In this document: positions 1 to 52,409 of the stretch, one piece after another
How the letters are laid out: every line of letters starts with the position of its first letter
Numbering within the stretch: position 1 is the stretch's first letter
Assembly (NCBI GenBank): GCA_021323535.1
Contig: JAJONO010000046.1
Span: 1-52,409, forward strand
Direction: 5' to 3'
Source: Bacteroidota bacterium
GTDB taxonomy: Bacteria > Bacteroidota > Bacteroidia > B-17B0 > Aurantibacillaceae
Length of the DNA: 52,409 nucleotides
The notes under the pieces: generated by a model
Databases searched by the model: none
Seen by the model: only the letters and a program-made list of their open reading frames with translations
Told to the model about the DNA's origin: nothing
Made by a program: the position numbers and the translations under genes

Positions 1-2283
1 TCCTCCGTGTTTTGAATAAAGATCCATTATCGGGAAGACAATATCTTTTCCGGTTTCTGTTTCAAATGCTTTTGCTTTTTCCAGCGCCAACTTCGGATCC
101 CTTTTTGCAATAGCTTCAATGGCTTCTCCGCAAATTGCATACGATGGTTCGCTGAGGGCTTTTTCGTTGAGAGCAATTACGTCGGCGTCTTTTGCAAATT
201 CGTTATTAAGCGCCCAAAGGGCTTTGGCACGAGTCTTTGTTTTTTTATCGTTACTGTATATGCTCAGGAATACAGGTTTAATCTCTACCATCTTATCATC
301 CGGCGCATCGGTAAGTTTTACGATGGCATGATTTCTTACTGAATGATACTTGTCTTTTTCGGCTGCTTCTTTGAACAGCGCTAACACAACAGGATCGCTC
401 ATTTTATCTCCGAGTTTTGTAAGGGCCTCCATTCTATCATCATACAACGGCGCATTCTTATACTGGAAAATATATTCTTCGTTTGTCTTTGGGTAATCGA
501 GGTCGCATAATAACTGGCGCTCGCTGTCGAAGTTGACAAGCTGTGGCTGGCCACTACATTTAATCGTGAAGGTTTGTTTTTGTTCTGTGATCCACACACG
601 AGTACGTTCGGCTTTTCCATTAACATAAATGTCAATATCTACCGGTAATTTATACAATGGGTATTTTTTCAGATCCTGGTTTTGCTCTACAGTTAATTCA
701 ACAGATGAACCGGAAGCGTTGTATTTCTGACCCACTTTAAGTTTTGGTCTGCCTTTGCTCATGAACCATTGGTTAAAGAACCAGTTCATGTCTTCACCTG
801 TAACTTCTTCGAAAGCAAGGCGAAGATGGTGGATCTCCGCTGACTTGAATTTACGAAGCATATGAAGAATTTGTCCGCCTTTGTTATAACTGAAACCATC
901 AAACATGTCTTCTCTCTGCTCGTAGCTAAAGCGGATCATGTTTACTTCTTTGTCCGACATTTTATATCCGTCTCTGCTGGTTGCATGATGATGATCTGCT
1001 GCATCGCGGCCATATTTATATTCTTCCCACATATATTCACCATAAGTGGCAAAGCTTTCGTTGAGTGGAAGATTGCTCCAGCTTTCGCAGGTAACCAAAT
1101 CTCCAAACCACTGGTGAAACAATTCGTGTGCAATGGTTGATTCTCCTTTGCGCCCATCAAGTATTTCACGCGTTGTCTGGTAAGTCACAAAATCGCCATG
1201 CAATGTAGTACTGGTGTTTTCCATAGCGCCGCTTACATAATCCCTAACGGTGATCTGCGCGTATTTTGGCCATGCATAAGGAACGCCAAGTTTACCCGAA
1301 TAGAATTCGATCATTTCTTTTGTGTTGCCGAAAATTGCCTTGGCATGTGGCTCGTATTCTTTTTCTACATAATAACTTACTTCCTTTCCGTTCCATGGCT
1401 CATCCACCACTTTGCTAAACATACCAACACCCATAAATGCCAGGTAAGGCGCATGGGGCTCGTCCATTTTCCAGTGGTCTGTTTTTGTTCCGTCGCCATT
1501 TTTTTTGGTGTCAATAAGCAAACCGTTAGAAAGTGTTGTGAGCTTTTCATCTACAGTCATAAATATTTCCTGAGTAGTTTTTGAATTCGGACTGTCAATA
1601 GTTGGAAACCAAACCGAGTTGGATTGCGTTTCGCCCTGGGTCCAGATCTGCGGCATTTTGTAAGTATTCTCTCCCGTAGGATTTACAAAATACAGGCCTT
1701 TATCGCTACTGATAGCGGAGCTGCCGCCTTGCTTTTTGAGTTCATTTGGTTTTGCAACATAATCAATAACCACTTCGTATTTTTCGTTCCTGGTGAAGAT
1801 TCTTCCAAGATCAACTTTTATAGAATCGTTCTCATAGACATATTTGCTTAGTGAACCCGGAATCAACTTTTCTTCGGTGCCTACATCAATAATTTTATTC
1901 CCCACTTTTTTATTTACAGGCACAACTCCGATTTCAAAAACCTGCACACTTTTAATATCCATTCCCCTGGCGTTGAGATAGAGCATATTACCAGGATAGA
2001 AATGCGGTTTTAGTCTGAGCGTTGCCTTCCCGTTCATACGGCTGTTCTTCCAGTCAAAACTTACATCGAGACGCGTATGAATAATATCGGTGAGCCTTGG
2101 ATTGGAGGCCCTGTAAACTTCTTTCTCCACTTTAGGATTTGCGAGCACGTCAATGGTGTCGAGCGTAATTGCAGGCTCGTGTATAATATCTTTGTTTTCG
2201 GTAACTGTAGTTTTTTGTTTAGACTTACAGGCCGAAAGAGCTAATCCTGTAACTGCAAGTGCAATGAATAATCTTGATGTCAT
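1..2283 (-). CDS. M1 family metallopeptidase (aminopeptidase), lipoprotein, 3' end beyond window
   Basis: A zinc aminopeptidase that trims N-terminal residues from peptides. It is probably anchored in the envelope: the N-terminus has a lipobox-like LSAC with Cys19 as the likely lipidated residue. The ATG at 2281-2283 opens a frame that stays open to the window edge (761 codons), so the C-terminus is missing. The M1 hallmarks are GAMEN at about residues 352-356 and HELFH at 386-390, followed by the third zinc ligand Glu409 in NESFATYGEY. The part after about residue 600 looks helical and repeat-like, as in other long M1 enzymes. It is the last gene read leftward here and lies 109 bp from the feoB stop. 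Family assignment is firm. The substrate is not known. Confidence 0.93.
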   Translation of the reverse strand, partial: MTSRLFIALAVTGLALSACKSKQKTTVTENKDIIHEPAITLDTIDVLANPKVEKEVYRASNPRLTDIIHTRLDVSFDWKNSRMNGKATLRLKPHFYPGNMLYLNARGMDIKSVQVFEIGVVPVNKKVGNKIIDVGTEEKLIPGSLSKYVYENDSIKVDLGRIFTRNEKYEVVIDYVAKPNELKKQGGSSAISSDKGLYFVNPTGENTYKMPQIWTQGETQSNSVWFPTIDSPNSKTTQEIFMTVDEKLTTLSNGLLIDTKKNGDGTKTDHWKMDEPHAPYLAFMGVGMFSKVVDEPWNGKEVSYYVEKEYEPHAKAIFGNTKEMIEFYSGKLGVPYAWPKYAQITVRDYVSGAMENTSTTLHGDFVTYQTTREILDGRKGESTIAHELFHQWFGDLVTCESWSNLPLNESFATYGEYMWEEYKYGRDAADHHHATSRDGYKMSDKEVNMIRFSYEQREDMFDGFSYNKGGQILHMLRKFKSAEIHHLRLAFEEVTGEDMNWFFNQWFMSKGRPKLKVGQKYNASGSSVELTVEQNQDLKKYPLYKLPVDIDIYVNGKAERTRVWITEQKQTFTIKCSGQPQLVNFDSERQLLCDLDYPKTNEEYIFQYKNAPLYDDRMEALTKLGDKMSDPVVLALFKEAAEKDKYHSVRNHAIVKLTDAPDDKMVEIKPVFLSIYSNDKKTKTRAKALWALNNEFAKDADVIALNEKALSEPSYAICGEAIEAIAKRDPKLALEKAKAFETETGKDIVFPIMDLYSKHGG

Positions 2284-2392
2284 CCTTAAAAAATATAGGT
2301 GACAAAAATGACATTAATTTGGTGAAAACCAAAAAATTAAAGGAGTTTTTTTGCCAAAGGGAATTTTTAATGATGAACGCCCGTTTTTGCCT

Positions 2393-4396
2393 TTAAGATA
2401 ACAGCTGATATACCCCGAAAGCTGATACGTAGGCCAGCGTGGTCATAAATACCAATTGCAGCAGCGGCCATTTCCAGCTTTTTGTTTCACGTTTTACAGT
2501 GGCAATTGTGCTCATGCATTGTAAAGCAAACGCATAAAACAACAATAGCGACCAGCATACGGCCATATTGTAAACAGGCTTTCCCGCTTCGTTGGTTTCA
2601 TTCTGCAGCTTTTGCTTGATAGATGTGTTTTCTTCGTTGGCGCCGTAAATGGTAGCCATAGTTCCAACAAAAACTTCGCGAGCCGCAAACGACGTTACTA
2701 AGGAAATGCCTATTTTCCAGTCGAACCCTAAAGGACGAATGGCGGGTTCGATAAAATGGCCGAGTTTACCCACGTAGGATTTTTCCAGCTGTTGTGTTTT
2801 TAGTTCGCGGAGTTGCAATTCGCTTCCTGAAGTTTGCGCGACTTCTATTTTTTGTGATAACTCGTCAAATTCTTTTCCTGGTCCATGCGAGCTCAGGAAC
2901 CAGAGAATGATTGAAATCGCCAGAATGATTTTTCCGGCATCAAGCACAAACACTTTTACTTTGTTAAGTACCATAATAGAAATACTCTTTGCCTGCGGCC
3001 ATCGGTATACCGGAAGTTCCATAACGAAGAAAGATGTTTCCTTTACTTTTACGAGACGTTTCATGAACCATGCCGTTACAAGCGTTACAAAAAACCCAAG
3101 CAGGTACATTCCCATAAGAACGATTCCTTTTACATTAAAAACTCCAAGAAAAGAATTGTCGGGATAAATTAATGCAATAATGAGTGTATAAACCGGTAAT
3201 CTCGCTGAACAGCTGATGAGAGGCAATATGAAAACCGTTATGAGACGTTCCTTATAACTTCCAATTGTTCTTGTGCCCATGATGGAAGGCACCGCGCAGG
3301 CCGTTCCGCTAATAAGAGGAATAACGGATTTTCCGTTGAGTCCGAATTTACGCATGAGTTTGTCCATGATAAAACTCGCCCGGGCCATGTATCCCGAATC
3401 TTCCAGGATGCCAATGAACAAAAACAACAAAGCAATTTGCGGGATGAACATGAGCACCCCGCTGATTCCCGCCAGAACGCCATTAGAAAGAAGATCGGAA
3501 AGTTGTCCATGCGGTAAATGCGAGGAAATAAATTCCTGCAACGCGAGAAATCCTCCTTCGATCCAACTCATAGGGTATTCTGCTATGAAAAAGATAAACT
3601 GGAACACGAGGAACAAAACAAACAGCAAAAACAAATATCCAAATACAGGATGCGTTGTTAGTTTGTCGATACGGGCCGTTGTTTCTTTTTTTGATAATTG
3701 CTCAGGAGTATGAATATGTTTTGCAAGAATATAATTAATGGTGTTGTACCTGTAAAGCTGATCGGCTTTTACAATTTCAGATTTTTCGGCGGAATGAGTT
3801 TTAAGAAACTCTTTGTAAGTAAAATCCTCGTTCTTTTGCTTGTGGCTAATATCGTAGAAAAAACTGTCGCTTGATTTTGCGCGGGTTATGGCCTGCTTCA
3901 GTTCATTAATTCCGTTCTGGTTGCGTGAGTCGGTCGGGACTACTTCCACACCAAGAACATTTCTCAACCCTTCCATATCAATTTTTATAAATTGCTGGTC
4001 GGCTTCATCGATCATGTTAAGTGCCACAACAGTTTTGTATTTAAGATCAATGGCCTGGGTAGCAAGCAAAAGATTTCTCTTAAGATTAGTAGCGTCCACA
4101 ACTACAACAAGCACATCGACATTCTCTTTATTCTGAACCAAAAAATCGCAGGCAATCTTTTCATCAATGGTTTTAGGGAAGAAGCTGTATGTCCCGGGGA
4201 GATCCACAATAGAAATGTCGTAGACAAGATCATTGAATTTAAATTCTGTTCTCCCTTCGTGCTTATCAACTGTAACCCCGGAGTAATTTCCGGTTTTCTG
4301 ATTTAATCCTGTAAGCGCGTTGAACAAGGTGGATTTACCGGCATTGGGGTTTCCGATAAGCGCTACTTTGATGTTGTTATTTTGATTTAAAGACAA
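2393..4396 (-). CDS. feoB: Ferrous iron transporter FeoB
   Basis: Inner-membrane Fe(II) permease with a cytoplasmic G-protein domain. The G1 loop GNPNAGKS is at residues 15-22, G3 DLPG at 65-68 and G4 NMID at 127-130. A long membrane part with two Gate-like repeats follows, for example the GTACAVPSIMGTR and SCSARLPVYTLI stretches. The length of 667 aa is near the family norm without a FeoC-like tail. The start codon is TTG. No ATG exists near the N-terminus, and the frame opens right after the feoA stop codon, separated from it by a single TTT codon in the same frame. FeoA-FeoB fusions are known in Bacteroidota, so this may be a recently split fusion or one joined by readthrough. See findings. 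Confidence 0.96.
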   Translation of the reverse strand: MSLNQNNNIKVALIGNPNAGKSTLFNALTGLNQKTGNYSGVTVDKHEGRTEFKFNDLVYDISIVDLPGTYSFFPKTIDEKIACDFLVQNKENVDVLVVVVDATNLKRNLLLATQAIDLKYKTVVALNMIDEADQQFIKIDMEGLRNVLGVEVVPTDSRNQNGINELKQAITRAKSSDSFFYDISHKQKNEDFTYKEFLKTHSAEKSEIVKADQLYRYNTINYILAKHIHTPEQLSKKETTARIDKLTTHPVFGYLFLLFVLFLVFQFIFFIAEYPMSWIEGGFLALQEFISSHLPHGQLSDLLSNGVLAGISGVLMFIPQIALLFLFIGILEDSGYMARASFIMDKLMRKFGLNGKSVIPLISGTACAVPSIMGTRTIGSYKERLITVFILPLISCSARLPVYTLIIALIYPDNSFLGVFNVKGIVLMGMYLLGFFVTLVTAWFMKRLVKVKETSFFVMELPVYRWPQAKSISIMVLNKVKVFVLDAGKIILAISIILWFLSSHGPGKEFDELSQKIEVAQTSGSELQLRELKTQQLEKSYVGKLGHFIEPAIRPLGFDWKIGISLVTSFAAREVFVGTMATIYGANEENTSIKQKLQNETNEAGKPVYNMAVCWSLLLFYAFALQCMSTIATVKRETKSWKWPLLQLVFMTTLAYVSAFGVYQLLS

Positions 4397-4399
4397 AAA

Positions 4400-4627
4400 C
4401 TAAGCTACAGGCTCCACAATAATGGTACGGGCCTCTTCCTTCCTAAGACTCAATTCATATCCTGCAACATGAATAGCAAGAGGACAACCCAGCGGAGCAA
4501 TTTTTGATAAGGTGATTTTTTCGCCGGGCAGGCAACCCATTTCAATAAGCTTATAACTCAAATCGCTATTGTTGAACGATCTAATAAAAGCTTCTTGTCC
4601 TATTTCCAGGTTCTCGAGGGATATCAT
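4400..4627 (-). CDS. feoA: FeoA-like SH3 domain protein
   Basis: Small cytoplasmic partner of FeoB (75 aa), one SH3-like beta-barrel domain. Visible family features are the N-terminal LxxLxxGQ-like segment, the core EMGCLPGEKI turn, and the closing GYELSLRKEEA stretch that precedes the last strand. The ATG is at 4625-4627. Its TAG stop at 4400-4402 is in the same frame as feoB, only one codon before the presumed feoB TTG start, so the two are surely cotranscribed and probably coupled in translation. I saw no clear Fur-type operator in the 229 bp upstream, though that reading was by eye only. Confidence 0.93.
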   Translation of the reverse strand: MISLENLEIGQEAFIRSFNNSDLSYKLIEMGCLPGEKITLSKIAPLGCPLAIHVAGYELSLRKEEARTIIVEPVA

Positions 4628-4805
4628 AATTCGGATACTAAAATTACGGCGTTTTCGGGTGAATTAGCATACCTTAAACAGGGTATTAGGATTTATTATG
4701 ACTCTTCTTTGGACCTCTCCTTTGTTGTATTAATTTGACCAGCTACTTCAGTTCGTCCTTCAAGACTCCGGGTGGCGACTCAGAGATCCCTCCTTCGTCG
4801 CGATA

Positions 4806-4858
4806 AGTGAGACTAACTGATTTTGTCGTCGTTTCGTTTGCAAAATCAGAGTCTCACT
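4806..4858. repeat. Large imperfect hairpin overlapping the stop codon of the barrel gene
   Basis: The arms 4806-4825 and 4841-4858 pair as AGTGAGACT plus CTGATTTTG against CAAAATCAG plus AGTCTCACT, 18 bp in all with a two-base bulge (4815-4816) and a 15-base loop. The TAG stop of the leftward barrel gene (4857-4859) lies at the end of one arm. No T-tract follows on either strand, so a plain intrinsic terminator is unlikely. A dispersed repeat or an mRNA 3'-end stabiliser fits better. Confidence 0.7.
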
Positions 4859-6617
4859 AAAAAGGCACAAAAGTAAGTCCAATCATACAGTTAAAACGTT
4901 GGCTTGGATAACGTTCCCAGCGATAGTAACGCTGATTGGCGATGTTATTCAAGCGAACAAAAAAGCTGAGCATGGTGCTGTAACGGTATTCTGCTTCCAG
5001 GTTCATATCAAAATAGCCCTTCAGTTGTATTGGTTTCAGGAATGTTGAATCGGCTTCCGTTGTTTGAGTAAGCGCCCATTGTTTTCCCATCAGCACCATG
5101 TCGGCCCGAAGAATAATTTTACTCTTCAGATTATAAATTCCGGATAAACTAAGATCGTAATCGGGTTTATGATAAGCGCGGGTAATATTTTTTGTTTTGT
5201 AGATGTAGTAATTTCCCTTTCCAATGAGGTTCCATTTTTCCTTGAGCTGATATTTTAATTGTCCGCTCACAGTAACGATCGATGTATTATCATACACAAG
5301 GTCAAAGCGGTTGTACACCTGGTTGGCGCCACTATAATCCATTACGAAAAAGCGGAGGCTGTCATACTGGCCATAACTTACTTTTGCATCGTAAGATGTG
5401 TTGCTGCTTAAGTTACCCATTAAACCCGCAAAAACATTGTATTTATTGTTTGTGTTTGTGTAAGACAAAGTTGTATCGGCAAAAGGATTTTCGTTGATAA
5501 TACTCCTGAAACTGTTCTTGATCAATCCGCCGTTAACTCCGGCGTAAGGAACGATCATGTTTTCATACACGTTGTAATTTACGTTCAATACAGGATAAAA
5601 ATAGAAACGTGTTTTGTTTTTGAAATTATCAATGGTTGCTGTTAATCCAACCTCCGCTTTCCACTTCTCACCGCCCGCTTTAAAAGACGGATTTATTCCT
5701 ACAATGATATCATTTAATGTGTCATTGCTTTGTTTATGATTATAGAAATCTGTGAAAAAATTAACGTTCAGTTTTTCCTTGTTCACGAACATTTCGGCTG
5801 AAGCGTTTAACTTAATATTGTTTTCTTCTTCCCTGTGCAGGTTCTGAAGATTGTAATACGAAAGTCTTATGTCGTGATTGATATGCGTGCTATCTGTATA
5901 ATGACTCATCAATTGCACCTTAGGTTCAAAAAGCTGATAGCGTTGTTTTGTGAAATTATGATCACTGATTTGATTAAGTTTTGTATCATAACCATAATAG
6001 TGTACTACATTTCTTTCGTAATTAAAATCCCCTTTAAGAGAATGTTTTTTGTACATTTTCTTTCCGAAAACATTAACGATGTTGTCACTGTAGCCGCCAT
6101 AGCCAACATCTTCCAGCTGCGCGGTACTCGAAAAATGTTTGAGGTGCGCGCCATAATTCATTTCCCTGTTCCTTGTATTAGTGATCCAGAATTCCCCGTA
6201 AGGCATGTTGTAGATGGGGCCATAGCCTAATTTCAATAATGAATGATACAATTTTGGGAGAGGTTCATTTTGCATTTTTGCAGGCTGAATGGTTTGTATC
6301 TGATACTTAGGAAATAATGGCGTGCTGGTAATTCCGTATTTAATATTATCAATGCGCTTTACGCTGTCTTTAATTTCGGGAAGATCAGAGAATTTAATTG
6401 CATCTTTGATAGTTGGTACAAATGTACTGGGCACGCCAAAACTTGCATCTGTTTGCGCGAATGATACCACAACATAACCAAGGATCATGATAATGATCAA
6501 AGCCCACTCCAGTTTTCTTCTCCTGTTATCAGAGAGCCATTCTGTTTGCGCAGTTCCATCGCTCGTAGTGCTTTCGGCGCTTTCAGGATTTGGCAGTCTT
6601 GTTTCTGTGTTATTCAT
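4857..6617 (-). CDS. Putative outer-membrane beta-barrel protein (TonB-receptor-like, no plug seen)
   Basis: A 586-aa protein whose residues from about 110 onward read as alternating amphipathic strands rich in Tyr, Asn and Lys, ending in the short strand NCMIGLTFVPF, as expected for an outer-membrane barrel. I see no plug domain or TonB box that I could defend. The N-terminus is odd: about 34 charged residues precede RRRKLEWALIIIMILGYVV and a signal-peptidase-like SFAQ. The gene begins 5 bp after the stop of the large TPR gene, so the two form an operon. The same pairing of a roughly 1000-aa TPR protein with a TonB-receptor-like barrel is familiar from other Bacteroidota genomes. The exact substrate or role is unknown to me. 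An alternative start at Met43 would leave too short a signal sequence. Confidence 0.75.
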   Translation of the reverse strand: MNNTETRLPNPESAESTTSDGTAQTEWLSDNRRRKLEWALIIIMILGYVVVSFAQTDASFGVPSTFVPTIKDAIKFSDLPEIKDSVKRIDNIKYGITSTPLFPKYQIQTIQPAKMQNEPLPKLYHSLLKLGYGPIYNMPYGEFWITNTRNREMNYGAHLKHFSSTAQLEDVGYGGYSDNIVNVFGKKMYKKHSLKGDFNYERNVVHYYGYDTKLNQISDHNFTKQRYQLFEPKVQLMSHYTDSTHINHDIRLSYYNLQNLHREEENNIKLNASAEMFVNKEKLNVNFFTDFYNHKQSNDTLNDIIVGINPSFKAGGEKWKAEVGLTATIDNFKNKTRFYFYPVLNVNYNVYENMIVPYAGVNGGLIKNSFRSIINENPFADTTLSYTNTNNKYNVFAGLMGNLSSNTSYDAKVSYGQYDSLRFFVMDYSGANQVYNRFDLVYDNTSIVTVSGQLKYQLKEKWNLIGKGNYYIYKTKNITRAYHKPDYDLSLSGIYNLKSKIILRADMVLMGKQWALTQTTEADSTFLKPIQLKGYFDMNLEAEYRYSTMLSFFVRLNNIANQRYYRWERYPSQRFNCMIGLTFVPF

Positions 6618-6622
6618 AGCTC

Positions 6623-9600
6623 TTATTTTGGTTGTTCTGGTGTTGCTGTATTTGTTGGTGCTGTTTTGTTCTGCTCGTATTCTTTATACATTTTATCAAA
6701 GAGGTCCTCGTCCTTCTTCGTCTGATTAAAATCCACTTTCATATCTGTCTTCTGAGTTTCTTTTGCGCCTGCCGCTTCACGTTGTGCTTGCTTTGCTTTC
6801 AGTTCTTCCAGTTTTTTAGTAGCAGCATCCAGATACTCTTGTTTTGGTTTGCTGTCAATGATCGTTTCCAGGATCACTTGTGCATCGGCCTCATCTCCTT
6901 TGGCGACATACGCGTCAGCAAGTAATAACATGCCTTTGTTGTTCCAGTCGTCGTTACTATATTCAAAGCTGATGAGCTTATTAATTGTTTTTTCAACTTC
7001 TTTATACTCCTGCTTTTTAAACTGTATCATCGCGATGTGATAATACGCTTCGGCGCCAGTAAGATTTTTTGACGTTTTTGTCATTGCTTTGAATTCGATC
7101 ATGGCGTCATCCAGTCGGCCCGTTTCATACAATGATTTTGCTTTAATGTATTTTGCTTCGCTTAATTGCTGTTGCGATAATTTTTCGGTAGTTAATACTT
7201 TTGTACATTCTGATAATGCTGTCTCATACTGATTCAGATAAAACGCGCTACGCATGGCGCCGAAACGTCCCGCGCTTTTATTAGAAGGTGTTTCCGCGAT
7301 TTCCTGGAGCTGCTGAAACAGGGGAAGGGCCTCTGTATATTTTTTATCCTTATAATAAATATAGGCCGCTTTTGCATACGCCACTTCACTGTAAAGGCTC
7401 CTCTGTTTTCCTATAACATATAAATATCCCGGAAGCGCTTTTACATAATCGCTTTTGCTATACGCGCATTCTGCCGCGTTGAACTGCGCTTCGGTGATGT
7501 ATTTTCCATTAGGAAATTTGTTGACATACGCTTCCCATTTCGGAAGGGCATCGTCGCAGTTCTTGTCATCGTAAAAAGCTTTGTACGCCACTAAATACAT
7601 CGACTTCTCCACTTCATTTTCAGTTAAAGGATTCCCAACCGATTTCATATACTCTTCGAGCTCGGCAATTTTTCCTTTTTCGGTGTATATTTTCTTAACG
7701 TTTTCTAAAACGAGTTTTGCTGCGTCGCTCTTCGAATCTATCTTCACGAATTTCTGATAATACTCCAATGCTTTGTCATCTTCTTTTCTGGCGTAATAAA
7801 TATTACCAAGCTGAGAATAACAATTGCTGGTGAACGACGAGTTTGGATAGTTTTTCAGTATCTTGTTATAATACACAATCGCATTCTCATCATCCTTAAG
7901 ATTGATAAGGTAAGTTTCCGCTATTTCATTAAGCGCGGCACTTAAGTAATTCGATTTCGGATAACGCGTTTCGATCTTTTTAAGTTCTGTTACCTTGTCG
8001 TTGTGTTTTTTCCCTAATCCATCGCACAATGCTTTTTGATACAAGGAATAATCCACATCCATTTTATTGGCATCAATTGCCTTTTTATAATATTCAGCGG
8101 CCTGTGTATAATCCAGGTTCATGAAATAGCTGTCTGCTGTTCGGATATTGGCATCCACAATCTTTTCTTCTTCGTACACATTTTTAGTGAGAAGGAATTT
8201 TCTGAACTGAATGTTCGCGTTGGCGTAATCGTCATTGTTCTTGTTTTTCTCGTCTCTTTCCTTTCTTTGAAAAAAAGCATAGCCCAACGCGTAATTACTT
8301 AGATCGTATTCTTTCAACTGCAGTGCTCCATCCATGACCTGAAATTTTTTCCAGGCATCAATCGCCGTTGTATAATCTTTTCTGTTGTACGAAATCTCAC
8401 CGAGCCAATACTGGCATAACGCATTCAGCTTTAAGTCTGAATTCTGCGCCATGGATTTTTTGAATTGTTTTTCCGCATTGATGTAATCTCCGTTATTAAA
8501 ATTTTCTACTCCTTTAAAGTAAATGAGTTTTTGATACGTTACTTTCAGAATAGGATCAATGGTTCCCATGTTCTCGATACTCTGAATAGCGAGATCATAA
8601 TTTTTTGTTGTGGAATAAACATTCACCAAAAAGTTATAACATTCTTCTTTTCTAGGCGAATTCGGATATTCCTTCAGGTATTTAGCAAAAGCCTTTACAG
8701 CTTCGTTGTAAGGACTAAAATCCAATTCATAACTTAATTTCGCGAATGAGAAAAGCGCGTCTTCTGTTATTTTTTTATCGAAGTTCTGCTGGTACGCAGA
8801 ATAGTATGAGTTCTTTGCTTTTAATTTCTCCCCTAATTTTAAATAACAATCTCCCATGTGGTACCATGCATTTTGCGATAGAGAATCTCTCTCTTCTGTG
8901 GCTTTCTCGAGATGAACAACCGCTTTGGCGCAGTCGCCCGTTTTATAATAGCAGTAACCAATCGCGTAATTTCCTTCGGGACTTGAGCCCATATCGGTCT
9001 GCTTCAGAAAAGTGAGGGCGTTGTTGTAATCCTTGAGGTTGAAATAACTTTCGCCTATCATGCGGTTTATTTCTCCGGCTTTCTGTACATTGTTGCTATC
9101 GTTAAGAAGCTCGGGCCCTTCCTTCACTACTTTATCAAATTTTCGTTGTACGAAATAAATCTGCGTGATGTAATAAGGAACCACGCTCCCGAATGTTTCG
9201 TTACCAACCAGCTTGTTGAATCCTGTTAACGCGGTTTCGTAATTTTTTTCCTCGTATGCAATGTGAGAGTAGTAATATTGAGCAGGGAAAGCGTACTTAT
9301 TGTCAACGTCTTTTATTTCGTACAGATCAGTTTTCGCTTTGGCGTTGTTATCGTTGATCATATAGCTGTAACCGCGCTTGAAATACATTTCGGCCAGTTG
9401 TTCTTTATCCAACCGATAAGGATCCACTTTCTCCATGAACTCAATCGTTTCAATGTATTTTTTCTTCCTGAAATTTGATTTTCCGAGATAAAAATAACCG
9501 TTGTTCACTTTCGGGCTCCCAGGATAATGCTCAATGAATTCTTTCATCTGCCACTCGCCGTCCTTATTAAAAAGTTCAATGGCGCAGGCCGCCGAGTAAT

Positions 9601-9814
9601 AAACAGCATCGGTTTTAAGTGTTGATGCGGTTGTTTGCGTGGCAAAATCATTGAAATTTTTCTGCGCGCTCACATATTGCTTCTTATCAAACAGCTCCAA
9701 TCCTTGCTTGTACAAAGCGTCTTTGTCAACATATATCGCGGTTTTCTGAGCGTGAAGTATTGAAAAAGAAACTACAAAAAGCAGGCAAACACCTAATTTT
9801 TTAATATTGATCAT
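6623..9814 (-). CDS. Large secreted tetratricopeptide repeat protein
   Basis: A 1063-aa protein with a clear signal peptide (hydrophobic 8-20, cleavage after ILHA at about 22), followed by TPR-type helical repeats through most of its length. Repeat cues include many A..YY..A motifs such as GKSNFRKKKYIETIEFMEKV, YYKKAIDANK and ALEYYQKFVKID. The last 70 residues are charged and low in complexity (KAKQAQREAAGAKETQ, ending in TATPEQPK). It should lie in the periplasm or at the inner face of the outer membrane as a scaffold. It is the first gene of a two-gene operon with the barrel protein 5 bp downstream, which suggests the TPR array supports assembly or function of that barrel. No catalytic domain is seen. 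Confidence 0.88.
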   Translation of the reverse strand: MINIKKLGVCLLFVVSFSILHAQKTAIYVDKDALYKQGLELFDKKQYVSAQKNFNDFATQTTASTLKTDAVYYSAACAIELFNKDGEWQMKEFIEHYPGSPKVNNGYFYLGKSNFRKKKYIETIEFMEKVDPYRLDKEQLAEMYFKRGYSYMINDNNAKAKTDLYEIKDVDNKYAFPAQYYYSHIAYEEKNYETALTGFNKLVGNETFGSVVPYYITQIYFVQRKFDKVVKEGPELLNDSNNVQKAGEINRMIGESYFNLKDYNNALTFLKQTDMGSSPEGNYAIGYCYYKTGDCAKAVVHLEKATEERDSLSQNAWYHMGDCYLKLGEKLKAKNSYYSAYQQNFDKKITEDALFSFAKLSYELDFSPYNEAVKAFAKYLKEYPNSPRKEECYNFLVNVYSTTKNYDLAIQSIENMGTIDPILKVTYQKLIYFKGVENFNNGDYINAEKQFKKSMAQNSDLKLNALCQYWLGEISYNRKDYTTAIDAWKKFQVMDGALQLKEYDLSNYALGYAFFQRKERDEKNKNNDDYANANIQFRKFLLTKNVYEEEKIVDANIRTADSYFMNLDYTQAAEYYKKAIDANKMDVDYSLYQKALCDGLGKKHNDKVTELKKIETRYPKSNYLSAALNEIAETYLINLKDDENAIVYYNKILKNYPNSSFTSNCYSQLGNIYYARKEDDKALEYYQKFVKIDSKSDAAKLVLENVKKIYTEKGKIAELEEYMKSVGNPLTENEVEKSMYLVAYKAFYDDKNCDDALPKWEAYVNKFPNGKYITEAQFNAAECAYSKSDYVKALPGYLYVIGKQRSLYSEVAYAKAAYIYYKDKKYTEALPLFQQLQEIAETPSNKSAGRFGAMRSAFYLNQYETALSECTKVLTTEKLSQQQLSEAKYIKAKSLYETGRLDDAMIEFKAMTKTSKNLTGAEAYYHIAMIQFKKQEYKEVEKTINKLISFEYSNDDWNNKGMLLLADAYVAKGDEADAQVILETIIDSKPKQEYLDAATKKLEELKAKQAQREAAGAKETQKTDMKVDFNQTKKDEDLFDKMYKEYEQNKTAPTNTATPEQPK

Positions 9815-9833
9815 TAAAGTAAAATTGTAGTAA

Positions 9834-9853
9834 AAATTTATTCCAATAAATTT
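9834..9853. promoter_or_regulatory. AT-rich inverted repeat in divergent promoter region
   Basis: AAATTTATT, a CC spacer, then AATAAATTT: a 9-bp perfect inverted repeat 20 bp upstream of the TPR gene start, in the 157-bp gap shared with ftsE. It could be an operator or simply AT-rich promoter DNA. No regulator is linked to it. Confidence 0.25.
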
Positions 9854-9971
9854 ACTTTGCTTATGATGTTGCTTTGTTGTAATGCCCCGGCAGTTATTAA
9901 CCCAGACGTGTTGATATTGACATAATGACTAAGGCGCACAAAAGTTACAAATGTTTTAACTTTACCCTTCT

Positions 9972-10640
9972 ATGCCGGCCCTGATTAAATTCGAGAACGT
10001 CACTATCTTCCAGGACGAACGCCCTGTAGTGGGAAACCTCAGCGTGGAAATTAATCCCGGGGAGTTTGTTTATTTACTGGGAAAGACCGGCAGCGGAAAA
10101 AGTAGTTTTTTAAAAACCATTTACGGCGATCTCCCTCTGAACATGGGAACCGGCAGTGTATGCGGACAATCACTGAACAATCTGCGTTCACGGCAAATTC
10201 CTTACCTGCGCAGAAAACTCGGAATTGTTTTCCAGGATTTTCAATTACTGAGCGACCGTTCTGTTTATGAAAATTTAAGATTTGTGATGAAGGCCACGGG
10301 TTGGAGCGATGAAAATAAAATACGCCAACGTGTTGAAGACGTGCTTAAGAAAGTAAGTCTTGAAGGAAAAGAAACAAAAATGCCTCACGAGCTTTCTGGC
10401 GGAGAGCAGCAGCGCGTAAGCATTGCAAGGGCCCTGGTAAACGAACCGGAAATTATTCTGGCCGATGAGCCAACGGGAAATCTTGATCCTGAAACGTCGG
10501 AAGAAATTGTAAAGTTATTGAGGCAGATCAGCGAAAGCGGGCGCGCGGTTCTTCTGGCCACGCACGACATGATCATTTACAACAAATTCAAATCACGCAC
10601 CCTTATTTTCGAAAACGGGAAAGTGATGGAGCAGAATTAA
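9972..10640 (+). CDS. ftsE: Cell division ABC transporter ATPase FtsE
   Basis: ATP-binding subunit of the FtsEX-type complex, which activates peptidoglycan hydrolases at the division site. All ABC motifs are intact: Walker A GKTGSGKS at 37-44, Q-loop Gln88 in VFQDF, signature LSGGEQQR at 141-148, Walker B IILADEP at about 161-167, and H-loop ATHD near 196. The length of 222 aa matches FtsE. No ftsX permease is adjacent, as is often the case in Bacteroidota. LolD and other short ABC ATPases share these motifs, so FtsE is chosen on length and on the [13 protein letters not shown] and VYENLRFVM segments. It reads away from the divergent TPR gene. A hairpin repeat lies just after its stop. Confidence 0.85.
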
Positions 10641-10651
10641 GACCACGAAGC

Positions 10652-10728
10652 TTTTTTACCACAGAGACACGAAGAAACAGAGAGAAATTACCTCTGCACC
10701 GTCTGCTTCTTCTGCGTTCCTCTGCGCC
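10652..10728. repeat. Dispersed imperfect hairpin repeat (CACAGAGACAC family), copy 1
   Basis: The stretch begins with TTTTTTACCACAGAGACAC and ends with TCTGCGTTCCTCTGCG, which is roughly its reverse complement, giving an imperfect hairpin. The first 31 bases recur at 11322-11352 with 27 matches. It fills part of the 206-bp gap after ftsE. Similar CACAGAG..CTCTGTG elements are scattered in many bacterial genomes; their function is unknown. Confidence 0.6.
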
Positions 10729-10730
10729 GA

Positions 10731-10746
10731 CGCTGAAGCTTTAGCG
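10731..10746. repeat. Near-perfect 16-bp palindrome
   Basis: CGCTGAAGCTTTAGCG pairs over 7 of 8 positions, directly after the hairpin repeat that follows ftsE. It probably belongs to the same repeat block. No T-tract follows. Confidence 0.4.
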
Positions 10747-10846
10747 CAAGCGTTGCGAGAAACCCATCTAACGACTTATCAGAACATCCAATTCATATCA
10801 ACAACAAAATGCAGCCTACATTAAAAAGGTCGGAGTTTTTATTCTG

Positions 10847-11362
10847 ATGCTTTTTCTTTCTACGCTTATGGCCGCTGTTTATGGTATTCTACACGACCAT
10901 CTTACTTACAGCATTTGTCCGGAATACTATACAAAGTTTAAGTTCTATCAATTTCGGCTGGTGTATTTACCAGATACAGTGCTTCCTGAACCACGGCTAT
11001 ATGTAACTATTGTAGGAATGATGGCCACCTGGTGGATTGGTTTATTAATAGGATTGATACAAGGCCTGGTGGGTTTTATTCACAAAGATCAAAAAACCAT
11101 GTTCAGGCTGGTTTTTAAATCGGTTCTAATCACATTGTGTGTCGCGATTATTTTTGCAGCGTTTGGATACCTTGCCGGAAAATTTTTCATCTCTGATCCT
11201 TCATGGCGTTTTCCTGAAAATCTCATTGACAAACCTTCATTTATTACTGTGGGTTCAATTCACAACTTTAGTTATCTCGGGGGATTGATAGGATTGTTGA
11301 GTGGAGTTTTTTTCCAGATAATTTTTTACCGCAGAGAAGCAAAGAAACAGAGGCTGTTCTAA
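10847..11362 (+). CDS. Hypothetical membrane protein (three to four TM segments)
   Basis: A 171-aa integral membrane protein of a kind I associate with unnamed Bacteroidota membrane proteins carrying the HDHLTYSICPEYYTKFKF motif. Membrane segments are seen near residues 1-16, 50-72, 88-110 and 140-160. The start is uncertain: the same frame is open upstream and reads AAYIKKVGVFIL directly before the chosen Met, which looks like natural protein sequence. An ATG at 10809 would supply the start if one base were added, so the true start may be lost by a one-base deletion or sequencing error. The last 11 codons lie in a copy of a dispersed repeat (11322-11353). No function can be assigned. Confidence 0.7.
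   Translation: MLFLSTLMAAVYGILHDHLTYSICPEYYTKFKFYQFRLVYLPDTVLPEPRLYVTIVGMMATWWIGLLIGLIQGLVGFIHKDQKTMFRLVFKSVLITLCVAIIFAAFGYLAGKFFISDPSWRFPENLIDKPSFITVGSIHNFSYLGGLIGLLSGVFFQIIFYRREAKKQRLF
11322..11353 (+). repeat. Dispersed repeat (CACAGAGACAC family), copy 2, inside a CDS end
   Basis: TTTTTTACCGCAGAGAAGC and the following bases match 10652-10682 at 27 of 31 positions. Here the element encodes the C-terminal residues YRREAKKQR of the small membrane protein. Confidence 0.55.
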
Positions 11363-11388
11363 CCCTATGCAAACTACGCTTCCTTAGC

Positions 11389-11408
11389 GTCCCGATAATT
11401 ATCGGGAC
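11389..11408. terminator. Perfect 20-bp palindrome between convergent genes
   Basis: GTCCCGATAATTATCGGGAC equals its own reverse complement. It lies in the 59-bp gap between a rightward and a leftward gene that converge. It can fold into a hairpin on both transcripts, but no T-run follows on either strand, so a bidirectional terminator is only an inference. It may also be a dispersed repeat. Confidence 0.45.
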
Positions 11409-11421
11409 TGCGAGAACCTAA

Positions 11422-13113
11422 TTAGATTTTCTCGTATTCGCTCTTCACGAAATCCATTAACTCTTTTACATAAGCCGGACTGAAATCAAATTTAATTCCA
11501 CCTGCTTCGTAAATCTGTGGGATGCTTTTTGTGTAACCCAGTGCTAAAGCTTTTTTGTAATTTTCAATGGCCTTCTTCGGATCCTTTTTATACTGGCGCC
11601 ACATGGCAATGGCACCAAGCTGCGCGAAACCGTATTCAATATAATAGAAAGGTACTTCGAATAAATGTAATTGCACCTGCCATTTTCTTCTCACAAAATC
11701 TTCAAGCCCTTCGTAATTGATAACGCTGCTTCCAAAATCTTTAATGAGGTTCATCCAGATCTTGTATCGCTCCTCTAAATTGTGTTCAGGATTTTCATAG
11801 AGCGAATGCTGGAATTTATCAATGGCCGCGATCCATGGTAAGGCATCAATCACGCTTTCGAGTTGCTGACGTTTGGCACGTTTTAATTCTTCTTTATCAG
11901 TAAAAAAAACATCCCAGTGTTCCATGCTGATGAGCTCCATGCTCATGCTTGCTAATTCGGCCACTTCACTTGGCGGCGATTTAAAATCTACCAGATCCAG
12001 ATCTTTATCTAAAAAAGAATGAATGGCATGTCCACCTTCGTGAACCATGGTTACTAAATCGCGATGTAATCCTACCGCGTTCATAAAAATAAAAGGAACG
12101 TCGGTTTCATACAAAGGATACTGGTATCCGCCGGGAGCCTTTCCTATCCTGCTTTCCAGGTCGAGGCGACGCATACGGTCCATGATTTCGATACATTCTC
12201 CGAAATACGGGTCAATAGTGTTAAAGCAGGCAATTGTTTTTTTCGTAAGCTCCTCTCCGGTTTGAAAAGGTTTTAACGGCGGTTTGCCATCATCGTCAAC
12301 TGCTGCATCCCAGGGACGATAATCCTGGAGTTTTAATTTTGTTTTGCGTTTCTGATCGTGTTCGCTTATGAGTGGAACAACGTGTTGCTTTACCGATTCG
12401 TGAAAGTTTAAACAATCCTGAACAGTGTAATCAAATCGTCCTAATGCTTTATGTTTATAGTCGCGGTAATTAGCGAAGCCCGTGTTTTTTGCCACCTGGT
12501 GACGAAGAGAAATTAATTTAGTGAACAGATCGTTCAACGCTGTTTCATCTTCTCCTCTTCTCTTCTGTATCTTATGATACATTTCTTCCCGTACTTTACG
12601 ATCGAGGTCCTTTAAAAAAACCGACGCTTTTTGCATGGTCATTTTTTCGCCGTTATGTTCAACGGTTTGCGCGCCGCTTATCTCCCCAAATTTCTGTTCC
12701 AACTCCTGAAGTTGTGTGTTAAGTGGAATGTTCTCTTCACGAAACATTTCAATACTGGTTTTTACACCGCGCAAATAAATATCATAGCCTTGCTTGGTAA
12801 GTTGCGATGTAAATTCGCTGGCCATTAATTTTTTGTTGAGTTCGTTTGATACAGGCGAAATATTTGGTTCTATGTTCTGAATAAAATCATTGAAGCTGTT
12901 ACGTATCTCCTCGCTTGTAGTATCGCAGGTCATTTTAATATAGCGCCAGGCCATATTTTCACTTACAACAGAACTGAGTTCAGAATTATCTTTGAGCCAT
13001 TGCTCCAGGTCTTCCTTCGATTTTATATTTCTGTTGAGAAGATCATCATAATAGGGTTTTAAAAGTTCCCAGGTGGTAACAGTAAAGTCAGGTTTTACAA
13101 AATGTCTTTGCAT
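11422..13113 (-). CDS. M3 family oligoendopeptidase
   Basis: A cytoplasmic zinc oligopeptidase (563 aa) that cleaves short peptides. The zinc site HEGGH is at residues 358-362 within MVHEGGHAIHSF, followed by the family stretch ASMSMELISMEHW, which holds the third ligand. There is no signal peptide. The C-terminal YYIEYGFAQLGAIAMWRQYKKDP region is typical of the M3B / PepF-like group. The ATG is at 13111-13113, 5 bp after the patatin-like gene, so both are in one leftward operon. Family assignment is firm. Calling it PepF itself would overstate what the sequence shows. Confidence 0.93.
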   Translation of the reverse strand: MQRHFVKPDFTVTTWELLKPYYDDLLNRNIKSKEDLEQWLKDNSELSSVVSENMAWRYIKMTCDTTSEEIRNSFNDFIQNIEPNISPVSNELNKKLMASEFTSQLTKQGYDIYLRGVKTSIEMFREENIPLNTQLQELEQKFGEISGAQTVEHNGEKMTMQKASVFLKDLDRKVREEMYHKIQKRRGEDETALNDLFTKLISLRHQVAKNTGFANYRDYKHKALGRFDYTVQDCLNFHESVKQHVVPLISEHDQKRKTKLKLQDYRPWDAAVDDDGKPPLKPFQTGEELTKKTIACFNTIDPYFGECIEIMDRMRRLDLESRIGKAPGGYQYPLYETDVPFIFMNAVGLHRDLVTMVHEGGHAIHSFLDKDLDLVDFKSPPSEVAELASMSMELISMEHWDVFFTDKEELKRAKRQQLESVIDALPWIAAIDKFQHSLYENPEHNLEERYKIWMNLIKDFGSSVINYEGLEDFVRRKWQVQLHLFEVPFYYIEYGFAQLGAIAMWRQYKKDPKKAIENYKKALALGYTKSIPQIYEAGGIKFDFSPAYVKELMDFVKSEYEKI

Positions 13114-13118
13114 ATATT

Positions 13119-14126
13119 TTATAAGTGAAAAGTTGATTTTTTGCCGATGTTATCGTAGTTGGTTTTTATCCAGCTGTCGCAGGCCTTGTAACCCATGTTT
13201 TTAAGATGCATGAGAAAATCCCAGGTTGTATTAAGTTTGCTGGAAAGATTCAGATCCGCCAATGTTTTATCGGCGCTTAAACAATGCAGGTTTATTTTTT
13301 TCAATTGCCCGTCAAGTGTAATTCCCTTATCCACTAAGCCATTAATAAATTCGAGATGCTGGATCTCCAGTGCCAGTGAAGAGTTGAAGCTGATCTCGTT
13401 CACACGATCTTTAATATCTTCAACGTTATCGGGTACTTTATTTATTTTGAAAGGATTTACTTTCACAAGGAGTATGTCATCTGTTCCATCAGTGTGCTCT
13501 GTCAGTGGTGTTAAAGGCGGGTTCCCCATATAGCCACCGTCCCAGTAATACTCACCGTTGATCTCAACAGCCTCGAAAAGGTAAGGCAAACAAGCGCTCG
13601 CCAGAATAGCTTTTGAAGAAATTTCGCTTGGACCAAAAATTTTCGCTTCGCAGGTTCTTACATTGGTTGCGCACACAAATAATTTTGGCGGGCTAATCTT
13701 CTGCAACTCTTCAAAGTCGATAAGATCATTTAATATTTTTTCGAGAGGATTTATACCGAGAGGATTAAATTGTGAAGGCGAAAGCGTTTCGGCTGTTACA
13801 CTAAAGAGGCGGTATAAAGGCGAATAGTCCATGTTTCCGGGGCTCATCATCTTATCTACCCAGGTTGGTTGTAGAATAGACATTTTACCTGCTTCAGAAA
13901 TTTTGTGCCAGAATTTTACGAGTGTATGTTTAGCTAAGTTTCTTCCTCCTTTACTTAAACCGTAAACTGTGCAAACCCCATTCATGGCTCCCGCGCTTGT
14001 TCCGCAAACACCATCAATTTCAATACCGGGCTCATCAAGTAGCCTGTCTATCACTCCCCATGAATAGGCGCCGTGTGCTCCTCCGCCCTGCAAGGCAAGG
14101 TCTATTTTTTTTACTGTTTTTGACAT
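13119..14126 (-). CDS. Patatin-like phospholipase family protein
   Basis: A 335-aa Ser-Asp dyad lipid acyl hydrolase. The oxyanion motif GGGAHGAYSWGV is at residues 14-25, the nucleophile is Ser44 in GTSAG (42-46), and the catalytic Asp196 is in WDGGYMGNPP. The body is continuous without an added transmembrane or barrel domain, so this is a soluble, probably cytoplasmic enzyme of the RssA / YchK type rather than a secreted patatin. It is followed 5 bp later by the M3 peptidase and preceded by a small membrane protein 36 bp away. The substrate is unknown. Confidence 0.92.
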   Translation of the reverse strand: MSKTVKKIDLALQGGGAHGAYSWGVIDRLLDEPGIEIDGVCGTSAGAMNGVCTVYGLSKGGRNLAKHTLVKFWHKISEAGKMSILQPTWVDKMMSPGNMDYSPLYRLFSVTAETLSPSQFNPLGINPLEKILNDLIDFEELQKISPPKLFVCATNVRTCEAKIFGPSEISSKAILASACLPYLFEAVEINGEYYWDGGYMGNPPLTPLTEHTDGTDDILLVKVNPFKINKVPDNVEDIKDRVNEISFNSSLALEIQHLEFINGLVDKGITLDGQLKKINLHCLSADKTLADLNLSSKLNTTWDFLMHLKNMGYKACDSWIKTNYDNIGKKSTFHL

Positions 14127-14161
14127 ATTTAAATTTAAGAAAAGATTTTTGAAAAGAGCTT

Positions 14162-14665
14162 TTAATTATAGTAAACTTTGGTTTGGGAAGAATCGGTTGA
14201 TGTTACAACAAGTATGAGTTTAAGTTGGTTAAGTTTTATGTTTCGGGTTTCTTCAATGTAATTCCTTGCGAATTTTTCTACAAGTGAAAATTTTGTGCCC
14301 TCTTTTGTATCTGTAATTTTTCCGGGATCCGTGACTTTCTCAAAGTAATGAATTGAATTACTCAGCGCAATCATTAAAGGTTCGTTTCCAGACGCTCTGT
14401 TAGATTGGTGCTTATTCATGAGTTCGGTAAAAACATCGGTGGTTTTGGCTCCACTGTCATCGTAGGTTGCATAAAGTTTGTAATTACTATCTGGTGCCGG
14501 TACAAAAAGTCTCCAATCCTGGTAAAAATAAGGGTACACGTAAAAAGAAGAATATCTATTTGGTACAAATGCATAGAAAAACAGCAATGAAAAGTGTACA
14601 ATAACAGCAGTAATGCCCATCAGAATTATTATACGTTTTAGTTTTATGCTCATGCTCGTCTGCAT
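14162..14665 (-). CDS. Hypothetical single-pass membrane protein
   Basis: 167 aa. A short basic N-terminus and one strong hydrophobic segment at about 9-33 are followed by a 135-residue outside domain that starts with FYQDWRLFVPAPDSNYKLY. That Trp-x-x-Phe-x-P-x-P pattern reminds me of small uncharacterised membrane proteins (DUF5819-like), but I cannot confirm it. Translation may begin at Met5 instead of Met1. It is the first gene of a leftward run with the patatin and M3 peptidase, and it is divergent from the ThiE-like gene. Confidence 0.7.
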   Translation of the reverse strand: MQTSMSIKLKRIIILMGITAVIVHFSLLFFYAFVPNRYSSFYVYPYFYQDWRLFVPAPDSNYKLYATYDDSGAKTTDVFTELMNKHQSNRASGNEPLMIALSNSIHYFEKVTDPGKITDTKEGTKFSLVEKFARNYIEETRNIKLNQLKLILVVTSTDSSQTKVYYN

Positions 14666-14708
14666 AAAATTAATGTTTGCCTGTGTGATAAAAAAACGGG
14701 GCAGGTCT

Positions 14709-14737
14709 TTGATTTATCAGGTAAATGTTTATTTTCG
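14709..14737 (+). promoter_or_regulatory. Possible promoter for the ThiE/TenI-like gene
   Basis: TTG (14709-14711), 18 bp, then TATTTTCG (14730-14737), close to the Bacteroidota TTTG / TAnnTTTG pattern with one deviation in the -7 box. It lies 16 bp before the ATG. Confidence 0.3.
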
Positions 14738-14752
14738 TGTAGATTTTGTTTA

Positions 14753-15385
14753 ATGAAGTTATTCGTAATTTCCCCCACAAAGGACAATCCGGATGAAAGA
14801 ACGCTGGTAACCAAGATGTTTGAGAGCGGTTTAACCACTTTCCATTTAAGGAAACCCAAATATTCTACCAGCCAGATGTCGGATTATATAAAAGACATTC
14901 CCGCGCATTTTCATAACAGAATTGTTATTCACTCACACCATCAACTGGCACTCAAATTTAATTTAAAGGGCATTCATTTTACCAGCACGCACCTGAAAAA
15001 GAAATGGAAATACTGGTTTGTGAGACAGAGATTAAAACTCAAATTCGGCAGCCTGATCAAGAGTCGCTCTTATTCACGTTTGCCGCAGGTATATGAACCG
15101 GAAAAAAACAGTTTTGATTATTACCTTATTGGCACTATGTATAATAGTCTTACCGGTGGATTTTATAGTGGATTTTACCAGGAAGGCGTAACCGCCGCGG
15201 TAAAAAACAGTGGTAAAAAACTCGTCGCGCGCGGGGGAACAACTCCCGATTCGGTAAAAAAGACAAGCACCTTTGGCTTTTATGGCATTGCATTTAATTC
15301 CTATCTCTGGGACTCAGAAAATCCTTATCAAAACTTTCTAAAGATACTGGAGGCCTTTAAAACGAATGAGATAGAGCTGGAATAA
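14753..15385 (+). CDS. Thiamine phosphate synthase-like protein (ThiE/TenI family)
   Basis: A 210-aa TIM-barrel protein. Recognisable elements are the early FHLRKPK strand-loop, the IVIHSHHQLALKFNLKGIHFTS segment (the family's HxHxxLAxxxxxxGVHL), and the late GKKLVARGGTTPDSVKKTSTFGFYGIAFNSYLW, which corresponds to the phosphate-binding G-G-I-x-P and G..G.A..S elements. ThiE joins the thiazole and pyrimidine halves of thiamine. TenI-type relatives aromatise the thiazole. The substrate loop is not the standard one, and no other thi genes are near, so the precise reaction is open. The gene is isolated and divergent from the 167-aa membrane protein. Confidence 0.8.
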   Translation: MKLFVISPTKDNPDERTLVTKMFESGLTTFHLRKPKYSTSQMSDYIKDIPAHFHNRIVIHSHHQLALKFNLKGIHFTSTHLKKKWKYWFVRQRLKLKFGSLIKSRSYSRLPQVYEPEKNSFDYYLIGTMYNSLTGGFYSGFYQEGVTAAVKNSGKKLVARGGTTPDSVKKTSTFGFYGIAFNSYLWDSENPYQNFLKILEAFKTNEIELE

Positions 15386-15399
15386 GCTCTCGACTTTGT

Positions 15400-15466
15400 A
15401 GCCACAGATTTCGCTGATTTTCACAGATCAAAATTCCATCTGTGTGAATCCCTGTAATCTGTGGCT
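15400..15466. repeat. Dispersed hairpin repeat (AGCCACAGATTTCGCTGATT family), copy 1
   Basis: The two 29-bp arms (15400-15428 and 15438-15466) match at 23 of 29 positions when one is reverse-complemented, with a 9-base loop. The element fills the 97-bp gap between two convergent genes. A second copy with nearly the same left arm is at 26851-26948. Confidence 0.75.
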
Positions 15467-15482
15467 TAAAAAATTAATTGAT

Positions 15483-18400
15483 TTATCGGATTACGCTTAC
15501 TTTCCCCGTCAACTCTTTTCCTCTTCCCTGTACATTAATCAGTTTAATGTGCCAGGTGTAAACTCCAACCGGTACGGCTTCGTCGCTTCTTCCAACATAA
15601 TTGCCTTTCCAGCCTTCCTCAAAGTTGGTGGTGCTGAATAATTTTTCACCCCAGCGATCAAAAATGTTAAGTTCGTATTTCACTACTCCATATCCTTTCG
15701 GATGGAAAATATCATTTACTCCGTCGCCATTAGGAGAAAATGCATTTGGCACATAAATTCCATAGTCTTCTGCAATGAAAAACGGTCTGATAAGTGTGTC
15801 TTTGCAGCCTTTGTCGCTTTGCACTATCAATGCTACCACATAAGAACCTGCCTCGCTGAAGATCATCATTGGACTGTATTCCGTCGTTACTGTTGGAGAC
15901 AGGTGTGAGAAGTTCCACGAAGTAGAAATAATGTTTCCGCCGTATGAAGCATTCGTAAATAAAACTTCTTCGTTTACTATAGGTTCCCGAGGACCCATAT
16001 TAAAGTCGGCCGTAGGCAGCGGGTACACTTGGACCGTATAAGTATTGAAATTTGAACATCCGTTCGCATCTGTAAAGTTTGCTTTGATAGGGAAAACGCC
16101 ATCCTGCGTGTAACATTTATTTACTGTTGTTCCGGCCATCGATCCACCAAGACCCATGTCCCAGGTAACCGACTGAATGGTTGTGTTTGCACTAACGCTG
16201 AACGATGCACAGAAAGGAACGCATCCAAACTTACTGCTAGTTGAAATTGATCCGTTTGGAAGATCGTTCACTACCATGCTCACTACAGCGCTTGAAGAAC
16301 ATCCGGCGTTGTCGGTAATAGTAATTGTATACTGACCCGACATTCCTGTGGAGGCTTGTGTGATCTGTGGGTTAGGGCTTGAAGACAGGAACCCTGCAGG
16401 ACCATTCCATGTATAAGCCACTTGGGCGCCACCTGCATTTGCATTGAGCACAATTGTTTCTTTTACACAGATAGGGCTATTAGCAGCAGCTACAGGATTA
16501 GGAATTGAATTTACCTGAACAAAAGCCGAGCCGTTGTTTATACAGCCATTGGCGTCGGTAACGGTAACATTGTATTGTCCCGTCATTCCAGTAGTCGTAT
16601 TATTTAATTGCGGGAACTGATTGTTTGAAGTAAAACCTAATGGACCCGTCCACGAATAATTTACGCCTCCATTGGCTGCAAGAGTAGCAGTCTTGGGAAC
16701 GCATACTGTTGATCCAACAACAGAAACTATTGGTAATGGATTTACTATAGCAGCTGAAGTGGTAAAATTGATACATCCATTGGCATCGGTAACAGTCACA
16801 GTATACGTTCCGGCGAAGTTGCTGTTTGCAGAAGGAATGCTAACGTTGCTGTTTGTTGATGTAAACCCGTTAGGGCCGTTCCATGAATATCCTGCTCCAC
16901 CGGTTGCCGTAAATGTGAGCGCCTGATTTGCGCACACCGGGCTGTTACTGTTAATGGTTGGATTTGGTAATGGATTAATATTTACCTGGGCCGTAATTGT
17001 TCCTGAACAACTTCCTGCAGTAGCAACAAGTGTGTATAGTCCACCTTCGGCAAGAGTAACATTTGGAATAGTTGGATTCTGAGTAGCAGAAGTAAATCCG
17101 TTAGGGCCGGTCCAGCTGTAAGATGCGCCCCCGCTTCCATTGAGATTAAGTGTTGATCCTACGCAAGGTGTATTGCTTACAATAACCGGTGCCGGCAAAG
17201 TGATAACCGTTACATTTGAAATCGCTGTATTGGTACATCCTGCGGCAGTTGTTACTGTTACAGTATAAGCCCCGTTCATATTCAGTTGAGCATTGGCAAG
17301 CACAGGGTTTTGCACATTGCTTGTAAACCCGGCGGGGCCGCTCCATGCATACGTTGATCCACCATTTGAGGTAAGATTAATATTTTGATTAACGCAGCCC
17401 GCAGGGTTGTTTACCACAATAGCAGGAGTTGGATTTATCACCACGTTGGTTGTGATGGAGTTTGTACATCCGTTCGCATTAGTAATTGTTAAAGAATAAA
17501 TTCCCGCATTGGTCGGTTGTGCAATTGCAATAGAAGGATTCTGGTTATTAGAAGTAAATCCTCCCGGGCCCGTCCAGGTATAAGTTGTTCCGCCATTTCC
17601 GGTTAAGTTCAGACTTGTGTTTTCGCAAAGCGGACCGTTGTTATTGGCCACTGGAACCGGAAGCGGGTTAATGGTAATGTTTTGTGTAACGCTGTTGGAA
17701 CATGTTCCTGCCGAAGCCACCAATGTGTAAATTCCATTTGCGGCAGTGGTTACGTTTGGAATCGTTGGGTTTTGTAACGCGCTGTTAAATCCGTTAGGGC
17801 CTGTCCATTGGTAAGTTGCTCCTCCGCTTCCCGTAAATGAAAGTGTAGCTCCAACACAAGGAGTATTGCTTAAAATAGTTGGATTCGGCAAAGTGATAAC
17901 CGTTACGTTAGATACCGCTGTATTGGTACATCCGGCAGCGGTTGTTACTGTTACTGTGTAAGCGCCATTCATGGTTAATTGAGCATTCGCAATAACAGGA
18001 TTCTGTACGTTACTTGTAAACCCGTTAGGACCGCTCCATGCATAGGTTGCGCCACCGTTTGAGGTCAGATTAATATTCTGGTTGACGCAAGCCGCGGGAT
18101 TATTTACTACAATAGCGGGTGTTGGGTTAATAACAGCATTGGTAGTAATGCTGCCTGTACATCCACCTGCATTTGTCACTGAAAGAGTATACACGCCTGA
18201 ATTGGCGGGTTGCGCGTTTGGAATGTTAGGGTTCTGTGAATTCGAAGTAAATCCTCCCGGACCCGTCCAGGTATAAGTTGTTCCCCCGTTTCCGGTAAGG
18301 TTCAATTGATTGTTTTGACAAAGTGGTCCGTTATTTCCTGCAACAGGTACCGGCGCCGGATTAATAAGAACTGTTGTTGTTGCTTTTGCCGTGCAGGTTC

Positions 18401-19541
18401 CTACTGTTACCATCAGAGTATAAACTCCGGAGGCAGCGGTTGTAACGTTATTTATATTCGGATTCTGCGCCGCGCTGGTGAATGCGTTTGGCCCGGTCCA
18501 GGAATAGGTTCCGCCACCGCTTCCCGTCAATGAAAGCACAGTTCCGGCGCATATTGGTCCATTATTGTTTGGTACAGCTGTAGGACTCGCTGCTATAGCA
18601 ACTGTAGTAGAAGCAATGTTTGTACACCCTGCCGCACTTGTTACGCCAACAGAATATACACCCGCAACTGCAGGATTCACAATCGGATTTTGAGCGTTGG
18701 AGGAAAATCCTCCGGGGCCGGTCCAGGTATATGTTGCAAAAGCTCCTACTGAAAGATTTACTGGGTTACCCGGACAAACCGGTCCGTTATTGTTAGGGAG
18801 CGGATTTGGTGAAGGAAGTACTGTAATGGTTCTTGTGATTGCGCAAGTTGGACCAGATGTGCTTGCTACTGCTGTATACACTCCGCTTGTTAACACGTTA
18901 GGAATGGAAACGTTATTTCCGGAACCGGTGAATCCTCCCGGACCACTCCAGTTCACTGCAGTTACAGCGGTTCCTGTAGTAGCGCTAAGAGTAGCTGTTT
19001 TCCCCGGACAAAGAGAACTTGTTCCTGTAACGGTCATGCTGCAAAGCACACCACAGTTGGTTTGCGCTGCACCCGGACTATTTGCGTTGGTCTGACTAAA
19101 AGTAATTTGCTGATTGGAGTTTGAGAAATTAGTAATGAGTAGTAAGTAAAACTGCCCCGCTACTGCGTTGGCCATGTTTAAAGTTTCGTTGGCAGAACCT
19201 GAGTAGCTGCAACCAACTGTGTTTCCTGCTGTAAGGTTTCCGCAGTTACCGGCAAGCGTAGGAAATGGCCCATAAGCAATATAATCAATATCAAAAGAGG
19301 CCGACATGTTTATTGTAAGCGGGCCAGCGGTTCCGATCTGAAAATAAAACCAGGCAGGATTTGGTTGTGAGCCAAGGCATCCGTAATTGGGTCCGCTTTG
19401 CGCGCTACCGGCATTTACACCCGCAGGGAATTGCATGGTTTGTCCTGTGCAAAAAGGCTGAGGATTGGCGCATACGTTGTTCTGACTGTAAATGGAGACA
19501 GATAAAAAAACAAAGCTTAGGAGAGTAAGGAGTTGTTTCAT
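15483..19541 (-). CDS. Giant T9SS type B surface protein with 12 Ig/PKD-like repeats
   Basis: 1352 aa, probably exported by T9SS and displayed on the surface as an adhesin-like protein. The signal peptide is at 1-19. A unique domain of about 150 residues follows, starting at NNVCANPQPFC, then twelve repeats of about 75-80 aa built on Y.W.GP.GF.S..QNP...GxYTVTVT...GC. A PKD-like domain is near 1170-1250, and the end is a gliding-motility-type (CHU_C, type B) sorting domain with VPNAFSPNGDGVNDIF and FDRWGEKLFST. Repeats 4-6 and 7-9 are successive copies of a 231-residue, three-repeat unit; see findings. No SprF-like partner is adjacent. The nearest PorP/SprF gene is at 37331. Ligand unknown. 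Confidence 0.93.
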   Translation of the reverse strand: MKQLLTLLSFVFLSVSIYSQNNVCANPQPFCTGQTMQFPAGVNAGSAQSGPNYGCLGSQPNPAWFYFQIGTAGPLTINMSASFDIDYIAYGPFPTLAGNCGNLTAGNTVGCSYSGSANETLNMANAVAGQFYLLLITNFSNSNQQITFSQTNANSPGAAQTNCGVLCSMTVTGTSSLCPGKTATLSATTGTAVTAVNWSGPGGFTGSGNNVSIPNVLTSGVYTAVASTSGPTCAITRTITVLPSPNPLPNNNGPVCPGNPVNLSVGAFATYTWTGPGGFSSNAQNPIVNPAVAGVYSVGVTSAAGCTNIASTTVAIAASPTAVPNNNGPICAGTVLSLTGSGGGTYSWTGPNAFTSAAQNPNINNVTTAASGVYTLMVTVGTCTAKATTTVLINPAPVPVAGNNGPLCQNNQLNLTGNGGTTYTWTGPGGFTSNSQNPNIPNAQPANSGVYTLSVTNAGGCTGSITTNAVINPTPAIVVNNPAACVNQNINLTSNGGATYAWSGPNGFTSNVQNPVIANAQLTMNGAYTVTVTTAAGCTNTAVSNVTVITLPNPTILSNTPCVGATLSFTGSGGATYQWTGPNGFNSALQNPTIPNVTTAANGIYTLVASAGTCSNSVTQNITINPLPVPVANNNGPLCENTSLNLTGNGGTTYTWTGPGGFTSNNQNPSIAIAQPTNAGIYSLTITNANGCTNSITTNVVINPTPAIVVNNPAGCVNQNINLTSNGGSTYAWSGPAGFTSNVQNPVLANAQLNMNGAYTVTVTTAAGCTNTAISNVTVITLPAPVIVSNTPCVGSTLNLNGSGGASYSWTGPNGFTSATQNPTIPNVTLAEGGLYTLVATAGSCSGTITAQVNINPLPNPTINSNSPVCANQALTFTATGGAGYSWNGPNGFTSTNSNVSIPSANSNFAGTYTVTVTDANGCINFTTSAAIVNPLPIVSVVGSTVCVPKTATLAANGGVNYSWTGPLGFTSNNQFPQLNNTTTGMTGQYNVTVTDANGCINNGSAFVQVNSIPNPVAAANSPICVKETIVLNANAGGAQVAYTWNGPAGFLSSSPNPQITQASTGMSGQYTITITDNAGCSSSAVVSMVVNDLPNGSISTSSKFGCVPFCASFSVSANTTIQSVTWDMGLGGSMAGTTVNKCYTQDGVFPIKANFTDANGCSNFNTYTVQVYPLPTADFNMGPREPIVNEEVLFTNASYGGNIISTSWNFSHLSPTVTTEYSPMMIFSEAGSYVVALIVQSDKGCKDTLIRPFFIAEDYGIYVPNAFSPNGDGVNDIFHPKGYGVVKYELNIFDRWGEKLFSTTNFEEGWKGNYVGRSDEAVPVGVYTWHIKLINVQGRGKELTGKVSVIR
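16980..18365 (-). repeat. In-frame tandem duplication of 693 bp (two copies)
   Basis: Copy A (17673-18365) and copy B (16980-17672) are each exactly 693 bp, or 231 codons, each beginning at an INP.P codon run. Both encode the same order of three Ig-like repeats, with long identical stretches such as NLTGNGGTTYTWTGPGGFTS and QLxMNGAYTVTVTTAAGCTN. Confidence 0.85.
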
Positions 19542-19740
19542 GTGGAGACGGGGGAACGGGTTTAAAATTTTTTTGTTTACTTACTATAAATTTAATAATA
19601 GTAAACGTTTGGAAACGAGTAAATGAGTGAATAAAAAAGAGGTTTGATTTGTCGTCAAAAACATGAATTTTGTTTGATAAAAATACCGTTTCGTCTAAAT
19701 AGAAGCTAATACTTATTTATTAAATGAATTAAACCTTTGA

Positions 19741-20154
19741 TTAAGGCTTTATTCCGCCCATATCGCAGATCTTGAGGAACTCATCTTCGGTTACCACACT
19801 TACGCTCAGACGCGGGATGCGTACAAACTGCATGTGTTTTAAAAGAGAATCCTTCTTGATTTGTTCCAGTGAGACCGGGGTTTTGAGTGTTTTATGCGGC
19901 GCAAAGTCCACTACTGACCATGCAGCCTCGTCGGTTGTAGGATCCTGATAATGTTCCTTTACTACTTTTGCAATGCCTACTACATTAAGCCCCTCATTAC
20001 TATGGTAAAAAAGAGCCAGGTCGCCCTTCTTCATGGCGCGTAAATTGTTGCGTGCCGCGTAGTTACGTACACCATCCCAAAAAGTTTTCTTGTCCTTGAG
20101 GAACTTTTCCCAACTGTATTTAACCGGCTCTGATTTAATGAGGAAGTATTGCAT
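19741..20154 (-). CDS. EVE domain-containing protein
   Basis: 137 aa, a single EVE (PUA-like) fold. Visible are the N-terminal YFLIKSEPVKYSWEKF strand and the conserved WDGVRNYAARNNLRAMKKGD segment, both typical of the thymocyte-protein-1 / EVE group. The GDLALFYHS strand and the later PVSLEQIKKDSLLKHM helix are also present. EVE domains bind modified bases in DNA or RNA. In bacteria the physiological role of stand-alone copies is not settled. Divergent from atpB across a 144-bp gap. No restriction or CRISPR genes lie nearby. Confidence 0.92.
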   Translation of the reverse strand: MQYFLIKSEPVKYSWEKFLKDKKTFWDGVRNYAARNNLRAMKKGDLALFYHSNEGLNVVGIAKVVKEHYQDPTTDEAAWSVVDFAPHKTLKTPVSLEQIKKDSLLKHMQFVRIPRLSVSVVTEDEFLKICDMGGIKP

Positions 20155-20231
20155 TTAAAGTGTTTTCACAAAAGTAAGGATTGCCCAAAAACGGCCTAAT
20201 ATTTTTTAGACTAAAAACGGGTTAAATTTTA

Positions 20232-20261
20232 TTGTTTATCCTTAAAATATACCTACATTTG
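20232..20261 (+). promoter_or_regulatory. Promoter of the ATP synthase operon
   Basis: TTG at 20232-20234, a 19-bp spacer, and TACATTTG at 20254-20261, a full match to the Bacteroidota -7 consensus TAnnTTTG. It predicts a start near 20266 and a leader of about 30 bases before the atpB ATG. Confidence 0.6.
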
Positions 20262-20298
20262 CACCCGAAATCAAAAAAACAAGCTCATTTTTAAGCAA

Positions 20299-21483
20299 AT
20301 GGCCAGTAAAATCAATACTTTCACAAGGAATAAAATCGTTCCTTTCCTGTTTTTTGCACTTTTTCTTTCTTTTTCAAATTTTATCAAAGCTTCTGATGGG
20401 CATGAGCCTGAAAATCATGACAACCACGTTGCTGTAGATACCACGAAAAAGAAAAAAGTGGATATGGCGGCCATCGCCATTGAGCACGTTCTTGATTCGC
20501 ACTCATGGCATTTATGGGGAGATCATCATGATGCAACGGTAATTCCTCTTCCTGTTATTCTTAAAGGCAATAACGGATTCTCATTCTTTTCTTCATCAAA
20601 ATTTGAAAACGATGTTCACGGAACACACGTTGTTGAAATAAACGGTGAACGTTTCGTAAACTTCGAAGAAGATATTTATTACGCTTCTGAAACTCCAAAC
20701 GCACACGGGCAGTATTTAGAAATGCATGCTGATGCAAAAGGAAAAATGCATCCAACTAACGCAAAGCCTCTCGATTTCTCTATTACAAAGTGTACCGCTC
20801 AACTTTTATTATCTGCACTCGTTCTTATCTTATTATTTACATCTATAGCACGTGCTTATAAGAAAACAGGCGTTACCTCAGCCCCAAAAGGGAAACAATC
20901 TTTCCTTGAGCCGCTCATCGTTTTTGTTCGCGATGAAATTGCAAAATCAAATATCGGTCCTGAGAAATACGAAAAATATGTGCCTTATTTATTGACCGTG
21001 TTCTTCTTAATCTTAATCAACAACATTTTAGGTTTAATTCCAATCAGCGCCAACTTAACAGGTAACATCGCCTTTACTTTTGTTTTAGCGGTTATTACAT
21101 TCATTGTAACAACTATCAGCGCTAATAAAGCCTATTGGGGACACATCTTCTTGCCTCCTGCTCCGGTTGCCTTATACCCTATCCTGATTCCACTTGAGTT
21201 CTTAGGAATTTTCACAAAACCCTTCGCTTTAATGATACGTCTTTTCGCAAACATGACAGCGGGACACATTATCGTAATTTCTCTTGTTGGATTGATCTTT
21301 GCCTTCGAAAGTTATTTCATTTCACCTGTAGCGGTTGGATTTGCGTTGTTCATTGACATATTAGAGTGCCTTGTAGCCTTATTACAAGCGTATATCTTCA
21401 CATTATTAACGGCTCTCTTCATTGGTTCGGCCATGGTTGAACACCATCATGAAGAACATAGTGAAGAAGCGGCGCACCACTAA
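20299..21483 (+). CDS. atpB: F0F1 ATP synthase subunit a
   Basis: Membrane subunit that forms the two ion half-channels against the c ring. The essential Arg314 is in KPFALMIRLFANMTAGH. The protein is long (394 aa, against about 270 in E. coli) because of a roughly 150-residue N-terminal extension with its own signal-like hydrophobic start (residues 13-30) and a His- and Asp-rich segment. Such extensions are usual in Bacteroidota. The C-terminus is also His-rich (VEHHHEEHSEEAAHH). First gene of the atpB-E-F-H-A-G operon. The c-subunit gene follows after 44 bp. Confidence 0.95.
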   Translation: MASKINTFTRNKIVPFLFFALFLSFSNFIKASDGHEPENHDNHVAVDTTKKKKVDMAAIAIEHVLDSHSWHLWGDHHDATVIPLPVILKGNNGFSFFSSSKFENDVHGTHVVEINGERFVNFEEDIYYASETPNAHGQYLEMHADAKGKMHPTNAKPLDFSITKCTAQLLLSALVLILLFTSIARAYKKTGVTSAPKGKQSFLEPLIVFVRDEIAKSNIGPEKYEKYVPYLLTVFFLILINNILGLIPISANLTGNIAFTFVLAVITFIVTTISANKAYWGHIFLPPAPVALYPILIPLEFLGIFTKPFALMIRLFANMTAGHIIVISLVGLIFAFESYFISPVAVGFALFIDILECLVALLQAYIFTLLTALFIGSAMVEHHHEEHSEEAAHH

Positions 21484-21512
21484 TTAGAATTTAAAAATTT
21501 GATTAACCATAA

Positions 21513-21728
<216 letters not shown>

Positions 21729-21738
21729 GGAACAATGA

Positions 21739-21769
21739 TTAAGCCCTTTACGGTTGGTAAAGGGTTTAA
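21739..21769 (+). terminator. Terminator-like hairpin between atpE and atpF
   Basis: TTAAGCCCTTTAC, loop GGTTG, GTAAAGGGTTTAA: 13 pairs with one G-T, followed by TTGTTTTT. It sits inside the operon. It may end part of the transcripts or protect the 3' end of the atpBE message, raising c-subunit yield relative to b, delta, alpha and gamma. Confidence 0.65.
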
Positions 21770-21815
21770 TTGTTTTTAAAAATGGTAAACAAAACACAAA
21801 TTAAATTTAAATAAA

Positions 21816-22328
21816 ATGAATCTGTTTATTTTAGGCTCACTCATCACTCCGGGAATCGGTCTTATCTTCTGGACAAGTGTTGTATTCCTTTTATTAGTTG
21901 GTATCCTTGGTAAATTTGCCTGGAAACCAATTCTCAACGCTATTAAAACCCGCGAGAAAAACATTTCAGACGCATTAGCAAGTGCTGAAAGCGCGCTTAA
22001 CGACATGCGCGAATTAAAATCGAATAACGAAAAAATTCTGGCTCAGGCACGTGAAGAACGTGATGCTTTAATGAAAGAAGCGCGTGAAGCAAAAGAATCT
22101 ATCATTGCCGAAGCAAAAACAAAAGCAACTAAAGAAAGCGAACGCATTTTAGCTTCAGCGCGTGAGCAAATCAATAACGAGAAAAACGCCGCTATCACAG
22201 ATCTTAAAAACCAGGTGGCTACTTTGTCTATCGATATCGCAGAAAAGATCTTAAAATCTGATCTGTCGAGCGACGAAAAGCAAAAAGCTCTCGTGAACAA
22301 TTTAATGAAAGACGTAAACCTCAACTAA
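21816..22328 (+). CDS. atpF: F0F1 ATP synthase subunit b
   Basis: 170-aa peripheral stalk subunit. One membrane helix near residues 11-32 (PGIGLIFWTSVVFLLLVGIL) is followed by FAWKPILNAIKTREKNISDAL, the family's conserved entry into the stalk, and then a long charged coiled-coil rich in Ala, Glu and Lys. It starts 87 bp after atpE, beyond the hairpin, and its TAA stop is followed one base later by the atpH ATG. Confidence 0.95.
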   Translation: MNLFILGSLITPGIGLIFWTSVVFLLLVGILGKFAWKPILNAIKTREKNISDALASAESALNDMRELKSNNEKILAQAREERDALMKEAREAKESIIAEAKTKATKESERILASAREQINNEKNAAITDLKNQVATLSIDIAEKILKSDLSSDEKQKALVNNLMKDVNLN

Positions 22329-22329
22329 G

Positions 22330-22881
22330 ATGATCGTTGCTTCAAGATATGCCAAGTCTTTAATTGACCTCGCCAAAGAAACCAAACAATTGGAAGAGGT
22401 AAGAAAAGACATGCAGTTAATCAAGGATGTCTGCCGTTCGAGTCGTGATTTTGTATCTCTTCTTGAAAGTCCGGTTATTAAAACTGATAAAAAACTGGCT
22501 GTTTTTCAGGGTTTATTTTCAGGTAAAGTTTCAAAAACTACTGAATCCTTTCTGAAATTAATGGCAACAAAACGTCGCGAAGGTTATTTGGGAGATATTG
22601 CCAAATCTTTTGACGAACAATACAAACTTCTTAAAAATATTACTACTGCACAGGTAACAACCGCCACGGCACTTGATGCTGCGACTAAAAACAAAATGCT
22701 CGACCTGGTTAAAAAAACTGTTACAGGTGAAATCGAACTTGTTGAAAAAATTGATGCTTCGCTTATCGGCGGATTTGTTCTTACCATCAACGACAAACAG
22801 GTTGACCAGAGTGTGAAACGTAAACTTAACGACCTCAGAAAAGATTTTACAGGAAACGCTTACATACCAAACTTGAATTAA
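22330..22881 (+). CDS. atpH: F0F1 ATP synthase subunit delta
   Basis: 183-aa OSCP/delta subunit that caps the peripheral stalk. The N-terminal helical part starts with ASRYAKSLIDLAKE. The C-terminal signature is GEIELVEKIDASLIGGFVLTINDKQVDQSVKRKL, the usual ...P.LIGG..I...D...D.S....L pattern. Spacing to atpF is a single base, so translation is probably coupled. atpA follows after 22 bp. Confidence 0.95.
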   Translation: MIVASRYAKSLIDLAKETKQLEEVRKDMQLIKDVCRSSRDFVSLLESPVIKTDKKLAVFQGLFSGKVSKTTESFLKLMATKRREGYLGDIAKSFDEQYKLLKNITTAQVTTATALDAATKNKMLDLVKKTVTGEIELVEKIDASLIGGFVLTINDKQVDQSVKRKLNDLRKDFTGNAYIPNLN

Positions 22882-22903
22882 AAATTAAGACTATTTAAAT
22901 AAA

Positions 22904-24481
22904 ATGGCTGAAATAAAACCCGCAGAAGTATCTGCAATTTTAAGACAACAATTAAGCGGCTTTAAAAGCGAAGCTGAATTGGAAGAAGTAGGAACCGTGT
23001 TACAGGTTGGTGATGGTATCGCCCGTATCTATGGTCTTTCAAAAGTTCAATCAGGTGAATTGATCGAATTCGAAACAGGTTTACAAGCCATCGTGCTTAA
23101 CCTTGAAGAAGATAACGTGGGTGCCGTATTACTCGGCCCAAGCGAAGGAATCAGTGAGGGAAGTTCTGTTAAGCGTACCGGCCGTATTGCTTCATTAAAA
23201 GTTGGTGAAGGAATGTTGGGTCGCGTAGTTGACACTTTAGGTAATCCTATTGATGGTAAGGGTTCTATCCAGGGCGTTACCTACGAAATGCCACTTGAGC
23301 GTAAAGCTCCCGGGGTAATTTACCGTCAGCCGGTGACTGAGCCTCTTCAGACTGGTATCAAAGCGATCGACGCAATGATTCCAATCGGTCGTGGTCAGCG
23401 TGAGTTAGTGATCGGTGACCGTCAGACTGGTAAAACAGCTGTATGTATTGACACTATCATCAATCAGAAAGAATTTTATGATGCTGGAAAACCAGTATTC
23501 TGTATTTATGTTGCAATCGGACAAAAAGGTTCAACCGTAGCAAACGTTGTTCGCGTTCTTGAAGAGAATGGTGCAATGGCTTATACAGTGGTGGTTGCGG
23601 CTAACGCTTCTGACCCTGCTCCACTACAGTTCTACGCTCCGTTTGCCGGTGCTGCTATCGGAGAATTTTTCCGCGATACCGGCCGTCCTGCATTAATCGT
23701 ATTTGACGATTTATCAAAACAAGCGGTTGCTTACCGTGAAGTGTCTCTTTTATTACGTCGCCCTCCGGGACGTGAAGCTTATCCTGGTGACGTATTCTAC
23801 TTACACAGCCGTTTATTAGAGCGTGCCGCTAAGATCAACGCTTCTGATACTATCGCGCAAAGCATGAACGATCTTCCTGAATCTATCAGAGGATTAGTTA
23901 AAGGTGGCGGATCATTAACAGCTCTTCCAATTATTGAAACACAAGCGGGTGACGTATCTGCTTATATTCCTACCAACGTAATTTCGATTACCGATGGCCA
24001 GATCTTCCTTGAAGGTAACTTATTTAACTCAGGTGTTCGTCCCGCTATTAACGTGGGTATCTCGGTATCGCGTGTAGGTGGTAACGCTCAGATCAAATCC
24101 ATGAAAAAAGTTGCCGGTACATTAAAACTTGACCAGGCACAATACCGTGAGCTTGAAGCTTTCGCTAAATTCGGTTCTGACCTTGATGCTGCAACCAAAT
24201 CAATTCTTGATAAAGGTTCACGTAACGTGGAAATCCTTAAGCAGGGACAGTTCTCTCCATTACGTGTTGAGCAACAGATCGCGATCATTTACTTAGGAAC
24301 TAAAAACTTATTAAGGGCCGTTCCGGTAAATAAAGTACGTGAGTTCGAAAAAGAATTCCTCGATGCTTTAGAGCGTAAACACAAAAATGTATTGAACGAT
24401 CTTAAAGCAGGAAAATACTCGGACGAACAAACGAACGTTCTTGAAGCAACTGCGAAAGATTTACTGGGAAAATATAATTAA
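22904..24481 (+). CDS. atpA: F0F1 ATP synthase subunit alpha
   Basis: 525-aa non-catalytic nucleotide-binding subunit of F1. Walker A GDRQTGKT is at about residues 171-178. Other family marks are [11 protein letters not shown] near the start, the ATP synthase signature [14 protein letters not shown], and [21 protein letters not shown]. Length and motifs are standard. The catalytic beta subunit gene and epsilon are not in this operon; in many Bacteroidota they form a separate atpD-atpC pair elsewhere. An 81-bp gap with a hairpin separates it from atpG. Confidence 0.98.
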
Positions 24482-24498
24482 ACTAGTTTTTAATTTTG

Positions 24499-24547
24499 AG
24501 TTATTAGTTTTTAATACTGCTCTATTAAACATTAAAAACTAATAACT
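24499..24547. repeat. Perfect 17-bp AT-rich inverted repeat between atpA and atpG
   Basis: AGTTATTAGTTTTTAAT (24499-24515) pairs perfectly with ATTAAAAACTAATAACT (24531-24547), with a 15-base loop. A tandem AACTAAT motif continues almost to the atpG start. It could affect atpG translation or RNA processing. Confidence 0.65.
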
Positions 24548-24562
24548 AATAACTAATAAGGA

Positions 24563-25444
24563 ATGCCAAGTTTAAAGGAAGTCAGAAACAGAATAGTATC
24601 AGTAGGAAGCACGATGCAGATCACAAGTGCCATGAAAATGGTGAGTGCTGCGAAACTTAAGCGTGCCCAGGATGCCATCACCCAGATGAGACCTTATGCC
24701 AATAAGCTGAAGGAAATTCTTGAGAATGTAAGCGCAAGCGTTGATGCAACATCAAACGTGTATGCGCGTAATGCAGGCGGAAAGAATATTCTTATCGTTG
24801 GTATTTCTTCGAATCGTGGTCTTGCAGGAGCTTTCAACGGAAACGTGATCAAGAAGATCAATAACATGATCAAAGAACAGTACTCTGATTGCAACGTAAC
24901 CATTATCCCGATTGGTAAAAAAATTCAGGACGCATTCAAAAGAACTAAATATCTTATCTCGGGTCAGGATCTTCCTCATCACACCAATCAACTATTCGAT
25001 AAATTAACTTTCGATAACGTTGCGCCTGTGGCAGAAAAGATCATGAAATCGTTCTCTGATAAAGAATTTGATAAAGTAATTCTTGTTTACAACCAGTTCA
25101 GAAACGCGGCGATCCAGATTACAACTGAAGAACAATTTTTACCTATTGTTTCAAGTGTAACGTCTTCTGTTCCTGTTGCGAAAACAGATTATATTTTCGA
25201 ACCAAATGAAGAATTCATTATCAACGAATTAATTCCACGCAGTTTAAAAACGCAATTCTATAAAGCCTTATTAGATAGTTTTGCAAGTGAGCACGGCGCG
25301 CGTATGACAGCGATGCACAAAGCAACTGATAACGCTAAGGCCATGCAGAAGGAATTAAAGATTACTTACAACAAAGCCCGTCAGGCGTCTATTACCAAGG
25401 AGATCCTCGAGATCGTTGGTGGTGCGGAAGCGCTGAATGGATAA
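24563..25444 (+). CDS. atpG: F0F1 ATP synthase subunit gamma
   Basis: 293-aa central rotor shaft of F1. The N-terminal helix begins PSLKEVRNRIVSVGSTMQITSAMKMVSAAKLKRA, and the C-terminal helix carries the family signature ASEHGARMTAMHKATDNAKAM followed by YNKARQASITKEILEIVGGAEAL. The start ATG follows AAGGA, a better Shine-Dalgarno-like sequence than most genes here have. It is the last gene of the operon and is followed by a strong terminator. Confidence 0.97.
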   Translation: MPSLKEVRNRIVSVGSTMQITSAMKMVSAAKLKRAQDAITQMRPYANKLKEILENVSASVDATSNVYARNAGGKNILIVGISSNRGLAGAFNGNVIKKINNMIKEQYSDCNVTIIPIGKKIQDAFKRTKYLISGQDLPHHTNQLFDKLTFDNVAPVAEKIMKSFSDKEFDKVILVYNQFRNAAIQITTEEQFLPIVSSVTSSVPVAKTDYIFEPNEEFIINELIPRSLKTQFYKALLDSFASEHGARMTAMHKATDNAKAMQKELKITYNKARQASITKEILEIVGGAEALNG

Positions 25445-25473
25445 GATCTTATTTTAATAAGAATATTAAAGAG

Positions 25474-25508
25474 CCGCCCTGTAGCAAGTGTTACAGGGCG
25501 GTTTTTTT
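25474..25508 (+). terminator. Intrinsic terminator of the atp operon
   Basis: CCGCCCTGTA (25474-25483) pairs perfectly with TACAGGGCGG (25492-25501) across an 8-base loop and is followed by seven T residues. It lies against the stop codon of the convergent gene. Confidence 0.9.
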
Positions 25509-26739
25509 ATTGCTTCAGGAATTTATAGAATTGTGTGGTAGTTCCTTGTTTTAATTCAGCAATGTAAATTCCATTCTGTAAATGCTCCATTCCTAATGTG
25601 TTGGTAGCGCTTTTGTTTTGTATCACCTTTCTTCCGTTCACATCATAAATGCTTATTTCCGCTTCTTTTGAAGATGTGCACCACTCTGTTCTCAATTCAT
25701 TATTCAAAGGATCATACCATGTTTTGCTTTTACAATTTTGGTTTTCTGCAATTGTTGTTGGAGTAATTAATTGTACTTCCGTTGAACTCGTACAACTGTT
25801 TATGGCAGTTAGCGTTACGGAAAACGGAGGACCTCCTGCAAATGTAAATTGTGGTGAATTCTGAGTTGAACCGAACGACCAGTTATATAATGTTGCGTTT
25901 ACAGAAGTATTCGTAAACTGGTACGTGTTTCCTCCAACAAAAGAATAATTAAAGTCCGCTGTAGGAATCTGTGAGTTAAGGTTCCACACCTGCGTGCTAT
26001 CCATAACCGTGTTCCCACCTATTGTTTGCATATTCTGCGCGTCGGCCTGATTAAGTGTAGAGTAATACGTTGCCCCAATTGCGTTTTTCTTGAAGATAGA
26101 TGAATAAAACACGCAGGCTGCCAGGTAAGAACCAGCCATTGCAGGATGACTTTCATCCAGATCGTATAACTCTAACGATGGATACGCGTTCCTGAATGTT
26201 TTCCAGGCAACCCCAACCGGAGCGCACGATGCGTTGAAACTGTCGGCAAACATTAAATACGATTGTCTTAAACGTGCCTGCATACCATTATAAGTACACA
26301 CAGGAGGATACGCCGCGCAATTAGAAGCGTCGCCGTTTTTTCTTCCCCAGGTCATGTAATACATTACTTCAGCGCAGGGATTCGCTGTACGAACACTATC
26401 TGCCAGTTTTTTTGCATAAGGATATGAAGAGTTCATCACCTGTGTTGGCGAAAATGATGGTTCCTGGCTCTGGCCCTGTATCACTACAATGTCCCAGCTA
26501 TTACTTTTTATTTTCTGCAATGATTGTGCATCTGTACTATGATTCTGAAACGTATATCCGCCAATTACATTCTGATCAAATACCAGAGTGTCGCCTTTTG
26601 ATAATGCGATATCCTTTATAAGCTGAGGTAAATTGTTTACGTAAGTGTAGCTGTTACCCAGAAACAGAACTTTCTTTTTTAATTGAGAAAAAATAAGTGA
26701 TGGAAAAATAAGGCAGAATAACAGAATGCTTTTCTTCAT
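25507..26739 (-). CDS. Secreted SGNH-hydrolase-like protein with T9SS type A sorting domain
   Basis: Probably exported by T9SS. The start is taken at the ATG at 26737-26739 because it opens a normal signal peptide (MKKSILLFCLIFPSLIFS); another ATG lies ten codons upstream. After it, KVLFLGNSYTYVNNLP carries a GNSxT block like the GDSL/SGNH nucleophile, followed by WDIVVIQGQSQEPSF, which resembles the DUF4886-type SGNH group. A DESHP motif near residue 200 could hold the catalytic Asp and His. A PKD-like segment and a type A sorting domain (SIYDVNGRKVIQNKS...FYKFLKQ) end the protein. The substrate, perhaps an acylated glycan, is inferred only. Confidence 0.8.
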   Translation of the reverse strand: MKKSILLFCLIFPSLIFSQLKKKVLFLGNSYTYVNNLPQLIKDIALSKGDTLVFDQNVIGGYTFQNHSTDAQSLQKIKSNSWDIVVIQGQSQEPSFSPTQVMNSSYPYAKKLADSVRTANPCAEVMYYMTWGRKNGDASNCAAYPPVCTYNGMQARLRQSYLMFADSFNASCAPVGVAWKTFRNAYPSLELYDLDESHPAMAGSYLAACVFYSSIFKKNAIGATYYSTLNQADAQNMQTIGGNTVMDSTQVWNLNSQIPTADFNYSFVGGNTYQFTNTSVNATLYNWSFGSTQNSPQFTFAGGPPFSVTLTAINSCTSSTEVQLITPTTIAENQNCKSKTWYDPLNNELRTEWCTSSKEAEISIYDVNGRKVIQNKSATNTLGMEHLQNGIYIAELKQGTTTQFYKFLKQ

Positions 26740-26850
26740 AAAACAAAGATAGTTTATGCTTTCATTCATTGGTTTTTATTTACTAATCCGGGGGGCGACT
26801 TTACTAATTATTTCCGAGCGAAGCCTCTTTCTTTTTTACTCACTCTTTCG

Positions 26851-26948
26851 GCCGCAGATTTCGCTGATTTCACAGATCAGGAATAATTTCTGGGATTTAA
26901 TTAACTATCAATGAACACAGATCTGTGTTTGTCTGTATAATCTGCAGC
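26851..26948. repeat. Dispersed hairpin repeat (AGCCACAGATTTCGCTGATT family), copy 2
   Basis: The left arm starts GCCGCAGATTTCGCTGATTT and differs from the copy at 15400 by one substitution and one missing base. The right end AATCTGCAGC mirrors the left end at 9 of 10 positions. Inside is a perfect 16-bp palindrome AACACAGATCTGTGTT (26915-26930). It lies in the 195-bp gap between two leftward genes. Confidence 0.7.
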
Positions 26949-26964
26949 TAAAAATTTGTGTTGA

Positions 26965-27471
26965 TTATTTACCTTTCTTTAAACTTCTGATCATCTCGCC
27001 GTAATCCATTTTCTTTAACATGGCGTTGATTGTATTGACGATTCTTCCTTCTTTGGTATCGGCGCCTTTTGCCGAGGTGATCCATTTATGAAAATAATTC
27101 TGGTGCGACATGGTTAGCGACTCAAAGTTTTTTTTTGCAACAGGTTCTTCCTCCAGGCAAGCGAGTAATTCTTTTGATTTTTCAACTCCTGCAGTATCTA
27201 CTTCCAGTTTTACACTAATGGTGGCGCCTTCTTTCTTACCAAGTTTCTTTCTTAAATCACTATTCAACGCAAGGATATAGTCTCCTTCGCCAATAGGATA
27301 AACAGCCAGGCGCTCGAACTTAACATCGTCCATAACGCCTTTTACACGAAACTCCTTTTTGCTTTTGAGTTTAAGTTTTTTCAGAATATCGTTAGGAATG
27401 TCAATGTAGGTCCAACCGGTTTTCTCTCCCTTACTCGCAAATTTCCGGATTATGGCTTTAAACGCAGGCAC
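26965..27471 (-). CDS. YdeI/OmpD-associated (DUF1905) family protein
   Basis: 168 aa in two parts. The N-terminal DUF1905-like beta domain starts FKAIIRKFASKGEKTGWTYI and includes FRVKGVMDDVKFERLAVYPIGEGDYILALN. The C-terminal OmdA / YdeI-like helical segment carries SHQNYFHKWITSAKGADTKEGRIVNTINAML. The start codon is GTG at 27469-27471; no nearby ATG fits. Proteins of this type are common and poorly understood. Some members are linked to antimicrobial peptide tolerance, which I would not claim here. Confidence 0.85.
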   Translation of the reverse strand: MPAFKAIIRKFASKGEKTGWTYIDIPNDILKKLKLKSKKEFRVKGVMDDVKFERLAVYPIGEGDYILALNSDLRKKLGKKEGATISVKLEVDTAGVEKSKELLACLEEEPVAKKNFESLTMSHQNYFHKWITSAKGADTKEGRIVNTINAMLKKMDYGEMIRSLKKGK

Positions 27472-27570
27472 GATTCAAATTTAACAAATTCTGGCTAATC
27501 ACTTGTTAAAGCAGACTTGATGCTTTGTCTTTATTTACGAATTTCATATAAATATAAAATCAACCAAAAC

Positions 27571-28521
27571 ATGAAAACAAAAATTATCACTTTAATGGTG
27601 CTTGCAACATCTTGTGTTATGGCACAGGAAGCCGGAAATGTTATGTACGCTGATAAAGCGAACAATGTTTACGAAGGAAATTCGGTTTATAACAATAATC
27701 GTAATTATAATTCATACAAATCGCACGGAAGCGGCAATTTCAACAATTATCTTCCTAACGACTCGGTTTATACATTCGGGGCAAAGGTTATGATCAACAT
27801 TCAGCCCGATAGTTATATAGCTGTATTCGGTGTATCACAGGAGGCCATCACAGTTTCAGAATGTACCAGGCTCATTAACGACCGGATCGATAAATTTAAA
27901 ACAGGATTAAAATCCCTCGGCATTAAAGACGATGATCTGTTTGTGGACATGATCGTACAGACTAGAATTTATGATTATAAGATCAATGGTAAAACCGCTA
28001 CTGAAAACAAACAGGGATTCGAAATAAAAAAGAATATCATTATTAAATTCAATGATCATGCCCTTGTTGAAAAAATGATGATCTCAGCTTCTGAGCAGGA
28101 AATTTTTGACATTGTAAAGATCGATTACATCCTTAACGATCCTGAAAAGGTTCAAAACCAATTACGCGCCGCCGCTATGGAAATTGTTGGAAATAAAAAG
28201 AAGTTTGTTCTCGATAATTCTGCGCTTGTTCTTTCTGATAAAGGATTAATTCAATACGAAAGCTTTAATACTGTTTACCCCGACAAAGCTTATAAACAAT
28301 ACGTGGCTGCAGAAACAGGAAATGTTTCTTCTTCCTATTATAACAGCAACACCTGGATCAAGGAACAGCGCAAGTCAAAAACATTTTATTACGATTCGCA
28401 GAATCCGGCAATGTTTGACAGGGTCATTAATCCCGTTACTGTTAAAGTTCCGATTCAAATGTCCTTAGATGTTGCTTACAAGTTTTACATTGGCAAGCCC
28501 GAGAAGAAGATGAGAAAATAG
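27571..28521 (+). CDS. Secreted SIMPL-domain (DUF541) protein
   Basis: About 316 aa from the ATG at 27571, chosen because it opens a signal peptide (MKTKIITLMVLATSCVMAQ); an upstream ATG at 27517 would add 18 unlikely residues. A Tyr/Asn-rich spacer (about 20-70) precedes a SIMPL-like domain with SYIAVFGVSQEAITVSE, the helix NDRIDKFKTGLKSLGI and FEIKKNIIIKFND. The C-terminus is unusual in ending with a basic KPEKKMRK. SIMPL proteins are periplasmic or surface proteins of unclear function. Divergent from the YdeI-like gene. Confidence 0.75.
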   Translation: MKTKIITLMVLATSCVMAQEAGNVMYADKANNVYEGNSVYNNNRNYNSYKSHGSGNFNNYLPNDSVYTFGAKVMINIQPDSYIAVFGVSQEAITVSECTRLINDRIDKFKTGLKSLGIKDDDLFVDMIVQTRIYDYKINGKTATENKQGFEIKKNIIIKFNDHALVEKMMISASEQEIFDIVKIDYILNDPEKVQNQLRAAAMEIVGNKKKFVLDNSALVLSDKGLIQYESFNTVYPDKAYKQYVAAETGNVSSSYYNSNTWIKEQRKSKTFYYDSQNPAMFDRVINPVTVKVPIQMSLDVAYKFYIGKPEKKMRK

Positions 28522-28592
28522 TCGTTTATTTTAAATGCCTGGCTTTAACAAAATAATTTTTAGCCTCAGGCAACCTCTGGTTCATAATAAAT

Positions 28593-28608
28593 GTCTTATT
28601 AATAAGAC
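28593..28608. promoter_or_regulatory. Perfect 16-bp palindrome upstream of a T9SS cargo gene
   Basis: GTCTTATTAATAAGAC equals its reverse complement and ends 14 bp before the ATG at 28623. It could be an operator for a dimeric regulator or a leader hairpin. No T-tract follows. Confidence 0.35.
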
Positions 28609-28622
28609 CATTAAAAACTATT

Positions 28623-29510
28623 ATGCCCATGAAGACTTTTAAACTACTTTTTTCGGCGCTTTGTGCCTTCTTAATTGCTGACAATGTTTCGGCCCTGGCT
28701 TTAAACACGTCCACTTTTACAAACCCGTGCACGCCAAACGTAAGCATTACCGCTATTCCCAACACATATGGGTGTTATTCCATTACCGCTAGCAACGGCA
28801 TGGTGAATGATCCTGATTTGTATTATCAATGGGGCTTTGCTAATGGTGTAACCGGAACAGGAAAGATCATTTACCATTGTTGCAATCCTGTAACAGTAAC
28901 CACCATTTATACATTATCGCTAACGTATAATTCTCCTTCGTTGTGTGGCCCATTACCAAATGTGGCCGTATATTCCATTACCCTAAATCCGCCGCCTTCT
29001 ACACTTTGTGTGGGTTTTACCCCCAGTGTTTCACTATCGGCTTTTTCAGCGACAGTATGGGGCGGATCGGCAATACCGGAAATTATGTACTCGTTTAATT
29101 ATGGCGACGGTACAGCAACCTCGTCAAGCTATACTCATACCTACTCCGGTTGCGGAAACTACATTATTACCGTGGCCGAGTGGGACATGAATACGCCAAA
29201 TAACATTTGTTATTCTTATGCCGCAGTAAACATAAATTGCCAGAGCCCAACCGGTATTGATGAAAACACTTTTGAGGCAAGTTTCAGCCTTTCTCCAAAC
29301 CCCGTTAGCAACTCTCTTCATGTTCGTTTTAACAAAGACCCTAAAGAAATAACGGTAACAGATATTGCCGGAAGAGAAATTCAATTGCCGGAATTTACCA
29401 GCAAGAATGCCAGAACACTTTCCTGCGAAAACCTTGCTCCCGGAGTTTATTGTGTTAAAATAGTCTCTGAAAACGGACAGGCAAGAATAATAAAGTTCAT
29501 AAAAAACTGA
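28623..29510 (+). CDS. T9SS type A cargo protein with PKD-like domain
   Basis: 295 aa. The signal peptide runs from the start (or from Met3, MKTFKLLFSALCAFLIA) to about residue 26. Next come about 110 Cys-containing residues with PNVSITAIPNTYGCYSIT, then a PKD-like domain with YSFNYGDGTATSSSYTHTYSGCGNYIITV (about 140-200). The end is a type A sorting domain (FSLSPNPVSNSLHVRF...ITVTDIAGREI...GVYCVKI...IIKFIKN). It is a secreted or surface protein without a visible catalytic site. It sits 54 bp upstream of an ECF sigma gene in the same direction, a possible functional link. Confidence 0.82.
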   Translation: MPMKTFKLLFSALCAFLIADNVSALALNTSTFTNPCTPNVSITAIPNTYGCYSITASNGMVNDPDLYYQWGFANGVTGTGKIIYHCCNPVTVTTIYTLSLTYNSPSLCGPLPNVAVYSITLNPPPSTLCVGFTPSVSLSAFSATVWGGSAIPEIMYSFNYGDGTATSSSYTHTYSGCGNYIITVAEWDMNTPNNICYSYAAVNINCQSPTGIDENTFEASFSLSPNPVSNSLHVRFNKDPKEITVTDIAGREIQLPEFTSKNARTLSCENLAPGVYCVKIVSENGQARIIKFIKN

Positions 29511-29564
29511 TTTTCTTTCAGGAGATATAAAAAACGGTACATTTTTTGAACATGTGAAAGGCTA

Positions 29565-30116
29565 ATGTCTGCAAACGTTGAAGAAATAATAAAAGGTTGT
29601 CTGGTGCGTGACGAAAAAGCATTCGAGTTGCTGTATAAAACCTATTACAGAACTCTTTTCGGAATTGCCTTGCGTTACAGTCGCAACCGCGAAGAAGCCG
29701 AAGACATTTTGCAGGATGCCTTCATTAAAATATTTCATAGTATAGATTCGTTTTCCATGCAAGGTTCGTTCGAAGGCTGGTTAAAACGCATTGTACAAAA
29801 CACCGCCATTAATAATTACCGGAGTAATTTAAAATTTGATCTGCACATTGATGTTTCGGAAAAAGAAGACATAGCCGACGAAAGTTTAAACGACATTTTT
29901 ACTTCTTTTAATGCAAAAGATATTGTGGAGATTCTTAATCGCCTGCCCGAAGGCTACCGCATTGTTGTTAATTTATATTGTATTGATGGGTATTCACATA
30001 AGGAAATTGCCGAAATACTGAACATCAGCATTAGTACTTCCAAGTCGCAGTTATTTAAAGCGAGAGCTTTTTTAAAAAACATGATTCATTCTTTTCATAA
30101 CCAGGAAGCCGTATGA
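29565..30116 (+). CDS. RNA polymerase sigma factor, ECF type
   Basis: 183 aa. Region 2 is clear: FELLYKTYYRTLFGIALRYSRNREEAEDILQDAFIKIFHSI, with the DDxxQE-like core reading EDILQDAF. Region 4 follows with EILNRLPEGYRIVVNLYCIDGYSHKEIAEILNISISTSKSQLFKARAFL, the DNA-binding helix-turn-helix. It directs RNA polymerase to an alternative promoter set. Its stop codon overlaps the next ATG (ATGA at 30113-30116), so the two products are made together, as sigma and anti-sigma pairs often are. It lies downstream of a T9SS cargo gene. Target promoters unknown. Confidence 0.95.
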   Translation: MSANVEEIIKGCLVRDEKAFELLYKTYYRTLFGIALRYSRNREEAEDILQDAFIKIFHSIDSFSMQGSFEGWLKRIVQNTAINNYRSNLKFDLHIDVSEKEDIADESLNDIFTSFNAKDIVEILNRLPEGYRIVVNLYCIDGYSHKEIAEILNISISTSKSQLFKARAFLKNMIHSFHNQEAV

Positions 30117-31390
30117 CTAAAAAAGAAAACATAAAAGATCTTTTCATGGGTTTTGAACCAGAGGTTGATACTATGGAGATAGATCGGCACTGGGAAAAAA
30201 TAAAATATTTTGTTCCTAAAAAGGAAGAGAAAAAACGCAGCCCCCTGTTTTTTTGGTTAACCGGCCTGGCCGCTATTTTATTACTTGGTTCAGGAATCGG
30301 AATTTCAACTTACTTTTTTACTTCTCGTGCTTCAGTTGTTTCCTCCCTACCACAACCGTCTTCCTTAAAAACTATTCCCGGAACAAGCCCGGTTTGCAAT
30401 AATTCGTTTGTTTCTCAAAAAGTTCAACAGATTAGTCATCAAAAGAGCGGGTTACTAAATAAAATTATAAAGCATCATTCTGCCGGTAATTTTTCAATAG
30501 AAAACACAAAAAATCTTTCGGCAAATACTATTGTAGCAGATAAAATTTCTGCAAGTGTTTTTGAAGAGATTGATACTACTTATTATCCATTAGAAACCCT
30601 GTTGGCCCGTTTACCAGACACTACAATGGCCGATATTAATTTTAAGGCAGAGAATATTGTTTTGCCTGAATTTAAACGTAGTGTTGCCATAGATATATTT
30701 ACCGGTACTCAACAGCAGGTTGTACACAGCCTGGCGTTTACCGATTCAAAAACTGTAAATACTGGTTTTCATTTTGGGCTTGCTCTTAACTACCAGCTTA
30801 AACACCGTTTAAGTTTTATGGGTCAGTTCGTACTTTCAAAAAGCGGCATGACCTATAGTGATTCGCGTATACAAAATAAAATTTTACCAAAGAAACCGCC
30901 AACTCTTCCAACCAGCTCTTTAAACGAACCCGTTCCTTACGTTAATGCAGAAACAGTGTATACAGTTTCTTCGCATTCATCTTTTGATGTTGGAATTGCA
31001 TTGGATTATTGCCTGTTTCAAAAAGGTAAATTCCAAATGAATACTTTTCTTTCAATGGATATACAGCTCGAGAACTACAAATATGGATACACAAAACGTA
31101 CAGGGGCCGATACTCTTCAGCATGTTACGGGAACGCCCGATTCGCCTTACGCAAACGCTGCCCCGCCCTATTTTGAAAATGAAGATGTGTTACATTCCCG
31201 CACCAGGCTTGGATTGGGATCATCTGCTGGAATTTGCCTGGGATACAGAATTACGTCTAAAGTACTGTTAACATTACGTCCTTCATACTCCAAGACGTTT
31301 ACAGAGAATACAATTGTTATGGACAACAGAAGTTTTTCGTTTAAACAGCAGCGATTGTTTCTGAGTGCGGGATTACGATTTAATCTGTAA
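30113..31390 (+). CDS. Putative anti-sigma-like membrane protein with C-terminal barrel-like domain
   Basis: 425 aa. Residues 1-43 are charged and presumably cytoplasmic (EIDRHWEKIKYFVPKKEEKKR). One strong membrane segment lies at about 44-70 (PLFFWLTGLAAILLLGSGIG). A Ser/Asn/Lys-rich linker runs to about 190. The last 230 residues read as alternating strands (HFGLALNYQLKHRLSFMGQFVLSK, GICLGYRITSKVLLTLRPSYSK) and end in LFLSAGLRFNL, like a small outer-membrane barrel. Overlap with the sigma gene by ATGA suggests an anti-sigma role for the N-terminal part. A protein that crosses the inner membrane and also carries an outer-membrane-type barrel is unusual; see findings. I recognise no named family. 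Confidence 0.75.
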   Translation: MTKKENIKDLFMGFEPEVDTMEIDRHWEKIKYFVPKKEEKKRSPLFFWLTGLAAILLLGSGIGISTYFFTSRASVVSSLPQPSSLKTIPGTSPVCNNSFVSQKVQQISHQKSGLLNKIIKHHSAGNFSIENTKNLSANTIVADKISASVFEEIDTTYYPLETLLARLPDTTMADINFKAENIVLPEFKRSVAIDIFTGTQQQVVHSLAFTDSKTVNTGFHFGLALNYQLKHRLSFMGQFVLSKSGMTYSDSRIQNKILPKKPPTLPTSSLNEPVPYVNAETVYTVSSHSSFDVGIALDYCLFQKGKFQMNTFLSMDIQLENYKYGYTKRTGADTLQHVTGTPDSPYANAAPPYFENEDVLHSRTRLGLGSSAGICLGYRITSKVLLTLRPSYSKTFTENTIVMDNRSFSFKQQRLFLSAGLRFNL

Positions 31391-31393
31391 TTA

Positions 31394-32638
31394 TTAAACT
31401 TTCTGTAATTCAAGCACCGTAATTTCCGGCCAGATCCCCAGTCTTCCCGGATATCCTAAAAAACCTAATCCACGGTTTACGTACAGGAACTGGTTATCTT
31501 GCTTATACAAACCGGCCCACTGCTTGTAGAAATATTTCACAGGGCTCCATTTAAAGCCTGGAATTTCGATTCCGAATTGCATGCCATGAGTGTGTCCGCT
31601 TAAGGTGAGATCCACATTTTTGTATTCGGTCTGAACTTGTTTTTCCCAATGACTTGGATCGTGGCTCATTAATATTTTAAAAGGATACTGATCGGTGTCC
31701 TTATGCGCCAGGTCCATTTTTCCGTATTTCGGAAAGTGCATGTTTCCTCCCCAGTTCTCAATACCAATGAGCGCGATCTTTTCACCGTTTTTTTCTAACG
31801 CAACGTGTTCGTTCATTAACAAATTCCAGCCGGCATTTTTGTGAACAGCCTTGAGCGCTTCCAGATTTTTATGTTTTTCTTCCTGCGAATCCCACTGAAC
31901 GTAATCGCCGTAATCGTGATTTCCCAATACAGAATAAACTCCGTGCGGGGCCTTTAATTTACTGTAGGTTTCTTCAAAGCCCACTGTTTCTTCGGCTTTA
32001 TTGTTAACTAAATCGCCAGTGAAAAGAATAAGGTCGGCACCTTGCTGCATGATAATATCAAAGGCTTTATTCAAAGCGCTGTTATCTAAAAACGATCCGG
32101 TATGAATGTCCGATATCTGAACAATTTTGTAACCATTAAACGCGTCCGGTAAATTTGGTGATGGCACCTTTACGTTATGAACCCTGTATTTGTAGGCTCC
32201 CCGAACCATTCCGTAAATAAATCCTATTGCGGGAATAACCGTAAATGTAACTGCTAACTGACTCATGAATTTTATGCGACTTATTTTGTTCGCCCCCTCT
32301 ATAATTTCCGCCGGTTTTTCTTTAAACAATGAAACCAGCCAGCGGAACAACCTGATTATATCGTCGATGATAAGAAAACTACATCCTAATAATTTGCACA
32401 CAAAGAGAATTAACCCCAGCGCCGATAAGAACCGGAAGAAATTGTTCCAGTTTGGTGGCGGATAAAACAATGAAGCCACTCCTAATGCAAAATTGAGTAT
32501 GGCAAATCCATAAGCAATATACAAGAGTGTGTTTCTTGTTTTTGGTGCAAAATCCTGTGAAAATGTTTTAACTGCCTGAAGGAAATAGATCTCAATGACA
32601 GTGATCACAAGAAAGAAAATTATAAAACGCATTATCAT
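31394..32638 (-). CDS. Membrane-anchored metallophosphoesterase (YaeI/YkuE-like)
   Basis: 414 aa. The N-terminal 150 residues hold about four membrane segments (5-21, 36-58, 68-90, 126-146). The calcineurin-like domain then follows with QISDIHTGSF (174-183), FTGDLVNN (206-213), SVLGNHDYGDY (236-246), ILMSHDPSHW and LSGHTHGMQFG. All metal-binding motifs are intact. Relatives hydrolyse lipid or nucleotide phosphoesters at the membrane; the substrate here is unknown. It converges with the sigma/anti-sigma pair, 3 bp apart, and is divergent from the Ddl fusion gene across 263 bp. Confidence 0.9.
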   Translation of the reverse strand: MIMRFIIFFLVITVIEIYFLQAVKTFSQDFAPKTRNTLLYIAYGFAILNFALGVASLFYPPPNWNNFFRFLSALGLILFVCKLLGCSFLIIDDIIRLFRWLVSLFKEKPAEIIEGANKISRIKFMSQLAVTFTVIPAIGFIYGMVRGAYKYRVHNVKVPSPNLPDAFNGYKIVQISDIHTGSFLDNSALNKAFDIIMQQGADLILFTGDLVNNKAEETVGFEETYSKLKAPHGVYSVLGNHDYGDYVQWDSQEEKHKNLEALKAVHKNAGWNLLMNEHVALEKNGEKIALIGIENWGGNMHFPKYGKMDLAHKDTDQYPFKILMSHDPSHWEKQVQTEYKNVDLTLSGHTHGMQFGIEIPGFKWSPVKYFYKQWAGLYKQDNQFLYVNRGLGFLGYPGRLGIWPEITVLELQKV

Positions 32639-32862
32639 ACAGCCGGTAAAATTACGGAATTAATACCCGTAGTGCCTGTTAATTTATTTGAACGGAACTC
32701 TGTTTTCCTTGTCTTCATTCACCGACCTTTTAACATGGTTTTACCGCCAAATAAGGGTTTCCGCCTCACTTCCCGCTCTGTTTCCTCATTCTGCTTCTGT
32801 ATGAGCGGTATTTACATACCAATGTTAATTAATTCCAAAGTGGCTCCTCGGGCAGCAAATCC

Positions 32863-32894
32863 TTTGGTTTATATTTACGATTATTTCAACTTTG
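32863..32894 (+). promoter_or_regulatory. Possible promoter of the Ddl fusion gene, close to the start codon
   Basis: TTTG (32863-32866), 20 bp, CAACTTTG (32887-32894), one mismatch to TAnnTTTG. The ATG is only 7 bp beyond, so the transcript may be leaderless. The rest of the 263-bp gap (32639-32901) shows no other feature I can support; a 77-codon frame in it has no family features. Confidence 0.4.
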
Positions 32895-32901
32895 TATTAG
32901 A

Positions 32902-35598
32902 ATGAGCAAACTCAGAATAGGAATTATTTTTGGTGGACAAAGCAAAGAGCGCGAGATCTCTTTTGCGGGCGGAAGAACCGTTTACGACAATCTCAACAAA
33001 TCGCTTTTCGAAGCAATTCCTGTGTTTGTTGATAGCTTCGGGAATTTTGTGGAACTGAACTGGGAGTTTGTTTACAAGGGAACCATCCGTGATTTTTATC
33101 CTCCTGTTGATTTCCTTCCTTCGCAATCCGATTTTCAATTATACGCCGAAAACCTTGGTGAGCTAAATCCCGAAAAACAAAATGAACTGATCTCTAAGAT
33201 CGGAACCAAACTATCTCTCCGTGATCTGAAAGAAAAAATAGATTTCGCTTTTTTATGTCTGCATGGTCCTTTTGGCGAAGATGGAAAAATACAGGGACTT
33301 TTCGAGTACTGTGGCATTCCTTATAGCGGTTCCGGAATTCTTCCTTCTTCCATTGGAATTGACAAAAGCGTTCAGAAAGAATTAATGGTAAACAAAGGGT
33401 TTAATAGTCCGGCTTATATTACCATTAAACGCAACGACTGGATAGAAGGTAAGGCGAAGAGTCCTTTTAAAACTGTGAAGGAAAAAATCGGATTCCCTTG
33501 TGTAGTAAAACCTGCCAATCAGGGATCAAGCATTGGTGTTACGGTTTTAAATTCTGAAAATGAATTTGAATTTATGAGCGCCGTTGAGAAAGCATTATTT
33601 ACACGCTGGCTCGACGCAAAAGAATGGCAGGCGCTTTCGAAAGAAGAAAAAATTCTTTTCGTAAAATCCCTGAGCGATATCCGTGAAGGAATTGGTATGC
33701 CGGTAACGATCACGTATCCGAAAGAATTAAATTCCCCCGTTATTTATGACCCTAATAAACTTATTGAATTTCTAGATGCTCATCTGAAAGAAGACGGATT
33801 TGTAGTAGAAAGCTTAGACGGTGAAAGCACTGTTCTTGTAGAAGGTTTTATTGAAGGAAAAGAATTCAGCTGTATTGTTCTTGAAGATGAAAATGGAAAA
33901 GCCATTGCGCTTCCTCCTACCGAAATACGAAAAGGAAAAGAGCTCTTTGATTACAGAAGTAAATATTTACCGGGCTTATCAAGAAAAATTACGCCCATAG
34001 ATTTACCAGATGCCCAAATCGAAGCTATTCGTAAAGACTGCGAGAAATTATTCTACGAATTACATTTTGATGTGTATGCCCGCATCGACGGCTTCTTAAG
34101 CAAGGACGGAAAAATTTTCCTGAATGACCCGAACACCACGAGTGGAATGATGCCATCATCGTTCTTCTTTCACCAGGCAGCGGAGATAGGTTTAAATCCA
34201 TCTCAGTTTCTTACCTTCATCATCAGAACTTCACTGGCAAAACGTACCATTCAGTCAAAAGGAAATGTTACATTCAGAAGATTATTAAATCACCTCGATG
34301 AAATTATATTGAAAGATAAAAACGCGGCGAGTAATAAAATTCGTGTGGCGGTGGTATTGGGGGGATATTCTTCGGAGAGACACATTTCCGTAGAAAGCGG
34401 AAGAAATGTGTTTGAAAAACTATCTTCATCTGAAAAATATGCGCCGTTCCCGGTGTTCTTAACAGGCAGTAACCAACAGCATGAGATGTATCACATTCCT
34501 ATCAATTTAATGCTGAAGGACAATGCTGACGATATCAAAGAAAAAGCAGAGAATTTCAAGGTGCACACCGTGATTAAAAATATTATGAAAGAGTGTGAAG
34601 CTATTACCAATAAATATTCTTCGGCTTCAGCAATTTCTTCTCCTGAAAAATTATCTTACGATTCTTTAAAACAAAAAGCAGACGAAGTGTTTATAGCACT
34701 TCACGGGAGACCCGGAGAAGATGGCGCTATCCAGGAAAAATTAGATTTGGTTGGGTTGCCTTATAATGGATCAAACAAAGAAAGTTCTTCTATTACCATT
34801 GATAAATACCGCACCAATGAAATTCTGAAAGAAAACGGATTTCTTGTCGCTGAACATATTCTTGTCACACAATCAGACTGGAACAATGATTCTTCGAAGA
34901 TCGAAGACGTTCTCAAAAATAAAATCAAATATCCGTTCATAGCTAAACCGGTTGACGATGGTTGCAGCAGCGCTGTGAAAAAAATAAAAACCTTCGATGA
35001 GTTTAAAGCTTTCTGCAAATTAATCTTCAGAACTTCAGAAGAACTCGACAGCTCGGCTGCAAACACACTTCACATCAAACCAAAAGAAGAGTTCCCGCAA
35101 AAGCAGGTCATTCTTGTAGAAGAGCTCATCAGCAAAAAAGACGCGGCACATTTTCTCGAAGTAACAGGCGGTATGCTCACGCGTTTCAATAAAAAAGGAG
35201 AAATTGAATACGAAGTATTTGAAGCTTCGGAAGCGTTGGCTGACGGTGATGTGTTGAGTCTCGAAGAAAAATTTCTTGCCGGCCAGGGACAAAATATTAC
35301 TCCCGCCCGTTATTCTAAAAAACCGGCCGATAGACAAAAAGTAAGCGACCAGGTAAAAGCAATCCTGGGAGCCGCAGCAAAAGTACTTGGCGTTACGGGT
35401 TATTGTCGTATTGATGCCTTTGTTCGCGTGTTTGCTGATTGCCGAACCGAAGTTATTTTCATTGAAGTGAACTCTCTTCCGGGAATGACACCCGCTACCT
35501 GCATTTTTCACCAGGCCGCCATCAACAACTACAAACCTTACGAATTCATTGACAACATTCTTGAATTTGGTAAGAGTCGGGTTTTGCAGACTACATAA
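32902..35598 (+). CDS. Tandem-fused D-alanine-D-alanine ligase (two ATP-grasp halves)
   Basis: 898 aa in one uninterrupted frame, against about 300-370 aa for ordinary Ddl, which makes D-Ala-D-Ala for peptidoglycan. Two complete Ddl-like units follow each other. Half 1 (1-450): GGQSKEREIS 11-20, HGPFGEDG 121-128, ATP loop KPANQGSSIGV 203-213, FDYRSKY 349-355, RID 394-396, but LNDPN 407-411 where ExN is expected. Half 2 (478-898): GGYSSERHIS 487-496, HGRPGEDG 601-608, altered ATP loop KPVDDGCSSAV 682-692, no DYxxKY, RID 836-838, and a normal IEVNSLPGMTP 854-864. Half 1 also has about 60 extra residues near 225-310. The halves have degenerated at different motifs. Family is certain; whether each half is active is open. 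Confidence 0.9.
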   Translation: MSKLRIGIIFGGQSKEREISFAGGRTVYDNLNKSLFEAIPVFVDSFGNFVELNWEFVYKGTIRDFYPPVDFLPSQSDFQLYAENLGELNPEKQNELISKIGTKLSLRDLKEKIDFAFLCLHGPFGEDGKIQGLFEYCGIPYSGSGILPSSIGIDKSVQKELMVNKGFNSPAYITIKRNDWIEGKAKSPFKTVKEKIGFPCVVKPANQGSSIGVTVLNSENEFEFMSAVEKALFTRWLDAKEWQALSKEEKILFVKSLSDIREGIGMPVTITYPKELNSPVIYDPNKLIEFLDAHLKEDGFVVESLDGESTVLVEGFIEGKEFSCIVLEDENGKAIALPPTEIRKGKELFDYRSKYLPGLSRKITPIDLPDAQIEAIRKDCEKLFYELHFDVYARIDGFLSKDGKIFLNDPNTTSGMMPSSFFFHQAAEIGLNPSQFLTFIIRTSLAKRTIQSKGNVTFRRLLNHLDEIILKDKNAASNKIRVAVVLGGYSSERHISVESGRNVFEKLSSSEKYAPFPVFLTGSNQQHEMYHIPINLMLKDNADDIKEKAENFKVHTVIKNIMKECEAITNKYSSASAISSPEKLSYDSLKQKADEVFIALHGRPGEDGAIQEKLDLVGLPYNGSNKESSSITIDKYRTNEILKENGFLVAEHILVTQSDWNNDSSKIEDVLKNKIKYPFIAKPVDDGCSSAVKKIKTFDEFKAFCKLIFRTSEELDSSAANTLHIKPKEEFPQKQVILVEELISKKDAAHFLEVTGGMLTRFNKKGEIEYEVFEASEALADGDVLSLEEKFLAGQGQNITPARYSKKPADRQKVSDQVKAILGAAAKVLGVTGYCRIDAFVRVFADCRTEVIFIEVNSLPGMTPATCIFHQAAINNYKPYEFIDNILEFGKSRVLQTT

Positions 35599-35641
35599 CT
35601 CTGAATTGATTTTTAACGTTTTTATTTTTTACATTTACTGA

Positions 35642-37219
35642 ATGAGGACAAAATTTTTTCTTTTCGTTTTTATTCTTTCCTTTTTTGGAATTAAATGCCA
35701 AGTACTTCCCTCCTACTCTGTTACAGTGTTGGATACTGCTTCAAAAGGATATTATTTCATGATCCCTCTTAAATCCGGAGCAGCCTTACCTGGCTACACA
35801 CTTACGCAAAGCATTCTCGACAGAAGCGGAAATCTTGTTTACTATAAAAAATTTCCATTGCCCGCGATAGGTGATTTTAAAATGCATTCCAATGGTTTAA
35901 TGTCATACAGCTGGAAAGGAAAATTTTATCTGATGGATAGCACCTTCACCATAAAAGATTCTGTAACAACACAAAATGGTGTTCCGATCGACAGTCATGA
36001 TTTTCAAATTCTTCCCAATGGACATTTTGTACTTCTTGGGATCGAAAATGTAACCATGGACCTCAGCGCTTATAATTACTTTGGAGCAAATCACACCCTG
36101 GCCGGAAGTCCTACCGCAACCGTGAAATGTGGTGTTATACAGGAACTCGACGTAAACAAAAATGTAGTGTTCGAGTGGCATTGCAAAGATCATTATAATT
36201 TCAGCGACGTGGATCCTCAATGGTTGTTGAGTCCATCAAATGTAGACTGGACACACCTCAACGCGGTGGAATATGATAACGATGGAAATTACATGCTCTC
36301 GGTAAGACACTTTAACGAGATCACAAAAATTAAACGCAGCGACAGTACCATTATGTGGCGCATGGGAGGAAACGCGAACCAGTTTACATTTACGAATGAT
36401 CCCGGAATGTTTATTGGTCAGCACGACATACGACGCGTATCCAACGGGAATGTTACTTTGAACGATAACGGAAGACAAACACCATTTCACGTTGCAGCAG
36501 CAAAAGAATACCAGTTGAATGAAAGTGCAAAAACAGCAACGCTTGCCTGGAGTTATGTGGAAGATAATACCACTTATAGCCGCGCCATTGGGAACTATCA
36601 GAAATTACTGAACGGGAATCATGTGATCAATTATGGTTTTATGAATAACAAGTATCATCTTTTCAATGTAGTAAAATCTAATGGCAGTAAAGTCTTTGAG
36701 ATGCGTTTTGCCGACACACTTCGCTCTTACCGTGTTTTTAATTATCCAACTCTCCCATGGAGTCTGAATCAACCAACACTGGCATGTTCTGTAAGCGGTA
36801 CCAATATTGTATTAGATGCAGGAACTCATTCCGGTTACTTATGGAGCAACGGCGCTACCACGCAAACTATTCTTGTAGCTAACACAGGTACATATTCGGT
36901 GTGGGTACCAAGGGGACAAGGCGGATTTATTTCTTCTCAGATTTACACAGTAAATATTTCTGCGCCATGTTTGTTTACGGATATTAAGAAAAATGATCCT
37001 GTTAATTCTGTAAAGGTTTTTCCTAACCCTTTCTCAGACAAATTAGAAATCGAGTCGGATGGAAATGATTCTCATCTCGAAATTTTCAATTGTGTGGGAC
37101 AAAAAATTCATGAAGAGAAAACTTCGCAGAAAAAGACAGAAATCTCTACCTCTCAGTTCCCGACGGGAATGTATTTCCTGAAAGTAAATAACAAGACTAC
37201 AAAGCTCTTAAAGCAGTAA
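35642..37219 (+). CDS. Arylsulfotransferase-like secreted protein with T9SS type A sorting domain
   Basis: 525 aa. The signal peptide is at 1-20. A beta-propeller-like region follows with SHDFQILPNGHFVLLG, VVFEWHCKDHYNF, DWTHLNAVEYDNDGNYMLSVRHFNEITKI and IGQHDIRRVSNGNVTLNDNG. These are the repeated xxHDxxxLPNGxxLL and WxxDHxN patterns of ASST-type (arylsulfate sulfotransferase) propellers, including candidate catalytic His residues. A Trp-SNGATTQTI Ig-like patch near 400 precedes a type A sorting domain (VFPNPFSDKLEI...GMYFLKVNNKTTKLLKQ). True sulfotransferase activity is not shown; many propellers of this kind in Bacteroidota are uncharacterised. Same direction as the PorP gene. Confidence 0.85.
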   Translation: MRTKFFLFVFILSFFGIKCQVLPSYSVTVLDTASKGYYFMIPLKSGAALPGYTLTQSILDRSGNLVYYKKFPLPAIGDFKMHSNGLMSYSWKGKFYLMDSTFTIKDSVTTQNGVPIDSHDFQILPNGHFVLLGIENVTMDLSAYNYFGANHTLAGSPTATVKCGVIQELDVNKNVVFEWHCKDHYNFSDVDPQWLLSPSNVDWTHLNAVEYDNDGNYMLSVRHFNEITKIKRSDSTIMWRMGGNANQFTFTNDPGMFIGQHDIRRVSNGNVTLNDNGRQTPFHVAAAKEYQLNESAKTATLAWSYVEDNTTYSRAIGNYQKLLNGNHVINYGFMNNKYHLFNVVKSNGSKVFEMRFADTLRSYRVFNYPTLPWSLNQPTLACSVSGTNIVLDAGTHSGYLWSNGATTQTILVANTGTYSVWVPRGQGGFISSQIYTVNISAPCLFTDIKKNDPVNSVKVFPNPFSDKLEIESDGNDSHLEIFNCVGQKIHEEKTSQKKTEISTSQFPTGMYFLKVNNKTTKLLKQ

Positions 37220-37330
37220 TTAGATGTTAAATTCGACCACTTATAAAGCGAAAAGTGTCTTTCATGCTTAAATAAGAACGTTTTTTCTTGAACTTTTGTA
37301 ACTTTATTAAGCTTTTAAATTATTTACATT

Positions 37331-38257
37331 ATGAGAAAGTTTATACTCCATTCATTATTCCTGTCGTTTGCCTTAAGTGTCTTTGCACAAGATCCTGTTT
37401 TCATGAACACGCCCGCTTCGCTGGTGTACCTGAATCCTTCTTTTGCAGGAAGCAATGGCTTAATGCGCTACCAGTCTTCTTACCGTAACCATTGGCCGGG
37501 CTTACAAGGGAGTTATGTTACCTATCAGAACTCTTTTGATTGTTATATAAAACCTATGCGCGGTGGCGTGTCTGTATCCTACGGTCTTGACGATATGGCG
37601 AATGGAACACTTAAGTCGAACATTTTTGGTATAAGTTACGCGCAGTATCTCAAGTTAGGTAAGGATTTAAAATTAATTCCATCTCTGCAGTTTACTTACG
37701 GAAGAAAAGTGTTAGATGTAAACAAGCTTCAGTTTGGGGATTACATTAACTCTCGGAGGGGTTTTGTTTATTCATGGATGCAATCCCCGGCAGAAATAAG
37801 CACGCCTAAACATTATTTTGATATGAGTACTGGACTTTTGCTCAATTATAATAATTTTTATTTCGGAGGGTCTGTGTTTCACTTTAATCAACCCGACGTT
37901 GGTGTAATGGGTCTGAGCAAATTACCGGCACGTTTCCAATTCAACAGCTCGTATAACCTCATCACTAATTCAGGAATTGTATTTAATTTTTCAGCGGTAG
38001 GGGTCATACAGAATAACTTCTATTACATGCAGGTTAAAACAAATGCGTTGTTATTCAATCATCTTATCATTGGAGGCGGATACAGGTCGAATGGATATTG
38101 TGCCGATTTAGGATACCGTCACGAGTATTTTACAATCCAGGCAGGATATGATGCTTCGGTAAATTCTCTTTTCGACAACACAAGTTCATTTGAACTGCAT
38201 GCCAACCTTAGAAAAAAAGATCAGAGAAACGTTGCAGCTGCTTTTGAAAAGTGGTGA
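37331..38257 (+). CDS. PorP/SprF family T9SS outer-membrane protein
   Basis: 308 aa. The signal peptide ends at SVFAQ (about 20). The family's N-terminal pattern DPVFMNTPASLVYLNPSFAGSNG and the following YRNHWPGLQGSYVTYQNSFD are clear, and the rest is a 14-strand-like outer-membrane barrel with the usual GxSxYHFNQP-like GGSVFHFNQPDVG. SprF-type members help export and attach particular T9SS type B cargo. Here the neighbour is a type A cargo, 111 bp upstream. It converges with the S9 peptidase, whose stop is 2 bp away. Confidence 0.93.
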   Translation: MRKFILHSLFLSFALSVFAQDPVFMNTPASLVYLNPSFAGSNGLMRYQSSYRNHWPGLQGSYVTYQNSFDCYIKPMRGGVSVSYGLDDMANGTLKSNIFGISYAQYLKLGKDLKLIPSLQFTYGRKVLDVNKLQFGDYINSRRGFVYSWMQSPAEISTPKHYFDMSTGLLLNYNNFYFGGSVFHFNQPDVGVMGLSKLPARFQFNSSYNLITNSGIVFNFSAVGVIQNNFYYMQVKTNALLFNHLIIGGGYRSNGYCADLGYRHEYFTIQAGYDASVNSLFDNTSSFELHANLRKKDQRNVAAAFEKW

Positions 38258-38259
38258 TC

Positions 38260-40398
38260 TTACAAATTATCAATAAAGTAATTACAGATCTTCTCCATTA
38301 AATGAGCTCTGTCTTTTCCAAGAACATTGTGCTCATGTCCCGGATAAACGTAGTAATCTAACTGCACGCCTTTATCCACCGCTTTTTTGTGATACAGGAT
38401 GCTGTGTTGCCAAACCACCACAGGATCCTGCGCTCCGTGGATCATTAATAGTTTCCCTTTTAAATTCTGAACGTGGTTCAATAGATTATTGCTTTTATAT
38501 CCTTCCGGATTTTCCTGTGGCGTATCCATATAGCGTTCTCCATACATGATTTCGTAATAGCTCCAGTCAATTACCGGTCCGCCCGCTGCTGCCACTTTAA
38601 ACACCCCGGCATGACGTGTCATTAACGATGTGGTCATAAACCCTCCGTAACTCCAGCCATGAACGCCTAAACGGTTTGCGTCTACATAAGGCAACGATTT
38701 TAAATACTCTACGCCTTTGAGCTGGTCTTCCATTTCTTTGGTTCCAACCTGGCGGTGAATAGCCTGTTCCCATGCTTTTCCACGGTTCGAGGTTCCTCTT
38801 CCATCAAGCGTAAATACAATAAATCCTTTTTGTGCCATGTACTGGTACCATAACTCGCCTCCCGTCATCCACGTGTTGGTAACGAGTTGCGAGTGCGGAC
38901 CGTTATACAAATAAACTATTACAGGATATTTTTTTGTGCTGTCGAAATTCGCAGGTTTAAATAATCTGCAATGAAGATCCTGTCCTTCAGCATTTTTAAT
39001 GGTGAACATGTTCCATTTACCAAGTTTATATTCGCTGATAGGATTATCTGATTTGAAAACCGTATTGTTTTTTGCAGTCGCGCAATTAACAACCCTGTAT
39101 TCACGAGGAACATAACACGAGCTGAAATTGTCAATGAAGAAATCACCTTTCTCACTTAAAATCGCGGTATGAAATCCGGCATTTTTTGTGAGGCGCGTCA
39201 TTTTTCCCGATTTAATGTTTACAGAATAAAAATCCTGGTTCACCGGCGATTGCTCATTGGCGTGAAAGAAAATGTTTTGTCCTTTTTCATCAAAGCCATT
39301 CACATCCTTAATTTCCCAGTTTCCTTTAGTAAGTTGTTTTATAAGACTTCCGTCGCTGTTATAGAGGTATAAATGATTGTAGCCATCGCGACGGCTTTGC
39401 CAGATAAATTTAGAAGGATCATTTTTCACGAAGAGCATTTCATGAAGAGGTTCCGTGTATTTTTCATCGGTTTCTTCAAATAGTGTTTTTACAAAATTTC
39501 CTGAAGCGGCATCGTATTCATTTACCCAGAAATGATTTTGCGCCCGGTTAACAATAACAATGTAAATTTTCTTTTCGTCAGGGCTCCAGGCAATGTTGGT
39601 GAGATACTGATCTTTTGGACCTTCGGTTTTTACGAAAGTGGTTGTGCCTTTAGTAAGGTCATAAATGCCAAGCGTAACATAGTGTGAGCTGTTTCCCGCC
39701 ATTGGATATTTAATGTTCCTGTTTTTGGCAGGATAACTTGTCCAGTCAATGATCGGATAATCTTTTACATCACTTTGGTCCATTCTGTAGAACGCGAGCA
39801 TATTTCCTTTCGGGCTCCAGAATGTTCCTTTCTCAATTCCGAATTCATCGCGGTGAACACTTTTACCATTTACGATGGTGTAAGAGCCGTCTTTCGTGAT
39901 CTGTGTTTCTTTACCTTCCTTCACAACAACAACATCGTTTCCTTTTGAATAAGAATAGATCTCGCCTTTTTTAAATTCATTGATGCTGTCAAGTCCCGGG
40001 GGAGTGGCTTTCTGATCAGAAGCGGAAATAGTTTTTTTATCAATTGAATACAGCCATTCTCCTTGTTTGTTTACGAAGTAAAACCGGTTGGTGTTTTTCC
40101 AGGTGATCATCCCTAAACTAGAAAGTGTGTCTTTTCCGTCTTTCTTCAAAACGGAATTTAATTCCGTTCTCGAAATAACGTATTTCGCTTTTGCGTCGGC
40201 ATTGGACGACAGTTTTATTGTATCGTTATTGGTATAAGAAAAATTATTGCTTTCAGGAACAAACATTACCTGCAGTCGTTTTGGAGCAAGCACTGTTCTG
40301 CCTTTCAACACAGCTTCCTGGATAGTAAGTAATTTTTCCTGTGAGAAAAAACAATTTGCGAATAAAACTGTTGCAAAAATAAAAAGGGATTTTTTCAT
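38260..40398 (-). CDS. Secreted S9 family prolyl oligopeptidase (dipeptidyl peptidase IV-like)
   Basis: 712 aa with a signal peptide (1-19, FANCFFSQ). An eight-bladed propeller domain spans about 80-450. The alpha/beta hydrolase domain follows with GWSYGGFMTT (nucleophile Ser583), HGAQDPVV (Asp658) and YPGHEHNV (His690 likely catalytic). It removes Xaa-Pro or Xaa-Ala dipeptides from peptides in the periplasm or outside, and so feeds amino-acid uptake. Length and the propeller segment WSPKGNMLAFYRMDQSDVKDYP fit the DPP-IV group of Bacteroidota. The gene starts 6 bp after the pcrB stop, so it is probably in the same transcript. Confidence 0.94.
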   Translation of the reverse strand: MKKSLFIFATVLFANCFFSQEKLLTIQEAVLKGRTVLAPKRLQVMFVPESNNFSYTNNDTIKLSSNADAKAKYVISRTELNSVLKKDGKDTLSSLGMITWKNTNRFYFVNKQGEWLYSIDKKTISASDQKATPPGLDSINEFKKGEIYSYSKGNDVVVVKEGKETQITKDGSYTIVNGKSVHRDEFGIEKGTFWSPKGNMLAFYRMDQSDVKDYPIIDWTSYPAKNRNIKYPMAGNSSHYVTLGIYDLTKGTTTFVKTEGPKDQYLTNIAWSPDEKKIYIVIVNRAQNHFWVNEYDAASGNFVKTLFEETDEKYTEPLHEMLFVKNDPSKFIWQSRRDGYNHLYLYNSDGSLIKQLTKGNWEIKDVNGFDEKGQNIFFHANEQSPVNQDFYSVNIKSGKMTRLTKNAGFHTAILSEKGDFFIDNFSSCYVPREYRVVNCATAKNNTVFKSDNPISEYKLGKWNMFTIKNAEGQDLHCRLFKPANFDSTKKYPVIVYLYNGPHSQLVTNTWMTGGELWYQYMAQKGFIVFTLDGRGTSNRGKAWEQAIHRQVGTKEMEDQLKGVEYLKSLPYVDANRLGVHGWSYGGFMTTSLMTRHAGVFKVAAAGGPVIDWSYYEIMYGERYMDTPQENPEGYKSNNLLNHVQNLKGKLLMIHGAQDPVVVWQHSILYHKKAVDKGVQLDYYVYPGHEHNVLGKDRAHLMEKICNYFIDNL

Positions 40399-40404
40399 AC
40401 TGTG

Positions 40405-41115
40405 TTATTTAAACGCTTTACTTATTTCATGGATAAGCGCGCTGTTTTTTTCTAATGCATTTCCTACTACGATCATATTGGCTCCGGCCGAAATTAGTTC
40501 TGTAGCTTTTTTCTCAGAATCAATTCCTCCTCCAACGATCAACGGAATGGAAATTGTTTTTTTTATCTTTTTAATCAGGCCCGCGGAAATTGTTTTCTTT
40601 GCCCCACTGCCTGCTTCCAAATATATGGCTTTAAAGCCCAGTTGCTCTCCCGCCAATGACGTGAAAATAATTTTTGATTGGCTGCTAAGCGGCGTTGTTC
40701 CTGTTATTTTTTGTGTGGTAGACGTATTTCCACCCTCCAGTAAAAGATACGCGGTGGGTAAATGGCTAAGCTTTAGTTTATGAATTAGAGGTGCAGCCCT
40801 TACATGTTTTTCAATAAGGTATTCAGGATTTCTTCCCGATAATAAACTCAAAAGTAAAAGTCCGTCGGCTTGTTTTGTGAGTTGCGTTTCATCGCCCGGA
40901 AAAAGTACAACAGGAATTTTCGAGATCTTTTTTATCTCTGTAATAACCTGCGAAATGTTATTTGTTTTTAATCCGCTTCCTCCAACTAAAAAACAGTTCA
41001 CTTTATTTTCATTAGATAAACGTATCACCTCCGGGTTAAATTTATCCGGGTCCACCAGCACCGCCAGTAAAGGCTTTGAGCTATTGAGTTGTTTTACGAA
41101 TTTATCGAACTTCAT
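40405..41115 (-). CDS. Geranylgeranylglyceryl/heptaprenylglyceryl phosphate synthase (PcrB family)
   Basis: 236-aa TIM-barrel prenyltransferase joining a polyprenyl diphosphate to sn-glycerol-1-phosphate. Family marks: LAVLVDPDKFNPEV near the start, FLVGGSGLK, VLFPGDETQLTKQADGLLLLSLLSGRNPEYLI, AIYLEAGSGAKKTIS, IPLIVGGGIDSEKKATELISAGANMIVVGNALEKN. This archaeal-type lipid enzyme is known from Bacteroidota, where its product has no settled role. The frame overlaps the phosphopantetheinyl transferase by 14 bp, so both are made together. I name the family rather than the chain length because the length-setting residue cannot be judged by eye. Confidence 0.93.
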   Translation of the reverse strand: MKFDKFVKQLNSSKPLLAVLVDPDKFNPEVIRLSNENKVNCFLVGGSGLKTNNISQVITEIKKISKIPVVLFPGDETQLTKQADGLLLLSLLSGRNPEYLIEKHVRAAPLIHKLKLSHLPTAYLLLEGGNTSTTQKITGTTPLSSQSKIIFTSLAGEQLGFKAIYLEAGSGAKKTISAGLIKKIKKTISIPLIVGGGIDSEKKATELISAGANMIVVGNALEKNSALIHEISKAFK

Positions 41116-41689
41116 TGAGGGTGTACACTAAAATATAGTTATCGTGTTTTTCTTTCTTCAGTAAATATCTTTGTTTGATCTCATTTTTCTGAAGTGTTCC
41201 GTAAAAAAGATCGTTAGTATTGTCGAATTCTTCAACGCTCATGTGTTTGGCAAAATCAATTTCCTTTAACCCATAAGCTTTGTAAATTGCTTCTTTGGCG
41301 GCCCATAACACCGTGAGTTTTTCAACATCGTTGCCGGCGAATTTCTGTTCGCGTTCACTCAGAAATTTATGCCGTATGTTAAGGACCTTATCCCTTATCA
41401 GTTCCACATCCACACCTGTATGCTCTTTTGAATTAACCATAATGGCCAGTTTTGCATGTGAGTGTGTTATGGAAATAAACAAACCTGAATCTTTGAAATA
41501 AGGCTTTTTTGCCTCTGTATATGCAAGTTCTGGTACATGGCCCGGAAAGAGTTTTTTTAACAAAAAAGCTGTGCCCTTTTTTTCGCCCTCACGTTTTTCA
41601 AAAATGTTTTGCTCGGCCGCAAACGCCTCTAAATCAAGCATTCCGAGCCTTATATGATCGTTTATTTGAGTGATGCTTTCCAGTGGCAA
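41102..41689 (-). CDS. 4'-phosphopantetheinyl transferase superfamily protein
   Basis: 195 aa. Moves the phosphopantetheine arm of CoA onto carrier proteins. The Mg-binding motifs are GVDVE at 92-96 and WAAKEAIYKAYG at 129-140, the Sfp/AcpT pattern. The start is TTG (41687-41689), giving MPLESITQIND, which fits the MPL- starts I recall for close relatives; the next ATG (Met17) would clip the N-terminal strand. It overlaps the PcrB gene. AcpP at 46247 is a plausible substrate. Its start lies within 5 bp of the divergent ahcY promoter. Confidence 0.9.
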   Translation of the reverse strand: MPLESITQINDHIRLGMLDLEAFAAEQNIFEKREGEKKGTAFLLKKLFPGHVPELAYTEAKKPYFKDSGLFISITHSHAKLAIMVNSKEHTGVDVELIRDKVLNIRHKFLSEREQKFAGNDVEKLTVLWAAKEAIYKAYGLKEIDFAKHMSVEEFDNTNDLFYGTLQKNEIKQRYLLKKEKHDNYILVYTLNEVR

Positions 41690-41692
41690 TTA

Positions 41693-41724
41693 TTTGAGAA
41701 TTACAAACTTATGACTTATCTTTG
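41693..41724 (+). promoter_or_regulatory. Consensus Bacteroidota promoter of ahcY
   Basis: TTTG at 41693-41696, exactly 20 bp, then TATCTTTG at 41717-41724: full matches to both boxes. It predicts a start near 41730 and a leader of about 35 bases. The -33 box lies beside the divergent phosphopantetheinyl transferase start codon. Confidence 0.75.
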
Positions 41725-41764
41725 TAATCCCTAAAAATTAAATTATATAAACAAAAAATAAGCT

Positions 41765-43081
41765 ATGTCAGTTACAGCAACAAAGTTCGTAAAACACAAA
41801 GTTAAAGATATGTCTTTAGCTGAGTGGGGTAGAAAAGAAATTAAATTAGCCGAAGAAGAAATGCCGGGATTAATGTCCCTCCGCAAAGAATACGGCGCAA
41901 GCAAACCGTTAAAAGGCGCCCGCATTGCAGGTTGTCTTCATATGACCATTCAGACTGCAGTTTTAATTGAAACATTAGTTGAATTAGGAGCTGAAGTTAC
42001 CTGGAGCTCTTGTAATATTTTCTCTACACAGGATCACGCTGCTGCTGCTATTGCTGCTGCAGGAATCAGTGTTTATGCCTGGAAAGGAATGGACGCAGAA
42101 GAATTTGACTGGTGTATTGAGCAAACTTTATGGTTCGGCGAAGACCGCAAGCCATTAAATATGATCCTTGACGACGGTGGTGATTTAACAAACATGGTAT
42201 TCGATAAATACCCTGAGTTAGCCGCAGGCATCAAAGGTCTTTCTGAAGAAACTACAACAGGCGTTCACCGTTTATACGAACGTATGGCAAAAGGAACTTT
42301 ATTGCTTCCTGCTATCAACGTTAACGACTCTGTTACAAAATCAAAATTCGATAATAAATACGGTTGCCGCGAAAGTTTAGTGGATGCTATCCGTCGCGCT
42401 ACCGATGTTATGATGGCTGGTAAAGTGGCTGTTGTTGCTGGTTATGGCGATGTTGGAAAAGGTTCTGCTCAGTCATTATCATCACAAGGTGTTCGTGTTA
42501 TTGTTACTGAAATCGATCCTATTTGTGCTTTACAGGCTGCAATGGACGGATATGCTGTTCAGAAAATGGATAACGCTGTAAAAATCGCTGATATCATTGT
42601 TACTACTACAGGTAATAAAGACATCGTAGTTGGTCGTCATTTCGAATCAATGAAACATGGTGCTATCGTTTGTAACATTGGTCACTTCGATACAGAGATC
42701 GACATGGCGTGGTTAAATAAAACTTACGGAAAAACAAAAGACGTTATCAAACCACAGGTAGATAAATATACTATCAATGGAAAAGATATCATCGTATTAG
42801 CTGAAGGACGTTTAGTTAACTTAGGTTGTGCTACAGGCCACCCAAGTTTTGTAATGAGTAACTCATTCACTAACCAGACTCTTGCGCAATTAGAACTCTG
42901 GACAAACACTGCAGCATACGAGAAAAAAGTTTACACGCTTCCAAAAATCCTTGATGAGAAAGTAGCGCGTTTACACTTAGCGAAGATCGGTGTTGAATTA
43001 GATACTCTCAACAAAGAACAAGCTGAATACATTGGTGTAAAGGTGGAAGGCCCTTACAAAGGCGAAGCTTACAGATACTAA
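41765..43081 (+). CDS. ahcY: Adenosylhomocysteinase
   Basis: 438-aa NAD-dependent enzyme splitting S-adenosylhomocysteine to adenosine and homocysteine, which keeps methylation reactions running. Visible motifs include [17 protein letters not shown], the substrate-site [26 protein letters not shown], the NAD-binding [16 protein letters not shown], and [11 protein letters not shown] near the C-terminus. It ends in [13 protein letters not shown], typical of the family (GP(Y/F)KP(D/E)xYRY). A consensus promoter and a strong terminator flank it, so it is a single-gene unit. Confidence 0.98.
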
Positions 43082-43100
43082 GATTAAAATTCCTTTACAA

Positions 43101-43136
43101 AAAACCCGGAGCTAAAAAATTCCGGGTTTTTTTATT
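43101..43136 (+). terminator. Intrinsic terminator of ahcY
   Basis: AAAACCCGGA (43101-43110) pairs perfectly with TCCGGGTTTT (43121-43130); TTT and ATT follow. It overlaps the stop of the convergent sigma factor gene by a few bases and may serve both strands because the A-run gives T residues on the other strand. Confidence 0.85.
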
Positions 43137-43728
43137 CGTTTTCATTTCCAAAAACTTTTCGCAGCTCCACGATCGCGCTGCGCATTTTTGTTTTAACGGT
43201 ACCGAGGGGAATATTAAGTTCTTTCGCGATCTCTTCCTGTGTGTAGCCACCGTAGTATGCCATTTCTATGATCTGTTTCTGATCTTCTTTTAAGGCTTCC
43301 ACATTTTGTTTAATGCCAATGTGCTCAATGTTTTGTTTTGTACTTTGCGCTGAATTGATGGCGTAAATGCTTTTTTCTACGCTTTGCAGCTGGTACTTCA
43401 TGTGTTTTGATTTGAGTTTATCGAGAGCTGTATTGCGCGCAATGTTCAGCAACCAGGTAAATAATCTTCCCTTGGTTTTATCGTAGGTCTGCATGTTGTT
43501 CCAAACCTTAATGAATGTTTCCTGAAGCGCGTCTTCCGCTATTTCCTGGCTGGAAAGAATATTACTGATTATTCCGAAAAGTTCGGTCGAGTAATTATCG
43601 TAAAGATACTCGAAGGCTTTTTTATCGCCGGCCTTAAGCAGGGCCACAAGCTCCTCCTCGGGTATAATATTGGTTTTTGTCTTGTTCAATGGGTGCAACT
43701 GACAGTAATTAGACGAGGGGGGCTCCAA
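43132..43728 (-). CDS. RNA polymerase sigma factor, ECF type (no adjacent anti-sigma)
   Basis: 198 aa. Region 2: AFEYLYDNYSTELFGIISNILSSQEIAEDALQETFIKVWNNM. Region 4: LKEDQKQIIEMAYYGGYTQEEIAKELNIPLGTVKTKMRSAI. The G-Y-T-Q-E-E-I-A pattern and the GRLFTWLLNIARNTALD segment recall the SigK-like ECF group, whose genes are usually followed by an anti-sigma gene. Here the downstream neighbour is the convergent ahcY, so that partner is absent. The longest frame starts with TTG (43726-43728); another TTG 13 codons later could be the true start. Upstream on the gene strand lies AATGTAACTTT, which might be part of its own promoter. Confidence 0.93.
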   Translation of the reverse strand: MEPPSSNYCQLHPLNKTKTNIIPEEELVALLKAGDKKAFEYLYDNYSTELFGIISNILSSQEIAEDALQETFIKVWNNMQTYDKTKGRLFTWLLNIARNTALDKLKSKHMKYQLQSVEKSIYAINSAQSTKQNIEHIGIKQNVEALKEDQKQIIEMAYYGGYTQEEIAKELNIPLGTVKTKMRSAIVELRKVFGNENE

Positions 43729-43757
43729 ATACTTTCAGAAAGTTACATTTTTATTTA

Positions 43758-44237
43758 TTAAAATACTAAATTCATACGGCTTGGAAGATCACCCGGTTCT
43801 ATATTTTGCACCTGTATAATCTCCTTAATGGATTTTAGGTGCTCTAAGACTTTGAAACGGAACAAATGGAGGTCCTCGCCTTTTAAAATCAAAAAATAAT
43901 CGGTTTTTGGCAGCTCTCTGATGAGTTTGGTGCTTTCTTCTACATTGAGGTCAGAAAAAAGGTCGCCACCACCGCCCGCGTTATTCTCTGCTTCAAAATT
44001 ACTGTTGTTAGGAATCAGGAAGTAGTCGAGTCCGAATTCCTCACTAAAAAATCTAAACAGCGAAAAATAAAAGAGTTTTCCGTCTTTGAGATTATAGGGA
44101 ATGTTATCGCTAAGTGCAAGATCGGTTCCAAGCGTTTCATTAATAAGGGCCACAAGCGAATACTGATTTTCGGCGCTGGAAATTCCGATAAGAACAAAAT
44201 CCAGATCGGTTGGTGTATTAAGAACATGCTTTGCCAT
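43758..44237 (-). CDS. IPExxxVDY family protein
   Basis: 159 aa. Small cytoplasmic protein of unknown function found in Bacteroidota in the conserved order acpP, fabF, rnc, this gene, which is exactly its position here. The name motif is degenerate: the expected IPExxxVDY reads LPKTDYFLILKG (about residues 113-124). The N-terminal half starts DLDFVLIGISSAENQYSLVALINETL. Its ATG lies directly against the rnc stop with no gap, so translation is likely coupled. In related genomes pyk often comes next, but here an ECF sigma gene does. Confidence 0.85.
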   Translation of the reverse strand: MAKHVLNTPTDLDFVLIGISSAENQYSLVALINETLGTDLALSDNIPYNLKDGKLFYFSLFRFFSEEFGLDYFLIPNNSNFEAENNAGGGGDLFSDLNVEESTKLIRELPKTDYFLILKGEDLHLFRFKVLEHLKSIKEIIQVQNIEPGDLPSRMNLVF

Positions 44238-44966
44238 TTATTGTTGCTCAAGCTCTTCCAGGGTCAGCTGCGCCGCTTTTTGTTCTGCTACTTTTTTACT
44301 GTAGTTTTCAAATTTTGTTTTTGGTTTGTCGTTTATAAAAACCTGAATAGAATATAGTTTATTTGCGCCTTCTTTACGTTCTTCTATTAATCGGTATTCC
44401 AGTTTCCATTTGTGTTTCTGGCAAAAGATCTGCAATTGGCTCTTGTAATCTTCGTTGGTGTTTATCAACCCTTCAACATCAATATGGTTTTTGATGATCC
44501 GCGTGAATACAAATCTTTTTGTTTTCTCGTAACCTTTGTCCATGTAAACAGCGCCAATAAAGGCTTCGAAAGCATCACCAAACGCGCTAGATTTCGCTTT
44601 CTCGTCTTTACTCAGACTTGTTTTTAAAAAATGGTTGAAGCCGAATTTTAACGCCAGCGCTTTGAGGCTTTGTCCGTTAACGATTTTGCTTCTGAGTTGC
44701 GTGAGAAAACCTTCGTCTTTATAGGGAAATATTTTAAAAAGATATTCGGCAATGATAGCGCCAAGAACCGCGTCGCCAAGAAACTCGAGGCGTTCGTTGC
44801 TAACACTTTGTCCTGGTTTTTTAGAAGAAACGCTACTGTGTGAAAAGGCCTGATGATACAATGCGAGATTATCCGGAGAATAACCTGTTGTGGTCTTAAT
44901 CCAGTTCTTGAATTCCTTGTCGCTCTTAGAATTCTTAAAATTCAGCTGCGAAAGAAAGCGTTTCAA
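44238..44966 (-). CDS. rnc: Ribonuclease III
   Basis: 242 aa double-strand-specific endoribonuclease for rRNA and mRNA processing. The signature NERLEFLGDAVL is at 57-68 and the second catalytic patch DAFEAFIGAVYMD at 131-143. The dsRNA-binding domain is at about 170-242, with a KTKFENYSKKVAEQKAAQLTLEEL end. The start codon is TTG at 44964-44966; no ATG lies in frame upstream. It follows fabF after 11 bp and directly abuts the IPExxxVDY gene. Confidence 0.96.
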   Translation of the reverse strand: MKRFLSQLNFKNSKSDKEFKNWIKTTTGYSPDNLALYHQAFSHSSVSSKKPGQSVSNERLEFLGDAVLGAIIAEYLFKIFPYKDEGFLTQLRSKIVNGQSLKALALKFGFNHFLKTSLSKDEKAKSSAFGDAFEAFIGAVYMDKGYEKTKRFVFTRIIKNHIDVEGLINTNEDYKSQLQIFCQKHKWKLEYRLIEERKEGANKLYSIQVFINDKPKTKFENYSKKVAEQKAAQLTLEELEQQ

Positions 44967-44977
44967 ATTAAACTTTT

Positions 44978-46228
44978 TTAGTTAAACTTCTTTATGACAA
45001 CCGCGGCATTATGTCCGCCGAAGCCGAAAGTGTTGCTGATAGCAGCATTTACGGTTCGTTGTTGCATTTTATTAAAGGTAAGATTTAGTTTTGGATCTAA
45101 ACCTGGGTCGGGGTTAAAATTGTTAATGGTAGGAGGAATAATTCCGTTTTTCACTGCCAGAATAGTAGCAATACCTTCAATGGCGCCTGCGGCTCCAAGT
45201 AAATGCCCTGTCATGCTCTTTGTTGAACTGATGTTCATTTTATAAGCATGCTCTCCAAAAACGGCTGAGATCGCTTTTAATTCGGCTAAATCGCCTAATG
45301 GCGTGCTGGTTCCGTGAGTGTTAATGTAATCAACTTCTGAAGCATTAATTCCTGCGTCTTTCAGTGCGCGTTGCATAACTAATGTTGCGCCTAATCCCTC
45401 AGGATGCGGTGCCGTAATGTGGTGTGCGTCGGCACTCATACCTCCGCCAATGATTTCGGCGTAGATTTTTGCACCACGCGCAAGAGCATGTTCAAGTTCT
45501 TCGAGTACAATCGCTGCTCCGCCTTCTCCGAGAACAAAACCATCACGGTCCTTATCGTAAGGACGGGAAGCTGTTGAAGGATCGTCGTTGCGTGTACTCA
45601 TGGCCTGGCAGGCATTAAATCCGCCAATACCACTTTCATTGATAGCAGCTTCAGATCCGCCGGCAACGATCGCATTTGCTTTTCCTAAACGAATGTAGGT
45701 AAAGGCGTCGATAAGCGCTGAGGTGGAAGATGCACAAGCAGAAACAGTAGTAAAGTTTGGTCCTCTTAAGCCGAAACGCATGGAGATGTGTCCGCTGCAG
45801 ATATCGGCTATCATTTTAGGAATAAAGAAGGGGTTAAAACGCGGGGTGCCGTCTCCTTTCGCAAAATTGAACGTTTCGGTCTGAAAAGTGTCTAAACCTC
45901 CAATACCCGAGCCCCAGATAACGCCGATCTCATTTCTGTCGATTCCTTCCTTATCCAGTCCCGAATCAGCAAATGCCTGCGCTGAGGCGGCAATTCCGTA
46001 ATGAGAAAATGCGTCGAGACGCTGAGCTTCTTTCTTGTCGAAATAATCAAGAACGTTGAACCCTTTTACCTCGCAGGCAAAACGGGTTTTGAATTTTGAT
46101 GCATCAAAACGTGTAATAGGTGCCGCGCCGCTAACACCGTTAATCAGGTTGTTCCAATAATCGTTTACGTTATTGCCCAGGGGGGTTATAGCGCCAAGTC
46201 CGGTAACTACTACACGTTTTAATTGCAT
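44978..46228 (-). CDS. fabF: Beta-ketoacyl-ACP synthase II
   Basis: 416 aa condensing enzyme extending fatty acids from acyl-ACP and malonyl-ACP. The catalytic triad is complete: Cys165 in VSACASSTSAL, His305 in NTHGTSTPLGD and His342 in MTGHLLGAAGAIE. The N-terminus KRVVVTGLGAITPLGNN is standard. It begins 18 bp downstream of acpP in the same transcript and is followed by rnc, the common Bacteroidota arrangement. Confidence 0.98.
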   Translation of the reverse strand: MQLKRVVVTGLGAITPLGNNVNDYWNNLINGVSGAAPITRFDASKFKTRFACEVKGFNVLDYFDKKEAQRLDAFSHYGIAASAQAFADSGLDKEGIDRNEIGVIWGSGIGGLDTFQTETFNFAKGDGTPRFNPFFIPKMIADICSGHISMRFGLRGPNFTTVSACASSTSALIDAFTYIRLGKANAIVAGGSEAAINESGIGGFNACQAMSTRNDDPSTASRPYDKDRDGFVLGEGGAAIVLEELEHALARGAKIYAEIIGGGMSADAHHITAPHPEGLGATLVMQRALKDAGINASEVDYINTHGTSTPLGDLAELKAISAVFGEHAYKMNISSTKSMTGHLLGAAGAIEGIATILAVKNGIIPPTINNFNPDPGLDPKLNLTFNKMQQRTVNAAISNTFGFGGHNAAVVIKKFN

Positions 46229-46246
46229 GAGATAAGATCGGTGAGA

Positions 46247-46486
46247 TTAGTTTTTTGCGTTAGCTTCGATATAAGCGATAGCATCGCCAACAGTACCAAT
46301 TTTTTCAGCCTGCTCATCAGGGATAGCAATATTGAATTCTTTTTCAAACTCCATGATTAATTCTACTGTGTCAAGAGAATCAGCTCCTAAGTCATTAGTA
46401 AAGCTAGCGGTTGGAGTTACTTCTTTTTCATCAACACCTAATTTATCAACGATGATTGATTTTACTTTGTTTGCAATGTCAGACAT
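46247..46486 (-). CDS. acpP: Acyl carrier protein
   Basis: 79-aa acidic four-helix protein carrying growing acyl chains. The phosphopantetheine-bearing Ser37 is in the canonical [17 protein letters not shown] motif. Start and length are standard. First gene of the leftward acpP-fabF-rnc-IPExxxVDY operon. It has a plausible promoter 27-56 bp upstream. The phosphopantetheinyl transferase at 41102 could be its activator. Confidence 0.98.
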
Positions 46487-46512
46487 TCTAATTTGATTTA
46501 AAAATTTGGCAC

Positions 46513-46542
46513 AAAAATAATTATATCGTGGCTAAAACAAAA
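46513..46542 (-). promoter_or_regulatory. Promoter of acpP operon
   Basis: On the minus strand, TTTG (46542-46539), 18 bp, then TATTTTTG (46520-46513), which fits TAnnTTTG. Predicted start about 20 bases before the acpP ATG. Confidence 0.5.
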
Positions 46543-46597
46543 TTTCTCAGCGAAATTTGGCTTTGTTTTTTAACATTTGATTGGGGTTTTAAATAAA

Positions 46598-46634
46598 AAA
46601 GCATCTAACTCTTTAAAAATGAGCCAGATGCTTT
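46598..46634 (-). terminator. Intrinsic terminator after the His-rich protein gene
   Basis: On the minus strand AAAGCATCT pairs perfectly with AGATGCTTT, extended inward by GGCTC against GAGTT (with G-T pairs), and TTTTTATTT follows. It ends the leftward transcript of the 99-aa gene before the acpP promoter. Confidence 0.75.
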
Positions 46635-46656
46635 AAAGGGGTGAAAAATTCTATTT

Positions 46657-46956
46657 TTAAGAAGTTTTCTTAATCACCTTGTGAACATGGTGAACATGTC
46701 GGTGACGACGGTGATGCCCGTGTCCTGAAGCGTGACTATGACGCTTTTCGTCTTCTTCTTTGTTAAAATGATTCAGTACAATGTACAGAACAAGGCTCGC
46801 TATTACAATGCCCGCTATGATGTAAAGTCCCTGAAAGTTTGAGAACGAGCTTCCTGCAAATTCCTGGAAGCTTTCGCCGATACCGGCCTGTGCTGTTAAG
46901 TTAACGAGCAATAATCCTGTAAGGATTGCTATTGCTCTAGAATACTTGGTTTTCAT
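46657..46956 (-). CDS. Small membrane protein with His-rich tail
   Basis: 99 aa of unknown function. Residues 1-24 form a signal-like segment ending in LTAQA, and a second hydrophobic segment spans about 43-62 (GLYIIAGIVIASLVLYIVLN). An acidic linker NKEEDEK precedes a tail with ten His in about 20 residues (HSHASGHGHHRRHRHVHHVH). The tail should face the cytoplasm if the signal is cleaved and could bind Zn, Ni or Co, but no Cys or transporter motif is present. Flanked by a terminator downstream and by the divergent rimP operon upstream. Confidence 0.8.
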   Translation of the reverse strand: MKTKYSRAIAILTGLLLVNLTAQAGIGESFQEFAGSSFSNFQGLYIIAGIVIASLVLYIVLNHFNKEEDEKRHSHASGHGHHRRHRHVHHVHKVIKKTS

Positions 46957-47060
46957 ATATATGAGTTTTAAAGATGTTCCTATTGGTTTCTAACTATATA
47001 AACGTGCCTGAATGCCATTTAGTTTGGTCTTTAACGTTCTTTTTCATTTGATTTTATTTT

Positions 47061-47088
47061 TTTGTTTGAAAAAAAAGAGCTATATTTG
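47061..47088 (+). promoter_or_regulatory. Possible promoter of rimP-nusA-infB
   Basis: A perfect -7 box TATATTTG (47081-47088) with TTTG 16 bp upstream (47061-47064). The spacing is shorter than usual. A start near 47093 would place the hairpin at 47112-47133 within the first 40 bases of the leader. Confidence 0.4.
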
Positions 47089-47111
47089 TATTCGAAAATA
47101 TTAAAAGTGTG

Positions 47112-47133
47112 ATAGGGGACTCAAGTCCCCTAT
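47112..47133 (+). promoter_or_regulatory. Terminator-like leader hairpin ahead of rimP (attenuator candidate)
   Basis: ATAGGGGAC, loop TCAA, GTCCCCTAT: 9 perfect pairs with four G-C pairs in a row, followed by TTTTATT, ending 4 bp before the TTG start of rimP. It lies between the predicted promoter and an operon that encodes NusA, so regulated termination is plausible. Confidence 0.6.
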
Positions 47134-47137
47134 TTTA

Positions 47138-47614
47138 TTGGATAAAATTTTGATAACTAAAGAACAGATACTCGAGCTTGCCGAACAGCATTTTGCTAAC
47201 GGTTCGCTTTTTGTTACCGGTATAAAGATCGGTTCCGATAATCACATTAACGTGTTTGTTGATGGCGATAATGGCGTTACCATCAGTGATTGTGTAGCCC
47301 TGAGCCGGTTCATCGAAAAAAGTCTCGACCGGGATAAGGAAGACTTCAGTCTCGATGTAAGCTCGCATGGCGCCACTACCCCTCTTACTTCGCCAAGGCA
47401 ATATCCTAAACACATTGGAAGGGATTTTGAAATAAAACTTCTGGATGGAACCAAAGCCGAAGGAACGCTTACCGAATGTAACGACGAAGAAGTGAAGCTG
47501 GAATATTCAGTAAGAGAAAACAAACCGGTTGGCAAAGGAAAAATAACAGTTACCAAACAGCACTTAGTAAAATATAATCAAATCAAAGAATCAAAAATTA
47601 AACTTAAATTTTAA
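47138..47614 (+). CDS. rimP: Ribosome maturation factor RimP
   Basis: 158 aa, needed for 30S subunit maturation. N-terminal domain with GDNGVTISDCVALSRFIEKSLD (the usual G.tldDC..vSr.i...lD pattern) and DFSLDVSSHGATTPL (matching the conserved Y.LEVSSPGldRPL). The C-terminal SH3-like domain follows. The start is TTG at 47138 or TTG at 47150; no ATG is available, and a stop lies upstream at 47102. First gene of rimP-nusA-infB, the arrangement seen across bacteria. nusA follows after 11 bp. Confidence 0.94.
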   Translation: MDKILITKEQILELAEQHFANGSLFVTGIKIGSDNHINVFVDGDNGVTISDCVALSRFIEKSLDRDKEDFSLDVSSHGATTPLTSPRQYPKHIGRDFEIKLLDGTKAEGTLTECNDEEVKLEYSVRENKPVGKGKITVTKQHLVKYNQIKESKIKLKF

Positions 47615-47625
47615 AAAAAGAAACC

Positions 47626-48882
47626 ATGGAAAGCGTAAACCTGATCGAATCGTTTTCGGAATTTAAAGACATCAAAAACATTGATCGTGCTACATTAATG
47701 AGCATTATCGAAGATGTTTTTAGAAGTATGCTTATTAAAAGATACGGAAGCGATAAAAATTTCGATATAATTGTTAACCCCGACAAAGGTGATGTGGAGA
47801 TCTATAAGAACCGTCGTATTGTTGACGATGAATTTGCAGAAGATTCTTTCGACTTTGACGAAAACAAACACATCAGCTATAGCAATGCGAAAAAGATCGA
47901 ACCCGATTTTGAGATCGGCGAGGACCTTTCTGAAAAAGTAAAACTCGAAGATTTCGGTCGTCGCGCCGTACTTTCTGTGCGCCAGAATCTTGTTCAAAAA
48001 ATCCTTGAGCTTGAAAAAAGTGAAATTTATAACAAATATAAAGAACGTGTTGGGGAAGTTATTACCGCTGAAGTTTACCAGGTGTGGAAAAAAGAAATCA
48101 TGCTTGTTGACGATGAGGGGAACGAACTTCTTTTGCCTAAATCTGAACAGATCCCTTCTGATTTTTTCAAAAAAGGCGACACAGTGAAGGCCGTTGTATC
48201 TAAAGTGGACCTTAAAAACGGATCCCCGACCATTATCGTTTCCCGAACCTCTCCGGTGTTCCTCGAAAGGTTATTTGAAAATGAGGTTCCTGAGATTTTC
48301 GACGGGCTTATTACCATCAAGAAAATTGTTCGTGAACCAGGTGAGCGCGCTAAAGTGGCTGTTGAAAGCTACGACGACCGTATCGATCCGGTTGGAGCAT
48401 GCGTTGGTATGAAAGGCTCACGTATTCATGGAATTGTTCGTGAATTGAAAAATGAAAACATCGACGTGATCAACTTCACTAACAACTCTAACTTATTAAT
48501 CCAGCGTTCACTCAGCCCTGCTAAAATCACTACCATTAAAATTGATGAGGAAAGCAAGCGCGCCGAAGTATTTCTTAAACCTGACCAGATCAGCTTAGCT
48601 ATCGGAAAAGGCGGATACAATATTAAATTAGCAGGAAAATTAACCGGGTATGAAATTGATGTGTTCCGCGATACGGATACAGATGTTGAAACCGAAGATG
48701 TTGACCTGGATGAATTTTCAGACGAAATTGAGAGTAACATTATCGATCAGTTGAAATCTATCGGTTGCGATACAGCAAAAGCTGTTCTTGAATTAAGCGA
48801 TTCAGAACTTTCACGCCGTACCGGAATTGATGAAGCAACGATCCTCAGCGTTCGCGAGATCCTTCAGTCAGAATTTGACTAG
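47626..48882 (+). CDS. nusA: Transcription termination/antitermination factor NusA
   Basis: 418 aa. N-terminal polymerase-binding domain 1-125 (DRATLMSIIEDVFRSMLIKRYG), S1 domain about 130-200, and KH1 with DPVGACVGMKGSRIHGIVREL. KH2 follows with ISLAIGKGGYNIKLAGKLTGYEIDV, and a short acidic helix-hairpin-helix-like end carries LKSIGCDTAKAVLELSDSEL. Length and order are typical of Bacteroidota NusA. It controls pausing and termination, and may act on its own leader hairpin at 47112-47133. Confidence 0.97.
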   Translation: MESVNLIESFSEFKDIKNIDRATLMSIIEDVFRSMLIKRYGSDKNFDIIVNPDKGDVEIYKNRRIVDDEFAEDSFDFDENKHISYSNAKKIEPDFEIGEDLSEKVKLEDFGRRAVLSVRQNLVQKILELEKSEIYNKYKERVGEVITAEVYQVWKKEIMLVDDEGNELLLPKSEQIPSDFFKKGDTVKAVVSKVDLKNGSPTIIVSRTSPVFLERLFENEVPEIFDGLITIKKIVREPGERAKVAVESYDDRIDPVGACVGMKGSRIHGIVRELKNENIDVINFTNNSNLLIQRSLSPAKITTIKIDEESKRAEVFLKPDQISLAIGKGGYNIKLAGKLTGYEIDVFRDTDTDVETEDVDLDEFSDEIESNIIDQLKSIGCDTAKAVLELSDSELSRRTGIDEATILSVREILQSEFD

Positions 48883-48965
48883 GATTTTTGGTGAAGCAAA
48901 AGGTCAGCGGCCGGCCTTAACAAACCGCACATTTTTAACTTAAAAAGAATACTTAGAAGTAACAT

Positions 48966-51737
48966 ATGTCAGAAACAGCTAAAACACTTCGGCTCAGCAA
49001 GGTAGCAAAAGAGTTCAATCTTTCGTTAGGAAAGATCGTTGAATTCCTTGCCTCCAAAGGCTTCCCGGTTGAGAGCAATCCTAACGCCAAAATCGGCGAT
49101 GAGGAGCACCGTTTATTGCTCAAAGAATTTTCAGGCGACAAATCGGCTCGTGAAGAAGCTGAGCATGTTTCACAATCGATCCAAAAAGTGAAACGTGAAA
49201 CAATTGTTTTAGACGATATCAAAGCCAAAAAACAAAAAGAGGAAGAAGTTGCTGACGAAGTGGTAATTAAAGATCTTACCATTCCAAAAACCACCGAGGT
49301 TAAAAAGGAAAAAACAACTCCTGAAATTATTAAACAGGAAGTTGAAAACATCGATGGTCCAAAAGTTTTAGGAAAAGTGAATCTCGATTCAATGAACCTG
49401 AAAACAAAACCCGATAAGAAAGAAAAGGTTAAGAAGGAAGAAGAAAAACCTGAGAAAATTCAGGATACCAAAAAAGAAAAAGAGGAAGAGGTTGTTGTTC
49501 CTGAAGTAAAGGAAACGGTTGTTGAAACACCCGAAGATCTTACTCCTGAACATATCGAAACCAAATTCGAAAAACTCGAAGGGGTTAAAATTCTTGGAAA
49601 AGTAGAGCTTCCTGTTATAAAAGAAACTCCTAAAAAGAACGCCGAAGAAGAAAAGAAAAAACGTAAACGTATTCGCAAAGGCGGTCTTTCACAGGAAGAA
49701 ATTAAAAAAGTTGGTACCGAGCAGGCTAAAATTGCAAAAGAGCGCGCTAAAGAAAAATATGGCGATCCTCGTAACCGCAATAAAACCAATAACACCGGAA
49801 ACCAGAATGCTAATAAGCCAAGACATGAGCTTACCGAAGAAGAGATCCAGAAACAAATCAAGGATACTCTCGCTCGTTTAAGTGAAAAAGGATCGAAATC
49901 CAAAGGTTCTAAATACCGTCGCGAAAAACGTGACGAGGTTCGCGAACGTTTGGATAAAGAAGCCGAAATGATTGAGGCGGACAAGCGCGTATTAAAAGTT
50001 GCCGAGTTCGTAAGCGCAAATCAAATGGCGCAGATGATGAACGTTCAGGTAACAAAAATTATTTCTACATGTATGTCGCTCGGATTAATTGTTTCAATTA
50101 ACCAACGTCTCGATGCAGAAACTATTTCTATCGTTGCGGAAGAGTTTGGCTATAAAGTTGAATTTGCTTCGGCCGAAGACGTAGAAACAGTTAAAGAAGA
50201 AGAAAAAGATAAACCTGAAGATCTGATCTCACGCCCTCCTATTGTAACCGTTATGGGTCACGTTGATCATGGTAAAACCTCCCTGCTCGACTTTATCCGT
50301 AAAGCCAACGTGGTTGCCGGTGAAGCAGGTGGAATTACACAGCACATTGGAGCCTACAATGTAAAATTACAGGACGGCAGAAGCATGACCTTCCTCGATA
50401 CGCCAGGTCACGAAGCGTTTACCGCCATGCGTGCCCGTGGTGCAAAAATTACCGATATCGCCATTATTGTGGTAGCGGCCGACGACAGCATCATGCCTCA
50501 GACAAGGGAAGCGATCAATCACGCCCAGGCTGCAGGTGTTCCTATGATCTTTGCAATTAATAAAATTGATAAACCAGGAGCAAATCCTGATAAAATACGT
50601 GAAGGCTTAGCCGCCATGAACATTCTTGTTGAAGAATGGGGTGGTAAGTTCCAGTGCCAGGAAGTATCCGCTAAAAAAGGATTAAACATTGAGCTTCTCC
50701 TTGAAAAGGTTCTTCTTGAGGCAGAAATGATGGAACTTAAGGCAAACCCTAACCGTCATGCCCAGGGAAGCGTTATAGAAGCTTCTATGGAAGAAGGACG
50801 CGGTTACGTTGCTACTATCCTGGTTCAAACGGGAACGCTTAAAATCGGAGATATTATGCTTGCAGGTTCGTTTAGCGGACGCGTAAGAGCTATGTTCAAC
50901 GAGCGTGGCCAAAAAGTGGACCACGCCGGACCGTCTCATCCGGTAAAAGTTTTAGGATTAAGCGGCGCTCCAACTGCCGGCGATAAATTCAACGTGATGG
51001 GTGATGAGCGTGAAGCAAGAGAAATTGCGAATAAACGTCTCCAGTTACAACGTGAACAAGGAATACGCACCCACAAACATATTACACTTGATGAGATCGG
51101 AAGACGTCTTGCTATCGGAGACTTCAAAGAACTGAATGTGATCATTAAAGGTGATGTGGATGGATCTATTGAGGCCTTAGCCGATTCATTATTGAAATTA
51201 TCAACTGAAAAAGTTGCTGTAAATATCATTCACAAATCGGTGGGCGCTATCAGCGAAAGCGACGTATTGTTAGCTTCTGCTTCAAACGCCATCATTGTTG
51301 GTTTCCAGGTTCGTCCTACTACTCCTGCCAGAAAACTTGCTGAGGTTGAAGAAATCGATATCCGCCTCTACTCTATCATTTACGACGCTATCAACGAAAT
51401 TAAAGCGGCCATGGAAGGTATGTTGGCTCCTGAATTCGAAGAGAAGATCGTTTGTAACATCGAAATTCGCGAGGTATTCAAGATCACTAAAGTTGGTACA
51501 ATTGCCGGTTGCTATGTGCTCGACGGAAAAGTTACACGTAATACAAAAGTGCGCGTGATCCGCGACGGAATTGTAATTCATACCGGTTCTTTAGGATCGC
51601 TTAAACGCTTCAAAGATGATGTGAAAGAAGTTGCTGCAGGATACGAGTGCGGATTGAACATTGACAACTTTAACGATATCCAGGTGGGCGACCTTGTAGA
51701 AGGTTACGACATGGTTGAGATCAAGGCCAAGTTATAA
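48966..51737 (+). CDS. infB: Translation initiation factor IF-2
   Basis: 923-aa GTPase that brings initiator tRNA to the 30S subunit. It has an IF2_N-like start (LRLSKVAKEFNLSLGKIVEFLASKGF, 1-60) and a long Lys/Glu-rich variable region (about 60-340). A second IF2_N-type helix set is at about 340-410. G1 GHVDHGKT is at about 430, G3 is DTPGHEAF and G4 is NKID. Domains II to IV then run to the end. Third gene of the rimP operon, 83 bp after nusA. A perfect hairpin with a T-rich tail begins 22 bp after its stop. Confidence 0.97.
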   Translation: MSETAKTLRLSKVAKEFNLSLGKIVEFLASKGFPVESNPNAKIGDEEHRLLLKEFSGDKSAREEAEHVSQSIQKVKRETIVLDDIKAKKQKEEEVADEVVIKDLTIPKTTEVKKEKTTPEIIKQEVENIDGPKVLGKVNLDSMNLKTKPDKKEKVKKEEEKPEKIQDTKKEKEEEVVVPEVKETVVETPEDLTPEHIETKFEKLEGVKILGKVELPVIKETPKKNAEEEKKKRKRIRKGGLSQEEIKKVGTEQAKIAKERAKEKYGDPRNRNKTNNTGNQNANKPRHELTEEEIQKQIKDTLARLSEKGSKSKGSKYRREKRDEVRERLDKEAEMIEADKRVLKVAEFVSANQMAQMMNVQVTKIISTCMSLGLIVSINQRLDAETISIVAEEFGYKVEFASAEDVETVKEEEKDKPEDLISRPPIVTVMGHVDHGKTSLLDFIRKANVVAGEAGGITQHIGAYNVKLQDGRSMTFLDTPGHEAFTAMRARGAKITDIAIIVVAADDSIMPQTREAINHAQAAGVPMIFAINKIDKPGANPDKIREGLAAMNILVEEWGGKFQCQEVSAKKGLNIELLLEKVLLEAEMMELKANPNRHAQGSVIEASMEEGRGYVATILVQTGTLKIGDIMLAGSFSGRVRAMFNERGQKVDHAGPSHPVKVLGLSGAPTAGDKFNVMGDEREAREIANKRLQLQREQGIRTHKHITLDEIGRRLAIGDFKELNVIIKGDVDGSIEALADSLLKLSTEKVAVNIIHKSVGAISESDVLLASASNAIIVGFQVRPTTPARKLAEVEEIDIRLYSIIYDAINEIKAAMEGMLAPEFEEKIVCNIEIREVFKITKVGTIAGCYVLDGKVTRNTKVRVIRDGIVIHTGSLGSLKRFKDDVKEVAAGYECGLNIDNFNDIQVGDLVEGYDMVEIKAKL

Positions 51738-51741
51738 TTCT

Positions 51742-52409
51742 ATGAATAAATATTCTCTATTAAAAGCCATTACGTTTGTAATGGCTTTTAATTTAAATGC
51801 ACAGGACTTTATCAGTCATTCTGTTTCTCCAACCACTGCACTAAAACCACAAATTAAACTTAACAGGGAAGAATTCTTCAATAGTATTTTTAAAGAATAC
51901 GAAGGCATTGAGCAGGACAAAGTGCTTCTTAACAATTATGCGGCGTATTGTTATAAAAACTGCCTGAAAATGCTGGCCTCTAATAAAGAATACGAAAGCT
52001 GGCAGGAAGGAGAAAAATACCTTGAAAAAATTGTCAAGGAAACTTTTTCTTCCCGTTATCCCTCCCACCCTATCCGCATAAAGATTGTAAGAGACGCTTC
52101 AAACAATGCAGCGGCCTATGAAGACGGAACTGTATATGTAAATGCCGGATTTTTAGTTCATGCCGAAACAGAAGCAGAGCTCGCAGCGCTCCTGGCGCAT
52201 GAAATAGGCCATGTGGTGCTACATCATAATTTAGACGGCTACAAGTCTTATCAGAACTATGTAACCGGAACCTCTATTGGAAATGCAGCCGGAGGCTTAT
52301 CGGGCATGCTAATAAAGTATTTATCAAGAAATGATCTTTCCCACCATTCAATACGCGATGAAGAAGCCGCCGATCTGTTCGCAATCAACGCTTTGAAAAA
52401 ATCAAACTA
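51742..52409 (+). CDS. M48 family metalloprotease (secreted), 3' end beyond window
   Basis: 222 codons are visible. A signal peptide (MNKYSLLKAITFVMAFNLNAQ) is followed by about 90 helical residues and then the M48 domain. This has IRIKIVRDASNNAAAYEDGTVYVNAG, the zinc motif HEIGH at 153-157 inside LAALLAHEIGHVVLHH, and the third-ligand region IRDEEAADLFAI. It is a periplasmic or outer-membrane protease, perhaps BepA/LoiP-like in role, but that is inference. The ATG lies 4 bp after the infB stop, and a 14-bp perfect hairpin is embedded in the signal-peptide codons. Confidence 0.9.
   Translation, partial: MNKYSLLKAITFVMAFNLNAQDFISHSVSPTTALKPQIKLNREEFFNSIFKEYEGIEQDKVLLNNYAAYCYKNCLKMLASNKEYESWQEGEKYLEKIVKETFSSRYPSHPIRIKIVRDASNNAAAYEDGTVYVNAGFLVHAETEAELAALLAHEIGHVVLHHNLDGYKSYQNYVTGTSIGNAAGGLSGMLIKYLSRNDLSHHSIRDEEAADLFAINALKKSN
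51760..51791 (+). terminator. Terminator-like perfect hairpin inside the M48 signal-peptide codons
   Basis: TTAAAAGCCATTAC, loop GTTT, GTAATGGCTTTTAA: 14 perfect pairs, then TTTAAA. Placed 22 bp after the infB stop, it looks like the infB terminator, yet it lies in codons 7-17 of the next gene. Confidence 0.6.

Follow-up and report, generated by a model that had tools for sequence, protein, structure and literature searches.

Most bacteria with a cell wall require D-alanine–D-alanine ligase (Ddl), which makes the D-Ala-D-Ala end of the wall precursor. Fused ATP-grasp units are familiar from the large subunit of carbamoyl phosphate synthetase, which carries two of them in one chain, although its domains and chemistry differ from those of Ddl. 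In plants, a two-unit Ddl has been described: the DDL proteins of Arabidopsis (At-DDL) and Physcomitrella consist of two fused units, and the fusion is reported to extend across the plant lineage (PMC9954125). The bacterial protein reported here likewise comprises two fused DDL units, a likeness of architecture only. The plant enzyme differs in being eukaryotic and plastid-linked, and the available portion of the same article describes neither a half-specific residue pattern nor a stub form. For bacteria, no two-unit Ddl was found in searches of an open-access library, including the accessible parts of articles PMC4814524, PMC4895993, PMC5717164, PMC5169069, PMC9434261, PMC12681378, PMC10784329, and PMC7432710, among which PMC5717164 presents Ddl as a target of D-cycloserine.

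Gene Architecture and Reading Frame

The window, that is, the whole 52,409-nucleotide stretch of Bacteroidota DNA that was analyzed, contains the following gene:

32902..35598, forward strand: two-unit Ddl gene, ATG to stop, 898 codons plus stop

Translation of this interval gives an 898-residue frame free of internal stops. Pfam resolves the Ddl N-domain into two stretches and the C-domain into four across the whole protein, a pattern that implies two Ddl units in one frame instead of the usual single unit per chain. The view of an earlier sequence-only reading, that two complete units share one 898-codon frame, is thereby upheld. The whole protein belongs to the D-alanine--D-alanine ligase family as defined by TIGR01205 (389.1 bits, cut-off 245.65) and also exceeds the cut-offs of PF07478 (196.1 bits, cut-off 24) and PF01820 (174.4 bits, cut-off 34.6). 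Two checks proposed in that reading, modeling of the full chain and comparison of the halves with solved structures, agree with this architecture: the predicted model reaches a pLDDT of 89.6 and a pTM of 0.89, and each half alone aligns to whole single-chain Ddls. In this predicted model, half 1 resembles structure 3i12 (Z 39.6), whereas the matches of half 2 include 6u1f (Z 39.3) and, level with several others, the D-Ala:D-Lac ligase 1ehi (Z 39.0). Halves 1 and 2 share 29% and 28% identity, respectively, with E. coli DdlB.

An erroneous joining of two adjacent ddl genes during assembly or annotation, the event that the sequence-only reading had named as fatal to its proposal, has a negligible probability. 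No evidence in its favor was found, and the same fused frame recurs in many independent assemblies, including genomes of one or two contigs (e.g., G001, G030, and G582); one further survey behind this recurrence scored at most two candidates per genome. Altogether, 122 distinct near-full-length double proteins were recovered, and 19 frames were left out before counting because they were incomplete, had a broken frame, or were excerpts of the window gene itself.

Active-Site Residues of the Two Halves

Half 1 comprises the following features:

32902..34320, forward strand: half 1, residues 1-473, a complete Ddl unit, probably the D-Ala-D-Ala ligase site
33523..33537, forward strand: ATP loop GSSIG, residues 208-212, standard, with Ser at the S150 equivalent in 122/122 doubles
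33598..33816, forward strand: insert of ~70 residues in the ATP-grasp domain (~233-305), seen in the alignment and absent from the five single Ddls alongside
33946..33966, forward strand: omega-loop FDYRSKY, residues 349-355, with the standard Lys215 and Tyr216
34126..34134, forward strand: DPN, residues 409-411, replacing ExN at the metal site in 122/122 doubles and in 55/55 proteins of family f86

The GSSIG and FDYRSKY motifs and the replacement of ExN by DPN had been noticed correctly from the letters of the sequence. The E15-S150-Y216 triad is intact in half 1 of all 122 aligned doubles, and the metal-bridging Glu270 position is invariably Asp in half 1 and Glu in half 2 (122/122 each). 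This Asp is probably functional, since the sole Ddl detected in f86 has it without exception (55/55). DxN serves as a metal motif in other ATP-grasp kinases; a literature search yielded no support for this point, and it is not used as evidence here.

The corresponding features of half 2 are:

34321..35595, forward strand: half 2, residues 474-898, a complete Ddl unit whose site is altered
34339..34617, forward strand: N-terminal subdomain, residues 480-572, retained as a stub in most of f86
34960..34974, forward strand: ATP loop GCSSA, residues 687-691, Cys for Ser150 and Ala for Gly153
35254..35274, forward strand: omega-loop LSLEEKF, residues 785-791, Lys215 kept and Phe for Tyr216, K and F in 122/122
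35464..35472, forward strand: EVN, residues 855-857, the standard metal motif, E and N in 122/122
35497..35499, forward strand: T866 for Ser281, 122/122, at the product carboxylate position

Within the ATP loop, Cys occupies position 150 in 122/122 doubles, and the Gly153 position holds Ala in 115/122 and Gly in 7/122. The sequence-only reading was right about the changed loop and the retained EVN, but the DYxxKY motif is not simply missing: K790 is kept and Tyr216 has become Phe791. The ATP, metal, and oxyanion residues that were checked in half 2 are kept in 122/122 doubles. Half 2 is Phe-type, with Phe at the Tyr216 position throughout (122/122), and the VanA loop pattern is absent. It shares this Phe with LmDdl2, the D-Ala-D-Lac ligase of structure 1ehi, which is also among its top structural matches; half 2 differs by two further replacements, of Ser150 by Cys and of Ser281 by Thr, and in being tied to a Tyr-type half, and a depsipeptide role is putative. 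Each half has the same fold as DdlA and DdlB and almost all of their catalytic residues, whereas the window protein has two units and departs from single Ddls by E270D, A271P, and P275S in half 1 and by S150C, Y216F, and S281T in half 2.

Conservation and Joint History of the Halves

The catalytic residues E15, K97, K144, R255, D257, N272, and G276 are present in both halves of all 122 doubles, apart from K144 of half 1 (120/122, with Arg in the other two), and both halves likewise keep E180, E187, and K215. Equally, the equivalents of D409, P410, C688, F791, and T866 are identical in 122/122 doubles, a set in which identity falls as low as 39%. Such invariance of the altered positions does not bear out the description of the halves as "degenerated" in the sequence-only reading. 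Strong purifying selection acts on both, with a median dN/dS of 0.047 for half 1 and 0.032 for half 2 (25 pairs); together with the numbers of invariant positions (77 and 71, respectively), these values indicate a constraint on half 2 at least equal to that on half 1. Sequence set A1 contains 67 sequences, and set A2 contains 46 of the 55 fetched f86 proteins.

In a tree built with 17 of the 122 doubles, all first halves form one clade and all second halves another (100/100 each), and the two together make up one side of a branch (98/97), a sister placement weakened by its long stems (1.14 and 1.65 changes per column). Distances among first halves and among second halves are closely correlated (r 0.96 over 7381 pairs). 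The gene would have originated through an old duplication of a Ddl and a head-to-tail join in one frame.

Distribution and Copy Number

The double form was detected in 91 of 197 sampled Bacteroidia genomes and in 34 of 61 sampled families of the class, two of the 34 being mixed (f42 and f51), and no separate Ddl was detected beside it; these class tallies used a cut at E below 1e-100 and scored up to four candidates per genome. Among relatives, where every candidate was scored, no separate Ddl was detected in 46 genomes with the double, and 23 genomes of other families comprised 10 with the double, 11 with a single Ddl, and 2 without a match. Among doubles, the only cases of separated halves that were seen coincide with the end of a contig or a break in the frame.

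The organism's own genome (97.5% complete) contains one P0001 match and no second Ddl, which answers the question of a separate single-unit ddl raised in the sequence-only reading. Its 11 PF07478 matches consist of four to the double itself and seven to other ATP-grasp enzymes (PurT, two AccC, CphA, RimK, PurK, and CarB). Elsewhere, apparent second Ddls were rejected: the second matches in G064 and G103 score just 18.6 and 19.4 bits, those in G137 and G183 are C-terminal pieces of their own doubles, and the two matches in each of G053, G076, G092, G192, and G203 are pieces of one gene, as judged by query ranges. A scan of viral contigs found no relative, and among the plasmid protein matches listed (25 of 540) there was no double, all being below 60% identity with spans of ~0.4-1.2 kb, which is less than a double requires.

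A Family with Half 1 and a Stub

In family f86, surveyed with every candidate scored, the match in 61/61 sampled genomes covers half 1 and extends no further than the beginning of half 2, the catalytic core of half 2 being gone. No Ddl other than half 1 was found in any of the 61 genomes, five of which have a further weak match (19.9-27.5 bits). The checked catalytic residues and DPN are kept in 55/55 of the f86 proteins fetched. An HMM of the half-2 N-domain recognizes the tail in 46/55 of them versus 0/275 shuffles, and the one tail that was modeled folds at high confidence. Three architectures occur: single, double, and one-and-a-stub.

With half 1 as the sole Ddl found and DPN kept, the f86 proteins make it very probable that half 1 works alone and render obligate complementation unlikely; unlike in carbamoyl phosphate synthetase, one half appears to be enough in this related family. 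The residue before Gly276 is Pro in f86 (55/55) versus Ser in half 1 of the doubles (122/122), so f86 demonstrates that DPN is tolerated but does not reproduce half 1 of the doubles residue for residue at this site. The half-2-like tail suggests that f86 has lost the half-2 core and is not an intermediate stage. Placements of f86 inside and beside the doubles were not distinguished (AU p 0.34) in a tree of 18 of the 122 doubles with rows S_L122 and VanA left out.

Possible Roles of the Second Site

On balance, the gene can be regarded, with some confidence, as the organism's D-Ala-D-Ala ligase, half 1 being the ligase proper and half 2 a second site with another preference. ATP-dependent formation of D-Ala-D-Ala by the gene product is inferred from its being the sole Ddl found in a genome where MurF is present. 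The ligase proper for D-Ala-D-Ala is most likely half 1, which very probably works on its own, its Asp-Pro-Asn probably still holding the metals. Half 2 probably binds ATP and Mg, and its E15-S150-Y216 triad is rebuilt as Glu-Cys-Phe, from which it would probably ligate with a different substrate preference, a role read from its residues. The N-terminal subdomain of half 2 probably serves a structural purpose as well, packing against half 1.

The main alternative is that half 2 senses D-Ala or ATP, as a regulatory pseudo-ligase that would bind ATP together with either D-Ala or D-Ala-D-Ala and adjust the activity of half 1 without ligating. This has a real but clearly smaller chance of being correct. 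It would fit the fixed changes at S150, Y216, and S281 and the change at G153 in 115/122 doubles, as well as f86, where the half-2 core is absent, as a regulator could be, and where the N-subdomain outlives it in most members, with a confident fold in one model. The invariant ATP, metal, and oxyanion residues of half 2, under constraint no weaker than that on half 1, speak against it, as does a structure of the Y216F E. coli Ddl that, by its title, contains ADP and a phosphoryl phosphinate (1iow); Phe at 216 alone thus does not stop the phosphoryl step. Far less credible is the suggestion of the sequence-only reading that the protein is an obligate pseudo-dimer, in which each half has lost a function and a working ligase arises only from both combined. 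The catalytic positions at which the halves depart from ordinary Ddl do differ between them, and the altered motifs sit in different halves that stay joined in intact double genes; mutual supply of a lost function, however, is not supported, given the 61 f86 genomes with half 1 as the sole Ddl found and the whole Ddl fold and core catalytic residues of each half.

A more specific form of the preferred reading, in which half 2 is a second ligase site, is a two-product enzyme: half 1 would make D-Ala-D-Ala, and half 2, being Phe-type, would add another dipeptide or depsipeptide of the form D-Ala-D-X. That one half yields a different product, the other option raised in the sequence-only reading, is conceivable because Phe at the Tyr216 position is the known depsipeptide switch in lactic acid bacteria, according to the accessible part of PMC5996685, but this form is considered rather doubtful. 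If half 2 fed a D-Ala-D-Lac pathway, an M15 (VanX-like) peptidase would be expected with the doubles; no enrichment was found (12/48 versus 22/51 for singles; Fisher p 0.09, in the opposite direction), which weakens a D-Lac pathway. The M15 protein of the organism's own genome scores 97.7 bits, below the D-Ala-D-Ala dipeptidase cut-off of 176.

Implications and Genomic Surroundings

For roughly half the families sampled in the class, the only Ddl found has two sites, the second of which shows hardly any variation. The single, double, and one-and-a-stub forms provide a natural series for testing the role of each site, and the two-unit DDL of plants can now be compared with a bacterial one. Should the two-product form be true, a second stem-peptide terminus would be built into the Gram-negative peptidoglycan of roughly half these sampled families, and the textbook uniformity of that terminus would need revising; should half 2 regulate, it would represent a new way of controlling Ddl.

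The organism's own genome encodes two MurF proteins. Around the locus, the neighbors RdgB, PASTA, T9SS protein, and RluD are common to the double gene in several genomes and to the single-unit ddl of other Bacteroidia.

Gene, motifs and predicted structure

The D-Ala-D-Ala ligase (Ddl) gene encodes an 898-codon protein in which both Ddl domains are present as two units (Pfam), half 1 (residues 1-473) and half 2 (474-898), and which scores 389.1 bits over its whole length against TIGR01205 (cut-off 245.65). The relevant features of the window are:

32902-35598, + strand: two-unit ddl gene, 898 codons, one open frame (translation)
35642-37219, + strand: arylsulfotransferase-like protein carrying a type IX secretion sorting tail, immediately 3' of ddl
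40405-41115, - strand: geranylgeranylglyceryl-phosphate synthase family protein (PcrB)

A metallophosphoesterase lies upstream of ddl, with the arylsulfotransferase-like protein downstream. PcrB belongs to an archaeal-type lipid enzyme family, here in a bacterium.

All motifs named in the sequence-only reading were found, except that DYxxKY is not wholly absent from half 2: its omega loop, LSLEEKF, retains the lysine, with Tyr216 replaced by Phe. The full-chain model is of high confidence overall (pLDDT 89.6, pTM 0.89). It is weakest in the two omega loops, where block means are 56-65 (351-360 and 781-800), and the loop that follows DPN (411-420) stands at 70. Half 1 (2-456) matches Salmonella DdlA 3i12 (Z 39.6, rmsd 2.8, 341 residues), and half 2 (478-896) matches Thermus Ddl 6u1f (Z 39.3, rmsd 2.1, 323 residues), tied with the Leuconostoc D-Ala:D-Lac ligase 1ehi (Z 39.0). 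Since each half spans whole Ddl structures, each is predicted to have its own complete Ddl fold.

Ddl content and distribution

Whether the window's genome (5.31 Mb, 141 contigs, 97.5% complete) holds a separate single-unit ddl had been left to be checked; none was found, and the two-unit protein is the only Ddl detected. It gave one match to itself there, and the Ddl C-domain model gave 11, of which four are the protein itself and seven belong to other enzymes, namely PurT, two AccC, cyanophycin synthetase, RimK, PurK and CarB. The genome also encodes MurF and a fusion of MurF with alanine racemase, so that an ordinary stem-peptide pathway exists for the ligase to feed:

contig C68, 83094-84344: MurF
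contig C76, 7950-9194: a further MurF-like unit, joined to alanine racemase

The two-unit form occurred in 36/36 same-genus genomes examined, four of which (G012, G013, G022 and G032) carry it in pieces, at contig ends or with a frame break. Among 23 genomes of other families, 10 have the two-unit form, 11 a single Ddl and two no match. In a wider class draw it was present in 91 of 197 genomes, spread over 34 of 61 families. Two of these families are mixed, and f60 is a third mixed one when the class and phylum draws are combined. Matches at E up to 1e-60 arose in eight of the 394 phylum-draw genomes, all from the same class (five two-unit proteins and three shorter forms), and all 79 named loci from a query-specific pattern search are titled as Bacteroidota taxa, which makes Bacteroidia the probable class. 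No separate Ddl was detected beside the two-unit form in the 91 class-draw genomes (up to four candidates scored per genome), nor among the same-genus and other-family genomes, where every candidate was scored. Second matches were same-gene fragments or matches of 18.6-19.4 bits; in the same-genus and other-family set, the best piece of every single Ddl scored at least 39.8 bits. The two-unit frame is broken near the C-terminus in genome G183 (L168/L217) and within the region of the first N-domain in G013 (L141), through either assembly error or recent damage.

Origin and genomic locus

A maximum-likelihood tree of 68 rows was built from 17 of 122 two-unit proteins, 31 single Ddls and three references. 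Each half forms one clade (100/100), and the two lie together on one side of the branch from singles and references (98/97), although this sister relation could reflect long-branch effects, given long stems of 1.14 and 1.65. Identity between halves within one protein is 22-31%, and half-1 and half-2 distances are correlated (r 0.96 over 7381 pairs). The tree and correlated distances fit one old fusion event.

Among 77 two-unit loci with adequate flanks, a set that includes repeat records of the same genome, RdgB lies upstream in 25 and a PASTA protein downstream in 24. Of 20 single-Ddl stretches, 9 likewise have PASTA beside ddl, and the two-unit gene thus often occupies a locus common to single ddl. 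The window's own ddl, between a metallophosphoesterase and the arylsulfotransferase-like protein, lies in a different setting. In genome G382 the enzyme is fused to this frequent neighbour:

L248, 1742-5341, + strand: two-unit Ddl in frame with a hydrophobic stretch and a PASTA domain (PF03793), 1200-aa frame

Two fused units are likewise known from plants: one report describes At-DDL and its moss homolog as each consisting of two putative DDL enzymes joined together, and the fusion as present throughout the plant lineage (PMC9954125). In the open-access literature, a scope outside which most subscription papers fall, neither a bacterial two-unit Ddl nor a description of the half-specific residue patterns was found; the bacterial protein is accordingly a variant of a known architecture.

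Residue conservation and the role of half 2

Residues are numbered by alignment to E. coli DdlB, whose residue roles we assume. Across 122 distinct two-unit proteins, down to 39% identity, half 1 invariably has S150, Y216, R255, D257, Asp270, Pro271, N272, Ser275 and S281 (K144 is Arg in two), and half 2 has Cys150, K215, Phe216, R255, D257, E270, N272 and Thr281, with Ala at position 153 in 115; S150, Y216, E270, P275 and S281 are common to all 31 single Ddls. Invariant positions number 77 in half 1 and 71 in half 2, and median dN/dS over 25 close pairs is 0.047 and 0.032, respectively. The description of the halves as "degenerated" does not hold up against changed residues fixed in every protein and such low ratios, and neither half has the appearance of a pseudo-enzyme undergoing decay.

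Ser150 and Tyr216 belong to the Ddl specificity triad, and Leuconostoc F261 presumably corresponds to DdlB Y216. Half 2 has replaced both triad residues, with the ATP, metal and oxyanion residues kept. According to one study, Phe in place of Tyr at this site is characteristic of the depsipeptide (D-Ala-D-Lac) ligases of lactic acid bacteria, and F261Y switches the activity of Leuconostoc Ddl (PMC5996685). A structure of Y216F DdlB in complex with ADP and a phosphoryl phosphinate (entry 1iow) indicates that Phe216 is compatible with the phosphoryl step. On these grounds, half 2 as a second catalytic site with altered substrate preference is favoured over the main rival, a sensing role. It counts against a D-Lac pathway that genomes with two-unit proteins show no enrichment of M15 (VanX-like) peptidases (12/48 versus 22/51 with singles).

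A family without the half 2 core

The three shorter forms (genomes G393, G449 and G568, none with another match) all belong to family f86, whose deletion provides an unusually clean natural test of the halves. The shorter form was present in 61/61 genomes surveyed, from 30 genera and including seven of one contig, as a 555-677-aa frame whose match ends at query residues 469-600 (before 515 in four of the 61). No second match of Ddl strength was found in these genomes, five of which gave a further weak match (19.9-27.5 bits).

L245, L246, L247 and L250-L301: f86 loci encoding half 1, mostly with a half 2 N-domain remnant, the only Ddl found

DPN and every catalytic residue checked are retained in 55/55 retrieved proteins, all of which differ from half 1 of the two-unit form in having Pro rather than Ser at position 275. 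At E up to 1e-3, 46 of the 55 tails match the half-2 N-domain HMM (best 1.3e-23; shuffle control 0/275), 13 the half-1 N-domain HMM (best 8.5e-9) and none the half-2 core HMM; the N-domain GG loop is still discernible in nine. In a second tree, f86 half-1 parts group with half-1 rows (union 100/100), and branching inside or beside the two-unit proteins are both compatible with the data (AU p 0.34). The simplest reading is that the half 2 core was lost after fusion, with the N-subdomain retained as a docked structural element in most species. The tail folds with high confidence in the single f86 protein for which a model was made (whole chain pLDDT 91.6, pTM 0.91).
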